From NCBI GenBank assembly GCA_022778585.1, contig JALFTI010000002.1:1-64000 (forward strand): a DNA stretch of 64,000 nt. The letters are read 5' to 3'. Each line of letters begins with the position of its first letter. The stretch's first letter is position 1. This document shows, piece after piece, positions 1 to 64,000 of this stretch. Source of the DNA: Pygmaiobacter massiliensis (GTDB lineage Bacteria; Bacillota; Clostridia; Oscillospirales; Ruminococcaceae). The notes under the pieces are model-generated. The model was not told where the DNA came from, searched no databases, and worked only from the letters and a program-made list of their open reading frames with translations. A program made the translations under genes and the position numbers.

Positions 1-46
1 GCCTCTCACGCCGCAAACGGGAGTTCGATTCTCCCACGGGTCACCA
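1..46 (+). tRNA. tRNA-Glu(CTC), 5' truncated by window edge
   Basis: Anticodon loop CTCTCAC, stem GCCGC, T-arm GGGAG-TTCGATT-CTCCC, acceptor ACGGGTC-A-CCA. Confidence 0.8.
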
Positions 47-51
47 GTTAT

Positions 52-127
52 TCCTCCTTAGCTCAGTCGGTAGAGCCCGCGGCTGTTAACCGCGTTGTCG
101 TTGGTTCGAGTCCAACAGGGGGAGCCA
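52..127 (+). tRNA. tRNA-Asn(GTT)
   Basis: Cloverleaf with anticodon loop CTGTTAA, T-loop TTCGAGT, acceptor TCCTCCT/AGGGGGA, encoded CCA. Confidence 0.95.
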
Positions 128-133
128 AAAAAA

Positions 134-156
134 GCACGCCAATGGCGTGCTTTTTT
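134..156 (+). terminator. Intrinsic terminator after tRNA cluster
   Basis: GCACGCC-AAT-GGCGTGC followed by T6. Confidence 0.85.
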
Positions 157-384
157 CTTTTGCAAAAATAGCTGCAAAAGCTGCATCTATTAACTGGGGG
201 AAGGTGTAATGCGGCTGGCTTTTAACCGGATTATATTTCTGGATAAAGTGTTTAGCGATAAGCTTTTGCAGAAAATAAAAATGGCTTAAAATAAACAAAG
301 GTATCATTATACTGGAAAGTGGAGGAAGCAATCTTTTGTTGCACATAAACAGGTAAGGTAGTATAATGTACGCAGTATTCAGAA

Positions 385-520
385 TAAAAAGCTTGTTGGG
401 CAGACAAACTGCGGAGAAGCAGGTGTAAATCCTGCACGGTCCCGCCGCCGTGATGCATATTTTGTGCAAAGTCGGATCGCCGCTGTCTGTCCGGTACAAC
501 CTCCACGATGGATGGAGCAG
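385..520 (+). promoter_or_regulatory. Cobalamin riboswitch (approximate bounds)
   Basis: Core aagcaggtgtaaatcctgcacggtcccgccgccgtgatg followed by aaagtcggatcgcc, preceded by TATAAT at 362-367, directly upstream of a B12 uptake/biosynthesis operon. Confidence 0.8.
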
Positions 521-596
521 GTACCGCTCCCGCTGTTGCGCGGCTGGGCCGCCTCAGCTTTTTTGCGTTGTCAAATGCTGCATGCGGGGATCGGAC

Positions 597-626
597 GCCC
601 TTTCCATATGGGAAAGGGCTTTTTTA
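597..626 (+). terminator. Intrinsic terminator in leader of cobalamin operon (probable riboswitch expression platform)
   Basis: GCCCTTTCC-ATAT-GGGAAAGGGC-T6 between riboswitch core and first gene. Confidence 0.8.
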
Positions 627-692
627 TTCTGGTTTTCATCTTGCGCGGGCATGCGTGATCTTTTTTAAGACCGACAGAAAGAGAATGTACCT

Positions 693-1661
693 ATGAAACG
701 ATGGATTGCTCTTATTTTGTGCCTGATCATGGCAACTACCTTGTTCAGCTGTGCACAGAATGAAAAAAAGGACGATGGTTCCACAAGTTCTGTCCAGCAG
801 GTAAGCTCAACCGCGGGCCCAGCTTTGGCTACCTTTGAGGATGCTTTGGGAAATATTGTTGCAATGGGGCAGAGCTGTGTGGGCTCAGGCCAGGGCAGCC
901 TGGCAGAGGCCTGGCTTTTGGCCGGCGGCCAGATTGCCGCAGTAACCGATGATGCTTTTTCGGAGCGTGACCTGGACCTGCCGGAAGATGTGGTGGTGTT
1001 GGGCGGCACAAAGGAGCCCAGCGCGGAACTGGCGATTGAAGCCGGGGTGGATTTTATGCTGCTTTCGGCCGATGTACCGCAGCATGTGGAATTGGCCCAA
1101 ACCCTGGAAGCGGCAGGCGTAACCTGCGCGTTTTTCGATATGGAGACCTTTGACGATTATCTGGATGTTTTGTGGATTATGACCGAGATGACCGGCCGCA
1201 AGGATCTGTACGAGCAGAATGGGTTGGCCATTCAGGAACAGGTGGACGCAGCCATTGCCCGCAGCGAAGGGCAGGAGCAGCCCACCGTTTTGCTGCTGCG
1301 GGCTTATTCCACCGGCGTGAAAGCGAAAGGCAGCGACAATATGGCAGGAGCTATGCTGGCAGATTTGGGCTGCATTAACCTGGCCGACCAGGATGATTCG
1401 CTTTTGGAAGAGCTGAGCGTGGAGAAAATTATTGAGGCGGATCCGGATTATATTTTTGTGGTGACAATGGGCGCTTCCAGCGAAGCCGCCATGGAATCGG
1501 TGGAGCAGTTACTCACTTCGAACCCGGCCTGGAGCGGACTTTCTGCGGTAAAGAACGACCGGTATGTGGTGCTGCCCAAGGATCTGTTCCACTATAAGCC
1601 CAATGCCAGATGGGGAGAAAGCTATGAAATGCTCGCGGATATTCTGTATCCGGACACCTGA
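693..1661 (+). CDS. ABC transporter substrate-binding lipoprotein, B12/metal-chelate type (BtuF-like)
   Basis: Lipobox-type signal peptide LFSCAQ; periplasmic-binding fold motifs; first gene behind B12 riboswitch. Confidence 0.85.
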   Translation: MKRWIALILCLIMATTLFSCAQNEKKDDGSTSSVQQVSSTAGPALATFEDALGNIVAMGQSCVGSGQGSLAEAWLLAGGQIAAVTDDAFSERDLDLPEDVVVLGGTKEPSAELAIEAGVDFMLLSADVPQHVELAQTLEAAGVTCAFFDMETFDDYLDVLWIMTEMTGRKDLYEQNGLAIQEQVDAAIARSEGQEQPTVLLLRAYSTGVKAKGSDNMAGAMLADLGCINLADQDDSLLEELSVEKIIEADPDYIFVVTMGASSEAAMESVEQLLTSNPAWSGLSAVKNDRYVVLPKDLFHYKPNARWGESYEMLADILYPDT

Positions 1662-2655
1662 TTTTGAAGACAATAGGCGCCGATTTTACTGCCTGCTGGC
1701 CCTGGCTTTTTTGGTTTTGGGGGCACTGTTCAGCCTGGTTGGGGGCGCGGCCAGTCTTACCTTACAGGACTTTTCTGCAGTGCTTTTGGGGGAGCGGCAA
1801 ACCGCTGCAGCGCGCATTTTATTGTATGTGCGTATTCCCCGCACCGCCGCGGCATTAGCTGCCGGAGCGGCGTTGGCCGCAGGCGGGGTTATTTTGCAAA
1901 TTCTCCTGGATAATATGCTGGCTGGACCCAATATCATCGGGGTTAATTCCGGCGCGGGGTTTGCCACGGTGCTGTGCTGCGCCATTTGGCCGGGGCAGAT
2001 GGCATTGGTACCGCTGGCGGCGTTTTTAGGAGCGCTGGGAACGGTGCTTTTGGTAGTGGCACTGGCCAAGCGTACCGGGGCATCCCGCATGACAGTGGTG
2101 CTGGCCGGTGTGGCAACCGGAAGCCTTTTAGGGGCCGGAACCGATGCCATTCAAACCTTTGTGCCAGATGCGCTGGTGTCAGGGTCAACCTTTCGGGTAG
2201 GCGGACTCAGCAGCCTGCAGACGGCAAGCCTTTGGCCCGCCTGCCTTTTGATTGGCCTGGCGCTTGTGGGGGCTTTACTTTTGCGGGGAGAGCTGGATAT
2301 TTTAGCCTTGGGAGATGACACTGCCCGCAGTTTAGGGCTTGCTGCCAGCCGTTATCGCATTCTGCTGTTGGTTCTGGCCGCCTGCTTGGCGGGTGCAGCG
2401 GTCAGCTTTGCGGGACTTTTGGGCTTTGTTGGACTGATTGTTCCGCACATTGGCCGGCGCTTAGTGGGCGGCGAGGCGCGGTTTTTGCTGCCCTTTTCCT
2501 GCCTGTTTGGGGCAGGCATGCTGGCCTTTTGCGACACACTGGGCAGGGTGCTGTTTGCACCGTTTGAAGTTCCGGTGGGTATTTTGCTGTCATTTCTGGG
2601 CGCGCCCTTCTTTTTGTGGCTGCTGCTGGGCCATAAAGGAGGACATGGGGTATGA
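1624..2655 (+). CDS. FecCD-family ABC permease (BtuC-like)
   Basis: Polytopic; RIPRTAAALAAGAALAAGG and GLLGFVGLIVPHIGRRLVG motifs; ATG at 1624 preferred over 1564. Confidence 0.9.
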   Translation: MKCSRIFCIRTPDFEDNRRRFYCLLALAFLVLGALFSLVGGAASLTLQDFSAVLLGERQTAAARILLYVRIPRTAAALAAGAALAAGGVILQILLDNMLAGPNIIGVNSGAGFATVLCCAIWPGQMALVPLAAFLGALGTVLLVVALAKRTGASRMTVVLAGVATGSLLGAGTDAIQTFVPDALVSGSTFRVGGLSSLQTASLWPACLLIGLALVGALLLRGELDILALGDDTARSLGLAASRYRILLLVLAACLAGAAVSFAGLLGFVGLIVPHIGRRLVGGEARFLLPFSCLFGAGMLAFCDTLGRVLFAPFEVPVGILLSFLGAPFFLWLLLGHKGGHGV

Positions 2656-3452
2656 TCGAACTGCGCAATGTAACGGCCGGCTACGACAAAAAAAAGGTGC
2701 TGCATGCGCTCAGCCTGCAGTTTGAGCCCGGGCTTGTAACGGTTCTGGCAGGCCCAAACGGCAGCGGAAAATCGACACTGCTGCGCTGTGCGGCAGGGCT
2801 TTTGCCGGTTTGGCAAGGGCAGGTGCTGGTAGCCGGGCGGCCTGTTTGTGAATACGAAAAGGACCGGAGAAAACTGGCCAGGCAGCTGGCCTATCTGCCG
2901 CAAAGCAGGCCGGTGCCGAATATTACCGTGCAAAGAATGGTGCTGCATGGGCGTTTTCCTTATCTCAGTTATCCCCGCAGGTACGCTCGGGATGATTATG
3001 CTGCCTGTCAGCAGGCCATGGAAGCGTGCGGTATTGCCCAAAGCGCCGGCGAGCAGGTGACCGCTTTATCCGGCGGGCAGCGGCAAAAGGTTTACCTGGC
3101 CATGGCAATGGCACAGCAAACCCCTGCTATATTGCTGGATGAACCCACAACCTATCTGGATATTCGCCACCAGCTGGAGGTATTGGAACTGTGCAAAACC
3201 CTGGCTCGGAAGGGACACACTTTGGTTTTGGTGTTGCACGACCTGAATTTGGCCATGCGGTATGCAGACCGGCTGTTTTTGCTGGAACAAGGAACCCTTG
3301 CAGCTGGCGGTACCCCGGCCCAGATCGCGGAAAGCGGAATACTGGACCGGGTATTTGGGGTGCAAACCGAAAGGCTGAACAAAAGCGATGGCAAAATAAC
3401 CTATGCCTTTGACCTGCCTTTGAATATGCCAAGGTCCAAACCGGATGAATAG
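2652..3452 (+). CDS. ABC transporter ATP-binding protein (BtuD/FecE-like)
   Basis: Walker A GPNGSGKST, signature LSGGQRQ, Walker B AILLDEPT. Confidence 0.95.
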   Translation: MIELRNVTAGYDKKKVLHALSLQFEPGLVTVLAGPNGSGKSTLLRCAAGLLPVWQGQVLVAGRPVCEYEKDRRKLARQLAYLPQSRPVPNITVQRMVLHGRFPYLSYPRRYARDDYAACQQAMEACGIAQSAGEQVTALSGGQRQKVYLAMAMAQQTPAILLDEPTTYLDIRHQLEVLELCKTLARKGHTLVLVLHDLNLAMRYADRLFLLEQGTLAAGGTPAQIAESGILDRVFGVQTERLNKSDGKITYAFDLPLNMPRSKPDE

Positions 3453-3520
3453 CGCTATTGGAGATTGGATTTTTTGCCAAAATGCTGCAGCGGCCTGCAG
3501 CAATGGTTTAGGAAAAAGAA

Positions 3521-4672
3521 ATGGGGGAAGGCCGGATGGCATTTGAATATTACCGGTATGCCGCCGGCCGTAAACTGCGGTGCGGTTATACCACCGGCAG
3601 CTGTGCTGCCCTGGCGGCAGGCGCGGCGGCAGAGCATCTGCTGACCGGTGTGCCGCCGCACAAAGCAAGCCTTGTAACCCCCAAAGGGCTGCAGGTGACG
3701 GTGCAGCCACAAGAACAGCTGCTAAAAAGAAATGCTGCCAGCTGTGGGGTTGCAAAGGATGCAGGGGACGATATTGACGCAACCGACCAACTTGTTATTT
3801 TTGCCACCGTCAGCCGCATTCCGTACGGGTTTGAGGTGGATGGCGGCGAAGGGGTGGGCCGGGTTACAAAACCCGGTTTGGACCAGCCGGTCGGGGCGGC
3901 TGCCATTAATCGGGTGCCAAGGCAGATGATTGCACAGCAGCTCAGGCAAGCTGCCAGCCAGTGCGGGTATACCGGCGGGCTGCGGGCGGTGATCAGTGTG
4001 CCGGGGGGCGAACAGGCCGCGAAAAAAACATTTAACCCAAACCTCGGCATCGAGGGGGGAATCTCCATTTTAGGAACCAGCGGAATTGTGGAACCGCAAA
4101 GTTTGCAGGCGCTGCAGGACAGTATTGCCACCGAACTGCGGTTTGCTGCAGCCAACTGCCCGGGCCGGCTTATCCTGACCCCAGGAAACTACGGCGAAGC
4201 TTTTTTGCGGCAATTTTCGCTGCCCGGAAAGATCGCCCAGGTAAAATGTGCCAATTTTGTAGGTGCATCGCTGGACCTTGCTTTACAAAATGGTTTTTCT
4301 GAAATTTTGCTGGTGGGCCATGTAGGCAAACTGGTAAAGCTTGCGGGCGGGATTATGGATACTCATTCGGCCATGGCAGATTGCCGAATGGAACTGTTTT
4401 GTGCGCATGCCGCCCTGGCGGGAGCCGACCGCAGCGTGTGCCGGCAGTTGATGGAGGCAGCCACCACCGAGGCCTGTTTGGATATTTTGGAAAAAGAACG
4501 GCTGGATAAGACCGTGCTGCAAAGCCTGTGCAGAGCCATACAAAGCCATTTACAGCGGCGCCTGGCAGGCCGGGCACAGGTGGGGGCTGTGTTATTTGAA
4601 AGCCGCGCCGGCTGGCTTTGTCAGACCGAGAGCGCCGATCTACTGATTAGAAATTGGAGGGAAAACGCATGA
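3521..4672 (+). CDS. cbiD: Cobalt-precorrin-5B (C1)-methyltransferase CbiD
   Basis: LRCGYTTGSCAALAAGAAA N-terminus and context. Confidence 0.95.
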   Translation: MGEGRMAFEYYRYAAGRKLRCGYTTGSCAALAAGAAAEHLLTGVPPHKASLVTPKGLQVTVQPQEQLLKRNAASCGVAKDAGDDIDATDQLVIFATVSRIPYGFEVDGGEGVGRVTKPGLDQPVGAAAINRVPRQMIAQQLRQAASQCGYTGGLRAVISVPGGEQAAKKTFNPNLGIEGGISILGTSGIVEPQSLQALQDSIATELRFAAANCPGRLILTPGNYGEAFLRQFSLPGKIAQVKCANFVGASLDLALQNGFSEILLVGHVGKLVKLAGGIMDTHSAMADCRMELFCAHAALAGADRSVCRQLMEAATTEACLDILEKERLDKTVLQSLCRAIQSHLQRRLAGRAQVGAVLFESRAGWLCQTESADLLIRNWRENA

Positions 4673-5370
4673 AACAGCAGGAGACAGCCCGCAAGGGAAA
4701 ACTGTATGGGGTTGGAGTTGGCCCCGGGGACCCGGAGCTTTTAACCTTGAAGGCAGCCAAACTGATTGCCCGCTGCCCGGTAATTGCTGCGCCCCAAACG
4801 GCAGGCAATAAAAACCTGGCGCTGGATATTGCTGCTGGTGCGGCAGATCTTTCCGGTAAGGAAAAGCTGCTTTTGCCCATGCCCATGACCCGGGACCCGG
4901 AACTTTGGCGCAAGGCACACGAGTCGGCTGCAGGGCAGCTGGCCCAGCGGCTTTCGGGTGGCTGGGATGTCGTGCTTTTAACCCTGGGGGATGTTGGCAT
5001 TTATTCCACTATTTTTTACCTGAAACAGCTTTTGGAAGACCGTTTTGAGGTAGAGCTGGTGCCCGGTGTGCCCAGCTTCTGTGCAGGCGCAGCGGCGCTG
5101 GGCATCAGCCTTACCAGTGCAGACCGTCCGCTGTGTATTCTGCCGGGCAGTTTCCCGCTGGAACAGGGGTTAAAGCTGCCGGGTACGCGGGTAGTAATGA
5201 AATCGGGCTCGCGGCTGGAGGATACCGTGAACACTTTGCAGAAGGCAGGCCTTGCCGATAAAACGGCCGTGGCCCAAAACTGTGGCCTTGCTGGTGAACA
5301 GCTGGCCCAAAGTTTGGACCAGGCACAGCTGCAGCCAAGCTACTTTACCACCCTAATTGTAAAGGAGTAA
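4669..5370 (+). CDS. cbiL: (Cobalt-)precorrin-2 C20-methyltransferase CbiL
   Basis: LYGVGVGPGDPELLTLKAA; SAM-dependent tetrapyrrole methylase fold. Confidence 0.92.
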   Translation: MKQQETARKGKLYGVGVGPGDPELLTLKAAKLIARCPVIAAPQTAGNKNLALDIAAGAADLSGKEKLLLPMPMTRDPELWRKAHESAAGQLAQRLSGGWDVVLLTLGDVGIYSTIFYLKQLLEDRFEVELVPGVPSFCAGAAALGISLTSADRPLCILPGSFPLEQGLKLPGTRVVMKSGSRLEDTVNTLQKAGLADKTAVAQNCGLAGEQLAQSLDQAQLQPSYFTTLIVKE

Positions 5371-5375
5371 ACAAG

Positions 5376-6137
5376 ATGGTACATTTTGTAGGAGCGGGTT
5401 GCGGTGCGCCGGACCTGATTACACTGCGGGGGGCCCGCCTGTTGGAGGAAGCCGACCAGATTATTTACGCTGGAAGTTTAGTAAACCCAGAACTGTTAAA
5501 ACGGGCAAAGCCAGGCTGCCAGATTTACAACAGCGCCGAAATGACCCTCGAACAGGTTATTGAGCAGATCTGTAAAGCGCAGAGCCAGGACCTTATGACT
5601 GTGCGGCTGCACAGCGGAGATCCCTGCCTGTACGGCGCAATCCGGGAGCAGATGGATAAACTGGACGAACTTGGAATTGCATACCAGTCTGTGCCCGGCG
5701 TTTCCAGCTTTTGCGGCGCAGCTGCGGCTTTGCATGCCGAATACACCCTGCCCGGGGTTAGTCAGTCGGTTATTATCACGCGCATGGCAGGCCGAACCCC
5801 GGTGCCGGAAAAAGAGCGTTTATCAGCCCTGGCCTCGCATGGCACCAGCATGGTGCTGTTTCTTTCCACTGGTTTACTAAAACAAGCAGTGGAGGAGCTT
5901 TTGGCGGGCAGCAGTTATACGGCGGATACGCCTGCCGCCATTGTATATAAGGCGAGCTGGCCGGAAGAACAGGTTTTCCATTGCACAGTAGGCACCTTGG
6001 AGGAGACGGCCAAACGGCATGGCATAACCCGTACAGCCCTGATTATGGTGGGCGGATTTTTGGGGCAGGAATACCAGCGTTCCTGCCTGTATGACCCGGC
6101 CTTTACTACCGGCTACCGGAAAGGCACAAAAGAATGA
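5376..6137 (+). CDS. cbiF: (Cobalt-)precorrin-4 C11-methyltransferase CbiF
   Basis: VHFVGAGCGAPDLITLRGARLLEEADQIIYAGSLV. Confidence 0.95.
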   Translation: MVHFVGAGCGAPDLITLRGARLLEEADQIIYAGSLVNPELLKRAKPGCQIYNSAEMTLEQVIEQICKAQSQDLMTVRLHSGDPCLYGAIREQMDKLDELGIAYQSVPGVSSFCGAAAALHAEYTLPGVSQSVIITRMAGRTPVPEKERLSALASHGTSMVLFLSTGLLKQAVEELLAGSSYTADTPAAIVYKASWPEEQVFHCTVGTLEETAKRHGITRTALIMVGGFLGQEYQRSCLYDPAFTTGYRKGTKE

Positions 6138-7177
6138 TTGCCCGGCTGATTGCGTTTACCGCAGCAGGGCTTGCCACCGCGCACCGGGCAGCCAAAGCAT
6201 TGCAGGAAGCTGGCTGGCAGGTGCAGCTTTCTGCAGGGTTTGGGGAACAAAAGCAAAACCTGGCCGAATGGACAGGCAATGCCTTTCGCCAGGCCCAGGC
6301 GGTCATCTTTGTGGGGGCAACAGGAATTGCCGTCAGGGCGGCAGCGCCCTTTTTGCAGGAAAAAGCCAAGGACCCGGCGCTCATCTCAATGGACGAGCAG
6401 GCGCGCTTTTGCATTCCGCTGGCTTCAGGGCATTTGGGCGGGGCAAACCGGCTGGCGTTGTATCTGGCCGAACAGTTGGGCAGCGTACCGGTTATTACCA
6501 CCGCCACCGACCTGAACGGGGTGTTTGCTGTGGATAGCTGGGCGGCCAGCCAGGGCTTTATTGTGGCCGACCCGCGGGCAATCAAACGGATATCGGGCCG
6601 GCTTTTGGCCGGCGGCCAGGTGGGCTTTTATTCCCAGTTGCCGGTTTCGGGCCCTTTGCCAGCTGGGCTTTATTGGGCCGAGCGGAAAAATTGCCAGCTG
6701 GCATTGGCTTACCAAACCCAGGACCTACCTGCAGATGTTCTGTTGTTGGTACCTCGCTGCTTAACGCTTGGTATCGGCTGCCGGCGCGGAGCAACTGCAG
6801 ACCAGATTGAGGCGGCCTTTTTGGATCTGTGTGGAACCGAAAAAATTCACCCGCTGGCGGTGGGATGTGTGGCCAGTGTGGATAAAAAAGCAGACGAAAC
6901 CGGAATTTTAGCATTCTGCGCTGCCCGGCGTCTGCCGTTTGAATGTTACCCATCGGCGCTTCTGGAACAGCTCAAGGGAGATTTTTCTGATTCGGCATTT
7001 GTGCGCCGGACGGTTGGAACCGGCTGCGTGTGTGAGCGGGCGGCCTGTGCCGAAGGTGCAGCGCTTTTGACCAAAAAGAAAAGCTTTGCAGGTAAGGTTA
7101 CCCTGGCTTTGGCCAAAAAAGATAAGACAGCATTTTTTGACGCAGCACCTTTTGACGGTGGCCGCGAACAGACCTAA
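6134..7177 (+). CDS. cbiG: Cobalt-precorrin-5A hydrolase CbiG
   Basis: FVGATGIAVRAAAP, SGHLGGANRLA, LTLGIGCRRGA motifs; overlaps cbiF by 4 nt. Confidence 0.93.
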   Translation: MIARLIAFTAAGLATAHRAAKALQEAGWQVQLSAGFGEQKQNLAEWTGNAFRQAQAVIFVGATGIAVRAAAPFLQEKAKDPALISMDEQARFCIPLASGHLGGANRLALYLAEQLGSVPVITTATDLNGVFAVDSWAASQGFIVADPRAIKRISGRLLAGGQVGFYSQLPVSGPLPAGLYWAERKNCQLALAYQTQDLPADVLLLVPRCLTLGIGCRRGATADQIEAAFLDLCGTEKIHPLAVGCVASVDKKADETGILAFCAARRLPFECYPSALLEQLKGDFSDSAFVRRTVGTGCVCERAACAEGAALLTKKKSFAGKVTLALAKKDKTAFFDAAPFDGGREQT

Positions 7178-7314
7178 AAGAGTGAAACTGTATGCTATAG
7201 CGCCAGCCTGAAAATTGGCATTTGAAAGCACACCCCCAAATAACACCGTATGGAAAAGCCTGGCAGCAGCGCTATGTTTTGTGCCCGGCAGACGGGCAGA
7301 AAAGGAGAAAGGGC

Positions 7315-8043
7315 ATGAAACAACTGTATATTGTAGGAATAGGTCCGGGCGGACAGCAGGACATGACCACCCGCGCAAAGCAGGCCATCTCTCAGGCAGA
7401 ACTTTTGTGTGGGTATCCGGTTTATGTGGATCTGGTGCGGGAGCTTGCACCCGATACACCGGTTCTTACCACCCCCATGCGGCAGGAGACCGAGCGCTGC
7501 CGCGCGGCGTTGCGTGCTGCGGCCGAGGGAACCACAACCGCATTGGTGTGCAGCGGTGATGCCGGAGTATATGGCATGGCCGGACTTGTGCTGCAGCTGG
7601 CCGAAGAATATCCGCCGGTGGAAATTCAGGTGGTGGCCGGTGTTACTGCGGCGCTTTCCGGTGCAGCAGTGCTGGGGGCGCCGCTTACCCATGACTTTGC
7701 AGTTATCTCTCTCAGCGATCTGCTCACCCCGTGGGAAAAAATTGAACGGCGCCTTGCCGCAGCAGCTCAGGCAGATTTTGTCATCAGCATTTATAACCCG
7801 GCCAGCCGGCGGCGGGCCGACCATTTACATAAAGCCTGCGAAATTTTGCTGCGCTACCGTGCGCCCAGCACCCCTTGCGGTTTTGTGCGCAACATTAGCC
7901 GTGAAGGGCAGCAAAGCTGCATTTTGACCTTAAGCGAGCTGGCCGATGCGCCGCTGGATATGTTCTGCACAGCCTTTGTGGGCAACAGCGAAACAAAGGT
8001 GCTGGCGGGCCGGCTGGTCACCCCGCGGGGGTATAAGCTGTGA
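7315..8043 (+). CDS. cbiH: (Cobalt-)precorrin-3B C17-methyltransferase CbiH
   Basis: MKQLYIVGIGPGGQQDMTTRA; internal ATG at 7315 with RBS preferred over 7222. Confidence 0.92.
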   Translation: MKQLYIVGIGPGGQQDMTTRAKQAISQAELLCGYPVYVDLVRELAPDTPVLTTPMRQETERCRAALRAAAEGTTTALVCSGDAGVYGMAGLVLQLAEEYPPVEIQVVAGVTAALSGAAVLGAPLTHDFAVISLSDLLTPWEKIERRLAAAAQADFVISIYNPASRRRADHLHKACEILLRYRAPSTPCGFVRNISREGQQSCILTLSELADAPLDMFCTAFVGNSETKVLAGRLVTPRGYKL

Positions 8044-8792
8044 AGATTCTGCTGTTTGGCGGTACCACCGAAGGGCGCAAGCTTTCTCAAAAGCTGTGCC
8101 AAAGAAATTTTCAGGTTACCTGTTGTGTGGCCACCGCTGCGGGAAAAGCCCAGCTGCCCACACTGCCAAACCTTCAGGTATTGGTGGGCAGGCTGGATGA
8201 AACGGAAATTTTATCGGTTTTGCAGAGGGACGATTTTCGCCTGGTGGTAGATGCCACCCACCCCTATGCCCAAAAGGTAAGCGAGGCGGCGGCTAAAGCG
8301 GCTTTGGCCCTAAAGCTGCCCTATTGGCGGGTTTTGCGGCCGGCCAGCGACCTTTCAGGCTGTATTTTGGCCAAAACAGTGGCCCAAGCCTGCAGCCTTG
8401 CCGCGCCGGGAAATGTTTTGGCGGCCACCGGTTCCAAACAAATTGCCGAATACTGCTGCCTGCCAAACTGGGAAAGCAGGCTGTTTGCAAGGGTTTTGCC
8501 CGAGCCGGAAAGCCTTGCCTTGTGCCGTGCGGCGGGATTGCAGCCCTGGCAGATTTTACCGGGGAAGGGGCCATTTACCTTACAGGAAAATTTGCAGTTG
8601 ATGCGCCGATACCAGATTGCGACCTTAGTGACCAAAGATGGAGGCGCCGCCGGCGGTTTTTTGGAAAAAAAGAAAGCGGCGCAGCTTTTGAACATTCGCT
8701 GTATTGTAATTGGAAGACCGCCCGAAAAACAAACCGGAATGACAGTAGAACAGGTGCTGGAAAAACTGGATTCGCTGATGGGCGTATCTTGA
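8040..8792 (+). CDS. cbiJ: Precorrin-6A reductase CbiJ/CobK
   Basis: MKILLFGGTTEGRKLS, VVDATHPYA, TGSKQIAEY. Confidence 0.92.
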   Translation: MKILLFGGTTEGRKLSQKLCQRNFQVTCCVATAAGKAQLPTLPNLQVLVGRLDETEILSVLQRDDFRLVVDATHPYAQKVSEAAAKAALALKLPYWRVLRPASDLSGCILAKTVAQACSLAAPGNVLAATGSKQIAEYCCLPNWESRLFARVLPEPESLALCRAAGLQPWQILPGKGPFTLQENLQLMRRYQIATLVTKDGGAAGGFLEKKKAAQLLNIRCIVIGRPPEKQTGMTVEQVLEKLDSLMGVS

Positions 8793-8814
8793 TCTTCCAA
8801 GAAAGGAAAAAGGG

Positions 8815-10032
8815 ATGAAACTGACCGTAGTGGGTATGGGCATGGGTGCGGAGAGCGGTATGACCGGACAGGCGCACCAGGCCATAGAGCAGGCGGGCCT
8901 GATTTTGGGGGCCGAGCGAATGCTGAACGCAGTTTCGTTTGGGCGCGGCAAAAAGGTGCGGGCGGTAAAGCCTGCGCAGATTGCCCAGGCGCTGGCCGAA
9001 AATCCGGAAAGGCCGGCCTGTGTGGTATGCAGCGGAGATACCGGTTTTTACAGCCTGGCCGATTCTCTGCGCCGCAGCCTGCCTGACTGGGAGATTGAGA
9101 CAGTTGCGGGCATTAGCACCGTGCAGTACCTGGCGGCAAAACTGGGCAGAAGCTGGCAACAGGTGCACTTGGTAAGTGCGCATGGGGTATTGTGCGACCC
9201 CGTGGGACAGGTACTTTGTGCCCGCGAAACCTTTTTTTTGACCGGGGGCGCCGGCAGCGCCGAAGATATTCTGCGCAGTTTGTGTGAGGCCGGCCTGGGG
9301 GATGCGCAGGTTGCGGTGGGACAAAAACTTTCCTACCCGGACGAACAAATTGTCCAGGCAACTGCGGCCGAGCTTTTGGACCGCCCATTTTTGCCCCTTG
9401 CGGCGGTTTGGGTAACCCGTACCGACCACGCCCGGCCCGAGCATTTTACCCCCGGCCTGCCGGATGAACAGTTCTGCCGCGGCCCTGTACCCATGACAAA
9501 GCAGTTGGTGCGTGCGGCTATCAGCAGTCTGCTGGCGCCTGGCGGCGAGGATGTTTTGTGGGATGTAGGGGCCGGTACCGGTTCGGTCAGTGTGGAAATG
9601 GCGCTTTCCTCTCCGCGGTGCAAGGTATATGCGGTGGAAAAAAATCCCGAAGCTTGCTGTTTGATCGAGCAAAACCGAAAGCAATTCGGGGCCTATAACC
9701 TGAAAATTTGTCCCGGCAGCGCGCCGCAGGTGCTCGCAGAGCTGCCGGCTCCGGATAAGGTCTTCATCGGCGGGGCAGACGGCCAGCTGGAAGAGATTAT
9801 GCGGCTGGTGCTTTGCAAAAATGCAGCGGCAGTGCTGGTGGCCAGCGCCATTACGCTGGAAAGCACTGCCGCCTTGAACGCGCTTGGGAAAAAGCTGCGG
9901 GAACAGGGCCTTTTGTGCGAATACCAGTTGGTACAGCTTGCTGTCAGCGAGATGGAACCGCTGGGGCGCTACCATCGCTTCAAACCGCAAAACCCCATTG
10001 TTCTGTTTCGGGCAAAGGGGGCTGGCAGATGA
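8815..10032 (+). CDS. cbiET: Fused precorrin-6Y C5,15-methyltransferase CbiE-CbiT (CobL-like)
   Basis: N-terminal CbiE methylase plus C-terminal CbiT domain (LWDVGAGTGSVSVEMAL). Confidence 0.92.
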   Translation: MKLTVVGMGMGAESGMTGQAHQAIEQAGLILGAERMLNAVSFGRGKKVRAVKPAQIAQALAENPERPACVVCSGDTGFYSLADSLRRSLPDWEIETVAGISTVQYLAAKLGRSWQQVHLVSAHGVLCDPVGQVLCARETFFLTGGAGSAEDILRSLCEAGLGDAQVAVGQKLSYPDEQIVQATAAELLDRPFLPLAAVWVTRTDHARPEHFTPGLPDEQFCRGPVPMTKQLVRAAISSLLAPGGEDVLWDVGAGTGSVSVEMALSSPRCKVYAVEKNPEACCLIEQNRKQFGAYNLKICPGSAPQVLAELPAPDKVFIGGADGQLEEIMRLVLCKNAAAVLVASAITLESTAALNALGKKLREQGLLCEYQLVQLAVSEMEPLGRYHRFKPQNPIVLFRAKGAGR

Positions 10033-11411
10033 AAAAGGTTGTACTGCCGCGGCTGCTTTTGGCGGCTACCCGGTCCGGGGCGGGAAAAACCACAATGACC
10101 TGCGCGCTTTTGGCCGCTTTTCAGGCGCGGGGGCTCACCCTTTCTGCCTTTAAATGCGGACCGGATTATATAGACCCGATGTTTCACCGCGCGGTATTTG
10201 GAGCAAACGGGTGCAACCTGGACCTGTTTTTCAATCAGGAAGCGCAGGTTTGTTCGCTTTTGGCCCAGTATGGGCAGGGCAGCCAGCTTGCCGTTTTAGA
10301 AGGGGTTATGGGCTATTACGATGGTCTGGGCGGTTTTACAGACAGGGCCAGTGCCCACCATTTGGCCTGTGCCACAAATACGCCGGCACTTTTGGTGGTG
10401 GATGCCGAAGGAGCAAGCCGCAGCCTTTTGGCGCTGGTACAGGGGTTTTGTCAATTTCAAAAGCCCAGCGGCATCTGCGGTATTCTGTTAAACCGGTGCA
10501 GCCCCATGCTTTACCCAAAACTTGCGGCCGAAATGGAAAAAAACTGTGGTTTGCCGGTGCTGGGGTATCTGCCGCGTATGCCAAAGGCAGCGCTTTCCAG
10601 CCGGCATTTGGGGTTGGTAACCGCCGCCGAAGTGCCAAAGCTTTCCCAAAAACTGAAAGCCCTGGGCGAACAGGCACAAAAAAGTGTGGATTTGGACCGC
10701 ATTTTAGCCTTGGCCGCCACTGCGCCGGTGTTGGACGAGCCTAGAGCTTGGTTTAAAGAGGATAAAAAAGAGCCGGTAAAAATTGCGCTGGCACAGGATG
10801 AAGCATTCTGCTTTTACTACCGGGAAAACCTGGACCTTTTGCGGCAGGCGGGGGCTGAGCTTGTGCCGTTTTCCCCCTTGCGGGACAAAGCATTGCCCAA
10901 AGGTGTGGCAGCGCTGTACCTTGGGGGCGGCTATCCGGAACTTTATACCGCAAAGCTGGCCCAAAATGAGCCAATGCGCCGTGCCATTTTACAGGCCGGG
11001 CGCGAGGGGATGCCCATTTTTGCCGAATGCGGCGGCTTTTTGTACCTGCAGCAGGCACTTTGCCCGCCCGAAAGTGACCAGGAACCGCAGCCTATGTGCC
11101 AGCTTTTGCCAGGGGTTGGAAAAAACACCGGGCATCTTACCCGGTTTGGATATGTCACCCTTACTGCAAAACAGGACAATCTGCTGCTTAAAAAAGGCGA
11201 ACAGATTCCGGCGCATGAATTTCACTATTATGACTGTACCGACCCCGGACAGGATTTGTTGGCCCAAAAGGCAGATGGCCGCAGCTGGGACTGCGCGGTG
11301 GCAAAGCATAACCTGTTTGCAGGCTTTGGCCATTTGTATTTTCCGGCAAAGCCGCAGCTGGCCCAAAGGCTGGTAGAAGCTGCCCGGTACTGGCAAAAAC
11401 AAAATTTGTGA
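10029..11411 (+). CDS. cbiA: Cobyrinate a,c-diamide synthase CbiA
   Basis: LLLAATRSGAGKTTMT, FKCGPDYIDPMFH, glutaminase FAECGGFLYL; start 10029 rather than 9813. Confidence 0.95.
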   Translation: MKKVVLPRLLLAATRSGAGKTTMTCALLAAFQARGLTLSAFKCGPDYIDPMFHRAVFGANGCNLDLFFNQEAQVCSLLAQYGQGSQLAVLEGVMGYYDGLGGFTDRASAHHLACATNTPALLVVDAEGASRSLLALVQGFCQFQKPSGICGILLNRCSPMLYPKLAAEMEKNCGLPVLGYLPRMPKAALSSRHLGLVTAAEVPKLSQKLKALGEQAQKSVDLDRILALAATAPVLDEPRAWFKEDKKEPVKIALAQDEAFCFYYRENLDLLRQAGAELVPFSPLRDKALPKGVAALYLGGGYPELYTAKLAQNEPMRRAILQAGREGMPIFAECGGFLYLQQALCPPESDQEPQPMCQLLPGVGKNTGHLTRFGYVTLTAKQDNLLLKKGEQIPAHEFHYYDCTDPGQDLLAQKADGRSWDCAVAKHNLFAGFGHLYFPAKPQLAQRLVEAARYWQKQNL

Positions 11412-11513
11412 GAAAAAGCAAGGCACCGCAAAAAGTTTTGGCCCTTATTTGCGGTGCCGGCAAAATAAAAAGCGGCCAGTTTGCCAAGGAAAAGCCGCTT
11501 TGGGAGGAACGGT

Positions 11514-12569
11514 ATGACAGTAGCCGAATACGCTGCAGCCATTGGCCCGGCAGACCAAAATGCCGCGCAGGCTGCCTTAAAAAAATGGGACAGTGTGGCA
11601 AAACCGCTGGGCAGCCTGGGCCTTTTGGAGGATGCCGTGGTCCGCTGCTGCGCTATGGCCCGGGATACAGGCTTTCGTCCCAATCAGAAAGCGGTAGCAG
11701 TGTTCTGTGCCGACAATGGCGTGGTGGATGAAAAGGTTACCCAAACTGGGCGCGAAGTGACAGGTATCGTGGCCAAAAACCTGTGTGTGGAGGCCACTTC
11801 GGTCTGCAAAATGGCAAAGGTAGCCGGTGCGCGGGTGGTGCCGGTGGATATTGGGCTGGAACAGCCGGTGGAAGATGACCACATGATAGATCTACACTGT
11901 TTGCGCTGTACCGGCAATATTGCCAAAGGTCCGGCCATGCCGCCAGAGGTAGCGCAGAAGCTGGTTTTGGCCGGTGCAAAGCTGGCCGAAAAGCTGGCCG
12001 GCGAAGGGGTACAGCTGCTGGCCACCGGCGAAATGGGCATTGGCAATACCACCACCGCCAGTGCGGTGGCAAGTGTGCTTTTGCACAAGGACCCAGCGCT
12101 TATCACAGGTGCCGGTGCGGGGCTTTCGGCCGAAGGGGTCAAGCATAAAACCCAGGTAATCAGGCAGGCAATCGCCCTGAACGCCCCCAATCCCGAAGAT
12201 CCCATGGAAATTCTTGCCCGGCTGGGCGGATTTGACATTGCCGGCATGACCGGCCTTTACCTGGGGGCGGCCGCCAGCCGTATTCCCTGCCTGATCGATG
12301 GAGTGATCAGCGCGGCGGCAGCTTTGTTGGCAGTTCGCATCTGCCCCAATGCGGCGGATTTTTTGTTGGCAAGCCATGTTTCGGCCGAGCCAGCCGGCGC
12401 ACTTTTGCTGCAGGCGTTGGGGCTTTCTCCGCTTATTACCGCCGGTATGCGGCTGGGGGAAGGAACCGGTGCAGTGGCGGCTATGCCGCTTTTGGATATG
12501 GCTTTTGCCGTCTTTCATGAGATGAGCACCTTTTCCGATATTAAAATCGAAGCTTATCATCGGTTTTAA
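11514..12569 (+). CDS. cobT: Nicotinate-nucleotide-DMB phosphoribosyltransferase CobT
   Basis: KPLGSLGLLED, FCADNGVVDEKVTQ, GEMGIGNTTTASAV. Confidence 0.96.
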   Translation: MTVAEYAAAIGPADQNAAQAALKKWDSVAKPLGSLGLLEDAVVRCCAMARDTGFRPNQKAVAVFCADNGVVDEKVTQTGREVTGIVAKNLCVEATSVCKMAKVAGARVVPVDIGLEQPVEDDHMIDLHCLRCTGNIAKGPAMPPEVAQKLVLAGAKLAEKLAGEGVQLLATGEMGIGNTTTASAVASVLLHKDPALITGAGAGLSAEGVKHKTQVIRQAIALNAPNPEDPMEILARLGGFDIAGMTGLYLGAAASRIPCLIDGVISAAAALLAVRICPNAADFLLASHVSAEPAGALLLQALGLSPLITAGMRLGEGTGAVAAMPLLDMAFAVFHEMSTFSDIKIEAYHRF

Positions 12570-12596
12570 AAGCAGCATAAGGGAGGAAGAGCTAAT

Positions 12597-13142
12597 ATGG
12601 TCCACCTGATTATGGGGGGCGCAGCCAGCGGAAAAAGCGTATATGCCGAACGGCTGGCCAACAGCCTGCCCGGGTCAAAGCTCTACCTGGCAACCCTGCG
12701 CCCGTTCGATGAGGAGTGCCGTCAAAAAATTCAAAAGCATCAAACCCGCCGGGCCAAGGACGGCTGGCAGACGCAGGAAGTATTCGGCAGCATGCAAAAG
12801 GTGTGGGTGCCGCAGGGGGCTACGGTTTTGCTGGAGGACCTTTCCAATCTTACGGCAAATCTTCTGTTTGGCCCAAACCCCGAAACGGCGCGCGACGCCC
12901 TTTTAAAAAGTATCCGCCACCTGGCAGAGGAGGCAAAAACACTGGTTTTGGTGGGCAATGACCTGTTTTGCGACGGCAAAGTGTACCCACCCGAAACGAT
13001 GGAATACCTGCAGCTTTTGGCCCAGGGACAGTCTTTTGCGGCGAATCTTGCCGATACTGTCACCGAGGTGGTGTGCGGGATACCGCTTGCGGTAAAAGGG
13101 CCGCTGCCCTTTGCCGGTACTGGATGGGAGGAACAGGCGTAA
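12597..13142 (+). CDS. cobU: Adenosylcobinamide kinase/guanylyltransferase CobU
   Basis: GGAASGKSVYAE P-loop and HQTRRAKDGWQT motif. Confidence 0.9.
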   Translation: MVHLIMGGAASGKSVYAERLANSLPGSKLYLATLRPFDEECRQKIQKHQTRRAKDGWQTQEVFGSMQKVWVPQGATVLLEDLSNLTANLLFGPNPETARDALLKSIRHLAEEAKTLVLVGNDLFCDGKVYPPETMEYLQLLAQGQSFAANLADTVTEVVCGIPLAVKGPLPFAGTGWEEQA

Positions 13143-13144
13143 AC

Positions 13145-13921
13145 ATGCTTTTATTGGAAACGGTGGCCGTGGCCTTTTCTATGTTTTCGGCCCTGCCAAT
13201 GCCTCAGTTTGAATGGAACCGCAATAATATGCGCTATGCGCTGTGTGCGTTTCCGCTGGTGGGGGTGGCGGCCGGTGCGCTTTTGGTGGGCTGGCAGATA
13301 ATTTGCCAGGCGGTGCCGCTTTCCCAGCTGGCACGGGCGGTCGGCTTTACGGTAATCCCCATTTTGGTCAGCGGGGGCATTCATCTGGACGGCTACTGCG
13401 ACAGCTGTGACGCGCTGGCAAGCCATGCCCCGGCCGAAAAAAAGCTCGAAATTCTCGCAGACCCGCATATTGGGGCCTTCGGGGTTATAAGACTTGCTGT
13501 TTATCTGCTGGTTTTTCTTGCCCTATGCGCAGAATTGCCGCAAACCGCAGGGGCGGTTTCCTGTTTGGCGCTGGTGCAGCCGGCAAGCCGGGCGGCCAGC
13601 GGTTTTGGAGTGGCTGCGCTGAACTGCGCAAAGAACAGCGGCCTTGTCCACACCTTTGCAAATGCTGCGGACCGACACCGGGTAAAGGTGGTGTGTGTGG
13701 TTATATGGGCCGGGTGCAGCCTGGCAATGGCTGTGTGCTGGCCCTTTGGCGGTACCCTTGCGGCAGTGGCTGTCGCGGCGGCCTTTTGGCGGTATCGGGC
13801 GGTCAGTTATAGCCAGTTTGGCGGCATTACCGGCGATTTGGCAGGCTGGTTTTTGCAGCGCGCTCAACTGGCGGCTTTGGCGGCGCTTTGTATAGCAGCA
13901 TGGCTGCAGCAGCTGGTTTAA
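13145..13921 (+). CDS. cobS: Cobalamin synthase CobS
   Basis: GGIHLDGYCDSCDALASH, DPHIGAFGV; polytopic. Confidence 0.95.
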   Translation: MLLLETVAVAFSMFSALPMPQFEWNRNNMRYALCAFPLVGVAAGALLVGWQIICQAVPLSQLARAVGFTVIPILVSGGIHLDGYCDSCDALASHAPAEKKLEILADPHIGAFGVIRLAVYLLVFLALCAELPQTAGAVSCLALVQPASRAASGFGVAALNCAKNSGLVHTFANAADRHRVKVVCVVIWAGCSLAMAVCWPFGGTLAAVAVAAAFWRYRAVSYSQFGGITGDLAGWFLQRAQLAALAALCIAAWLQQLV

Positions 13922-13934
13922 AAGGAGAACAGGC

Positions 13935-14276
13935 ATGATTTTGGTAATAGGCGGATATGCTGCGGGCAAGCGGGAATGGGTTTCGCGGCAGCTGGGCTAC
14001 CCACAAGCACAAATGAGTGACTGCGCCGAAGACAAGGTGCCGGTTTTTTACGGGCTGGAAAGTCAGGCCGAGCGTTTTTTAAAGGACCCCAAGCCGCTGC
14101 TGCAAAAAAAGGTGGTTATCTGCTGCGAGGTTGGCTGCGGCGTGGTGCCGCTTGCAGCGGATGAGCGGGCCCGGCGGGAGTCGGTGGGCAAGCTGTGCCA
14201 GCTGCTTGCCCGGCAGGCGGATTGTGTGGTGCGGGTTATTTGCGGTGTGGGGCAGCCTATTAAGGGGGCGTTTTAG
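13935..14276 (+). CDS. Short CobU-like protein (113 aa)
   Basis: MILVIGGYAAGKREW resembles the CobU P-loop; VICCEVGCGVVPLAADERARRES resembles CobU SNEVGxGIVP; HRxRR..W segment missing. Confidence 0.75.
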   Translation: MILVIGGYAAGKREWVSRQLGYPQAQMSDCAEDKVPVFYGLESQAERFLKDPKPLLQKKVVICCEVGCGVVPLAADERARRESVGKLCQLLARQADCVVRVICGVGQPIKGAF

Positions 14277-14887
14277 TGGAAATTTGGTTTTACCGCCATG
14301 GTATGACCGATGCAAACCGGTCCGGCAAATATATAGGCAGAACCGATGAGCCGCTGTGCCCGGCAGGCGCTGCGCAGCTTACCGCAGTTTCCCGGCAGGT
14401 AAAAAGGGTGTATGTGTCACCGCTTGACCGTGCAAAACAAACCGCGCAAATTTTATTTCCGCTTGCGCAGCAGGTAGAGGTAAAAGGGCTGCAGGAGATG
14501 GATTTTGGAGTGTTTGAAGGCAAAAATTTTGCCCAGTTGGAACACAACGCCGCCTACCGGGCCTGGGTCGAGTCGGGCTGCGAAGCGCCCTGCCCGGGTG
14601 GCGAAAGCAAGCAGCAGTTTACAAAGCGCACAGCCGATGCATTTGGGCAGCTGGTGGACGAGGCGTTTTTGCGCCAGGAGGAACAGCTTTTTGTGGTGGC
14701 CCATGGCGGCAGTATTATGGCCGCGCTTTCCCAGTTTTGCCTGCCGCGCAAGCCCTATTTTGAATGGCAGACCCCCAATGGGGGCGCCTGGCGGCTAAAC
14801 GCCATACAGAAGGAATGGAAGGAACAGCGGGTGCTGCGGCTTTTAGCCGGCCCCAGCCAGCTGGACAGGAGGCAGTGGGATAAATGA
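14276..14887 (+). CDS. cobC: Alpha-ribazole phosphatase CobC-like (histidine phosphatase); GTG start
   Basis: FYRHGMTDANRSGKYIGRTDEPL, VSPLDRAKQTA, VVAHGGSIMA. Confidence 0.88.
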   Translation: MEIWFYRHGMTDANRSGKYIGRTDEPLCPAGAAQLTAVSRQVKRVYVSPLDRAKQTAQILFPLAQQVEVKGLQEMDFGVFEGKNFAQLEHNAAYRAWVESGCEAPCPGGESKQQFTKRTADAFGQLVDEAFLRQEEQLFVVAHGGSIMAALSQFCLPRKPYFEWQTPNGGAWRLNAIQKEWKEQRVLRLLAGPSQLDRRQWDK

Positions 14888-15849
14888 TACTGGTGGGTGC
14901 AATGGTGGCGGGTTTTTTGTGGGACCTTTTGGCAGGCGACCCCGCCTGGCTGCCCCATCCGGTGGTGGGAATGGGAAAGCTTATCAGTTTTTTGGAAAAA
15001 AAGCTGCGGCGGCTTTTTCCGGTTACGGCTGCAGGCGAACGGGCGGCAGGCTGTTTGCTGGTGGTTTTGGTGCTGGGGGTTGTGGCGGGCGTTTCGGTCG
15101 GTTGTCTTTGGGCGGTACGCCGTTTCATTTGGGTTTGGGCGGCGCTGCAGGCTTTCTTTTGCGGCCAGTGCCTGGCCGCAAAAGGCCTTTGGCAGGAGAG
15201 CAGCCGGGTCCAACAAGCGCTTGCCGCCGGCGACCTGCCGGCAGCCCGAAAAGCGGTGGCGCGGATTGTAGGGCGCGACACCGAAGCCCTTTCTGCGCAG
15301 GGGGTCGCGCGGGCGGCGGTGGAAACTGTGGCCGAAAACACCAGCGACGGTGTGGTGGCGCCGTTGTTTTGGTTTATGCTGGCGGGCGCACCGGGCGCGC
15401 TGTGCTATAAAGCGGTAAACACCATGGACAGCATGGTGGGGTACCGAAACGATCGCTACCGATATTTTGGCACTGCAGCCGCAAGGCTGGATGACCTTGC
15501 AAATCTGCTGCCGGCCCGCCTGGCAGCTTTGTGTATGGTGGCGGCAGCACCTGTTGTGGGGCTTTCGGGCAAGGGTGCTTTTCGCATTTTTTGCAGGGAT
15601 CGCTATTGTCATAAAAGCCCCAATTCGGCCCAAACCGAAAGCGCCTGTGCCGGTGCTTTGGGGGTACGGCTGGCAGGAAGCGCCAGCTATTTTGGAAAGC
15701 TTGTGGAAAAACCGTATATTGGCGATGATACCCGGCCCATTGAACCAGAGGATATTCACCGGGCAAACCGGCTGATGGTTGTTTCCAGCATGCTTTCCTG
15801 TTTGCTGTTTTGTGGCCTGCGGGCGGCGGTAGTGTTATTTTTAGCTTAA
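14884..15849 (+). CDS. cbiB: Adenosylcobinamide-phosphate synthase CbiB
   Basis: GFLWDLLAGDPAWLPHPVVGMGKLI, AVNTMDSMVGYRNDRY. Confidence 0.95.
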   Translation: MILVGAMVAGFLWDLLAGDPAWLPHPVVGMGKLISFLEKKLRRLFPVTAAGERAAGCLLVVLVLGVVAGVSVGCLWAVRRFIWVWAALQAFFCGQCLAAKGLWQESSRVQQALAAGDLPAARKAVARIVGRDTEALSAQGVARAAVETVAENTSDGVVAPLFWFMLAGAPGALCYKAVNTMDSMVGYRNDRYRYFGTAAARLDDLANLLPARLAALCMVAAAPVVGLSGKGAFRIFCRDRYCHKSPNSAQTESACAGALGVRLAGSASYFGKLVEKPYIGDDTRPIEPEDIHRANRLMVVSSMLSCLLFCGLRAAVVLFLA

Positions 15850-15874
15850 AAATGCGCACAGGGAGGAAGATGCA

Positions 15875-16939
15875 ATGCAGCTGGTCCATGGGGGAGATGT
15901 GGAAGGCTACCGGGAGCGATACGGCTGTGACGGACTGGATTTTTCGGCCAATGTAAGCCCGCTGGGACTTCCCGAAGGGGTAAAACAGGCTGCGGCACAG
16001 GCGCTTAAAGATGCCCAGCGCTATCCAGACCCGCTGTGCCGGCAACTGCGTGGCGCTCTTGCCGCAAAGGAGGGGCTTTTGCCGGACGAAATTTTCTGCG
16101 GCTCGGGCGCGGCGGATCTGATCTGGAGGCTGGCGCTGGCCTTGGGGCCTGCAAAGGCCGTGGTGCCAAGCCCCACTTTTGCCGAGTATGAAGCTGCCCT
16201 TACCGCCATGCACTGGCAGATCGAGCGGGTCGCAGCGCGCCGCGAGGAGGCGTTTGCCATCCCGGTGGAGCGCATGCTTGCAGCAATTCGGCCGGGGGTA
16301 AAGCTGGTGTTTTTGTGTCAGCCCAATAACCCCACCGGCGTTGTCTGTCCCAAAGAGGGGGCACTGCAGCTGTTAAGTGCCTGCCGCCAGGTGGGGGCGA
16401 AGCTGGTGGTGGATGAATGCTTTGTGGAATTTTTGGATAACCCGTCCGAGGTAAGCCTTGCCGGGCTTTCGGCGTCGCAGCCAAGCCTGGTGCGGCTGTG
16501 TGCGTTTACCAAAACCTATGCCATGGCCGGGCTAAGGCTGGGCTGGCTGTGCTGTGCCGACCCTGCGTTGATCGAGGCATTGTATCGGTCCGGCCAGCCC
16601 TGGGCGGTGAGCAATGTGGCCCAGGCGGCAGGTATTGCAGCGCTGCAGGAAAAAGAATACCTTGCCAGCGTGAGAAATTTGGTGATGCGCGAGCGGCCAA
16701 GAATGTGCCGTGCGTTTCAAAAAATGGGGATAAAAGCGGTTGGCAGCGCCAATTTTTTGTTTTTTACCGCTCCTGTAAAAAACTTTTGTCAGCAGATGGA
16801 ACAACAGGGCATTTTGGTGCGCAATTGCGAAAATTACCCGGGCCTTGCCGCGGGTGACTGCCGGGTGGCCGTGCGCACACCGCAGGAAAATGATCGGTTG
16901 CTTGCGGCCTGTGCGCGGATACTGGAAGGGAGCAGATGA
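15875..16939 (+). CDS. cobD: L-threonine-O-3-phosphate decarboxylase CobD (PLP aminotransferase fold)
   Basis: HGGDVEGYRERYGCDGLDFSANVSPLGLP, FLCQPNNPTG, AFTKTYAMAGLRLG. Confidence 0.9.
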   Translation: MQLVHGGDVEGYRERYGCDGLDFSANVSPLGLPEGVKQAAAQALKDAQRYPDPLCRQLRGALAAKEGLLPDEIFCGSGAADLIWRLALALGPAKAVVPSPTFAEYEAALTAMHWQIERVAARREEAFAIPVERMLAAIRPGVKLVFLCQPNNPTGVVCPKEGALQLLSACRQVGAKLVVDECFVEFLDNPSEVSLAGLSASQPSLVRLCAFTKTYAMAGLRLGWLCCADPALIEALYRSGQPWAVSNVAQAAGIAALQEKEYLASVRNLVMRERPRMCRAFQKMGIKAVGSANFLFFTAPVKNFCQQMEQQGILVRNCENYPGLAAGDCRVAVRTPQENDRLLAACARILEGSR

Positions 16940-17904
16940 TGGGGATTTTTTGCGTCGTGGACGGCATGACCGACGAGTGCAGCCCGCTGCTAAAAAGCCT
17001 TGCGCCCTGGTTTTCGGGTTGGGTGCAGCCCACCCGGCCCGATAAACCTGCCGACAGCCTGCGCTCGGCCGCCTGCTTTTTGGGGCTAAAGGAAGCAAAT
17101 TTGCCTGGCCGCGCCTGGTTTGAAGCGTTGGGAGCGGGTATTACCTTTGGTGCAGAGGACCTGCTTTTGCGGGCAAGCTGGGTGGCGTGCGACGAACAGG
17201 GGCGAATGCTCAGGCCGGACACAGCGCCGCAAAATCAGCCCACAGGCCGGTGGTACCATTCTTTGGGCGGTTATAAAGCCATTGTGCAGGTAGAGGGAAA
17301 AGCCTCGCTGCTGGAAACGATAAAAACCTTTCCCCCGCATGAACACTGGGGCGAGCCGGCCGAAAGCTGTATGCCCCAGGGCCTGCCGGACGATTTGGAA
17401 AAGGCCCTTCGGCAGGCGGGCAGTCGCAGCAGCAGGCTGATTGTTTGGGCGCCGGCAGCGCAAGCGGGTGTTTTTGCAAAAAAAACGGGGTATATGGTGG
17501 CGGGTATTGACCTTATGCTGGGGCTGGGGTGCGCGGTGGGACTAAAACCAGTGAAGCCTTTAAGAGCCACCGGCGAGACCGATACAGACCTTGCAGCAAA
17601 ATGCCGTGCGGCACTTTGCTGCGCGCAAAAAGGAGAGTTTGTCTATCTGCACCTGAATGGTGCGGATGAAGCTTCGCACCGAAAAGACCCGGCTGAAAAA
17701 CGCTGCTTTTTGGAAAAGGCCGCTTTCCAATGCCTCATTCCACTGTTGAAAAGCAATGTGGCGGTGCGTATTACGGCAGACCATGCCACAAGCCCCGTTA
17801 CCGGAAAACATCTGCCGCTTTGGCAGCCGGTGTGGCAAAATACTGCTGCGGGGCAAAAAAGCCCCCAAAAAGCTTGGCAGCCGCAGGCTCTTTGCCTTTT
17901 TTGA
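16936..17904 (+). CDS. ApgM-like alkaline-phosphatase-superfamily protein (cofactor-independent phosphoglycerate mutase-like)
   Basis: VDGMTDE; PADSLRSAACFLG; GRAWFEALGAGITFGAEDLLLRASWV; HLNGADEASHRKDPAEK; ITADHATSP: ordered ApgM-type motifs. Confidence 0.75.
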   Translation: MMGIFCVVDGMTDECSPLLKSLAPWFSGWVQPTRPDKPADSLRSAACFLGLKEANLPGRAWFEALGAGITFGAEDLLLRASWVACDEQGRMLRPDTAPQNQPTGRWYHSLGGYKAIVQVEGKASLLETIKTFPPHEHWGEPAESCMPQGLPDDLEKALRQAGSRSSRLIVWAPAAQAGVFAKKTGYMVAGIDLMLGLGCAVGLKPVKPLRATGETDTDLAAKCRAALCCAQKGEFVYLHLNGADEASHRKDPAEKRCFLEKAAFQCLIPLLKSNVAVRITADHATSPVTGKHLPLWQPVWQNTAAGQKSPQKAWQPQALCLF

Positions 17905-18065
17905 AAGCCGCTGCGCGGTACGGAAAAACATCCTTTCAAGCTTTTGGTAAAATAATTTTGGGGCGGCTTTTATACAAAATAAGGCTGGTTTTGCTTTTCA
18001 GCCGGTTTGAAAAAAGGTCTTAAAACCATTTTCTAAACTTTTACCAAAGAGAGGAAACAGACAGT

Positions 18066-19577
18066 ATGACAAAGGCAATCATGGTACAGGGCACTATGTC
18101 CAATGCAGGAAAAAGTGTGCTGACGGCAGCTTTGTGCCGCATTTTTCTGCAGGACGGTTATTCGCCGGCCCCCTTTAAAAGCCAGAATATGGCGCTGAAC
18201 AGCTTTATAACCCGCGAAGGGTTAGAGATGGGGCGCGCACAGGTGATGCAGGCCGAAGCGGCCCGGGTGGAACCTTCGGTGCGGATGAACCCCATTTTGT
18301 TAAAGCCTACCAGCGACCAGGGCAGCCAGCTGATCGTGAACGGCGAGGTGGTGGGCAATTTTTCCGCAGCCGAATATTTTGCAAAGAAAAAGCAGCTTAT
18401 TCCCCAAATTATGCAGGCCTACCAATCTTTGGCTGCACAGCACGATATTATTGTGCTGGAAGGGGCGGGAAGCCCGGCCGAAATAAACCTAAAACAGGAC
18501 GACATTGTGAATATGGGCATGGCAAAACTCGCCAAAGCGCCGGTTCTGCTTTGCGGAGATATTGACCGGGGCGGTGTGTTTGCAAGCCTGTACGGAACGG
18601 TGGAGCTGCTGGAAAAAGAAGAGCGGGCCATGGTAAAGGGGTTCATCATCAATAAATTCAGGGGAGATGAATCCTTGCTTGCTCCGGGCCTTGCTATGCT
18701 GGAACAGCGCACCGGAATTCCGGTATTGGGGGTAATTCCCTGGCTGGATGTGGATTTGGAGGACGAGGACAGCCTTTCCGGCCGGCTTGCCTGTCATAAT
18801 ACCCAAAAGCCGCTGGATGTGGCGGTCATTCGCCTGCCCCGCATTTCAAACTTTACCGACCTGAATGCACTGGAACGGTTTGGACAGGTTGGCGTTCGCT
18901 ATGTGGAGCAGATAAACCAGCTGGGCCGGCCGGATTTGATGATTCTGCCGGGCACCAAAAACACCATGGCAGACCTGCGCTGGCTGCGCCAGTGCGGGCT
19001 GGAAGCAGGCATCTGCCGGCTGTGTTCGGAGGGAGTGCCGCTTATCGGCATCTGCGGCGGCTACCAAATGCTGGGCCAAAGCCTTTCGGACCCATACGGC
19101 GTGGAGGAGGGAGGCCAAATGCGCGGCATGGGGCTTTTGCCTTGCGAAACCACTTTCTCCAAAGAAAAAAGCCGTACCCGGGTTAGCGGGCAGGTTGTGG
19201 GGGCTGCCGGCTTTTTTGCACCGCTTGAAGGGGCGCAGTGCTCGGGGTATGAAATTCATATGGGGCGCACAGTGCCGGCAGGCGATGCGCCGGACCATTT
19301 TTTGCAGCTGACCGATGCAGCCGGCAAACAAACACGGGACGGGCTTTGCAGTGGTAATGTGCTGGGCAGCTATCTACACGGTTTGTTCGACGAGGGCGAT
19401 TTCGCGGAGCGGCTTGTTGATTTGTTGGCCCAGCGCAAAGGCCTTTCCAAAGAAAATGCGCCAAAGGAAAGGTATGCAGAATATAAACAGCGCCAGTATG
19501 ATAAGCTGGCATTTGAGGTGCGGCGCCATCTGGACCTGAAAAGGGTGTACCGCATTTTGCAGGAGGGAATTGAATGA
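18066..19577 (+). CDS. cbiP: Cobyric acid synthase CbiP/CobQ
   Basis: [50 protein letters not shown]. Confidence 0.96.
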
Positions 19578-20095
19578 CACAAAAGCGGGGGTTTATTCAT
19601 CTGTACTGCGGTGATGGAAAAGGAAAGACCACAGCTGCTATGGGCCTATGTATGCGGGCCGCTGGGGCTGGGCTGCAGGTGGTTGTGGTTCAGTTTTTAA
19701 AAAACGGCGATTCTTCGGAGCTTTCCATCCTTTCCGCTCATAAAAATGTGACGGTGCTGGCCGGTAAAGGGGGCGACAAGTTTACCTGCCGCATGACCGA
19801 TGCAGAAAAAGCTGCCGCAAGAACCATTCACGATAAGAACCTCGATGCTGCTCTTGCTATGCCCTGTGATCTTTTGCTGCTGGACGAAGCGGCCGCGGCC
19901 TGCCGGCTTGGTTTGGTGGATGAAAAAAAGGTAAAGGCGCTTTGCCAAAATAAGCCGCCCCGGCTGGAGCTGGTACTGACCGGCCGCAACCCGCCCGATT
20001 TTATGGTGCAGGCGGCCGACTACATTACTGAAATGCGCTGCGTACGCCATCCGTACCAGCAAGGCATTGGGGCCAGAAAGGGGATCGAGTTTTAA
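19574..20095 (+). CDS. cobO: Cob(I)yrinic acid a,c-diamide adenosyltransferase (CobA/BtuR/CobO)
   Basis: [31 protein letters not shown]. Confidence 0.95.
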
Positions 20096-20757
20096 TGCAG
20101 CAGGAAAAAAACGCCCAGACCATTAGGCTGCGCCAGGTACTGCCCGATCAAATTGAGCAGGAAAGCATGCGAATTATTGTTCGGGAACTAAAACAGCAGA
20201 ATATTACACTGGACGAATCGGTTGCACCCATTGTAAAGCGGGTAATTCATACTTCGGCTGATTTTGAATACGCGCATACCCTGCACTTTTCTGCCAATGC
20301 GGTGGAACGGGGGATAAAAGCCCTGCAGCAGGGCGCCACCATTGTGACCGATACCAATATGGCAAAGGCCGGTATTAACCACAAGGCGCTTGCCAAGCTG
20401 GGTTGTCAGGTGGTATGCTTTATGGCAGATGAAGAGGTTGCGGCAGCGGCCAAGGCCGCCGGGACCACCCGGGCGGTGGCCAGTATGGAGAAAGCGGCAA
20501 AGCTTTCCGGCCCCGTTGTTTTCGCCATTGGCAATGCACCCACCGCTTTGGTCAGACTGTGCCAGCTGGCCGTGCAGCAAGCGGTCAGCCCGGAATTGAT
20601 TATTGGGGTTCCGGTGGGGTTTGTGAATGTGGTGGAGAGCAAACAGCTGCTGGCCAGTTTGCCGGTGCCCCACATTGTAGCAATGGGCCGCAAGGGCGGC
20701 AGCAATGTGGCTGCCGCAATCTGCAATGCTTTGCTTTACCAGGCCGGCGGCCGTTAG
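20095..20757 (+). CDS. cbiC: (Cobalt-)precorrin-8 methylmutase CbiC
   Basis: IVKRVIHTSADFEYA, GATIVTDTNMAKAGI, AIGNAPTAL. Confidence 0.95.
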   Translation: MQQEKNAQTIRLRQVLPDQIEQESMRIIVRELKQQNITLDESVAPIVKRVIHTSADFEYAHTLHFSANAVERGIKALQQGATIVTDTNMAKAGINHKALAKLGCQVVCFMADEEVAAAAKAAGTTRAVASMEKAAKLSGPVVFAIGNAPTALVRLCQLAVQQAVSPELIIGVPVGFVNVVESKQLLASLPVPHIVAMGRKGGSNVAAAICNALLYQAGGR

Positions 20758-20776
20758 ACGAAAACGGAGGGATACG

Positions 20777-21025
20777 ATGGAAAATAAATTTGACACCCAG
20801 CTGCTTATTGAAGGACACGGGCTGGATGAAGATGCTATTTACGATTATATTGAGAGTCATTTTGAAGGGGACTGTCTGTTGGCGGTTGGAGATGAGGATT
20901 TAATTAAAATTCATTTTCACACCGACCGCCCTTGGGAGATTTTGGAGTATGCCGCTTCGCTGGGTGAAATTCACGACATTGTAGTGGAAAATATGGAGCG
21001 GCAGGCCAATGGTCTGGACGGCTAA
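20777..21025 (+). CDS. Standalone 82-aa protein resembling the C-terminal domain of FakA/Dak-like fatty acid kinase
   Basis: DTQLLIEGHGLDEDAIYDYIESHFEGDCLLAVGDEDLIKIHFHTDRPWEILEYAASLGEIHDIVVENMERQ; ATG 20777 with GGAGG upstream. Confidence 0.7.
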   Translation: MENKFDTQLLIEGHGLDEDAIYDYIESHFEGDCLLAVGDEDLIKIHFHTDRPWEILEYAASLGEIHDIVVENMERQANGLDG

Positions 21026-21050
21026 AAGCTAAATTAGTTTTAGTAAAAAA

Positions 21051-21085
21051 GAAGGCGACAGATGAAAATCTGTCGCCTTCTTTTT
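21051..21085 (+). terminator. Terminator of cobalamin operon
   Basis: GAAGGCGACAGAT-gaaa-ATCTGTCGCCTTC-T5. Confidence 0.9.
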
Positions 21086-21163
21086 GTAAGCAAAGTAAGT
21101 GTGAGCACAACCATCAAATACAAAGCAGTAAATGGCCCACCATAACGATTATAGGCAAAATGA

Positions 21164-21847
21164 TTAGCGCAAATCCTGTACTCTTCTGCGGCGCTGGTGT
21201 GCAGAATGGTCAAGCAAAGGCCACAACAAGGTACGCCGATTGAAAATACAGTGGAAGATAAGAGCCATAATCACACCGCACAGCAAATCAATGCAAGAGT
21301 GCTGGTCGATTAAAATGGTGGAAAGACAGATCAAAAAACAAATAATTCCATTGTGCCATTTGGCACGCCGGCTGGTCCAATTGCTGTCCAAAATAGCTAG
21401 CCAAATTTCCACGCTGACAAATACATGTAAGCTGGGACATACATTGGTGGCGGTATCTGCCTGGCGGATTATCCCTACCAGCCAGGTGAAAGGGTCGGTG
21501 CCCAAAAGAGGCTGGCGCAGATGAAGTGCAGTGGGAAAAATGGCAAAAATTGCCAAGCTTACCGCAGTGCCCGCCATAATGGTGCAAAACAACCGCCAAA
21601 ATTCTTCCCTGGAACGCACCAAAAACCGCATAACATGAAAGGGAACCCATAAAAACCACAACACATATGGAACCACGGCAATGGCAACAAAGGGAATATG
21701 GTCGTCTAGTGTGCAGTGGATAATGTGAAACTGGCTACGGGGAATTTTTTCCAACAGGAAAAAGGTAACAAGGTATGCCGCAAAGTACAAGCAAATCACC
21801 AGAAGCGGCCGCATTTTCAGTTTTTCCGAAAGAGTATGCTTTTCCAT
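21164..21847 (-). CDS. PAP2-superfamily membrane phosphatase-like protein
   Basis: Six-TM pattern, NVCPSLHVFVSVE and late SCIDLLCGVI segment. Confidence 0.7.
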   Translation of the reverse strand: MEKHTLSEKLKMRPLLVICLYFAAYLVTFFLLEKIPRSQFHIIHCTLDDHIPFVAIAVVPYVLWFLWVPFHVMRFLVRSREEFWRLFCTIMAGTAVSLAIFAIFPTALHLRQPLLGTDPFTWLVGIIRQADTATNVCPSLHVFVSVEIWLAILDSNWTSRRAKWHNGIICFLICLSTILIDQHSCIDLLCGVIMALIFHCIFNRRTLLWPLLDHSAHQRRRRVQDLR

Positions 21848-22054
21848 GATGATACCCTCAAAATAGTCAACAGTCCAAAAAAATATCCGGGTGATAAAAT
21901 TATTCTATATAACCTATGACGAGCTGACAAGTTGTTTAACTTCATCTTAAAGAAGTTTTCATAATCTTTTCGTATTTGTATAAAAAAAGGCTTATAATAT
22001 AAGGCTTTTACAGCATATCAATCGAAGATAAGAGGCAGATATAAGTCCTTTAGC

Positions 22055-23473
22055 TCAAATAGATGGCGGTGGACTGCTGCGGTTTGCTGCCTCTGCCAGC
22101 TCCTGGCGCGCCATCTGGCGCAAGGTATGCATGCCAATAGGCAGCGATAGCAAAAAGGTACAAATATCCGAAACCGGCAATGCAATCTGGACACCCAAAA
22201 GCCCTAACGCAGGCACTAACAGCGCTAAAGCCGGCAGGAAGAAAATCCCCTGCCGCGCCAGGGCCAAAATGGATGCGGGAAGTGCTTTTCCAATGGTCTG
22301 CAGCATCATATTATCTAAGACGACCCAAGAAAACAGCGGAAAGGTAAGGCATTGGCAGCGCAGCGCTAAAGTTCCAATGGCAATCACATCAGGGTCTGTG
22401 CGCCGGAAGATGGCTATAATTTGGGGAGCAAAAAGAAAACCCACGGCGGAAAGCAGCACCAGTGCACCTACTGCCACCTTTAAGCAAAACCAAAATGCCT
22501 CCCGCACCCGGCCGTAAAATTTGGCGCCATAATTGAACCCACATACCGGCTGAAACCCCTGCCCAAACCCAATTAAGGCAGAGTTTGCAAACATGGTAAC
22601 CCGGTTTACGATCGACATGGCTGCAATAGCAGCGTCTCCCCATCCGCCGGCGGCCAGGTTCATGCAGATGGTAGCCACACTGGCAATACTTTGCCGGAAA
22701 AAGGAGGGCAGGCCGCCGCGCAGAATTTCTTTGTAAAAGTAAAGCTTAAAGCTGACATTTTTAAGCCGCAGCGGTAGATTTCCACCCCGGCGACAACCAG
22801 CCAAAAGCAAAAAAAAGCTGACCAGTTGGCTTAAAATGGTGGCAAGGCTGGCCCCTCCGATACCCATGTCCAAAACAAAGATAAAGATAGGGTCCAACGC
22901 AATATTCAAGACAGCGCCAGATGTAATGCCAATCATGCCGTAAAAAGCGCTGCCCTGGAAGCGCAGCTGATTATTCAGCACTAAGCTGGCGGTCATCCAA
23001 GGGGCGCCAATTAAAATAAAACGGGCATAATCGGCCGCATAGGGGGCAATGGTCTCGGTAGCGCCCAGCATAAAAACCAGCGGCTGCAAGAACAAAAGTC
23101 CCACCACGGTCAGTATGCCGCCAGCCAAAAAGGCGGAAACAAACCCGGTGGCTGCCATTCGCTCGGCAGTTTCAAAGTCGCGGCTGCCCAGCTTGCGGCT
23201 AATGAAGTTGCCGCTGCCATGGCCAAAAGTAAACCCCAAGGCTTGAATAACTGCCATCAGCGAAAAAACAACGCCCACGGCGGCGGTGGCACTGGTGTTA
23301 ATGCGCCCTACGAAAAAGGTGTCGGCCATATTGTAAAAGGAAGTGACCAACATGCTGATAATGGTAGGCACAGCCAGCCGACTGACCAACTTGGGAATGG
23401 GGGTTTGGGTCATGCGGATAAATTTTTCCTGTGCCTGCTTTTGCTGTAGCTGTAAAGTGTCCTGCTGTTCCAT
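22055..23473 (-). CDS. MATE family efflux transporter
   Basis: MTQTPIPKLVSRLAVPTIISMLVTSFYNMADTFFVGRI; about 12 TM. Confidence 0.93.
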   Translation of the reverse strand: MEQQDTLQLQQKQAQEKFIRMTQTPIPKLVSRLAVPTIISMLVTSFYNMADTFFVGRINTSATAAVGVVFSLMAVIQALGFTFGHGSGNFISRKLGSRDFETAERMAATGFVSAFLAGGILTVVGLLFLQPLVFMLGATETIAPYAADYARFILIGAPWMTASLVLNNQLRFQGSAFYGMIGITSGAVLNIALDPIFIFVLDMGIGGASLATILSQLVSFFLLLAGCRRGGNLPLRLKNVSFKLYFYKEILRGGLPSFFRQSIASVATICMNLAAGGWGDAAIAAMSIVNRVTMFANSALIGFGQGFQPVCGFNYGAKFYGRVREAFWFCLKVAVGALVLLSAVGFLFAPQIIAIFRRTDPDVIAIGTLALRCQCLTFPLFSWVVLDNMMLQTIGKALPASILALARQGIFFLPALALLVPALGLLGVQIALPVSDICTFLLSLPIGMHTLRQMARQELAEAANRSSPPPSI

Positions 23474-23695
23474 ATTGTAATACCCTCCTGCTGTCAGACC
23501 CCTGTGCAAAGATAGTGGAATCTTTGCACAGGAGGAGGTAAAGATTTCGTTAAGAACATTATACTATGACTTTACAGAAAAGAAAAATGGCATAAAAATT
23601 TTTTGTTGGGCAGGTGTGGCTTTTGCAGCTATATTTCAAAAAATGAATAAACATATAGTGTGTTTGTGCAAAGAGTAAAAGTATTTACAGGGATT

Positions 23696-25092
23696 TTATC
23701 CGTTTTTTTGCGTAAGCTGATTCTGTTCCAAAAAGGTTAGCTGGTGTAAGGCGTGAATACCGATGGGAAGTGCCAATAAAAATGAGCAAATGTCGGCTAC
23801 AGGCTGTGCCAGCTGAACCCCTAAAAGGCCTAAAAATGGAACTAGAATTGCCAGGGCAGGTAAAAAGCACAGCCCTTGCCGGGAAAGAGCTAACACGGAA
23901 GCGGGCAAGGCTTTACCAATGGTCTGCAGCATCATATTATGCATACCAACCCAAATAAACAGCGGAAAAGTAATACACTGACAGCGCAGTGCCAGTGTAC
24001 CGATGGCAATAACCTGCAAATCGTTGTGGCGAAAAAGCGCTACAATTTGCGGCGCCAGCAAAAACCCAATTGCACACAACGGAATGAGAAATGCAGATGC
24101 CAGTTTAACACAAAACCAAAATGCTTCGCGTACCCGGCCGTAAAATTTAGCGCCATAATTAAAACCGCATACCGGCTGGAAGCCTTGACCAAAGCCAATT
24201 AAAGTAGAGTTTGCCAACAAAGTTATCCGGTTTACAATGGACATAGCAGCAATAGCAGCATCTCCCCAACCACCAGCAGCCAGATTCATGCAGATGGTAG
24301 ACAAGCTGGAAATACTTTGCCGGCAAAAGGAGGGAAAACCTCCGCGCAATATTTCCTTATAGAAATAAGCGGTTAGTTTTACATTCCGAAGCCGAAGCTG
24401 CAGATTCCCGCCCCGTCGACAACCTGCTAAAAGCAGAAAAAAACTAACCAATTGGCTTAAAATGGTGGCCAGCCCAGCACCACCGGTGCCCATATGAAAC
24501 ACAAAAATAAACAAAGGGTCCAATGAAATATTTAATATAGCACCAGCAGCAATACCGACCATTCCGTAAAAAGCACTGCCCTGAAATCGCAATTGATTGT
24601 TCAATACGAGGCTGGCGGTCATCCAAGGGGCTCCTATCAGAATAAATCTAGCATAATCGGCAGTATATGGAGCAATGGTTTCGGTGGCCCCAAGCAGCCT
24701 GACTAGCGGCTGCAAAAACAAAAGCCCCAGTACGGCAAGTAATACCCCTGCCGCAAAGGAAGAAATAAACCCGGTAACGGCCATCTGTTCTGCTTCTTGC
24801 GTTTCACGGCTGCCCAGTTTACGGCTGATAAAGTTGCCGCTGCCATAGCCAAAGGTGAACCCCAATGCTTGTATAACCGCCATAAGAGAAAATACGACAC
24901 CTACTGCCGCAGTTGCACTGGTATTGATGCGCCCGACAAAAAAGTGTCTGCCATATTATAAAAAGAAGTAACAAGCATACTGACAATACTGGGGATCGCC
25001 AGTCGACAGATTAAATGGGGAATCGGAGTCTGAGTCATACGGACAAATTTTTTCTGAGCCTGGCGCTGCTGCGAAAGGTCACGCTGTTCCAT
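23696..25092 (-). pseudogene. Second MATE transporter, tandem paralog, with 1-nt frameshift
   Basis: ORFs 24901-25152 and 23696-24883 together match the neighbouring MATE gene end to end; frame breaks at the A6 tract 24938-24943. Confidence 0.85.
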
Positions 25093-25375
25093 AAAATACT
25101 CCTCCTTATAGTCAGTCTTTTGGGGAAATAAAATATTGTGGGTAAAAGGCAAAAAAATTATAACATGTTTTTAACTGTATAAAGCCTGAAAACAGTTTTG
25201 GAGGGTATTTTTTTAAATACAGTGCCTATGGGAAGCCATATAGAAACAAGCCGCCAATAAAGGCAAGTATTGTATGGCAAAAGTTGACTAATTGGGCAGA
25301 ATGGCGTATACTGCAAATAGATAAGGCATTTTGTCTTGTGCTGTTTCACAACAATATGTTTGGAGGTCGAAACCC

Positions 25376-26323
25376 ATGAAGTGTTTGATCATCGATGCCG
25401 TTTATGCCGGCATCAGCGAAGAACTGAGCAAGTATATGGAAGTTGTCACCCCGGCAAAAACTCCGCTCTCCCAGGCGGACCTGATTGCCTCGATCGGCGA
25501 TGTGGATGTGCTGATCATGCGGGTAGACCCGAAGATTGACAAGGCTGTGCTGGATGCTGCCAAGAACCTGAAGGTGATTGGTGTATGCAGCGTGGGCCTG
25601 AACCACATTGATATGGACTATGCCAAGGAGAAGGGCATCCAGGTGTTCAATGCTCCCGGCCTGAACGCTAATGCAGTGGCCGAGCTGACCATCTCCAAAA
25701 TGCTGGATATCTCCCGTGGCACCATGACCGCCAACTATGATGTGAAGGTCAAGCACGAGTGGAACAAGTATAAGTTCGTTGGCCGCGAGCTGCGCGGCAA
25801 GACCCTGGGTGTAATGGGCTTTGGCCGCATTGGCCGCCGTGTTGCCGAGCTGGGCAAGGCTTTCGGCATGGAAATTATTGCGTATGACCCGTTCCTGAAG
25901 CCGGAAGACTTCGAGAAGGCTGGTGCTGTTGGCATGGGCGTGGACGAGCTGCTGAAAAAGGCGGACTTCGTTTCCATCCATGTACCTCTGACCCCGGACA
26001 CTAAGGATCTGTTCAACGCCAAATCCATCTCGGAAATGAAGGATGACGCTGTGGTACTGAATATGAGCCGCGGCGGCATTGTGAACGAGAAGGATATGTA
26101 TGAAGCGCTGAAGGCCAACAAGATTGGTGGCTATGCTGCGGATGTGCTGGAAAACGAGCTGGCTGGCAGCGGCTTGTCTGGCAATGATGAATTTGCCAGC
26201 CCGCTGTTTGAGTGCGACAACTTCATTGTTTCCCCGCACATTGGTGCGCAGAGCGTGGACGCTTCTCGCGACATTGGCATTCACATTATTGCCAAGGTGA
26301 AAGAGGCTTTGAACCTGGGCTAA
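25376..26323 (+). CDS. D-isomer-specific 2-hydroxyacid dehydrogenase (NAD-binding)
   Basis: GKTLGVMGFGRIGRRVAELGKAFGM, LNMSRGGIVNEKDM, NFIVSPHIGA. Confidence 0.92.
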   Translation: MKCLIIDAVYAGISEELSKYMEVVTPAKTPLSQADLIASIGDVDVLIMRVDPKIDKAVLDAAKNLKVIGVCSVGLNHIDMDYAKEKGIQVFNAPGLNANAVAELTISKMLDISRGTMTANYDVKVKHEWNKYKFVGRELRGKTLGVMGFGRIGRRVAELGKAFGMEIIAYDPFLKPEDFEKAGAVGMGVDELLKKADFVSIHVPLTPDTKDLFNAKSISEMKDDAVVLNMSRGGIVNEKDMYEALKANKIGGYAADVLENELAGSGLSGNDEFASPLFECDNFIVSPHIGAQSVDASRDIGIHIIAKVKEALNLG

Positions 26324-26376
26324 GCAGGCGTTTTGTGAGTTTGGCTTTGGAAAAAGCTTATAAGCTTTAATAAAAA

Positions 26377-26410
26377 CAGGCGGCAGGGTAAAACCTGCCG
26401 CCTGTTTTTT
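26377..26410 (+). terminator. Terminator of dehydrogenase gene
   Basis: CAGGCGGCAGG-gtaaaa-CCTGCCGCCTG-T6. Confidence 0.9.
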
Positions 26411-26646
26411 GGTTAGGGCTTAGTAAAAGGAAGGCCTTTTGCAGTAAAACGGGAAAAAGAAAAAACTTTGGGTGTAATGACTTTTGCCATTCATGATAGT
26501 TATATTGGATTTTTTCTGCTTTAGTGATTGCGGGTTGTTGCAAAAAGTTGGAGCCATCGTTATTAAGTCAGGAAAAAACAGGTAAAACCGTCCTTTATCT
26601 GTTAGGATGAATTTCAGCAAAATAAAGTACAACTGTTTTGATACCG

Positions 26647-27524
26647 CTACCGAAAATGCCGTTTTTTCTTCTTGTAAAAGAAGCGGATTATACATACCAC
26701 CAACACCAGGAAAACCAGTAAAAACGGTAAAACTGCCGGCAGCATCATGGGAAGGTAGGGGCTTCTTAAGGTACTTAAAATATTCTGCCACCAATTTTCG
26801 TCAATCAAAAGCCAAAGGTCTTCGTTGGGCAGCTGGTCAGAGGTATACCGGTAATGGCGGGCAGCAACCTTTTCAAAATCCAGGCTGCTGGCTTTTAGCA
26901 CAGGCATATCCTTGTCCAGATAAAGCTCGATGGTCAATCCGCCAAAATCCTTCCAAAGAGCGGCAGGGGTAAGGAAATATTCCAGTTCTCCGCGTTTGAC
27001 ATTAAAATTATAGTCCGGGTACCCCCCCCAGCCGATATGGATAAGAAACTTCTATGTCAAGTGTTTCATTGGGGTCAAACGACAGTTGGAACAAAACGGT
27101 CTCTACCGCAGCAGATTCCGATAAGTCCGCCTGCCAGTCGGTCAGCACGGCATACTGCCAGTCATCGGTATTTGGCTGGGTGTAATCAAGCGCATATTGT
27201 CCGGTAGTGAAGGCGACAGGCTCGCCGCTAATTTTTACCTGTACGCTGTCCTCTTCCAGTTTGGGCGCAAAAAACAAAGCCGGCAGAAGAATTTCCTGCG
27301 GGGTCGTATTCTACATCTGGTAGCGAGCAGTAATCTGTGCACTGCTTCCTGATACCCGAATTCCAATCGTTCAGGCAACACCGCGATGCTGTCGTTTGGC
27401 TCAAAGGCGATAGAAGGCGCCGTGTCCGATGGGGCCGGGGCGGCCATATTGGCATGGATATTCAACGGAAAAAGCAGACAAAAGAGCAAAGTGCCTGCGG
27501 CAAAAAGCGAACGATGCGGTTCAT
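26647..27524 (-). pseudogene. Secreted/membrane-anchored protein of unknown function, multiply disrupted
   Basis: One protein (signal peptide ... TM ... KKKK) can be reconstructed across three frame changes and one TAG; see findings. Confidence 0.8.
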
Positions 27525-27555
27525 ATTTTTTACCTCCGGTACAAAACAAACAAGC

Positions 27556-28902
27556 TCAGCACACCACCCGCAAGGTATCAATACCGTGTTCCCCAAATAC
27601 CCGCTGTGCATCCTCATCTATGCGTTCGCCGCTTACCAGTATGGGAACTGCCGGCGGACAGGAAACGGTGGGGCTTGCCAGTACCCGTCCCAGGGCTTGT
27701 TGTGTGCTTATCTCTTCGCTTTTGGAAAAAATGGCCTGCCGTATGCTTAATACCTGACAGGGCGGGTAAGCAAGGCCGACAAGCGGCTGCCTTGCCGGCG
27801 CGTGCGGTGCACGGCCAAGTGCCTGTTTTATGCGGGTGAGATGGGCAGGAGAAGTTTCTGGGGTTGCCATCAAAACCAGAAAATCCCGGTCCGCATGCTC
27901 ACACTCTATCCCGGCTTTGCGCAGCTGGTCGGCCAAATACCGTCCATCCTGGCCGCAAAAAGCGGCATTCAGGGTTAATTTAAGCGGCTCATCCCCCCAA
28001 CATTTCCAGCCAAAATCTGAAAGAGTCTGCCGCAGCTGGGAAAGCGCTTGGGCACAGCCGGCAAGTTTAGACGGATAGTCTTCCGAAAGATAGCGATTTG
28101 CCAGATCCAGTGATTGCAAAATGAGATAAGAGGGACTGGTGGAACCAAATATGGCCAAAGCCTGCCTGGCTGCCTGCAAAAAAGCGGCAGGAGCATTTTG
28201 TGAAAGGTGCAGATAGGCGCCCCCGGTTAATACCGGCAAGGTTTTATGGGCTGAATCACAGCAGATGTCGGCCCCCAAATCCAACGGGTGGCGCGCCGGG
28301 TGTAAAAAGTGAAGGTAGGCGCCGTGTGCGTTATCCACTAAAAGCGGAATACCAGCCTCATGGCAGATGGGAGCAAGCTGTTCCACCGGCTGTATGGTGC
28401 CCAGATAATCGGGGCTGGTCAGGTAGACGGCAGCCGGGCGGCGGGGGGCTGCCCGCAAAGCGCGGCGCAGTCCCTCGGCACTGACCGGGCAGCTGCAGAC
28501 AGAAGCAGAGGGAGTGTCCGGCCAAAGCCAGCATACATCCAGATCCAGCAGTGCGGCGGCCAAAACAAAGGTGCGGTGCACATTGCGGGCGGCTAAAATC
28601 AGCGGCCGCTCGCCCGGTGCCCCCGGCCTTGCATAGGCAGCCAGGTACAGCATGGCCCGAATACACTGGCTGGAACCTTCGGTGGAATAAAAGGTTGCGG
28701 CGGAACCAAACAAACCGGCGGCGTTGTGTTCACTTTCCGCAATAATACCGTCCGCTTCCCAAAGACTGTCAGCTCCGGATATTTCGGTAATGTCGCGCGC
28801 TTCACAGCCAAGCTGTCCCATTCCCTTATGACCGGGCATATGCAGCCGGGCGGTGCCGCTTTTACAGTAGTTTGTCACAAAATCATAGATGGGAGTATTC
28901 AT
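27556..28902 (-). CDS. Orn/Lys/Arg decarboxylase family protein (PLP, fold type I)
   Basis: LHMPGHKGMGQLG, FYSTEGSSQCIRAML, LVDNAHGAYL, CCDSAHKTLPVLTGGAYL. Confidence 0.9.
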   Translation of the reverse strand: MNTPIYDFVTNYCKSGTARLHMPGHKGMGQLGCEARDITEISGADSLWEADGIIAESEHNAAGLFGSAATFYSTEGSSQCIRAMLYLAAYARPGAPGERPLILAARNVHRTFVLAAALLDLDVCWLWPDTPSASVCSCPVSAEGLRRALRAAPRRPAAVYLTSPDYLGTIQPVEQLAPICHEAGIPLLVDNAHGAYLHFLHPARHPLDLGADICCDSAHKTLPVLTGGAYLHLSQNAPAAFLQAARQALAIFGSTSPSYLILQSLDLANRYLSEDYPSKLAGCAQALSQLRQTLSDFGWKCWGDEPLKLTLNAAFCGQDGRYLADQLRKAGIECEHADRDFLVLMATPETSPAHLTRIKQALGRAPHAPARQPLVGLAYPPCQVLSIRQAIFSKSEEISTQQALGRVLASPTVSCPPAVPILVSGERIDEDAQRVFGEHGIDTLRVVC

Positions 28903-30284
28903 GCCTGTTGATCCAGTTCCTGGGCCACCTTCATCATAATGGCGCATTCCATGCGTTTTTTAAACAATTTGCAGCCATAATCGTACACGCCGCGAATAGA
29001 GCCGGTGGCATGGTAGGCGTTGGCCGCGCAGCCGCCCGAACAGTAAAGCTTAGCCCAGCAGTCGGCACATTCGGGGCGGGCATAGGCATTGCACTGGAAA
29101 AATTCCTTCTGCCGGTCGGGGTTTGTAACCCCGTGCCAAATGTCGCCCAGCTTGTAAGATTCTTCCCCTACAAACTGGTGGCAGGGATACAGGTCACCCC
29201 AGGGAGTAACCGCCATATATTCGGTGCCCGAACCGCAGCCGGAAATCCGTTTGTAGATGCAGGGGCCGCCGGTCAAATCGATCATATAGTGGTAGAAGGT
29301 GATCGGGCGGCCTTCCTTTTGCCGGCGCAGCATTTCGCGGGCCAAAATTTCGTACTGCTCGTACAAAACGGGCAGGTCCTCTTCGGTCAAAGCGGCGGGG
29401 TCATCCGGCGCGCAGACGACCGGCTCCATGCTTAATTCGGTAAAGCCCAGGTCGGCCATGGTAAAAATATCATTGGTAAAGTCCGGGTTTGCATGGGTAA
29501 AGGTTCCCCGCATATAATAGTTTTTACCGCCGCGCGCAGCTACAAGCTTTTGAAATTTCGGCACGATCTTCTCCCAGCTGCCGTTGCCGGCATAATCTAC
29601 CCGCACCCGGTCGTGAATCTCTTTGCGGCCATCCAGGCTGAGCACCACATTGCTCATCTCGCGGTTGCAAAAGTCGATCACATCATCGTCAATCAGCATG
29701 CCATTGGTGGTGAGGGTGAACCGGAACAGCTTATTGCAGGCAGCCTCCCGGCTGCGGGCGTATTCTACCAGCTGTTTTACCACCGTCCAGTTCATCAGCG
29801 GCTCGCCGCCAAAAAAGTCCACTTCCAGGTTGTGTCTGCTGCCGGAATTTGCAATCAAAAATTCCAGTGCCTGCCGGCCTACCTCAAAGCTCATAAGCGC
29901 CCGTTCACCATGGTATTTGCCCTGGCTTGCAAAGCAATAGGCACAGTTCAGGTTGCAGGTGTGCGCCACATGCAGACAAAGGGCCTTTACAATACCGGCC
30001 GAACGGTCTTTCAGTTCTCCGGCCATTGGGGCAAAGGTGTCAGCGGCCCACAGTTTTCCCGCCTTTTCCAGTGCTGCCACATCATCATAGCACTGGGAAA
30101 GGTCTGCACTGGTTACATCCGGCCGGTCGGCATACCGTTTGGCCAAAATCTGCAAAACCTCCTCACGGGGGTGGTCCTTATACAGGGCAATCAGATCGTA
30201 GGCTACCTCATCCACTGCATGAATCGAACCAGAGCAGGAGTCCAGTACGATATTGTATCCATTTAATTTGTACTGATGTACCAT
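28899..30284 (-). CDS. scfB: SCIFF-peptide radical SAM/SPASM thioether maturase (ScfB-like)
   Basis: CNLNCAYCF radical SAM motif; SPASM region PCHQF...CADCWAKLYCSGGC; precursor gene immediately upstream. Confidence 0.92.
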   Translation of the reverse strand: MVHQYKLNGYNIVLDSCSGSIHAVDEVAYDLIALYKDHPREEVLQILAKRYADRPDVTSADLSQCYDDVAALEKAGKLWAADTFAPMAGELKDRSAGIVKALCLHVAHTCNLNCAYCFASQGKYHGERALMSFEVGRQALEFLIANSGSRHNLEVDFFGGEPLMNWTVVKQLVEYARSREAACNKLFRFTLTTNGMLIDDDVIDFCNREMSNVVLSLDGRKEIHDRVRVDYAGNGSWEKIVPKFQKLVAARGGKNYYMRGTFTHANPDFTNDIFTMADLGFTELSMEPVVCAPDDPAALTEEDLPVLYEQYEILAREMLRRQKEGRPITFYHYMIDLTGGPCIYKRISGCGSGTEYMAVTPWGDLYPCHQFVGEESYKLGDIWHGVTNPDRQKEFFQCNAYARPECADCWAKLYCSGGCAANAYHATGSIRGVYDYGCKLFKKRMECAIMMKVAQELDQQA

Positions 30285-30337
30285 CCAAAATCCTCCATAG
30301 CCGCCTTGTGCGGCAGTTTTCAAGCTGCCTGTATAGC

Positions 30338-30370
30338 AAAAAAAATACCGCCTGTTATAAAGGCGGCATT
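30338..30370 (-). terminator. Hairpin plus U8 between scfA and scfB (attenuator)
   Basis: Minus strand CCGCCT-loop-AGGCGG then T8. Confidence 0.7.
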
Positions 30371-30383
30371 TTTACGGCAATGC

Positions 30384-30530
30384 TTACTTGTTTTTGTTCT
30401 CGCACTGCTGGTTGGCAACACCGCAGCTGGTCTTGCAGGCAGACTGGCAGGAGGTCTGGCACTCGCCGCAGCCGCCGTTCTTGGCGCTGGCGCACAGATC
30501 GCGGGTCTCAATGGTCTTAATTCTTTCCAT
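30384..30530 (-). CDS. scfA: SCIFF RiPP precursor peptide (48 aa), absent from ORF track
   Basis: MERIKTIETRDLCASAKNGGCGECQTSCQSACKTSCGVANQQCENKNK, translated by hand from the minus strand; diagnostic CGECQxSCQSACKTSC core. Confidence 0.95.
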   Translation of the reverse strand: MERIKTIETRDLCASAKNGGCGECQTSCQSACKTSCGVANQQCENKNK

Positions 30531-30602
30531 GGTCGTACTCTCCAATCCTATACATGATAGATGACGGACGCCCGCTGGTGCAGGTCTCCATAATTACAAT
30601 AG

Positions 30603-30632
30603 AGTATACCACGCGGCTTATTTTTCTGTCAA
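30603..30632 (-). promoter_or_regulatory. Sigma-A type promoter for scfA
   Basis: Minus strand TTGACA - 18 nt - TATACT. Confidence 0.75.
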
Positions 30633-30881
30633 GCTGGGGGCGAGATTTCGGCCGGTTTTGCCAACAGCATGGTTACGGCGAAACGGCGCAGGCGCCGCGC
30701 AATTTTTTAAAGGAAAAGGGTGAGCAGAACACCTGTCTGCTGGCTTTTTGTTTTATCGTTTTTATAAAGCGGTGAAAAAGGGAATGGGAGAGGGGAGGTC
30801 TCGGGCCGGACCTGTGCCGATAAAGCCCAAAAGGACATGTTTTAAGTAAAAATACTATTTTTACACGGGAACAAAGTTTTT

Positions 30882-31709
30882 TCAACGCCGCAGAAGGCGC
30901 ACGGAGGCAAAGCCCAAAACAACCGGAAAAATAATGCCCGCTGTTACGCCGGTCACATCCCCGCGCGCCAGGCTCACCACCACTCCCACTAAACATAGTA
31001 TCATGATTGCTGCCACCGCCAGGCTGAACAGGCGTTTTGCTTTGCCAGCCGGCTGTTTGCCCTGTATTAGACCGAACAGCTCCAAGGGGGTGTCAACTGT
31101 GTGATCAGCGCCGTTTTGCACCAGTTCTTTTTTGGTTCGAAAACCCCAGGTAACACCACAGCTGCGGCAGTGGGCGTTTTGTGCGGTCTGCATGTCCACC
31201 CCGGAATCGCCCACATATAATGCCTGGCTGGCGGAAATTCCCATAAGAGTTAATGCCCGGTTTACCCCAGCAGGGTTCGGTTTAATGATACCGCCCTGCT
31301 GGCCGCACACCGCATCGAATACTCCGGGAAATTCCCGTTCGATCAGCGGCTGTACAAATTCGTCAGGTTTGTTTGAAACCACTGCCAGCTTTACGCCTTC
31401 TTTTTTCAAGGCATGCAGAAGTTCGGCAATACCAGGGTAGGGAACGGTTTTGTCAAACATATGGGCAGAATAATATTCATCAAAGATACGCTCGGCCTTT
31501 TCTACGGTTTCCGAATTGGCACAAGCTTCGGGCGGCAGCATGCGCAGCACCATGTTATGTCGGCCGCTTCCCACAAAATATTTAAAGTCCTCCTCGGTGC
31601 GTTCACAAAAACCGCAGCCCACTAACGCTTTGTTGCCCGCGCAGGTCAAATCGGCAATGGTGTTCAATAAAGTACCGTCCAAATCAAAAATTACGGCTTG
31701 AAATTCCAT
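30882..31709 (-). CDS. HAD-family hydrolase (phosphoglycolate-phosphatase-like) with C-terminal TM hairpin
   Basis: VIFDLDGTLLNTIADL, AVVSNKPDEF, YVGDSGVDMQTA; two hydrophobic helices at C-terminus. Confidence 0.88.
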   Translation of the reverse strand: MEFQAVIFDLDGTLLNTIADLTCAGNKALVGCGFCERTEEDFKYFVGSGRHNMVLRMLPPEACANSETVEKAERIFDEYYSAHMFDKTVPYPGIAELLHALKKEGVKLAVVSNKPDEFVQPLIEREFPGVFDAVCGQQGGIIKPNPAGVNRALTLMGISASQALYVGDSGVDMQTAQNAHCRSCGVTWGFRTKKELVQNGADHTVDTPLELFGLIQGKQPAGKAKRLFSLAVAAIMILCLVGVVVSLARGDVTGVTAGIIFPVVLGFASVRLLRR

Positions 31710-31778
31710 GAGAAAATGCTCCTTTGTAAAAATTGCAGCCTCGCGCGGCGAAGTAAGCTTTGCAGCTGCGGCGGGAAG

Positions 31779-33173
31779 TTACATATTAAACTGCAGGCGG
31801 TTTGCCAGCGTGTATTCTACACTGCGTACCCGCAGGGTGGTGCGGGATGGGGTATAAATGGAAAGATTACACCGCCCTTCGTTGGCGGCAATGGGGTTTT
31901 GACGCAGGCGAAAGGCCAGATCATTGGTATAAACCGAAACCAGATAGCGGGTAAAGCCGCGGGTATACTGTACGGTAAAAGTGCGGTTTTCGTTTTTACA
32001 GACGCCTTCGGTAAAAAAAGCCTCCAGGTGAGCCAGGCACCAAACCAGCGCGAAAACAAAAGCCAAAGCTAAAAGCCAGGTTAAACCAGGCAAAGCCCAA
32101 AGGGACACCCCGCACAGGGCCAAGGTTAATGCTGCCGCTGCGCCGCATTTCCACAGAAAACTGGTTGGTTTGCGCCGCCGGGGATTGCACAGCCGCTGGC
32201 GCGGTAAGGTGAATTCCGGCAAAAAGCGCCGCAGCTGAAATTCGGCATCGGCCGGTCGAATGACAACTAACGGAAGTTCCCTGCCATGAAACCCGCCGGC
32301 GGTCAGATAAACCGGCCAGCGGTGCAGCAAGCGCGCCCAAAGTGTAAGATGCACCGAACTGGAATTGACACAGGCAATTAAAATGCGCCGTTCTGTATGG
32401 GTAAAAAAACCACTGCGGGTAATAAGCACCCCTTGGCACCGGCGCAACGAAAAACCGGCGGTAGATAAAAAACTGCGCAGAAGAGACAGAACACCCAGAT
32501 AGAACATTAAGGTAACCAGCATGGAAAGGCCTGCTGGGAGTATGGCCGCAACCAGTTGTTCGGTGCGCACAAATCCGGCTTCGGCCGCAGCTTGTAAGTG
32601 CATTAATCTATTGTTTTCAAAACGGGTCAAACGCCATACGGTCAGCACCGAAAGGGCACAGGTGGCCAAAATATTGGCAGAAAGAGCAACAAATAGCAGC
32701 CGGTCAAAACCGCCGGGTTCAAATACCGTGTGGGTATCACGGGCGGGCATCAGCTCATCGGCCAGCTGGCGCGCACGCGTGCGGGGCAAGGTAAGCTGAA
32801 CGCTGGGTACAGGGTGTTCACTTTTAAAATACAATGTTACCTGTGATGCTCCCAGCAGCCGGCACAAGAGTGTGCGGCGCAGCTGCACAGCGCTTAGTTG
32901 GCTGCGCATGTAAAAGACACTGCGGGAAAAAAGAACACCCCGGTCTGCTATGACAGCCCCGGGAACGATGGATACGGTACCAAACCGCCATAAAAAGTAC
33001 CCCAGTAAAATAAACCCGCACAAAATGCCTGCCGATTGTCCCAAAGCAAGCCGGACTGCATGCAGGTCAAGGTCCAATAAGGCATTTACGGCTGGAACCA
33101 GGCAAAGAGCCAGTGCATATCGGATAAGCCCTGCATACTGCAGAGGGTGCAGGTGAAAGCGTTCTGCTTCCAT
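31779..33173 (-). CDS. PH-domain (bPH2, YdbT-like) membrane protein
   Basis: Starts MEAERFHLHPLQYAGLIRY; repeated TM-pair/bPH2 arrangement; ORF-track 606-aa start is upstream read-through of another frame. Confidence 0.7.
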   Translation of the reverse strand: MEAERFHLHPLQYAGLIRYALALCLVPAVNALLDLDLHAVRLALGQSAGILCGFILLGYFLWRFGTVSIVPGAVIADRGVLFSRSVFYMRSQLSAVQLRRTLLCRLLGASQVTLYFKSEHPVPSVQLTLPRTRARQLADELMPARDTHTVFEPGGFDRLLFVALSANILATCALSVLTVWRLTRFENNRLMHLQAAAEAGFVRTEQLVAAILPAGLSMLVTLMFYLGVLSLLRSFLSTAGFSLRRCQGVLITRSGFFTHTERRILIACVNSSSVHLTLWARLLHRWPVYLTAGGFHGRELPLVVIRPADAEFQLRRFLPEFTLPRQRLCNPRRRKPTSFLWKCGAAAALTLALCGVSLWALPGLTWLLALAFVFALVWCLAHLEAFFTEGVCKNENRTFTVQYTRGFTRYLVSVYTNDLAFRLRQNPIAANEGRCNLSIYTPSRTTLRVRSVEYTLANRLQFNM

Positions 33174-33175
33174 TT

Positions 33176-33589
33176 TTACACCTGCCTTTCCGTTAAAAGC
33201 CTGCGTAAAGCAGAGATATCCTCTACTGGAAGCCCCACCACTATGGTTAGGCGCCCGGAAGAGGTAACCGAAAGCACACCGGTTCCCAACATTCGGGAAA
33301 GTGGTGTGGTAAATTTGCCGGTAGAGGAGATGTAGCGCACCGGTATTTTTACAACGCTGCGCCAGAAAAAACCCCGGGTAATCACAAATTCGCGGCCGCG
33401 CAGTTCTACGGTATAACCGAAAGCGCGCAGCCGGCAGAATAAAAAGCCGGCTAAAATACCTGCTATGGCCGTTAAAAAACCCAAAAAAGGCCCCAACAGG
33501 AAATGGACCAAAAATCCTAAAACAATAAAGCCAATTGCCAGCCAAAAAGCAGGCAGTAAAGCGCCTTTTGCGGTAACAGCAGTTTTCAA
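33176..33589 (-). CDS. PH-domain (YdbS-like) membrane protein
   Basis: N-terminal TM pair, TVELRGREFVITRGFFWRSVVKIPVRYIS. Confidence 0.75.
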   Translation of the reverse strand: MKTAVTAKGALLPAFWLAIGFIVLGFLVHFLLGPFLGFLTAIAGILAGFLFCRLRAFGYTVELRGREFVITRGFFWRSVVKIPVRYISSTGKFTTPLSRMLGTGVLSVTSSGRLTIVVGLPVEDISALRRLLTERQV

Positions 33590-33641
33590 AATGGCGCACC
33601 TCCTACTAACAGTTTGGCAGGATAGATGATGAAGATAAGCC

Positions 33642-35048
33642 TTACCAGCCAGACGCTACAGCCTGTCCCTGTACAATAGCAGACAGACCGGCGGCTACAG
33701 TTTGTACATAGCTGGAGCGAATTGCATACCGGGCTTCACCATCCACCTCAATGGCATGGCGGCGCAGACCATAGGGAATAAAACGAACAGTATGGGTTTG
33801 CGCCTTGGCGTCTTCCTCTTCAGGGGTCATGGTAAAAGTAAGGGTCAGTTCCGGCAAAATGTTTTCTGCAGGGTCCTCCATCTCGTATTCGGCCTCAAAA
33901 GAGATTAACAACTGGTAAATCTCTGAAAAGTCCCGGTCAGAAAGAGAAATTCCGTTGCACACAGCAGTGGTACCATCCAACTGAAATACATATTTATCGG
34001 TTCCGTTTTCGGTGCGCACTACGGCCTCGATTTGGGCAACCTCTTCCATGTTGGGGGCAAAGAGGTTCCGGTTCATTAATGCAAAATAGTCAGCATTCTC
34101 CCAGCCCATCTGTGCAATAGGAAGGGTGTATACCGCGTCAATACCCTCTTTACAAATATAGTAATAATCTCCGCTGCGGTTACCCAATGCCAGTCGGGTT
34201 TCCTCACCGTTGATGGTGTAATAAAGGGGGTGAACCCAGTCTCCGCTCTGATTAGTCAGCCCATAGGAGACAAGTTCTTCAGGGGTGGGCGTAAGTTGAA
34301 CAACCCGACCTGCCTGCAAAGTATTTAAACTAAAAAAGCAGGCAGTCAGGCTTCCTGTGTCAGCATATCCGGAACGCCCGTCGCTGGATGAAACGGTATA
34401 TTCCAGCAGATTTCCGGCACCATCCACAAAGGGGTGCGGCAAAAGAGAAATATCAAACCGGCCATTTTGGTTTGAAAAGTGAATCTGTTCGGGGAAAGTT
34501 TCACTCTCCGAAGTATTATTGACCAGCTCCAAACTCATATAACAGGTTACATCCTGCAAAAACAGCGAAGCATCTTCCTGGCTAAGCAAGTAAACCGGTC
34601 CATTTTCGGAAAGCCGCAAAAAATAGCCGCCCGAATCTTCATCCTGCGCCCCAATGGTCAGGTTGATGACGGTATCATCTATATAAACAATATCTACCTG
34701 GGCATGAGGACGGTCGAACCCCAAATCCTGCTCTTCTGAAATATGCAGGTTACTGGTGGCAACAATTTGTGTGCAACCTTGTGCCAGCAGATCAAAAGCC
34801 TGCTGGCTGCACGGCAGGCCGGAAAGTTCCGGACAGTGGTAAATGCCATCGGACAGGCTGACCGTATAACTGCCAGAATCATTTTTGATCTGGACCTGCG
34901 ATAGAACTGCAGCGGCCCGATCAGAAAGAGTAATGGTCACAGGGCGCCGCTCGTCAGAGATATGACCTAAAAACGAGAGAAGCCAAACCAAAACACCCAG
35001 CACGGCAAATACACATACTGCCGTAAAGAGCGGTTTATTCTGTTTCAT
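33642..35048 (-). CDS. DUF4340-like membrane-anchored protein
   Basis: N-terminal TM; repeated LGAQDEDSGGYFLRLSENGPVYLL / LGNRSGDYYYICKEGIDAVYTL type segments. Confidence 0.65.
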   Translation of the reverse strand: MKQNKPLFTAVCVFAVLGVLVWLLSFLGHISDERRPVTITLSDRAAAVLSQVQIKNDSGSYTVSLSDGIYHCPELSGLPCSQQAFDLLAQGCTQIVATSNLHISEEQDLGFDRPHAQVDIVYIDDTVINLTIGAQDEDSGGYFLRLSENGPVYLLSQEDASLFLQDVTCYMSLELVNNTSESETFPEQIHFSNQNGRFDISLLPHPFVDGAGNLLEYTVSSSDGRSGYADTGSLTACFFSLNTLQAGRVVQLTPTPEELVSYGLTNQSGDWVHPLYYTINGEETRLALGNRSGDYYYICKEGIDAVYTLPIAQMGWENADYFALMNRNLFAPNMEEVAQIEAVVRTENGTDKYVFQLDGTTAVCNGISLSDRDFSEIYQLLISFEAEYEMEDPAENILPELTLTFTMTPEEEDAKAQTHTVRFIPYGLRRHAIEVDGEARYAIRSSYVQTVAAGLSAIVQGQAVASGW

Positions 35049-35318
35049 AAATTGCCTCCTTGAATGGCAGGCGGCAGACCGCTGTGCCTGTTGGTATTAT
35101 ACAAAAAAGCAAGCCTAAAAGAAAGCCCCAACCAGCAGCAGAGAAAAGCGAAAACAAGACCTAAAGGGAAAAAATGATTTTTTGCTTGCGGAATTTGTGA
35201 AGCCAAAAGATTTTATATAAAGTTTTTGGCTTTTCAATATTTCTCTTGCAAAACAAAAAAAGTATGGTAAAATATTAAATACGCGATACGCCAATTTAGA
35301 AAGCAGCGTTATAAATAT

Positions 35319-35395
35319 GCGTCCGTAGCTCAGTTGGATAGAGCGTTCGGCTCCGACCCGGAAGGCCGCTGGTTCGAATCCAGTCGGGCGCACCA
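35319..35395 (+). tRNA. tRNA-Arg(CCG)
   Basis: Anticodon loop CTCCGAC, stem TTCGG/CCGGA, encoded CCA. Confidence 0.95.
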
Positions 35396-35397
35396 AA

Positions 35398-35434
35398 CCG
35401 CCGCAAGCAAAACAGCTTGCGGCGGTTTTATTTT
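35398..35434 (+). terminator. Terminator after tRNA-Arg(CCG)
   Basis: CCGCCGCAAGC-aaaaca-GCTTGCGGCGG-TTTT. Confidence 0.85.
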
Positions 35435-35587
35435 GTAAATTTTGCAGTTAAAATGATCTGTTCAAAAGTTGTTTTTGATACTGCTAAGCATTTGCCGCCG
35501 AGTTTATAGAGTATTGAATCCCAAAAAATTTGCAGTATACGCACATACACAATTTTTATCTTGTGGAAGTATCTCGTGTCTAGTTTT

Positions 35588-36352
35588 TTATTTCATTTCA
35601 GGTGTAATTTCCCCCAGTTGCTCCAACCGAAAGCGAATGGCCTTTTCGGTTCTTCGATGCTGTTGAGCAAGAAGCGGTATGGTATAGCCACGACGAAAAT
35701 TATGTATAAGCATGCTTTCCTCCGCTTTAGTCCAGGGTTTTCCAGCATTGCTTAAAGATTTTTTTCCATCTTTGTTATTCAAGGTTTGAACTTCTTTTAA
35801 CAATATCCGTTTTTCAAACCCGCCTTTCTGTTCACGCTTTTCTTTTCGCAGGGTCGTTAGTTGATTCCAGGTGTACCCTCGCGCTGTTACCACAGCACCT
35901 AAAACTTCCAGTAAATCTGCTAACTCTTCCAAAGATTTATTTTGTTGATAATTTCCCACTTCTTCGTCCAACTTTTCATCCAGTAAACGCAGGTATTCCT
36001 CGTCAGAGAGAGTTTCCCGAACACAAACATTTCCATCTGTCTCGATAATCTCTGGAATGCGGTCGCGCACCAATTTGTGATAGAGTTTCTTTTGCACAAC
36101 AACAGCTGTTTTTTCAACTTTCTTCGGTCGTTCATTCTGGGTAGGGACGCTTTGTGGATAGTAGAGCGAAAAGTCCTGTTTTGGACAATTGTTTTGTCGT
36201 GCAATTTCCGAAGCCATGATATCATACAGATAACGGATATCCGAGATTTTTGAACCGGAATAAAGTTTTTTTTGAATAAACTCTGTGGGGGATTCTCCCA
36301 ATCTTTTTGCAAAAGCTGCTTCAAACTTTTGACGATTCGATAGATTATTCAT
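35588..36352 (-). CDS. MazG-like NTP pyrophosphohydrolase domain fused to a C-terminal HTH/Myb-like domain
   Basis: KLVRDRIPEIIETDG ... LDEKLDEEVGNYQQNKSLEELADLLEVLGAV; C-terminal WTKAEESMLIHNFRRGYTIPLLAQQHRRTEKAIRFRLEQLG. Confidence 0.75.
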   Translation of the reverse strand: MNNLSNRQKFEAAFAKRLGESPTEFIQKKLYSGSKISDIRYLYDIMASEIARQNNCPKQDFSLYYPQSVPTQNERPKKVEKTAVVVQKKLYHKLVRDRIPEIIETDGNVCVRETLSDEEYLRLLDEKLDEEVGNYQQNKSLEELADLLEVLGAVVTARGYTWNQLTTLRKEKREQKGGFEKRILLKEVQTLNNKDGKKSLSNAGKPWTKAEESMLIHNFRRGYTIPLLAQQHRRTEKAIRFRLEQLGEITPEMK

Positions 36353-36416
36353 TGTACTTCTCCTTCCAGCAATGCACTACAGGAGGATAATAAAACAGAC
36401 CTTTCCCTTCGTAAAT

Positions 36417-36806
36417 TTATTTTTTGTATTCCTTACGAAGCTTATTTAATATGGTTTCATCCGCTGGGCAAAATTCATACTGGTCAATCTCACCTACGGT
36501 GATCCAGCGGATATCGTTGTGTTCCAGCTTTTGAGGCACACCTTCCCGGATAGTGGCATGGAAGAGGGTCAGATGCACCATCAGGTCGGGATATTCATGG
36601 GTTACATCCATGAACAACTCTCCAACATCCAGGGTGATTGCTAATTCCTCCTGGCACTCACGGACGAGGGCCTGCTGTTTTGTCTCGCCGGGCTCTACCT
36701 TGCCGCCTACAAACTCCCACAGCAATCCCCGGGCCTTTTGGGGCGGGCGCTGGCAGATCATAAACTTGTCTTTATCCCAAATTAGGGCCGCTACTACCTC
36801 TACCAT
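36417..36806 (-). CDS. NUDIX hydrolase (MutT-like)
   Basis: Nudix box GGKVEPGETKQQALVRECQEEL. Confidence 0.93.
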   Translation of the reverse strand: MVEVVAALIWDKDKFMICQRPPQKARGLLWEFVGGKVEPGETKQQALVRECQEELAITLDVGELFMDVTHEYPDLMVHLTLFHATIREGVPQKLEHNDIRWITVGEIDQYEFCPADETILNKLRKEYKK

Positions 36807-37073
36807 TTGCTTGCATCCCCTTTCCTTATTTCTATTATAGGAATAATGCCTAGTTGCAGCAAGATATAGCGATCCTTTTGGGCTTTTTGCTGCAATATTA
36901 TGGCGGGCTTTGGTTACAGGCGTATATGAAAGCAGGCGCTATTGTGCAGACGCCAAACGGTTTGGTTTGTGCTGCTTGGGTTACTGAAAAATAAAAAGAA
37001 AATTGTTTCTACCAAAAGTAGTCTATAAATTCAGCCGCAGGCGAAAAACCTGCGGCCAAGTTGCTTTTAAAGT

Positions 37074-37290
37074 TTATCTATTGCAATTTTTTGAGAAACA
37101 GCATGACCCTAATGCGTTGGATAATAGCCAACCGATAAGCCCCATATATAACATGGAGTTAATGGGGCTGGAAGTAATAGCACAAGAGCCGGTGGAGCAG
37201 CCTACCAAAACATAGTACCCCAGCCCTGTCAGTGCACCCGCCAAGGTAAATAGAATGGGGCGCAGCCATTTTTTGATGCACTTCTTCATA
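37074..37290 (-). CDS. Small Cys-rich membrane protein (DUF6132-like)
   Basis: ILFTLAGALTGLGYYVLVGCSTGSCAITSSPINSMLYMGLIGWLL. Confidence 0.6.
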
Positions 37291-37480
37291 TCAATCATTC
37301 TCCTTTTGCGTTGATTATTCAGATAAAAAGCCGGTGTACGGAATAGTTTTACAACGGAAGAGACAAAAGCTAAATGTTAGTGCCAGATTATAACTTGATG
37401 GTTCCTACTTTGTTTGTGTGTTTCACTATACAAGAAAATGAAGCTTATTTCTGTGATGAAATCACATAAGACCATGGCTT

Positions 37481-37858
37481 TTGGAGAAAGACAGGAATTT
37501 GCAGATTATTTTGTCATGTTCGCATAAAAAACAAATGGTCTTTATCTCTGAAGAGAAGGATAACCAATGCTTAATGGGTAATTTGAAGAACTTCAATGGA
37601 TTCTCGCCAATAAAAATTGCGGATTGCAAATCACAGCTATGTAAAGAGCCTAGCCAAATTTTTCTATCGCTTTTAGAGGGATGCGGCACAGAAAAAGATC
37701 GGTTAAAGGGCCTTTTTATCAAACACCAAGATGTATTGCTGTTTAGCAGGCAGAAAGAACTGCTAAAAGAAGAAAAATTCCTTAGCGTATCTGGTGTTGT
37801 AATACCCTCCGGAAACAATATAAAGGGGAAGGCAACTGGGGCTGTGGTATTGCAGTAA
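37481..37858 (+). CDS. Hypothetical protein, no recognised domain
   Basis: 125-aa open frame with TTG start in an AT-rich stretch; no motif. Confidence 0.35.
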   Translation: MEKDRNLQIILSCSHKKQMVFISEEKDNQCLMGNLKNFNGFSPIKIADCKSQLCKEPSQIFLSLLEGCGTEKDRLKGLFIKHQDVLLFSRQKELLKEEKFLSVSGVVIPSGNNIKGKATGAVVLQ

Positions 37859-38149
37859 TAGTGTATGAAAAGTGCTGGCCAGCATAAACTGGTACTGGTA
37901 ATTTTTATTTGGGAGTTTGATGTGCTTGCAGATAAAAATTGAAAAATTCCGTTTGGGTTTTAAATAGCTGGATAAACCCAGTGCTTTCCCAGTTGTTTAA
38001 TCCTGCTTTTCAGGCAAAAATATGAGGTGCGCAGTAGGAAAATGAATAGCCGGCATGACAAAGTATGTCAACTATCCAATATTTGGGGTATTTGCTTTTC
38101 AAAATATAGCTAGGTGTGAAAAGACACTTCAGAGATTAGGAGGGCTTTT

Positions 38150-38614
38150 ATGAAAAAAATAGGATTGATCCTCTTTCCTGTCATCGCTTTGGGGGTGGGA
38201 GCTTTGGCAGGATTTCTAACCCGCCAGAGCCTCGCCACAGTTTATCCTTCGCTGGAAAAATCCATCCTGACGCCGCCGGGATGAGTGTTCCCTGTGGTGT
38301 GGACTTTGCTTTATCTGCTGATGGGAATTGGTATGGGGCTGGTGTTCGCCAAAGGCGGGCCGGAATTAACGAAAGCGGAAGCTTTTTGGGGAGTTCAATT
38401 GGCGCTGAATTTCAGCTGGAGCCTGCTGTTTTTTAATAGTGGAAATTATTTGGCCGCCCTGTTGTGCCTTATTGTTCTGTGGCTGATGATATTGGCTATG
38501 ACTGGCGCTTTCCGAACGATGAGCCGGTTGGCGGCTCGTCTTCAGGTTCCTTATCTGGTATGGGTGGCCTTTGCCGGCTATTTGAACGCGGCTGTTTGGG
38601 TGCTGAATAGGTAA
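38150..38614 (+). pseudogene. TspO/MBR family protein interrupted by in-frame TGA
   Basis: MKKIGLILFPVIALGVGALAGFLTRQ...TPPG*VFPVVWTLLYLLMGIG in one frame; TGA at 38282-38284 where the family has Trp. Confidence 0.8.
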
Positions 38615-38645
38615 AAAGGGAGAATACAAAGCTTGCTTCGAAAAA

Positions 38646-38680
38646 GCCCCGGGACTTTTTGTTGAGTCCCGGGGCTTTTC
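38646..38680 (+). terminator. Bidirectional terminator between tspO and AGCS gene
   Basis: GCCCCGGGACT...AGTCCCGGGGC flanked by A and T runs. Confidence 0.85.
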
Positions 38681-38701
38681 TTTGAGTCAGCGTTCTTTGA
38701 G

Positions 38702-40093
38702 TCAGCGTTTTTTTATTTCATTTTTTTCGTAATCGCGCAGCGATTCAAGTGCTTTAGGTGCCAAAGGAAGCAGTGCCACCATATTGAAGATGGTCATTAA
38801 ACCAATGCCGATATCCCCTAAGTCCCAAACGAACTGATAGGCAGCAAGCCCACCTACAAATAGCATAACCAGTGCCAAAATTTTATACAGCGTTTGCGAA
38901 AGCCAATTGTCCCCAAACAGATAGGCTACATTCGACCGGGCATAAAATAAAATGCCCAAAAAGGTGGAAAAACTGAACAGCCACAGAATGACAGCAATAA
39001 AAATAACACCAAATTCTCCTAAGTGGTACCGCATGGCGGTCTGCAGCAGGTCCATACCTTCCAAGCCATCTGTAAGGGTTTGGGGGGTTAAAAGCATAAT
39101 CATGGCCGAACAGCTGCAGATCAGGATGGTATCAATAAAAACGCCCAGTGCCTGCAAAAGTCCGGCCTTAGCCGGGTGATTTACATCGGCTGCAGCGGCG
39201 GCGCAAGGAGCAGATCCCGAGCCGGCCTCGTTGGAAAAAAGCCCGCGTTTTGCGCCGTTCATAATTACTGCACCAAGGCCGCCGCCTGCCACTTGGCGCA
39301 GACCGAACGCCTCCGAAAAAATACGGCCAAATACACCGGGCAGCAATGCGGCATTTTTAATAATCAAAAATAAAGTTAAAAAGAAGTAGCAGGCGGCCAT
39401 AATCGGCACAATAATATCCAGCACCCGTACAGTGGCGTTTTTACGCAGCACAATAACGGCGGCAACGGCCACCAGCGCAATGGTGGACCACAAAGGAGGA
39501 ATTTGAAAAGCGTTTTTGAAGGAAGACGAGATGGAATTGCCGATGACCTGGCTGATGCCACACCAGCAAACCAAACCGGAAATTGCAAAAAGCACGGCCA
39601 GAACCGAGTGCTTGCGGCGGCTTTGCGGCCGCACAAACAGGTGGTGCAGATAGTAGGCAGGCCCGCCCCGATACCCGCCGTACAGAGGGTCCTTTTCTTT
39701 ATAAATTTGTGCCAATGTTGCTTCGATAAAAGCAGTGGAAGCACCCACCAGTGCAATAAGCCACATCCAGAACACTGCGCCGGCCCCACCGGCCGAAATG
39801 GCGGCAACCACTCCCACCAAATTGCCCATACCTACCCGGCAGGCGGTTGAAACAATCAGCGCTTGCAGGCCGGAAATACTCTCTCGTTCAGACTTTTTGT
39901 TGGTTTCCAAAGTAATGCGAACCATCTCTGGAAACAGACGAAACGGTAAAAAACGAGTGCGTATGGTGAAATATAACCCCACTGGAATTAAAAGCAATAC
40001 CAGAAAGGAAAGCCCCAAGTTGCTATTGCCTGGTAAAGGAATGGTGATGATGTCACCCCAGAGCAGATGATAGATTGCGTTAAAAATTGCCAT
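38702..40093 (-). CDS. Sodium:alanine (AGCS) symporter family protein
   Basis: GVVAAISAGGAGAVFWMWLIALVGASTAFIEATLAQIYK; NEAGSGSAPCAAAAADVNHPAKAGLLQALGVFIDT. Confidence 0.93.
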   Translation of the reverse strand: MAIFNAIYHLLWGDIITIPLPGNSNLGLSFLVLLLIPVGLYFTIRTRFLPFRLFPEMVRITLETNKKSERESISGLQALIVSTACRVGMGNLVGVVAAISAGGAGAVFWMWLIALVGASTAFIEATLAQIYKEKDPLYGGYRGGPAYYLHHLFVRPQSRRKHSVLAVLFAISGLVCWCGISQVIGNSISSSFKNAFQIPPLWSTIALVAVAAVIVLRKNATVRVLDIIVPIMAACYFFLTLFLIIKNAALLPGVFGRIFSEAFGLRQVAGGGLGAVIMNGAKRGLFSNEAGSGSAPCAAAAADVNHPAKAGLLQALGVFIDTILICSCSAMIMLLTPQTLTDGLEGMDLLQTAMRYHLGEFGVIFIAVILWLFSFSTFLGILFYARSNVAYLFGDNWLSQTLYKILALVMLFVGGLAAYQFVWDLGDIGIGLMTIFNMVALLPLAPKALESLRDYEKNEIKKR

Positions 40094-40222
40094 AAAACTC
40101 CCCACCATTTGGCTTATGCCGTTGATTTTCGTGTAAAACCAGTGTACCATTGAAACCACTGTTTTGTTAAGATAATAGTTTTTATAAAGGCGTTTAATTT
40201 TTTTAATAGTAGGAGCAGGCGA

Positions 40223-41122
40223 ATGGAAATTAGAATGGCATCTACCTTCCTGCGTGTAGCAGAATTGCAGAGCTTTTCCCGTGCGGCACAGCAGCTGGGG
40301 TATTCTCAAGCAGCGGTAACGGTACAAATAAAACAGCTGGAGCAGGAATTGGGGGTGCAGTTATTTGAACGGATTGGCCGGCAGATTCAACTGACTAGTC
40401 AGGGGCGGCGTTTTGTGCCCTATGCTATGGAGCTTTTAAAGGCGGCGCAGCGGGCCGAAAAGTTTAGTCGGCAAGAGGGAGAACCGCCGTCGGGAACTTT
40501 GCGGATCGGGACGGCAGAATCGCTGTTTATGAGCGTGATTGTACCTATACTTGCGCAGTTTCACAAACTTTGCCCGCAGGTAGAAACCAGCATTCACACC
40601 GGGCGCATCTCACAGCTGTTTGATATGGTGCGCCAAAATGATGTGGACCTTTTATTCTTTTTGGATAAAAAGACCGATTTTCCGGAATGGGTGAAATTGC
40701 TGGAATACCCGGAACCGATTGTGTTTGTGGCACCGGCAGATCACCCGCTGGCGGGCAGCCGCAGAATTTCTTTGAAAAAAATTTTGGACCAGCCGCTTCT
40801 GTTGACCGAGCAGGGGGTCAGTTACCGCGCAGACTTAGAGCAGGTTTTAGCGGCCAGAGATCTGGAAATGCACCCGTTTTTGGAAACCGGCAATACGGAT
40901 GTGATTGTAAACCTTTTGCTTTCCCACGGCGGGGTGTCTTTTTTGCCCCAATATGTGGTGCAGCCCTACCTGCTGGGGGGAACGCTTGCCTGTTTGGATG
41001 TAGATTGTCCCAAAATAAAAATGTGGAGCCAGTTGGTTTACCATAAAAATAAATGGGTTACCGGACAGATGCAGCAATTTATTGAGCTGGTATGTGAGCA
41101 AATGAATAAAAGGCCATGTTAA
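40223..41122 (+). CDS. LysR-family transcriptional regulator
   Basis: N-terminal HTH FLRVAELQSFSRAAQQLGYSQAAVTVQIKQLEQELGVQLFER; divergent from symporter. Confidence 0.93.
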   Translation: MEIRMASTFLRVAELQSFSRAAQQLGYSQAAVTVQIKQLEQELGVQLFERIGRQIQLTSQGRRFVPYAMELLKAAQRAEKFSRQEGEPPSGTLRIGTAESLFMSVIVPILAQFHKLCPQVETSIHTGRISQLFDMVRQNDVDLLFFLDKKTDFPEWVKLLEYPEPIVFVAPADHPLAGSRRISLKKILDQPLLLTEQGVSYRADLEQVLAARDLEMHPFLETGNTDVIVNLLLSHGGVSFLPQYVVQPYLLGGTLACLDVDCPKIKMWSQLVYHKNKWVTGQMQQFIELVCEQMNKRPC

Positions 41123-41174
41123 AGCAAGAAGGTGTAAAGCATAGGCAGAAGGATATTTGCCGCAAAAGTAAAAA

Positions 41175-41216
41175 ATACGGGTCGCTATGTTTGGCATAGC
41201 GGTCCGTATTTTTTGT
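41175..41216 (+). terminator. Terminator after LysR gene
   Basis: ATACGGgtCGCTATG...CATAGCGgtCCGTAT-T6. Confidence 0.85.
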
Positions 41217-41277
41217 ATGATGCGGTTTTTCCTAAGGAAAAGTGTTAACATGCGATAGAAAAATATTATCTATTCTA

Positions 41278-41796
41278 TTAAAACGAAAAATTACCAGGCT
41301 GAGAGGATAGGTTAATATCGCAACCGCTGATATTCCAAACCTGCAATCCGGCATGCATTGCATAGCGCATGGTATAGGCTGTGCCGCCGAAATTGCGGGT
41401 GCAATAACCAATGCAGTAAGCAGAATTATCCACAAGATGGCGGTCGCGGATCAGAAAAGCAGAACGGGAGGGGGACGAACAGCAGTAAACTACCTTATCG
41501 GCATGCTTTTCAATGTGGGCGGCACGGGCGCGCTGCTTGGGGGTCCACTTGTTTTGGTAGCCGTAGAACGGCAGAACCAGGATGACCTTTATTCGATTGT
41601 CATAGTTCCGTAAAGCCAAAAGGTTTTCCGCTGCCAGTGTGTCAAACCCAAGCGCGCCTCCAACCCCAAAATACCGCACTCCCTGGTGCAGCAATTGCTG
41701 CAGCCGAACATTTACCCGCAGCCAAATTTCCTTTTCTCTGCCGGACGGAATATCTCGATGACCGGTAAAACAACAGGTGTATTGGCGTTTGTCCAT
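41278..41796 (-). CDS. SLOG-family (DUF1273/YpsA-like) protein
   Basis: CCFTGHRDIPSGR, FGVGGALGFDTLAAENLLALR, VVYCCSSPSRSAFLIRDRHLVDNS. Confidence 0.8.
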   Translation of the reverse strand: MDKRQYTCCFTGHRDIPSGREKEIWLRVNVRLQQLLHQGVRYFGVGGALGFDTLAAENLLALRNYDNRIKVILVLPFYGYQNKWTPKQRARAAHIEKHADKVVYCCSSPSRSAFLIRDRHLVDNSAYCIGYCTRNFGGTAYTMRYAMHAGLQVWNISGCDINLSSQPGNFSF

Positions 41797-42018
41797 TTGA
41801 CTCCCTCCTTTTGCTGGCAATGCGAAAAAGTACACCAGTCGTAATAGTGCTTTGGCAAATAGTAAGTGGAAGCCAAACCACTACGAGAAGCTTACATAAG
41901 GCTTGCTTGGCTTTTGGGGTATGTCTGAAAGGAAATTGACGGGGATATTGCAGAAACCCGCGGCAGGGCAGGCCTTCCTTCCCGTAAATTGGGGGTGCCG
42001 CTTTGCGCGCTTTCCAAA

Positions 42019-42865
42019 ATGGTTTGCCCTTGCTGCAACAGCCCGCTGGAACTTGAAAATGCACGCCTTTCCAACCGGTATGTTTATGCGGGAAAGCTTT
42101 CCTGCTCCTGCGGCTACCACATTGCCATACGAAATGGAGTTGTGGTGACCGGAAACTGCTATACCGGTTGTTACGACCATCCGGATTTGTCGTTTGGTGG
42201 ATGTTATGAAGGCGTAGGAGAACACTTTGTCACCAATTTTCAGAAAAGCTGTGATTACATTATGGCGCAGCTGTCGGGGCAACCACTCTCTGGCAAGGTG
42301 GTTTTAGAGGCAAATATCAACGGGTATTTTTTTCCTTTATACGCATTTTCGGCAGCTGCCGAAAGACTGTTTGTATATAGTAGTGGACAAATTTGAGGGG
42401 ACCATTCTTTCCTATAAAGCGGGTATTGAACAGCTGGGGTTGGATTTGGATATTCTGTTTATCGCAGACGCTTCTCCGAAGCTGCCGCTGCAGGAGGGTT
42501 GTGTGGATTACCACATTGATTTTTACGGCGGCAATGAGTATTTGCTGTATCATCAAAACTCGTTTGTTGAGGAGGCGGGCCGCTTTTTGGGTTCCAAAGC
42601 CCAGGTGTATGGTGCCTATATGTATTATCCGGATACCAGCCGTTCCCGTTCACTAATTCCTATTCGATACCCGGAATGCTCTGCCAAGGCCCATACCCGA
42701 GGCGGGCTGACAGACTGTTACCGCAACGCGGGTTTTGCGGTACATGTGGGAGAAGTTGGGGCGCTGCTGAAGATCTATAACAAATATGCTTATTGCTGTC
42801 ATGTGGATGGAGAGCCTTTGCAGATGTGCTGTTTTACAGCAGCAAGAAAAGAAGCAAAAGCCTGA
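42019..42865 (+). pseudogene. Cys-rich zinc-ribbon plus SAM-methyltransferase-like protein with a frameshift
   Basis: VCPCCNSPLELEN...GKVVLEANINGYFFPLY then, in +1 frame, YIVVDKFEGTILSYKAGIEQLGLDLDILFIADASPKLPLQEGCVDYHIDFYG. Confidence 0.65.
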
Positions 42866-42878
42866 TTTTACTTAAAAA

Positions 42879-42919
42879 ACAGAAAACATGGGGTGCACCG
42901 CATGTTTTCTGTTTTTTTT
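42879..42919 (+). terminator. Intrinsic terminator
   Basis: ACAGAAAACATG...CATGTTTTCTGT-T7. Confidence 0.85.
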
Positions 42920-43029
42920 ATCAAAAAAAGGGGTTGATACGGGGTGTTCTCCAGCCAATAGAATAAAATCAATAAAAAAACACAAAGCCGTATGAAATTT
43001 TTAGCTAAAACAGGAAATGAGAGGGGCGT

Positions 43030-43785
43030 ATGGAACAACCGCTTATTGGAATTACCTGCAACTATGAAACACCGGACCGGGTAGGCATTTTGACCGATAT
43101 GGGGGTAAAAGGTCAAAGCTGGGAATACCTGGCAGCAAACTATGCAGCGGCGGTGCAGCAAGCAGGGGGAATACCCGTTTACCTGCCTACCTGCCGAAGC
43201 AGTCAAACCACCCACGCATTGGTCCGCCGGCTGGACGGTGTAATTTTTTCCGGCGGACATGATGTTTCTCCCAGTTACTATGGAGAGGCGGCGAGCGAGC
43301 AGTGCGGTGTGCTTTCATCCGAACGGGACAAGGGGGAACTGGAACTGGCACAGTACCTGCTGCAGCAGACGGACCTGCCAATTTTGGGGATTTGCAGGGG
43401 AATGCAGGTATTGAATGTGGCGCTGGGGGGCAGTTTATTCCAGGATGTTCAAACATCAGGGTTTCAGAACCATTCCTGGGATGATTCACCAATGAACCAG
43501 CCGGTGCATCCGGTGAAGCTGCAGCCCGAAAGCTGGCTTGCCAAAACGGTAAAAGCGCAGCAATTGGAGGTGAATTCCTACCATCATTCGGCGGTGAAAC
43601 AGCTGGGGCAGGGCCTTCAGGCAACCGCTTTTTCGCCAGACGGCCTGGTAGAGGCGGTAGAGCTGTCCGCACAGCGCTTTGCTGCGGCGGTGCAGTGGCA
43701 CCCGGAGATGATGTATGATTCGTCCTGGCAGCAGAGTTTATTTTCTGCATTTATAAAAAGTTGTGCCAATAGAATGGTAAAGTGA
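43030..43785 (+). CDS. Gamma-glutamyl-gamma-aminobutyrate hydrolase family (class I glutamine amidotransferase-like, peptidase C26)
   Basis: GVIFSGGHDVSPSYYG, LPILGICRGMQVLNVALGG, NSYHHSAVKQLG. Confidence 0.92.
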   Translation: MEQPLIGITCNYETPDRVGILTDMGVKGQSWEYLAANYAAAVQQAGGIPVYLPTCRSSQTTHALVRRLDGVIFSGGHDVSPSYYGEAASEQCGVLSSERDKGELELAQYLLQQTDLPILGICRGMQVLNVALGGSLFQDVQTSGFQNHSWDDSPMNQPVHPVKLQPESWLAKTVKAQQLEVNSYHHSAVKQLGQGLQATAFSPDGLVEAVELSAQRFAAAVQWHPEMMYDSSWQQSLFSAFIKSCANRMVK

Positions 43786-43800
43786 AAGGGAGGTATTGGT

Positions 43801-44481
43801 ATGCAGGCGGCAAATCAAAAGCAAGAAAAGCAAAAAAAGAGTTTAAAATGCTCAACTCCTTTGGCCTTTTGTTTGTCATTATCGTTATTATGGCGATACT
43901 GACCTATATCATTCCGGCCGGAGAATATGAGCGCAGTATTTGTTGTGATTGGCCTGGTGGCAGGAATTGTGGGCAAACTTGGCCCCAACCAGATGTGTGA
44001 AGCGTTTTTGCAGGGCGTAGCGGACCTTTCGGGCGGCGCCATGATTATTGGTGTGGCCGCCGGTATTCAGTGCGTCATTAGCGATGCCAACACCATTGAT
44101 ACCATTATTTATGGAATTTCCACACCGCTGTCCGGTCTGCCTACTTTGGTATCGGCTATTGGTATGCTGCTGGTTATCAGCCTGATTAATATTCTCATTC
44201 CGTCTGGTTCCGGCAAAGCGGTAGCTATTATGCCCATTCTGTTCCCCATATCGGCTCTTTTGGGCTTCACACAGCAGACAGCCGTGCTGGCTTATCAGCT
44301 GGGCGATGGCATTATCAACCTGATTACTCCCACACTGGGGTTGTTGTTTATTGGTTTGGCTTTCGGAAAGGTGCCGTACGACAAATGGCTGCGGTTTTAT
44401 TTCCCGCTGGCAATTAAGGTGACGGTGGTAGGCATGGTGTTTATATCCTACGCGGTGCTTACCGGGTATGGCCCCTTCTGA
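43801..44481 (+). pseudogene. YfcC-family (ArcD/DcuC-like) transporter with internal deletion and frameshift
   Basis: N-terminal NSFGLLFVIIVIMAILTYIIPAGEYER joined directly to the family's C-terminal half AVFVVIGLVAGIVGKLG... Confidence 0.75.
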
Positions 44482-44498
44482 GAGAAAGGAGAACAGTT

Positions 44499-45707
44499 AT
44501 GATCCGAAAAGAGCAGGTAAAGTCGCTGGAAGGGGAAGTGATCGACCTTTATAAACGGCTGCACCAGATTCCCGAACTGGGAATGGCAGAATATAAGACG
44601 GCACAGCTTATTGCCGAAACTTTGCGCGGCTGGGGAATTGAAACCACAACCGGTGTGGCGAAAACCGGTGTGGTGGGGGTTGTACATGGAAAGCTGCCCG
44701 GCAAAACGGTGGCTTTGCGTGCGGATATGGATGCTTTGCCCATCACCGAGGAGACCGGCTTGCCCTATGCTTCGCAGGAAAAGGGCAAAATGCATGCCTG
44801 CGGCTATGACGGCCATGTGGCAATGCTTTTGGGGGCTGCCCACTATTGTGCGCTGCACCAGGATGAGCTTAAAGGAACGGTAAAGTTTTTGTTTCAGCCG
44901 GCGGAAGAAGATTATGCGCCCGGGGTAGTTGCACCGGGCAAAGTGCCGGGCGGTGCTTATTATATGATTCAGGAGGGCTGGCTGGATGATGTGGATGCCT
45001 GTATGGGCATTCATTTGGACCCCTGTTTGCCGATTGGGACGCTGAAGGTGTTTGATAAAGAGGCAATGGCGGCCACTGACCAGTACACAATTGTGCTGGA
45101 GGGCAAAGGTGGGCATGGCGGTGCGCCGCACCAGGCGGTGGATGTAATTCCGGCACTGGCAGTTCTATTGGGCTCTATCAATACCATCATTCCCCGGGAG
45201 ATCAGTGCTTTTGAACCGGCAGTGCTCAGCGTGAGAACCGTAAATACCATATCGTCGGCCTGGAATGCCACACCTGGCCGGGTGGAAATTACCGGTACTT
45301 TCCGCACCTATGACAACCAGGTCCGTGAGCAGATCAACCGGCGCCTGGGTGAGCTTGCTGCTTCGATTGCGAAAGCGCACCGCTGCAGCGCGCAGTATGT
45401 GCGGGAAAGGGGATATGACCCCACCGTGAATGACCCCCGGGTGGCAGGTTGCGTGGCAGCAGCCCGCCAGTATTTGGGAGAAGACCATGTGCTGACCCAT
45501 CCCACACCGCTGACGGGCGGCGAGGATGTAGGCTTTTACTTTCAGAAAGTTCCGGGAGCTTTTATGTTTTTGGGGTGCGCACAGCCAGGTGAGGAAAATC
45601 ATGTAGACCTGCACAGCCCCTACTTCCGGGTCTGTCTGGAAGGACTTATCTATGGAACTTTGGTCCATTTAAATAATTTGGAAGCCATTCAAAGCCTTGC
45701 TTTATAA
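44499..45707 (+). CDS. M20-family amidohydrolase (hippurate hydrolase-like)
   Basis: RADMDALPITEETGLPYAS, MHACGYDGHVAMLLGAA, GKGGHGGAPHQAVDVIP, LTGGEDVGFYF. Confidence 0.93.
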   Translation: MIRKEQVKSLEGEVIDLYKRLHQIPELGMAEYKTAQLIAETLRGWGIETTTGVAKTGVVGVVHGKLPGKTVALRADMDALPITEETGLPYASQEKGKMHACGYDGHVAMLLGAAHYCALHQDELKGTVKFLFQPAEEDYAPGVVAPGKVPGGAYYMIQEGWLDDVDACMGIHLDPCLPIGTLKVFDKEAMAATDQYTIVLEGKGGHGGAPHQAVDVIPALAVLLGSINTIIPREISAFEPAVLSVRTVNTISSAWNATPGRVEITGTFRTYDNQVREQINRRLGELAASIAKAHRCSAQYVRERGYDPTVNDPRVAGCVAAARQYLGEDHVLTHPTPLTGGEDVGFYFQKVPGAFMFLGCAQPGEENHVDLHSPYFRVCLEGLIYGTLVHLNNLEAIQSLAL

Positions 45708-45726
45708 CGAAATAAAATGAAAAAGA

Positions 45727-45766
45727 CGGCCGCCTGTGCTATTTGGGTACAGGCGGCCGCTGTTTT
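45727..45766 (+). terminator. Terminator after M20 gene
   Basis: CGGCCGCCTGT...ACAGGCGGCCG-ctgTTTT. Confidence 0.8.
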
Positions 45767-45939
45767 GGTACAAAACAGGGTTATGGGCCAGTTGGCTCGG
45801 CTCATAAAAAAGGTGCCTCGCGAATGGTATTAATGGGTGAAACAGAAAAAAACAGGAAAAATTTACGCAAAACAGATAAAAAATGTTTGACAAAAGCTTT
45901 TAGGTGTGATAATATAACTCTTGCATCTTGAAGATGTAT

Positions 45940-46016
45940 GCGCCAGTAGCTCAGCTGGATAGAGTGACTGGCTACGAACCAGTAGGTCGGGGGTTCGAGT
46001 CCCTCCTGGCGCACCA
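45940..46016 (+). tRNA. tRNA-Arg(ACG)
   Basis: Anticodon loop CTACGAA; acceptor GCGCCAG/CTGGCGC; encoded CCA. Confidence 0.95.
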
Positions 46017-46020
46017 AAAA

Positions 46021-46055
46021 ACACCTGCAAACAATGGTTTGCGGGTGTTTTTGTT
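46021..46055 (+). terminator. Terminator after tRNA-Arg(ACG)
   Basis: ACACCTGCAAAC-aatg-GTTTGCGGGTGT-T5. Confidence 0.85.
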
Positions 46056-46108
46056 TTAACACACAAAGAATGTTTTGTTAGCAAAAGTCTGTATGGTATG
46101 TTTGCGGT

Positions 46109-46573
46109 TTAACGAGTCTTGCCAGCAGCATCTGCTCCGGCGGTATCGGCAGCAGCCGCTAATGCTTTGGATAAAAACTGAGGCACCGGTGCGCCCAACG
46201 CCGCAGCATTTTCCAGAATGCTGCCCAGTTCTGTAAGGATGTACCACAAAAGCACTACCGGCAGCAGCAAAACCCGATAGGGCATGGAAAAATCGGTTAA
46301 GTTTTGCGCAGCGGCGGCTAACACGCTATCGGCCAATGCCGCAACAGTAACCACTGCAATCATGCCGGCTTTATGCCAAATACCGGTGAACGCCTGTACG
46401 CTACCCCAGCGCCCGGCCCGAATGGCTGCCGCCGAACCGGTCAGATAGTCCAGAACCATGCAGGCGACCCATATCAATACCAACCAGCCTAGCCATCCAA
46501 ATGCGGTCAAAAACGCACCAGCTAACCCGACCACCGCCGCTTTTACCAATAAAAACAGATTCTGTTGTTCCAT
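46109..46573 (-). CDS. Phage-holin-4-like membrane protein
   Basis: WLVLIWVACMVLDYLTGSAAAIRAGRWGSVQAFTGIWHKAGMIAVVTVAALAD. Confidence 0.8.
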   Translation of the reverse strand: MEQQNLFLLVKAAVVGLAGAFLTAFGWLGWLVLIWVACMVLDYLTGSAAAIRAGRWGSVQAFTGIWHKAGMIAVVTVAALADSVLAAAAQNLTDFSMPYRVLLLPVVLLWYILTELGSILENAAALGAPVPQFLSKALAAAADTAGADAAGKTR

Positions 46574-46757
46574 CTGCTCACCCCCATAAAAGACTATCTT
46601 TTGAAGAGCCGTTTTATGACTTTTGCAGGATTTTGCCCCCAAAACAGCGCAGATTTTTTGTCGGCAGGGGTGCTTCTTCATCATTTCTTCATAACAATTC
46701 AAATTTTATTCATAACCTATTCATACCAGTTTCTTAACTGGCCGATATAATAAAGGC

Positions 46758-46858
46758 ACAGAAACGGAAGCCGCAACCGGTTCTGTAACATGATTCCTCC
46801 TCACACCAAAACACACCCTGAAAACCCCCTGCAGCAAAGCTGCAGGGGGTTTTCCGCT
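46758..46858 (+). ncRNA. Candidate small RNA: 5' hairpin, CU-rich anti-SD linker, intrinsic terminator
   Basis: TATAAT at 46746-46751; ACAGAAaCGG...CCGgTTCTGT hairpin; attCCTCCTC linker; AAAACCCCCTGCAG...CTGCAGGGGGTTTT terminator; no ORF. Confidence 0.45.
46821..46853 (+). terminator. Intrinsic terminator with no upstream CDS
   Basis: AAAACCCCCTGCAG-caaag-CTGCAGGGGGTTTT. Confidence 0.8.
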
Positions 46859-47103
46859 TTTTAGCAAAGCGTATCAAATGGCCTTAAAAGCACCGCAAGA
46901 AAAAATGGGCAGCTTTCATTTGCAGTTTTGAAAAAAGTTACCGGTCCCCTCAATTTTGTGTTGGCGTTTTTTAGTGGGCGGGAATGTGATTTGTAGCTTG
47001 ATTTGCTGCACCCGGCACAGTATAATAAAATGTTGTATTCTGCACACTACCGGGGCGTTTGCCGCCGGTTATGCCTTGAAATAAGGAAGGAGAGCAGCCT
47101 TAA

Positions 47104-48702
47104 GTGTCAAGACTGGAAGAGGAAATTAAACGCCGGCGCACCTTTGCCATTATCAGCCACCCGGATGCGGGTAAAACCACCCTGACCGAAAAGTTTTTGC
47201 TTTACGGCGGTGCTATCCAGCTGGCAGGCACGGTAAAGGGTAAAAAGACCCAAAGGGCCGCTGTTTCCGACTGGATGGAAATTGAGAAGCAGCGCGGTAT
47301 TTCGGTTACCAGCTCGGTAATGCAGTTTAACTATGACGGCTATTGCATCAATATTCTGGATACCCCCGGCCACCAGGATTTTTCAGAGGATACCTACCGG
47401 ACTTTGATGGCGGCCGACTCGGCAGTAATGGTGATCGACGCGGCGAAAGGTGTGGAACGGCAGACGGAAAAGCTGTTCAAGGTTTGCCTTTTGCGGGATA
47501 TTCCTATATTTACCTTTATCAATAAGATGGACCGCGAGGCGATGAATCCCTTTGATCTGTTGGAAGATATTGAGCAGAAGTTGGGGATTCACACCTACCC
47601 GATGAACTGGCCCATTGGCTGCGGAAAAGAATTTAAGGGCGTTTACCAGCGCCATGAACAAAAAATTCTGGCATATGGAGAAACCGGCAGTGCGCTGGGC
47701 GGACAGCACAAGCTGGATACCATAGAAGCGTGCCTGGGTGACCCGGCCTTGGATGAGGTGATTGGCAAGGAACACCATGCCCAGCTGGCCGAGGACATTG
47801 AGCTTTTAGATGGTGCCAGCTATGATTTTGATACCGATGCCATTCGCCACGCCAGGCTTTCGCCGGTGTTTTTCGGCAGCGCACTGACAAACTTTGGCGT
47901 AGAGCCGTTTTTACAGGCCTTTTTGGACCTGACTACCCCTCCCTTGTCCCGTCGGTCTGACGAGGGGGAGATAGACCCCATGGATTCACGCTTTTCGGCC
48001 TTTGTATTTAAAATTCAGGCGAATATGAACAAGGCCCACCGAGACCGAATTGCTTTTCTGCGGATCTGTTCGGGAGAGTTTCAAAAGAATATGGAGGTAC
48101 TGCATCAGCAGTCCGGCCGTAAAATTCGTCTGTCTCAGCCCCAGCAGATTATGGCTTCCGAGCGTGAGATGATCGAGGAAGCATTTGCAGGAGATATTAT
48201 CGGCGTGTTTGACCCCGGGCAGTTTTCCATTGGCGATACCCTTTGCATGCCGGGACAGAAGTTCCGGTTTGAGGGGATTCCCACCTTTGCGCCGGAGCAC
48301 TTTGCCTTGGTACGGCAGGTGGATACCATGAAGCGCAAACAGTTTATCAAAGGGACCGAGCAGATTGCCAATGAAGGCGCCATTCAGGTTTTTCGGGATT
48401 TGGGCGGCGGCATGGAAGAGGTTGTAGTTGGCGTGGTAGGTCAGCTGCAGTTTGAGGTGTTCGAATACCGTTTGAAAAACGAGTATAATGTGGATGTGCA
48501 TATGGAGCATATGCCTCATCAGCAGATTCGCTGGATTGAAAACGAGGATTTGGATCCCAATACCTTAACTTTAAATTCTGATACCAAAAAAATTCAGGAT
48601 ATGCGAGGGCGAAAGCTGCTTTTGTTTACAAGTCCCTGGAGCGTGCAGTGGGCGTTGGACCACAACCCCGGGCTGCAGCTTTCCGAGTTTGGCCGCAACT
48701 AA
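47104..48702 (+). CDS. prfC: Peptide chain release factor 3 (GTG start)
   Basis: RRTFAIISHPDAGKTTLTEKFLLYGGAIQLAGTVKGKK; GTPase motifs DTPGHQDFSEDTYRTL, NKMDRE. Confidence 0.97.
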   Translation: MSRLEEEIKRRRTFAIISHPDAGKTTLTEKFLLYGGAIQLAGTVKGKKTQRAAVSDWMEIEKQRGISVTSSVMQFNYDGYCINILDTPGHQDFSEDTYRTLMAADSAVMVIDAAKGVERQTEKLFKVCLLRDIPIFTFINKMDREAMNPFDLLEDIEQKLGIHTYPMNWPIGCGKEFKGVYQRHEQKILAYGETGSALGGQHKLDTIEACLGDPALDEVIGKEHHAQLAEDIELLDGASYDFDTDAIRHARLSPVFFGSALTNFGVEPFLQAFLDLTTPPLSRRSDEGEIDPMDSRFSAFVFKIQANMNKAHRDRIAFLRICSGEFQKNMEVLHQQSGRKIRLSQPQQIMASEREMIEEAFAGDIIGVFDPGQFSIGDTLCMPGQKFRFEGIPTFAPEHFALVRQVDTMKRKQFIKGTEQIANEGAIQVFRDLGGGMEEVVVGVVGQLQFEVFEYRLKNEYNVDVHMEHMPHQQIRWIENEDLDPNTLTLNSDTKKIQDMRGRKLLLFTSPWSVQWALDHNPGLQLSEFGRN

Positions 48703-48713
48703 CTAAAACTACC

Positions 48714-48742
48714 AAAACCCCCCGGCTGGTCCGGGGGGTTTT
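48714..48742 (+). terminator. Terminator of prfC
   Basis: AAAACCCCCCGG...CCGGGGGGTTTT. Confidence 0.85.
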
Positions 48743-48789
48743 GAAATACGGGTTAAAGGCCTATACAGGTGACCGAAAAGGAGGGTTAT

Positions 48790-49515
48790 ATGACAGGAAC
48801 AATTGTAAATGCGGCAGCTATTGTGGCAGGCGGTTTGGTAGGTATGCTGCTGAAACGGGGAATGAAACCCAGCTATGAAGACTCGATTCAGAAAACCTTG
48901 GGCATTTCGGTATTGATTTTGGGCCTAAATGGAGTAATTAGTGCCATGTTCCGTGTGGGGGAGGATGGAAGTCTTTCCTCATCGGGAGAACTTTTGCTTA
49001 TCATCAGCCTGGTTTTGGGAACTTTGCTGGGAGAAATTGCGGACTTTGACGGTCGCTTAGCCCGGTTTGGCAGCCGCGTGGAACAAAAAATCGGTTCGCA
49101 GGGGGTAGGTGCTGCCTTTGTGAATGGCTCGCTTATCTACTGTGTGGGTGCTATGGCTATTGTCGGCTCCTTGAATGATGGCCTGTTGGGTGACCCGTCG
49201 GTACTTTTGGTAAAAAGTTTGTTGGACGGTGTTTCAGCCCTGGTGTTGGGCGCGACACTGGGGGTGGGGGTATGCTTTTCGGCAATTCCCGTTTTTGTGT
49301 ACCAAGGGGCCATTACACTGCTTTCCGGCTGGGTTGCGCCTTACCTGCAGGGGCAGCTTTTGGACGAGCTGTGTATGGTGGGATATGCCATGGTGGCCTG
49401 CATTGGACTGAACTTTTTGTTCCGGGACCTGAAAATTAAAACGGCGAATTTGCTGCCGGCATTGCTGGTGCCGATTGTTTGGCAGGTACTTCGTAGCGCA
49501 TTCGGCATGGGGTGA
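48790..49515 (+). CDS. DUF554-family membrane protein
   Basis: TGTIVNAAAIVAGGLVGMLLKRGM...KTLGISVLILGLNG. Confidence 0.85.
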   Translation: MTGTIVNAAAIVAGGLVGMLLKRGMKPSYEDSIQKTLGISVLILGLNGVISAMFRVGEDGSLSSSGELLLIISLVLGTLLGEIADFDGRLARFGSRVEQKIGSQGVGAAFVNGSLIYCVGAMAIVGSLNDGLLGDPSVLLVKSLLDGVSALVLGATLGVGVCFSAIPVFVYQGAITLLSGWVAPYLQGQLLDELCMVGYAMVACIGLNFLFRDLKIKTANLLPALLVPIVWQVLRSAFGMG

Positions 49516-49636
49516 ACAACAAAATATGACACAAAAGTTACAACTTTTTTAAGTGTATAAGAAAGAAATGTGAGATTTTTGTGCAAACAAACAAATAAAT
49601 GTGGTTTCATTTATAAAATTGTGTAAAACAGGGCCA

Positions 49637-49665
49637 TTGCAAGCTGCTGCCGGGGTCGATATAAT
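49637..49665 (+). promoter_or_regulatory. Sigma-A promoter for liv operon
   Basis: TTGCAA - 17 nt - TATAAT. Confidence 0.7.
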
Positions 49666-49740
49666 GGAGCCTAACAACCCGGTTCGGCAGCTATCCTACC
49701 GGCAGCCGGGAAGAACTTGTTTGAGTAGGGGGAAAAGAAG

Positions 49741-50973
49741 ATGAAAAAGTTTATCAGCTGTGCTCTTGCTGCTGCATTGGCTTTGTCCATGGTCGGCTGC
49801 TCGGGCGGCACCAGCAGTTCCGCCGCTTCGGCAGCGGCAGGCGACAGCAGTTCCGCCGCGGCTTCCGGTGCAACCTCCGGCGAGACCATTAAGGTCGGCC
49901 TGCTGGCCAACATCTCTGGCGATGACGCCATGTACGGCAACGCTGTAAAGAACGGTGCCATGCTTTATATTGACCAGGTGAATGCTGCCGGCGGCATTAA
50001 CGGCAAGCAGATCGAGGTCAAAAGCTATGATGACAAGGGCGACGCCACTGAGGCTGTCACCGCTTTCAACCGCATGGTGGACGAGGGCATCACTGCGTTG
50101 ATCGGTTCGGTTCTGACCGGCACAACCATTGCTGTGGCCGATGAAAGCTACGACATTAATATGCCGCAGATCACCGCTTCTGCCACCGCTACCGGCGTAA
50201 CTGTGCTGGACCCGGAGGATGAGGAGAGCGAGATTCGCACCAATGTCTTCCGCGCCTGCTTCATCGACCCGTTCCAGGGCGAGAAGATGGCCCAGTATGC
50301 TTCTGAAAAGCTGGGTGCCACCTCTGCTGCCGTTATCTTCCAGACCGGCAGCGACTATTCCGAAGGTGTTGCTGAGGCGTTTGTTGCCAAGTGCAAAGAG
50401 CTGGGCATTACAGTGACCAGCGAGCAGGGCTATGCTGCCGGCGATGTGGACTTCAAGGCTCAGCTGACTGCTATTGCGGGCGAAGCTCCGGATGTGGTAT
50501 TCTGCCCCAACTATTACCAGGATGACGGCCTGATTGTTACCCAGGCCCGCCAGGTTGGCCTGGAAGCTACCTTCCTGGGCAGCGACGGCTGGGGCGGCGT
50601 TGCCGACTATGCTTCCGCTGAAGATCTGGAAGGCTCTGTGTACTGCTCCGGCTATGCTGCTGGCACCGAAGAGGTCGCCCAGTTCGAGGCTGACTATGAG
50701 GCTACTTATGGCGAGAAGGTCCCCAACATGTTTGCTCCTTTGGGCTATGATGCTGCCATGCTGATGGTGAATGCTCTGACCGCTGCTGAGGATGCGGGCC
50801 TGGAAGCTGGTACCGACGAGTATAAGCAGGCTGTTATCGACACTATGGCCGCCACCGATGGGGTGGAGGGCATCACTGGTGCCTATTCCTTCGATGAGCA
50901 GAATAACCCCATTAAGTCTGCCGCTATCATGGAACTGGTTGGTGGCGCCGAAGTCTTCAAAGAGATGTACTAA
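49741..50973 (+). CDS. livK: Branched-chain amino acid ABC transporter substrate-binding lipoprotein
   Basis: Lipobox MVGCSGG; IKVGLLANISGDDAMYGNAVKNGAMLYIDQVNAAGGINGKQIEV. Confidence 0.93.
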   Translation: MKKFISCALAAALALSMVGCSGGTSSSAASAAAGDSSSAAASGATSGETIKVGLLANISGDDAMYGNAVKNGAMLYIDQVNAAGGINGKQIEVKSYDDKGDATEAVTAFNRMVDEGITALIGSVLTGTTIAVADESYDINMPQITASATATGVTVLDPEDEESEIRTNVFRACFIDPFQGEKMAQYASEKLGATSAAVIFQTGSDYSEGVAEAFVAKCKELGITVTSEQGYAAGDVDFKAQLTAIAGEAPDVVFCPNYYQDDGLIVTQARQVGLEATFLGSDGWGGVADYASAEDLEGSVYCSGYAAGTEEVAQFEADYEATYGEKVPNMFAPLGYDAAMLMVNALTAAEDAGLEAGTDEYKQAVIDTMAATDGVEGITGAYSFDEQNNPIKSAAIMELVGGAEVFKEMY

Positions 50974-51025
50974 GCGATACACAGAAAATGGCCTGGCCTG
51001 AAAGCTGCGGCCTGACACAGACCCA

Positions 51026-51067
51026 AACAAGAACTATGCGGGAAAGTCCCCGCATAGTTTCTTGTTC
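51026..51067 (+). terminator. Attenuator-type hairpin between livK and livH
   Basis: AACAAGAACTATGCGGG-aaagt-CCCGCATAGTTTCTTGTT. Confidence 0.75.
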
Positions 51068-51135
51068 TATATGCCCAAAGCAGCCGGAGGGTACTTTGGG
51101 TACAGAAGGAATCCACAGGAAAGAGAGGGGCTTTT

Positions 51136-52014
51136 ATGTCCACATTTTTCAGCCAGATCATCAACGGTCTGCAATCTGGTTCGATTTATGCGTTGGTGGC
51201 GCTGGGATACAGTATGGTATATGGTATTATCATGCTGCTGAACTTTGCCCATGGCGATATCATTATGGTGGGTGCCTATGTTATCTGGCTGGGGGTCACC
51301 ACCTGGAATATAAACCCGCTGGTCTCGATTCTGCTGGCGGTGGCAGTCAGCACATTGCTGGGTGTTGTGATTGAAAAGGTTGCTTATGCCCCGCTACGCT
51401 CTTCCCCGCGCTTGTCGCTGCTTATTACTGCCATCGGTATTTCCTATCTGTTGGAAAACGGCTTTCAGCTTATTTTTGGGGCGGGGGCGAAAACAGTGCC
51501 CACCTTTATCAGCGGTCCTTCCCTTCAGCTGGGCAGCATGACGGTAAGCTTCCCCGCCATGGTTACCATTGTGGTGACGGTGGTTATGATGGTTGGTCTG
51601 ACCATACTGGTTCAGAAGACCAAGCTGGGCAAGGCCATGCGTGCGGTCAGTGAGGATATGGGGGCTGCACAGTTGATGGGTATTAGCCTGAATACTACCA
51701 TTTCCTTTACTTTCATGCTGGGCAGTGCGCTGGCGGGCGTGGCTTCGGTTTTGTACCTGTGTGCCTACCCGCAGGCTTCCCCCACAATGGGCAGCATGCT
51801 GGGCCTGAAGGCTTTCGTAGCGGCGGTACTGGGAGGCATTGGCAGCCTGCCGGGAGCTATGCTGGGCGGCTTTATTATTGGTATGGCGGAAGCGTTGGTA
51901 TCGGCAGTGGGCCTTTCGGTTTGGAAAGATGGCGTGGTATTTGCTATTTTGATCGTGGTGCTGTTGGTGCGTCCTTCGGGCATTTTGGGCAAAACTGTGA
52001 AAGAGAAAGTGTAA
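51136..52014 (+). CDS. livH: Branched-chain amino acid ABC permease LivH
   Basis: QIINGLQSGSIYALVALGYSMVYGIIMLLNFAHGDIIMVGAY. Confidence 0.95.
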   Translation: MSTFFSQIINGLQSGSIYALVALGYSMVYGIIMLLNFAHGDIIMVGAYVIWLGVTTWNINPLVSILLAVAVSTLLGVVIEKVAYAPLRSSPRLSLLITAIGISYLLENGFQLIFGAGAKTVPTFISGPSLQLGSMTVSFPAMVTIVVTVVMMVGLTILVQKTKLGKAMRAVSEDMGAAQLMGISLNTTISFTFMLGSALAGVASVLYLCAYPQASPTMGSMLGLKAFVAAVLGGIGSLPGAMLGGFIIGMAEALVSAVGLSVWKDGVVFAILIVVLLVRPSGILGKTVKEKV

Positions 52015-52029
52015 AGGGGGCGGGCTTGT

Positions 52030-53076
52030 ATGAAAACCAGAAAAACAATTCCAATGCCGGTCCGCTACCTGATCAATGGTGTGCTGTTGGCGATTTTTCT
52101 CGTGGGCGGCACTATTATGGTGAATTCGGGCATTGTGTCGGGCTATTATTCCAAAATTTTAATGCTGATTGGCATTAACATTATTTTGGCTGTTTCGTTG
52201 AATGTGGCCACCGGTTATTTGGGCCAACTGCCGCTGGGCCATGCGGGCTTTATGGCAGTGGGCGCCTATACCGGAGGCATTTTCCTGAAGGCAGTCGAAG
52301 CTTCCAAGGCGGAAGGCCCTGTGCTGTGGGTGTACATAGCGGCGGCACTGCTGCTTTCTGGGCTGGTGGCTGGCATTTTCGGCATTATTATCGGTGTGCC
52401 GGCTTTGCGGCTGAAGGGCGACTATTTGGCCATTATCACCTTGGGCTTTGGCGAAATTATCCGGGTGGTGCTGACCAATATTGACGGTGTGCTGGGCTTT
52501 GATTTTACCTACGGTGCTTCCGGCTTGAAGCGTATTCCCAAAATTGCCAGCTTCTTTAATGTGTTTTTATGCGTTATTCTCAGCTGCATGGTCATTCATA
52601 TGATTATGAAGTCCCGTCATGGCAGAGCCATCCTTGCAATCCGTGAAAATGAGATAGCAGCAGAAAGCTGCGGTATCCGCATTACCTATTATAAGGTAAT
52701 GGCGTTCACCGTATCGGCCTTTTTTGCCGGGGTGGCGGGCTGCTTGTACGCCGGCTATCTGGGCAGCTTGCAGCCCACCACTTTCGGCTTCATGAAGTCG
52801 ATTGAGATTTTGGTTATGGTGGTGCTGGGCGGCATGGGCAGCATGTTGGGTTCGGTGCTTTCGGCCACCGTGCTCACTGCTTTGCCGGAACTGCTGCGCA
52901 CCTTCTCCGATTACCGGATGGTGGTTTACTCGCTGGTGCTGGTTTTGATGATGATCTTCAAACCCAGCGGCCTGTTGGGACAGTATGACTTCTCCCTGTC
53001 GCGCATTCTGGAGAAGTTGATGAACCGGGGCAGTGCCCCAAAGGCGCAGGCGAAGGAGGGCGGAAAGAATGAGTAA
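52030..53076 (+). CDS. livM: Branched-chain amino acid ABC permease LivM
   Basis: NIILAVSLNVATGYLGQLPLGHAGFMAVGAYTGG. Confidence 0.95.
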   Translation: MKTRKTIPMPVRYLINGVLLAIFLVGGTIMVNSGIVSGYYSKILMLIGINIILAVSLNVATGYLGQLPLGHAGFMAVGAYTGGIFLKAVEASKAEGPVLWVYIAAALLLSGLVAGIFGIIIGVPALRLKGDYLAIITLGFGEIIRVVLTNIDGVLGFDFTYGASGLKRIPKIASFFNVFLCVILSCMVIHMIMKSRHGRAILAIRENEIAAESCGIRITYYKVMAFTVSAFFAGVAGCLYAGYLGSLQPTTFGFMKSIEILVMVVLGGMGSMLGSVLSATVLTALPELLRTFSDYRMVVYSLVLVLMMIFKPSGLLGQYDFSLSRILEKLMNRGSAPKAQAKEGGKNE

Positions 53077-53893
53077 ACTGGTTGAGGTTCCCGGCGGCAT
53101 TATTCCCGAGCGGGACGCCGGCAAGCCCCCCGTGCTGGAAGCGCGGCATATTGGCATTGATTTTGGCGGCCTGACAGCGGTGGACGATTTTGATTTTGTA
53201 TTGGGCGCCACCGAAATTGGCGGGTTGATTGGCCCCAATGGCGCGGGTAAAACTACTGTCTTTAACCTGTTGACCAATGTATATCAGCCTACCCGGGGTT
53301 CTATTCTGCTGAACGGGGTGGATACCAAGGGCAAAAGTACCTACCAGATCAATAAACTGGGCATTGCCCGTACTTTCCAAAATATTCGTCTATTCAAAGA
53401 CTTAACCGTGTTGGATAATGTGTTGATTGGCATGCACAATGCTATGGACTACAACATGGCCAGTTCGGTTTTGCGCCTTCCCCGTTATTGGAAAGAGGAA
53501 AAGCGCGCGAAGGAGAAAGCTATAGAGCTGCTTTCCATCTTTGACATGCAGGATATGGTGGAACTGAATGCGGGAAATTTGCCCTATGGTGCGCAGCGCC
53601 GGCTGGAAATTGTGCGGGCGTTGGCCACAAAGCCCAAACTGCTTTTGCTGGACGAACCGGCTGCCGGCATGAACCCTTCCGAAACCGCAGAGCTAATGGA
53701 AAATATTCGCCGTATCCGGGATATGTTTAAAATTTCCATTATGCTGATCGAGCATGACATGAACCTGGTAATGGGCATCTGCGAGGGTATTGCGGTGCTG
53801 AATTATGGCCGGATTATTGCAAAAGGGACCCCTGAAGAGATCCGCAACAATCCGGTGGTTATCGAGGCATATCTAGGCAAGAAAGGGGTGTAA
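53069..53893 (+). CDS. livG: Branched-chain amino acid ABC ATPase LivG
   Basis: GLIGPNGAGKTTVFNLLTNVYQPTRG; LLLDEPAAGMNP; ATG 53069. Confidence 0.95.
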   Translation: MSKLVEVPGGIIPERDAGKPPVLEARHIGIDFGGLTAVDDFDFVLGATEIGGLIGPNGAGKTTVFNLLTNVYQPTRGSILLNGVDTKGKSTYQINKLGIARTFQNIRLFKDLTVLDNVLIGMHNAMDYNMASSVLRLPRYWKEEKRAKEKAIELLSIFDMQDMVELNAGNLPYGAQRRLEIVRALATKPKLLLLDEPAAGMNPSETAELMENIRRIRDMFKISIMLIEHDMNLVMGICEGIAVLNYGRIIAKGTPEEIRNNPVVIEAYLGKKGV

Positions 53894-53897
53894 CGGC

Positions 53898-54599
53898 ATG
53901 CTGAAGGTCGAAAATATCAATGTGTATTATGGCAATATCCATGCCGTGAAGGATATCTCTTTCGAGGTGCATAAGGGAGAGATTGTAACTCTGATTGGTG
54001 CAAACGGCGCAGGAAAATCCACCATTTTGAATACGATTTCCGGGCAGCTGCGATCCAAAACCGGCCAGATCACCTTTTTGGACCAGAATATAGGCCACCT
54101 GGCTCCTCATAAAGTAGTGCCGCTGGGGCTTGCACAGGTGCCGGAAGGCCGACGGGTGTTTTTGCACATGACGGTGGAAGAAAACCTGGAGATGGGCGGC
54201 TACACCCGCTCTGCGGCGGAAAACGCAGAATCGATTGCTGATGTTTACCGCCGCTTCCCTCGCTTGAACGAGCGGCGCCGCCAGGTGGCGGGCACTCTTT
54301 CGGGCGGCGAACAGCAAATGCTGGCCATGGGCCGTGCGTTAATGGCAAAGCCGGCCCTTATGATGCTGGATGAACCTTCCATGGGCCTTGCCCCCATTCT
54401 GGTAGAGCAAATTTTTGATATTATTAAGGAGCTGCACGAGGCAGGCACTACTATTTTGCTGGTGGAGCAGAATGCGCAGATGGCCCTTTCCATTGCGGAT
54501 CGGGCTTATGTGTTGGAAACCGGCCGAATTGTAATGCAGGGCAATGCCAAAGACCTGCTGAATGACGACAAGGTGCGCAGCGCCTATCTGGGTGGTTAA
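53898..54599 (+). CDS. livF: Branched-chain amino acid ABC ATPase LivF
   Basis: LIGANGAGKSTILNTISG; LSGGEQQMLAMGRALM; MMLDEPSMGLAP. Confidence 0.95.
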   Translation: MLKVENINVYYGNIHAVKDISFEVHKGEIVTLIGANGAGKSTILNTISGQLRSKTGQITFLDQNIGHLAPHKVVPLGLAQVPEGRRVFLHMTVEENLEMGGYTRSAAENAESIADVYRRFPRLNERRRQVAGTLSGGEQQMLAMGRALMAKPALMMLDEPSMGLAPILVEQIFDIIKELHEAGTTILLVEQNAQMALSIADRAYVLETGRIVMQGNAKDLLNDDKVRSAYLGG

Positions 54600-54648
54600 G
54601 GAACATAGCTCTTTACCGGCCAAAAATCATATGAACCAATCGGCAAAA

Positions 54649-54679
54649 CGCCGGGGCGGTCATCGCCCCGGCGTTTTTT
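54649..54679 (+). terminator. Terminator of liv operon
   Basis: CGCCGGGGCG...CGCCCCGGCG-T6. Confidence 0.88.
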
Positions 54680-54985
54680 GTGTGGTTATTTCAATGTACT
54701 AAGGGCCCAATTTGTCAGGAAGGTAATTTATAAAAACCGGTTGAACACGACTATGCTGCCAGAGAGGGGTGTGGACAGGCGGAAGCTAAAAACGGCAGGC
54801 GTGTCCTGTTTTGCAGTGTGCATGCATAGAATAAAAACAGCAAGTCTGCAAAGCTTTGCTGAAAAGCAAAAGGAAAAGCAGGAAAAATGCAGGGCTGTAC
54901 TTAGCCCCGACAGTAAAAGCCGGTGCTTTGTGGTCAGGCAGGCCAATCTAAACGCCTGCGGCAAAGCATAAAAGGAGGAAAAAAC

Positions 54986-56236
54986 ATGAGAAGACACCGT
55001 TCGCGCCTGCCCAAAGCGGGTGTTTGCCTGTTGGCGCTTTTGGTGCTGGCCGGGGCCGTATATGCAGTATGGGGTGCGTTTTTGCCGGCAGCTTATATGG
55101 GCGACGGTATGTTTACAACCGGACAAGCGAATACAGAGCAGGAGTGGCGTGCGGTGTGGATCAGTTATTTGGAATACCAACAGATGGATCTTTCCGGTGA
55201 AGAGTCTGCCAGGGCGGAGTTTTCGGCGGTGTTTGACAATGTAGCGGCGGCCGGTTTTAATACCGTAGTGGCCCAGGTGCGGCCGTTTGGAGATGCGCTT
55301 TATGCCAGCAGTGTATTTCCGTGGAGCCATTTGTTGACAGGAACCCAAGGACAGGACCCTGGCTATGATCCGCTTGCTTTAATGATAGAGCTGGCCCATG
55401 AGAGGGGGCTGCGGCTGGAAGCCTGGGTAAACCCCTACCGGGTACAGGGCGGTAAAACCCCTGCAACCCTCGCACCAGAAAACCCGGCCGTACTTTGGCA
55501 GGCAAACCCGGAAACTTCTGGCTGGGTTCACTTAACTGATACCGGCCTGTGGTATGACCCCGGTGTGCCAGAGGTCCAGGCGCTGATTGTACAGGGGGTG
55601 ACAGAAATATGCGCAAACTACGAGGTGGACGGTATTCAGTTTGATGACTATTTCTACCCCACCACGGATGAAACCTTTGACGCGTCCACCTATGCAGCCT
55701 ATTCGAATGGGCAGGCCCTGGCCGATTGGCGCCGGTCCAATGTGGATAATCTAATCCAGCAGGTAGGACAGGTTATAGAAGAGTGCGGCCACAGTTTGGT
55801 TTTCGGAATTAGCCCGCAGGGAAACCGGGCCAATAATTACGACCAGCAGTACAGTGATATAGCCCGCTGGGCACAAGAGGGATGGGTGGATTATATCTGT
55901 CCGCAGCTGTATTGGGGGTTTGACTATCGAACCGAGTCGGGCAGCGATGCGTTTGCGTTTCAAAACTGCCTGCAAAGCTGGTGTGCAGTGCCCCGCGCAG
56001 AAAATGTAGCGCTTTACATTGGCTTGGGGGCCTGGCGCGTAGGGGAAGGGGACGGCAGTGCGGTGTCCAGCCAGGAATGGTATACCGGCCAAAACCTGGC
56101 CAAACAGGTTGCTGCTCTGCGGGAAGCTTCTGCGCAGGGGTATGCAATTTATCGGTATGACAGCCTGTGGAATGGGGCAAATGATTTGTGTGCAAGTGAA
56201 CTGGCAGCCCTGGCAAAACAAAATGGTGTGGCCTGA
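54986..56236 (+). CDS. Family-10-like glycosyl hydrolase (GHL10/DUF187-type), membrane anchored
   Basis: EWRAVWISYLEYQQMDLSG, AAGFNTVVAQVRPFGDALYASSVFPWS, LRLEAWVNPYRVQ, VDGIQFDDYFYP. Confidence 0.9.
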   Translation: MRRHRSRLPKAGVCLLALLVLAGAVYAVWGAFLPAAYMGDGMFTTGQANTEQEWRAVWISYLEYQQMDLSGEESARAEFSAVFDNVAAAGFNTVVAQVRPFGDALYASSVFPWSHLLTGTQGQDPGYDPLALMIELAHERGLRLEAWVNPYRVQGGKTPATLAPENPAVLWQANPETSGWVHLTDTGLWYDPGVPEVQALIVQGVTEICANYEVDGIQFDDYFYPTTDETFDASTYAAYSNGQALADWRRSNVDNLIQQVGQVIEECGHSLVFGISPQGNRANNYDQQYSDIARWAQEGWVDYICPQLYWGFDYRTESGSDAFAFQNCLQSWCAVPRAENVALYIGLGAWRVGEGDGSAVSSQEWYTGQNLAKQVAALREASAQGYAIYRYDSLWNGANDLCASELAALAKQNGVA

Positions 56237-56333
56237 ACCGTTCCTTTCGTTGGCAGGTGTAATAAAAACAGTTTTTGCTTCGCTACGGCGAAGATGCAAA
56301 GTAAGTATGATATACTATTTTAAAATGGGCGTT

Positions 56334-56361
56334 TTGCTTTCCGGGCAGCTTATGGTATAAT
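56334..56361 (+). promoter_or_regulatory. Promoter upstream of trmB leader
   Basis: TTGCTT - 16 nt - TATAAT with extended -10 TGG. Confidence 0.65.
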
Positions 56362-56527
56362 AAACCGCAAAGCCGCTGCCATAGTTTTTTCAATGCGGAA
56401 CTTGCTGCTTGTTTGCAGGCAGCGGTACAGGCCGCATGTCCGCGGTTTGCAATTATGCCCCATTTTTACCCAGGGACCGTGCAGTTTGCGGAACCTGCTG
56501 ATATAGGAAGTAAAGGAATTAAATTCT

Positions 56528-57187
56528 ATGCGAATGAGACATAAACCCTACGCACGCCCGGAGTTGGCCGGCTGCCCATTTTTTATACCCGAACCGGAGA
56601 AAGCAAGGGGGCAGTGGCAATCTTTATTTGCCCAGCCCCAGCCGTTGGTGTTGGAACTGGGGTGCGGGAAAGGCGGGTTTGCGGCAATGTATGCCTCGGC
56701 CCATCCCGAGGTGAATTATCTGGCAGTGGACTATTTAAGCGATGTGCTGGTTTTGGCCAAGCGCCGGGTGGAGGAAGCTTATGCCGCTGCGCAGCTTGTG
56801 CCGGAAAACATTCGGCTTACAGCGCTGAATATCCAGTGGATTGAAAATAACCTGGCACCACAAGACCGGGTGGAACGCATTTTTATTAACTTTTGTAACC
56901 CTTGGCCTAAGGTTAGTCACCATAAGCGCCGCCTGACCCATCCCCGCCAATTGGTGCAGTACCGGCAATTTTTAGCGCCACAGGGAGAAGTGTGGTTTAA
57001 AACCGATGACGATGACCTGTTTGAGGCGAGTGTGGATTACTTTGCAGAGAATGGGTTTGAGCTGCGCTTTTTGACGCGGGACCTGCATGCTCAGGAACCA
57101 GAGTGGAATATTCGAACAGAGTATGAGGAAAAGTTTTCTGCCTTGGGGGTGCCAATCAAGGCTTTGATTGCGGTAAAACAAGACTGA
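56528..57187 (+). CDS. trmB: tRNA (guanine-N7-)-methyltransferase TrmB
   Basis: LVLELGCGKGGFAAMYA; INFCNPWPKVSHHKRRLTHP. Confidence 0.95.
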   Translation: MRMRHKPYARPELAGCPFFIPEPEKARGQWQSLFAQPQPLVLELGCGKGGFAAMYASAHPEVNYLAVDYLSDVLVLAKRRVEEAYAAAQLVPENIRLTALNIQWIENNLAPQDRVERIFINFCNPWPKVSHHKRRLTHPRQLVQYRQFLAPQGEVWFKTDDDDLFEASVDYFAENGFELRFLTRDLHAQEPEWNIRTEYEEKFSALGVPIKALIAVKQD

Positions 57188-57257
57188 CCCATATCTTTTT
57201 ACAAACAATAGTGCTTTAATCAATCATAGAATCAGCAAGTTTTGACATATGCTGGAA

Positions 57258-57304
57258 AATACCGGCCGACGCCTAAACGGTGCCGGCCGGTATTGCTTTT
57301 TAAG
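57258..57304 (+). terminator. Terminator after trmB
   Basis: TACCGGCCGacgCC...GGtgCCGGCCGGTA then T-rich. Confidence 0.7.
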
Positions 57305-57510
57305 GGGATATAGAGCGGTGGTAGGAAAAGTAAATAGTGACCTGGGATGAAAGTTTTGCCTCGGCCGGGAAAGGATAAGGAAAGCAGCCTCAAAAGGCAA
57401 ATGGTTTTTGCAAAAAGGCAGAAAAAAGCATACAAAGCAAAATGCCGAAAAGCGGGAAAAAGTAATTTGTGACCGAAGTGTAAAAATTCCAAATAATTTT
57501 TGAGAGGTGC

Positions 57511-57538
57511 TTGACAAAGAAAAAAGTTGGTGTAGAAT
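57511..57538 (+). promoter_or_regulatory. Promoter of hrcA operon
   Basis: TTGACA - 16 nt - TAGAAT. Confidence 0.8.
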
Positions 57539-57542
57539 AAAG

Positions 57543-57569
57543 TTAGCACTCGGGAACAAAGAGTGCTAA
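57543..57569 (+). promoter_or_regulatory. CIRCE element (HrcA operator)
   Basis: TTAGCACTC-N9-GAGTGCTAA, exact consensus. Confidence 0.98.
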
Positions 57570-57593
57570 AACGCAAAAAAGGAAGGTGCGGGT

Positions 57594-58613
57594 ATGGATA
57601 TGGATGAGCGCAAGCGGCGCATCCTGGCCGCCATTGTGGCGCTTTATGCACAGGACGGCGAGCCGGTCGGCTCCAACCTGCTCTGCAATTATTTAAACAT
57701 GGCAGTCTCTTCCGCAACATTGCGAAACGAGATGGCTACCTTGACCAGATTGGGACTTTTGGAGCAGCCCCATACCAGCGCGGGAAGGGTACCCAGCACC
57801 GAAGGGTATCGGTACTATATTGAAAACCTGATAGAAGGCAAAGGAGACCTGAAGCAGGCTGACCGCAGACGGATTGATGAGGCGTTTTCCGGATTTGACT
57901 TTGATCCGGAAAGGCTTGCCAAAGGGGCAGCAAAGGAGCTTTCCGCCATGACAGGATATCCGGCCGTGGCAATGACCCCAAAAAGCGACGATGTGAAGGT
58001 TGCCTATTTTAATGTCATTCAAACCGGCCGGTTTTCGGCGGCGGTGCTCAGCGTCAGCTCGGTGGGCGGCGTTGCCACCCGGGTGGCAGCCATAGAACGG
58101 CCGCTTACCGCGCAGGATATTGAAACGGTTACCAACTATCTGAACCGCACGCTGGCTTTTGTCTCGAAAGAAGATGTGAGCCCGCTGGCGCAAAATCTCT
58201 TGCGGGAGGGTCTGGCCGATCAGCAGGCGCTGTGGCCTATTGTAAAGGCGGCTGTTACGCTGCTGCAAGGAGCTGGCCGAAGCAAGGTATTTGTAGCCGG
58301 GCAGGATAAACTGCTCAACTGGCCGGAGCTGGAACCCAGCCTGCGGGGCTGTTTGAAGCTTTTGGGCAATACCGACCAGCTGCGGCAGATTGTTGCACCC
58401 CCTGGTATGCGCACTGCCGTTTTAATGGGGGATGAGCTTTCCGAAGAATTGCCGGGTGTGGCCATTGCAGCCAAACGATACCTGGCCGGGGGCGGGCGCA
58501 GCGGTACCATAGCCCTTTTAGGACCGAGTAGAATGCCTTACCTGACTGTGCTGCCGAAGCTTGAATATTTTGCTGAGAAGCTGGGCCGGGCCATGACCCG
58601 GGCCGAAAAATAA
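57594..58613 (+). CDS. hrcA: Heat-inducible transcription repressor HrcA
   Basis: EPVGSNLLCNYLNMAVSSATLRNEMATLTRLGLLEQPHTSAGRVPSTEGYRYYI. Confidence 0.96.
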   Translation: MDMDERKRRILAAIVALYAQDGEPVGSNLLCNYLNMAVSSATLRNEMATLTRLGLLEQPHTSAGRVPSTEGYRYYIENLIEGKGDLKQADRRRIDEAFSGFDFDPERLAKGAAKELSAMTGYPAVAMTPKSDDVKVAYFNVIQTGRFSAAVLSVSSVGGVATRVAAIERPLTAQDIETVTNYLNRTLAFVSKEDVSPLAQNLLREGLADQQALWPIVKAAVTLLQGAGRSKVFVAGQDKLLNWPELEPSLRGCLKLLGNTDQLRQIVAPPGMRTAVLMGDELSEELPGVAIAAKRYLAGGGRSGTIALLGPSRMPYLTVLPKLEYFAEKLGRAMTRAEK

Positions 58614-58655
58614 ACCAAGTACCGCAAGGCGGTTTTGCCAGAAAGGATTTCTATC

Positions 58656-59306
58656 ATGAATGAACAGGAAAAAAACACCGCGCCGGTTTCACCAAACCAG
58701 CCCGATGAACAGGCACAGGACCCTGCGGCCGTAAAGACACAGGCTGCAGATGCAACAGCAGAGTCGAAGGAGCAGGCCTGCGCAGATGGAAAAGAGGCCA
58801 AAAAACAGGAAAAATCGGCGATTAAGCTGGCTGCACGGCTGGAAAAGGAGCTGGATGAAACTAAAAAACAGCTGGAAAAAACCAGCAAGGAGCGGGATGA
58901 CGCCAAAGATACCCTGATGCGGACTGCCGCTGAGTATGACAATTACCGCAAGCGCACCACCCGCGAAAAGGAAGCCAGTTTTTCGGATGGCGTTTCCAGT
59001 GCGGTAACCCAGCTTTTGCCGGTGATTGACACGCTGGAACTGGCAATATGTGCCCCCACCAGCGATGAAAATTATAAAAAAGGGGTAGAAATGACCCTTG
59101 AAAAATGCCGCCAGGCTTTTGAAAAACTGGGAATTGAGGAAATTGAGGCCGAAGGCAAACCGTTTGACCCGAACCTGCATAATGCAATGATGCAGGATGC
59201 GGCAGGCGAAGGGGTGGAGAGCGGTACCATTACACGGGTGCTGCAGAAGGGTTACACCCTTTCCGGCAAGGTGATCCGCCACGCGGCGGTTGCTGTTGCA
59301 CAGTAG
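58656..59306 (+). CDS. grpE: Nucleotide exchange factor GrpE
   Basis: RTAAEYDNYRKRTTREKEASFSDG; GTITRVLQKGYTLSGKVIRHAAVAVAQ. Confidence 0.95.
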   Translation: MNEQEKNTAPVSPNQPDEQAQDPAAVKTQAADATAESKEQACADGKEAKKQEKSAIKLAARLEKELDETKKQLEKTSKERDDAKDTLMRTAAEYDNYRKRTTREKEASFSDGVSSAVTQLLPVIDTLELAICAPTSDENYKKGVEMTLEKCRQAFEKLGIEEIEAEGKPFDPNLHNAMMQDAAGEGVESGTITRVLQKGYTLSGKVIRHAAVAVAQ

Positions 59307-59417
59307 CTTTTGGCAGGACAATAGCGGCTTTTAGGGGCCGTTTGCATAGATACTGCGGAAGTTTTCCGCAAACAAGTTTTTTGATTTACAAACCATGCGA
59401 AACAAGACAGATGATAG

Positions 59418-61292
<1,875 letters not shown>

Positions 61293-61413
61293 ACCTTGGA
61301 GCAAAACTCAAAGCCCCAGGCAGAAAGGCAAAGCCGGCAGAGCATTCGCTTTGCCGGCTTTGCCGGGGTAAAGGCCCGGCAGGGTGTGCCGCCGGGGCAC
61401 AGAGGTGAGGAAT

Positions 61414-62571
61414 ATGGCAGAAAAACGCGATTATTACGAGGTGCTGGGCATTGCCAAGGGAGCCTCGGAGGATGAAATTAAAAAGGCCTACCGCAAACTG
61501 GCCAAAAAATATCACCCGGACCTGCACCCTGGCGATAAGGACGCCGAGGCGCATTTCAAAGAGGTGAATGAGGCCTATGAAGTGCTGTCAAACCCGGAGA
61601 AAAAGGCCCGGTACGATCAGTTTGGCCATGCAGGGGTTGATCCCAGCTATGGCGCCGGAGCTGGCAGTGCAGGCGGGTTTTCCGGTTTTGACGGGGTGGA
61701 TTTGGGAGATATTTTTGGCAGCATTTTTGGCGAAGGCTTCGGTTTTGGTTCCGGTCGTCGGCAGAACCCGAACGCCCCGCGCCGGGGGGCCGATATTCGG
61801 GCCGCGATCAGCCTGACCTTTATGGAGGCGGCGCATGGCTGTACCAAGACCATCAATGTGACCCACCAGGACACCTGCCCTGACTGCGGTGGTTCTGGAG
61901 CGGACAAAGGCACACAGCCCGAAGTATGCCCCGACTGCGGCGGCCGCGGCGTGGTGAATGTGCAGCAGCGCACCCCGTTTGGCGTTATGCAGTCCAGCCG
62001 GCCCTGTACCCGCTGTGGTGGCCGCGGGCGGATTATTAAGGACCCCTGCCGCCGGTGTTCCGGAACCGGCCGGGTGGCCAGCCGCCAAAAGCTGGAGGTC
62101 AAAATTCCGGCTGGTATTAATGATGACCAAAGCCTGGCTATGCGTGGGCAGGGGGATAAGGGCCTGAATGGCGGTCCCGCCGGCGATGTGATTGTCACCG
62201 TATCGGTAAAGCCGGACCCCATTTTTACCCGTGATGACAACTATAATGTGTGGGTTACCGTACCTATTACCTTTGCCCAGGCCGCTTTGGGGGCAACGGT
62301 TATGGTACCCACCATTGACGGCAAGGTGGAATATACCGTGCCGGAAGGTACCCAGGCGGGCAAGGTGTTCCGGCTGCGGGGCAAAGGCATTCAGTACCTG
62401 AATGGCCGCGGCCGTGGAGACCAGTATGTGACGGTAAATGTGGAAATTCCCAAAAAACTGACCCGTACCCAAAAGGAAGCGCTGAAAAACTTTGAAGAAA
62501 CCATGAAGGATGAAAACTACGAACAGCGAAAAGGATTTTTTAAAACCCTGAAAGACATGTTTGAAAAGTAA
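61414..62571 (+). CDS. dnaJ: Molecular chaperone DnaJ
   Basis: J domain [34 protein letters not shown]; four CxxCxGxG-type zinc motifs. Confidence 0.98.
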
Positions 62572-62598
62572 ATATTCCTTTTTAAATGGTTTAAAAAA

Positions 62599-62633
62599 GC
62601 CCCCTGCGGAAGATTTTCCGCAGGGGGCTTTTT
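62599..62633 (+). terminator. Terminator of dnaK operon
   Basis: GCCCCCTGCGGAA...TTCCGCAGGGGGC-T5. Confidence 0.9.
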
Positions 62634-62852
62634 GAACAGAAAAGGTATGCAGATAAGAAAACCGGCCATAAAAGCAGCGTAAAAAGTTAAGCGAACGAAG
62701 ACCCGCTTAACCCCAAAACGGCAAAAGGGGAGTGCGGCCTTATAACCTTTTGAAAAAGGGAAAAGTGCCGTTGACAATAGGTCTAAAACCGAACACAGAA
62801 AACGGTAAATTTTCTTCCAGCATTTGCCATGCACATAACCAGATGCGACCGT

Positions 62853-63941
62853 TTACTTTTTATGCAGCTGCTGCAAAAAATCGTGCAAGGCCTGGCTGTC
62901 GCCCTGGGTACGGCGCATTTTTGGGAAGGCGCGGCTCAGCCGGCGTTCTGCTGCCGGACGGCGGCGGGAGAGCAGTGCATCATACCGCTGCTGCAGCTGA
63001 GCCTGCCGCGCAAGGGCAGCGGCATGAGCCTGAGATATGCGCTCCTTTACTTCCACTGCCTGGTCCACAAAGCGTTCTTTGGCGCTGGGGCGCTGGTCAG
63101 AAGAGTCGGCAGCATGATAATCTTCTATGGCATTCCATGCCCGGTCGGCCAGTTCGTCGCGGGCATCAGCAAAGCGCTCTTTGGCTTTGTCCATCCGGTC
63201 GGCAAATTCTTCTTTTGCATCCGAAAACATTTCCCGGGCCTCATCCATCCGGTCGGCCAGTTCGCTGCGCGCGTCCTCCAGCCGGTCGGGAATACCGCTG
63301 TCCTCCAGCCGGTCCGAAAGTTCCAGCGCAGTGCTGCCCAATGTGTGGGATAGTGCTTCCGATTGACGGTGCAGTGCCTGGGCCAGTTTTTCCAGTTCGC
63401 CCAAATCCCGGTCCATGCGGGTTACATTTACTACGGTCAAGACAAGGTCGGTTAGATAAACAATGAGCACCGGCCAGGCTAAAACTTGACCTGCCTGCTG
63501 TGGCATAAGGCCAACCAGCCCGGCAACCAATGGGTGCAAAACCCGCATGGCCAGCACACAGCCAAAGCCCCACAAAATGGAAAATTTTAAGCAGATATAC
63601 CCGCCCAGATTGAATGGCTGATCACTGTAGTCCCACCAGCGGGTATGAAACAGCTTTTCCAACGCCCAACCGGTTATCAACTCCAGCGCACTGGCAAGCA
63701 AGGCTCCGCCCACCAGCAGCGGTAAAAAATGTTGGCGCAAAGGGGTAAGCACGCACAAAATAATAAGCATTCCAAAGCCGTAGATAGGACAGACCGGCCC
63801 GTAAAGGAATCCTCGGTTTACCAGTTTTCCGGTATTGAGAGTGCAGTAGATAACCTCGGTGCACCAGCCCAGCATAGAGTAAAGACAAAAATACCAAAAC
63901 AGCTGGTAAAAGGTAAAACCGAATAGCGTCAGATTCCACAT
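62853..63941 (-). CDS. CmpB-like (putative ABC-transporter type IV) membrane protein with long charged amphipathic C-terminal repeat
   Basis: FYQLFWYFCLYSMLGWCTEVIYCTLNTGKLVNRGFLYGPVCPIYGFG; tail ADRMDEAREMFSDAKEEFADRMDKAKERFADARDELADR. Confidence 0.8.
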   Translation of the reverse strand: MWNLTLFGFTFYQLFWYFCLYSMLGWCTEVIYCTLNTGKLVNRGFLYGPVCPIYGFGMLIILCVLTPLRQHFLPLLVGGALLASALELITGWALEKLFHTRWWDYSDQPFNLGGYICLKFSILWGFGCVLAMRVLHPLVAGLVGLMPQQAGQVLAWPVLIVYLTDLVLTVVNVTRMDRDLGELEKLAQALHRQSEALSHTLGSTALELSDRLEDSGIPDRLEDARSELADRMDEAREMFSDAKEEFADRMDKAKERFADARDELADRAWNAIEDYHAADSSDQRPSAKERFVDQAVEVKERISQAHAAALARQAQLQQRYDALLSRRRPAAERRLSRAFPKMRRTQGDSQALHDFLQQLHKK

Positions 63942-64000
63942 GGGGAATCCTCCTCCTTTTTTTACAAAAGCTAAAAGCAAAAACAGGGCAAAACGCCTGC

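What the first reader, a model, noticed from the sequence alone, without database searches (positions are those of the whole stretch)
16936..17904. ApgM-like enzyme in the B12 operon, directly after the threonine-phosphate decarboxylase: candidate replacement for PduX
Sequence: the 322-aa product carries, in order, the ApgM-type motifs VDGMTDE, PADSLRSAACFLG, GRAWFEALGAGI...LLRASWV, DEASHRKDPAEK and ITADHATSP. It overlaps cobD by 4 nt (translational coupling). Established: CobD decarboxylates L-threonine-O-3-phosphate, normally made by the GHMP-type kinase PduX (other kinases, BluE and CblS, are known). No GHMP kinase is visible here, and an alpha-ribazole phosphatase (cobC) is already present. 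From memory, some ApgM-like proteins have been annotated as functional analogues of homoserine kinase. Inference: this protein may supply L-Thr-P, or process a phosphorylated aminopropanol or nucleotide-loop intermediate. The C-terminus is shorter than a typical ApgM, so it may be a distinct subfamily.
Basis: partly seen in the sequence, partly recalled or inferred. Interest (0 to 1): 0.78.

Follow-up and report, generated by a model that had tools for sequence, protein, structure and literature searches.

The report
B12-operon phosphotransferase CbiU, PduX stand-in
A gene next to cobD in this bacterium's vitamin B12 operon belongs to a widespread but untested enzyme family (proposed as "CbiU" in 2015) that most likely makes threonine phosphate for B12 where the usual enzyme, PduX, is missing.

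Summary
ORF 16936-17904 (322 aa) overlaps cobD by 4 nt inside a B12 operon. It keeps the full ApgM/iPGM-type two-metal active site (D9, S41, D244, H248, D282, H283, H292) but scores far below the ApgM and "proposed homoserine kinase" cutoffs.

It belongs to a distinct family: 54 loci in Bacillota, Synergistota and Atribacterota, of which 52 carry other cob genes and 34 sit directly 3' of cobD. The family avoids PduX: 0 of 10 family-positive CobD+ genomes carry it, against 108 of 208 others (p=9e-4, not phylogeny-corrected). 48 of 60 family genomes have ordinary ThrB, and CobC accompanies the family in 25 of 29 stretches with cobS, so homoserine kinase or CobC replacement are unlikely.

L-threonine-phosphate supply is the best explanation, but the idea is not new: Dehre_1608 of Dehalobacter restrictus was proposed as this L-threonine kinase ("cbiU") in 2015, and it falls in the same family. 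No activity has been shown for any member in the papers I could search; the phosphate donor is unknown. Caveat: this MAG shows no canonical phosphoglycerate mutase.

The parts
16936..17904 (+). cbiU-family gene (ApgM-like, 322 aa), candidate L-threonine-phosphate-forming phosphotransferase
15875..16939 (+). cobD, L-threonine-O-3-phosphate decarboxylase (354 aa, no extra domain)
   Evidence: best hit TIGR01140 266.8 bits over residues 5-346 (curated cutoff 290.55, not reached)
14884..15849 (+). cbiB, adenosylcobinamide-phosphate synthase (consumes aminopropanol phosphate)
   Evidence: TIGR00380 above cutoff
14276..14887 (+). cobC, alpha-ribazole phosphatase
   Evidence: best hit TIGR03162 116.1 bits (cutoff 162.9, not reached)
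13142..13921 (+). cobS, cobalamin synthase
   Evidence: best hit TIGR00317 99.1 bits (cutoff 110, not reached)
12597..13142 (+). cobU, cobinamide kinase/guanylyltransferase
   Evidence: best hit NF004469 89.5 bits (cutoff 161, not reached)
11520..12569 (+). cobT (start codon approximate)
   Evidence: TIGR03160 above cutoff
10023..11411 (+). cbiA, cobyrinate a,c-diamide synthase (start approximate)
   Evidence: NF002204 above cutoff
18066..19577 (+). cobQ/cbiP, cobyric acid synthase
   Evidence: NF001989 above cutoff
19574..20095 (+). cobA/btuR, corrinoid adenosyltransferase
   Evidence: best hit NF004637 142.6 bits (cutoff 185, not reached)
20095..20757 (+). cbiC, precorrin-8X methylmutase
   Evidence: best hit NF004057 219.5 bits (cutoff 311, not reached)
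388..528 (+). AdoCbl riboswitch upstream on the same strand; presumed control of the cluster
   Evidence: RF01482 63.5 bits, gathering 50; that one transcript reaches the gene is inferred

Best explanation
The gene is a divergent member of the CbiU family. It most likely supplies L-threonine-O-3-phosphate to CobD, so that CobD and then CbiB can build the aminopropanol phosphate arm of B12, in place of PduX. By analogy with the iPGM/ApgM fold, a donor phosphate is first moved onto Ser41 at a two-metal site (D9, D282, H283 / D244, H248, H292) and then handed to the hydroxyl of L-threonine. Shown here: fold, conserved active site, conserved position beside cobD, absence of PduX, presence of ordinary ThrB. 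Inferred: substrate threonine and the phosphoserine (or phosphothreonine) intermediate. Unknown: the donor (ATP, PEP, phosphoglycerate or other).
For: Family linkage: 51 of 54 loci carry cobD and 34 have the gene directly 3' of it. Anti-occurrence: 0 of 10 family genomes against 108 of 208 other CobD+ genomes have PduX; the PduX query also gave no hit at E<=1e-5 in 51 family genomes. PduX lies beside cobD in many other genomes, e.g. G692 and G575, so the two occupy the same slot. D9, D244, E245, H248, D282, H283 and H292 are invariant in 53 of 53 members and position 41 is Ser (46) or Thr (7). AlphaFold model pLDDT 91; best PDB matches are archaeal ApgM 2zkt, 3idd and 3kd8. The nearest relatives are TIGR02535 proteins, one of which is needed for threonine synthesis in Bacteroides, and Nitrospirae relatives lie in hom-thrC-X-aspartokinase operons: the wider family works in homoserine/threonine metabolism. 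The genome has ThrB and no PduX.
Against: No enzyme of the family was found to have been assayed. About 100 CobD+ genomes have neither PduX nor this family, so absence of PduX alone does not prove replacement. The anti-occurrence is not phylogeny-corrected: the 10 genomes fall in 7 genera, and the window's class nearly lacks PduX anyway. BT2402, the TIGR02535 analogue, failed to complement an E. coli thrB mutant. E245, shared with TIGR02535, is Met in the Nitrospirae relatives, so it is not a firm amino-acid signature.
Confidence: 0.63

Rival explanations
1. It is a phosphatase or phosphomutase acting elsewhere in nucleotide-loop assembly (for example on alpha-ribazole phosphate, AdoCbl-5'-phosphate or aminopropanol phosphate).
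For: The alkaline phosphatase superfamily fold is commonly hydrolytic; the gene sits among nucleotide-loop genes. The literature lists an alternative to CobC called CblZ whose identity I could not check.
Against: CobC is in the same stretch in 25 of 29 family stretches that include cobS, and in the window itself. The position follows cobD, not cobC. The phosphatase reading does not explain the absence of PduX.
Confidence: 0.15
2. It is a homoserine kinase analogue (ThrB2/TIGR02535-like) for threonine biosynthesis.
For: Homology to TIGR02535; TIGR02535 proteins are proposed ThrB replacements.
Against: Own genome and 48 of 60 family genomes have ThrB over cutoff; the family is split from TIGR02535-type proteins by a 100/100 branch; linkage is to cob genes, not hom/thrC/asd.
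Confidence: 0.06
3. It is the organism's phosphoglycerate mutase that happens to lie in the B12 operon.
For: No iPGM (TIGR01307) or dPGM (TIGR01258) match was found in this MAG; the best structural match is archaeal phosphoglycerate mutase.
Against: 17 of 18 family genomes tested have an ordinary iPGM, as do five of six congeners over cutoff, so a MAG gap is more likely. The score is far below PGM cutoffs. Linkage to cobD is conserved.
Confidence: 0.05
4. It has a B12-related role other than phosphate transfer to threonine, for example making the precursor of a different amino-alcohol arm, or a regulatory role.
For: The substrate cannot be read from sequence; some cobamides carry another amino-alcohol arm (own knowledge).
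Against: CobD and CbiB look ordinary; no positive evidence.
Confidence: 0.1

Closest known systems
CbiU, Dehre_1608 of Dehalobacter restrictus (PMC4285132, 2015; proposed L-threonine kinase, untested)
   Same: Same protein family by HMM (the G639 protein scores 364 bits against the family model; TIGR02535-type proteins at most 213) and tree; directly 3' of cobD, before cobQ and cobA; no PduX in the genome.
   Different: The window protein is a divergent member on a long branch, 322 aa against 373 aa.
ThrB2 / TIGR02535 proposed homoserine kinase (e.g. BT2402)
   Same: ApgM fold, two-metal site, nucleophile Ser, the D-E-x-x-H metal motif.
   Different: Split from this family by a 100/100 branch, linked to threonine genes rather than cob genes in published work, about 400 aa, E-A-P-D-E-C motif in place of N-G-A-D-E-A.
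Archaeal ApgM phosphoglycerate mutase (2zkt, 3kd8, 3idd)
   Same: Best structural and PDB sequence matches.
   Different: 19-21% identity to 2zkt in the structural alignment, shorter C-terminus, D-A-A-G-H / D-V-A-G-H in place of D-E-A-x-H.
PduX
   Same: Proposed same reaction and the same place beside cobD.
   Different: GHMP kinase fold, unrelated by sequence; not found together with this family.

Membership tests
CbiU (Dehre_1608-like, B12-linked ApgM) | Groups with the D. restrictus protein, apart from TIGR02535 proteins | tested here: met
   family HMM gap (290 bits and more against at most 213; one contig-end fragment at 222) and a 100/100 branch; no outgroup, so one side of a branch rather than a proven clade
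CbiU (Dehre_1608-like, B12-linked ApgM) | Located in a corrinoid operon with cobD | tested here: met
   4-nt overlap with cobD; 51 of 54 loci with cobD
CbiU (Dehre_1608-like, B12-linked ApgM) | No pduX in the genome | tested here: met
   (PduX query sequence written from memory, validated by 123 hits)
CbiU (Dehre_1608-like, B12-linked ApgM) | L-threonine kinase activity | not testable with these tools
   needs an enzyme assay
ApgM phosphoglycerate mutase (TIGR00306) | Score above the curated cutoff | tested here: not met
   102.7 of 320 bits
ApgM phosphoglycerate mutase (TIGR00306) | Metal ligands and nucleophile of the iPGM-type site | tested here: met
   assignment to iPGM ligands by motif alignment (own knowledge of the iPGM ligands)
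TIGR02535 proposed homoserine kinase | Score above the curated cutoff | tested here: not met
   67.1 of 446.3 bits; only 3 of 60 family genomes hold any TIGR02535 over cutoff
TIGR02535 proposed homoserine kinase | Fills a missing ThrB | tested here: not met
   ThrB present, 257 bits over cutoff 168
PduX | GHMP kinase domain | tested here: not met
   no GHMP match in P0001
CobC / alternative alpha-ribazole phosphatase | Takes the place of a missing cobC | tested here: not met
   cobC in the same operon and in 25 of 29 family stretches that include cobS

The most novel reading that the evidence does not exclude
The CbiU family makes L-threonine phosphate by an ATP-independent, alkaline-phosphatase-superfamily mechanism: a small phosphorylated metabolite (such as PEP or phosphoglycerate) phosphorylates the active-site Ser/Thr, and the phosphate is passed to L-threonine. 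It would be a further non-homologous solution to the PduX step, with a fold not used by PduX.
Probability: 0.33. Interest if true: 0.7.

Novelty: new member of a known kind. Interest (0 to 1): 0.48.

Why it matters
Many B12-producing bacteria lack PduX, and how they make threonine phosphate is unknown: here, 110 of 218 CobD+ genomes of the phylum had no PduX hit. A defined family with a motif signature, 54 loci and a clear anti-occurrence turns a single-genome suggestion from 2015 into a directly testable family-wide claim. It would also improve prediction of which gut bacteria make B12.

Tried and rejected
C-terminal frameshift: the other two frames after 17800 show no family-like C-terminus, and relative L024 has a similarly short end, so rejected. 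Nitrospirae relatives grouping with the window protein in a first tree: treated as long-branch attraction and left out of the careful tree. E245 as a proof of amino-acid substrate: weakened by Met in Nitrospirae. Getting PduX from the E. coli E24377A pdu operon failed, because no pduX is annotated there; a Salmonella PduX sequence written from memory was used instead and validated. CobC replacement: rejected by co-occurrence. BluE was not searched (no sequence at hand; reported from Rhodobacterales). A bifunctional CobD with an extra kinase domain, as I recall for Methanosarcina mazei, is not what the window has: its 354-aa CobD has no extension.

Full report
What is there. ORF 16936-17904 (+) encodes 322 aa and overlaps cobD by 4 nt. 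It lies in a B12 cluster that includes cbiH, cbiJ, cbiE/T, cbiA, cobT, cobU, cobS, cobC, cbiB, cobD, this gene, cobQ, cobA and cbiC, with an AdoCbl riboswitch at 388-528 on the same strand. Several of these neighbours (cobU, cobS, cobC, cobD, cobA, cbiC) are named from their best NCBIfam hit, which does not reach the curated cutoff; their order and full-length matches leave little doubt. Pfam places the protein in the PhosphMutase/Metalloenzyme group over cutoff. NCBIfam apgM and TIGR02535 match well below their cutoffs.

A family, not a one-off. A profile from six first members found 54 loci in genome contigs (L053-L106) in Clostridia, Negativicutes, Peptococcaceae, Tissierellia, Synergistaceae and Atribacteria. 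Fifty-two carry other cob genes, 51 carry cobD, and in 34 the gene is directly 3' of cobD. Members are 306-429 aa (plus a 275-aa contig-end fragment). The patterns used for the scan were strict, so 54 is a lower bound. All 53 aligned members keep D9, D244, E245, H248, D282, H283 and H292, and position 41 is Ser in 46 and Thr in 7. The AlphaFold model is confident (pLDDT 91.3, pTM 0.90), and the best PDB matches are archaeal ApgM proteins 2zkt, 3idd and 3kd8.

Relation to known proteins. Against TIGR02535-type proteins the family forms one side of a 100/100 branch; without an outgroup this is not proof of a clade. In a phylum-wide search the family scores 290 bits or more and TIGR02535-type proteins at most 213; a contig-end fragment in G863 scored 222. 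One member, in G639, lies on a contig of exactly 2,943,336 bp, the published genome size of Dehalobacter restrictus PER-K23 (PMC3910700), in the operon order cbiA-cobU-cobS-cobC-cbiB-cobD-X-cobQ-cobA. I therefore take it to be Dehre_1608, which a 2015 paper named cbiU and proposed as an L-threonine kinase because no pduX was found (PMC4285132). The name cbiU occurs in no other relevant paper of the library; most subscription papers are not in that library.

Tests of function. (a) PduX: 123 of 398 phylum genomes have it. Among 218 CobD+ genomes, 0 of 10 family-positive and 108 of 208 family-negative genomes have PduX, Fisher p=9e-4, not phylogeny-corrected: the ten fall in seven genera. In a set of 51 family genomes there was no hit at E<=1e-5 and one broken fragment at 3e-4; this set overlaps the ten (the window's own genome is in both, and G443 and G761 give identical coordinates, so are the same genome). 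(b) Own genome: three GHMP kinases, namely ThrB, IspE and GalK; ThrB is confirmed by TIGR00191, while IspE and GalK were assigned by reading the sequences. (c) ThrB is over cutoff in 48 of 60 family genomes and TIGR02535 over cutoff in 3 of 60, so homoserine kinase is not the missing function. (d) CobC is present in 25 of 29 stretches with cobS and the family gene, so this is not a CobC replacement. (e) iPGM is present in 17 of 18 family genomes; the exception is the window's own MAG, which also lacks dPGM, while five of six congeners have iPGM over cutoff. I read this as a MAG gap but cannot prove it.

Supporting relatives. Nine Nitrospirae loci (L107-L115) carry a related gene between thrC and aspartokinase; eight also show hom upstream, and the ninth (L108) begins inside thrC. 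This places the wider family in threonine/homoserine metabolism. Their motif has Met where the B12 family and TIGR02535 have Glu, so that Glu is not a firm substrate marker.

Mechanism. By established iPGM chemistry (own knowledge), a phosphoryl group moves onto the active-site Ser, coordinated by two metals, then to an acceptor hydroxyl. Here the acceptor is inferred to be L-threonine. The donor is unknown; the TIGRFam curators suggested a donor such as PEP for TIGR02535 (PMC7311316). BT2402 did not complement E. coli thrB, which would fit a donor or partner not available there, or another role.

Corrections to the finding. CblS is described in the literature as the kinase of the CblT/CblS alpha-ribazole system, not a threonine kinase. 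BluE is a real threonine kinase. The shorter C-terminus is a family trait.

Verdict. Real, conserved, most likely the threonine-phosphate supplier, previously proposed, biochemically untested in the papers searched.

Noticed in passing
L107-L115 (Nitrospirae): An ApgM-like gene (407-446 aa) sits between thrC and aspartokinase in hom-thrC-X-ask operons: a further candidate homoserine kinase analogue, with D-M-A-S-H in place of D-E-A-x-H.
   Followed up: partly
phylum survey: About 100 CobD+ genomes of the window's phylum have neither PduX nor the CbiU family, so their L-threonine kinase is still unaccounted for.
   Followed up: no
window 13935-14276: A 113-aa ORF between cobS and cobC starts like CobU (GGYAAGKREWVSRQL) but has no NCBIfam match; possibly a CobU-like P-loop fragment.
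   Followed up: no
G000 (window's genome): No iPGM or dPGM match in a MAG estimated 98% complete, although five of six congeners have a full-length iPGM.
   Followed up: partly
L116 (Solirubrobacteraceae): An ApgM-like fragment with a P-D-E-A-A-H-R motif lies just after cobQ in an actinobacterial MAG contig.
   Followed up: no
L095: A family member with no cob gene within about 7 kb, one of two such loci (the other, L101, is on a short contig).
   Followed up: partly
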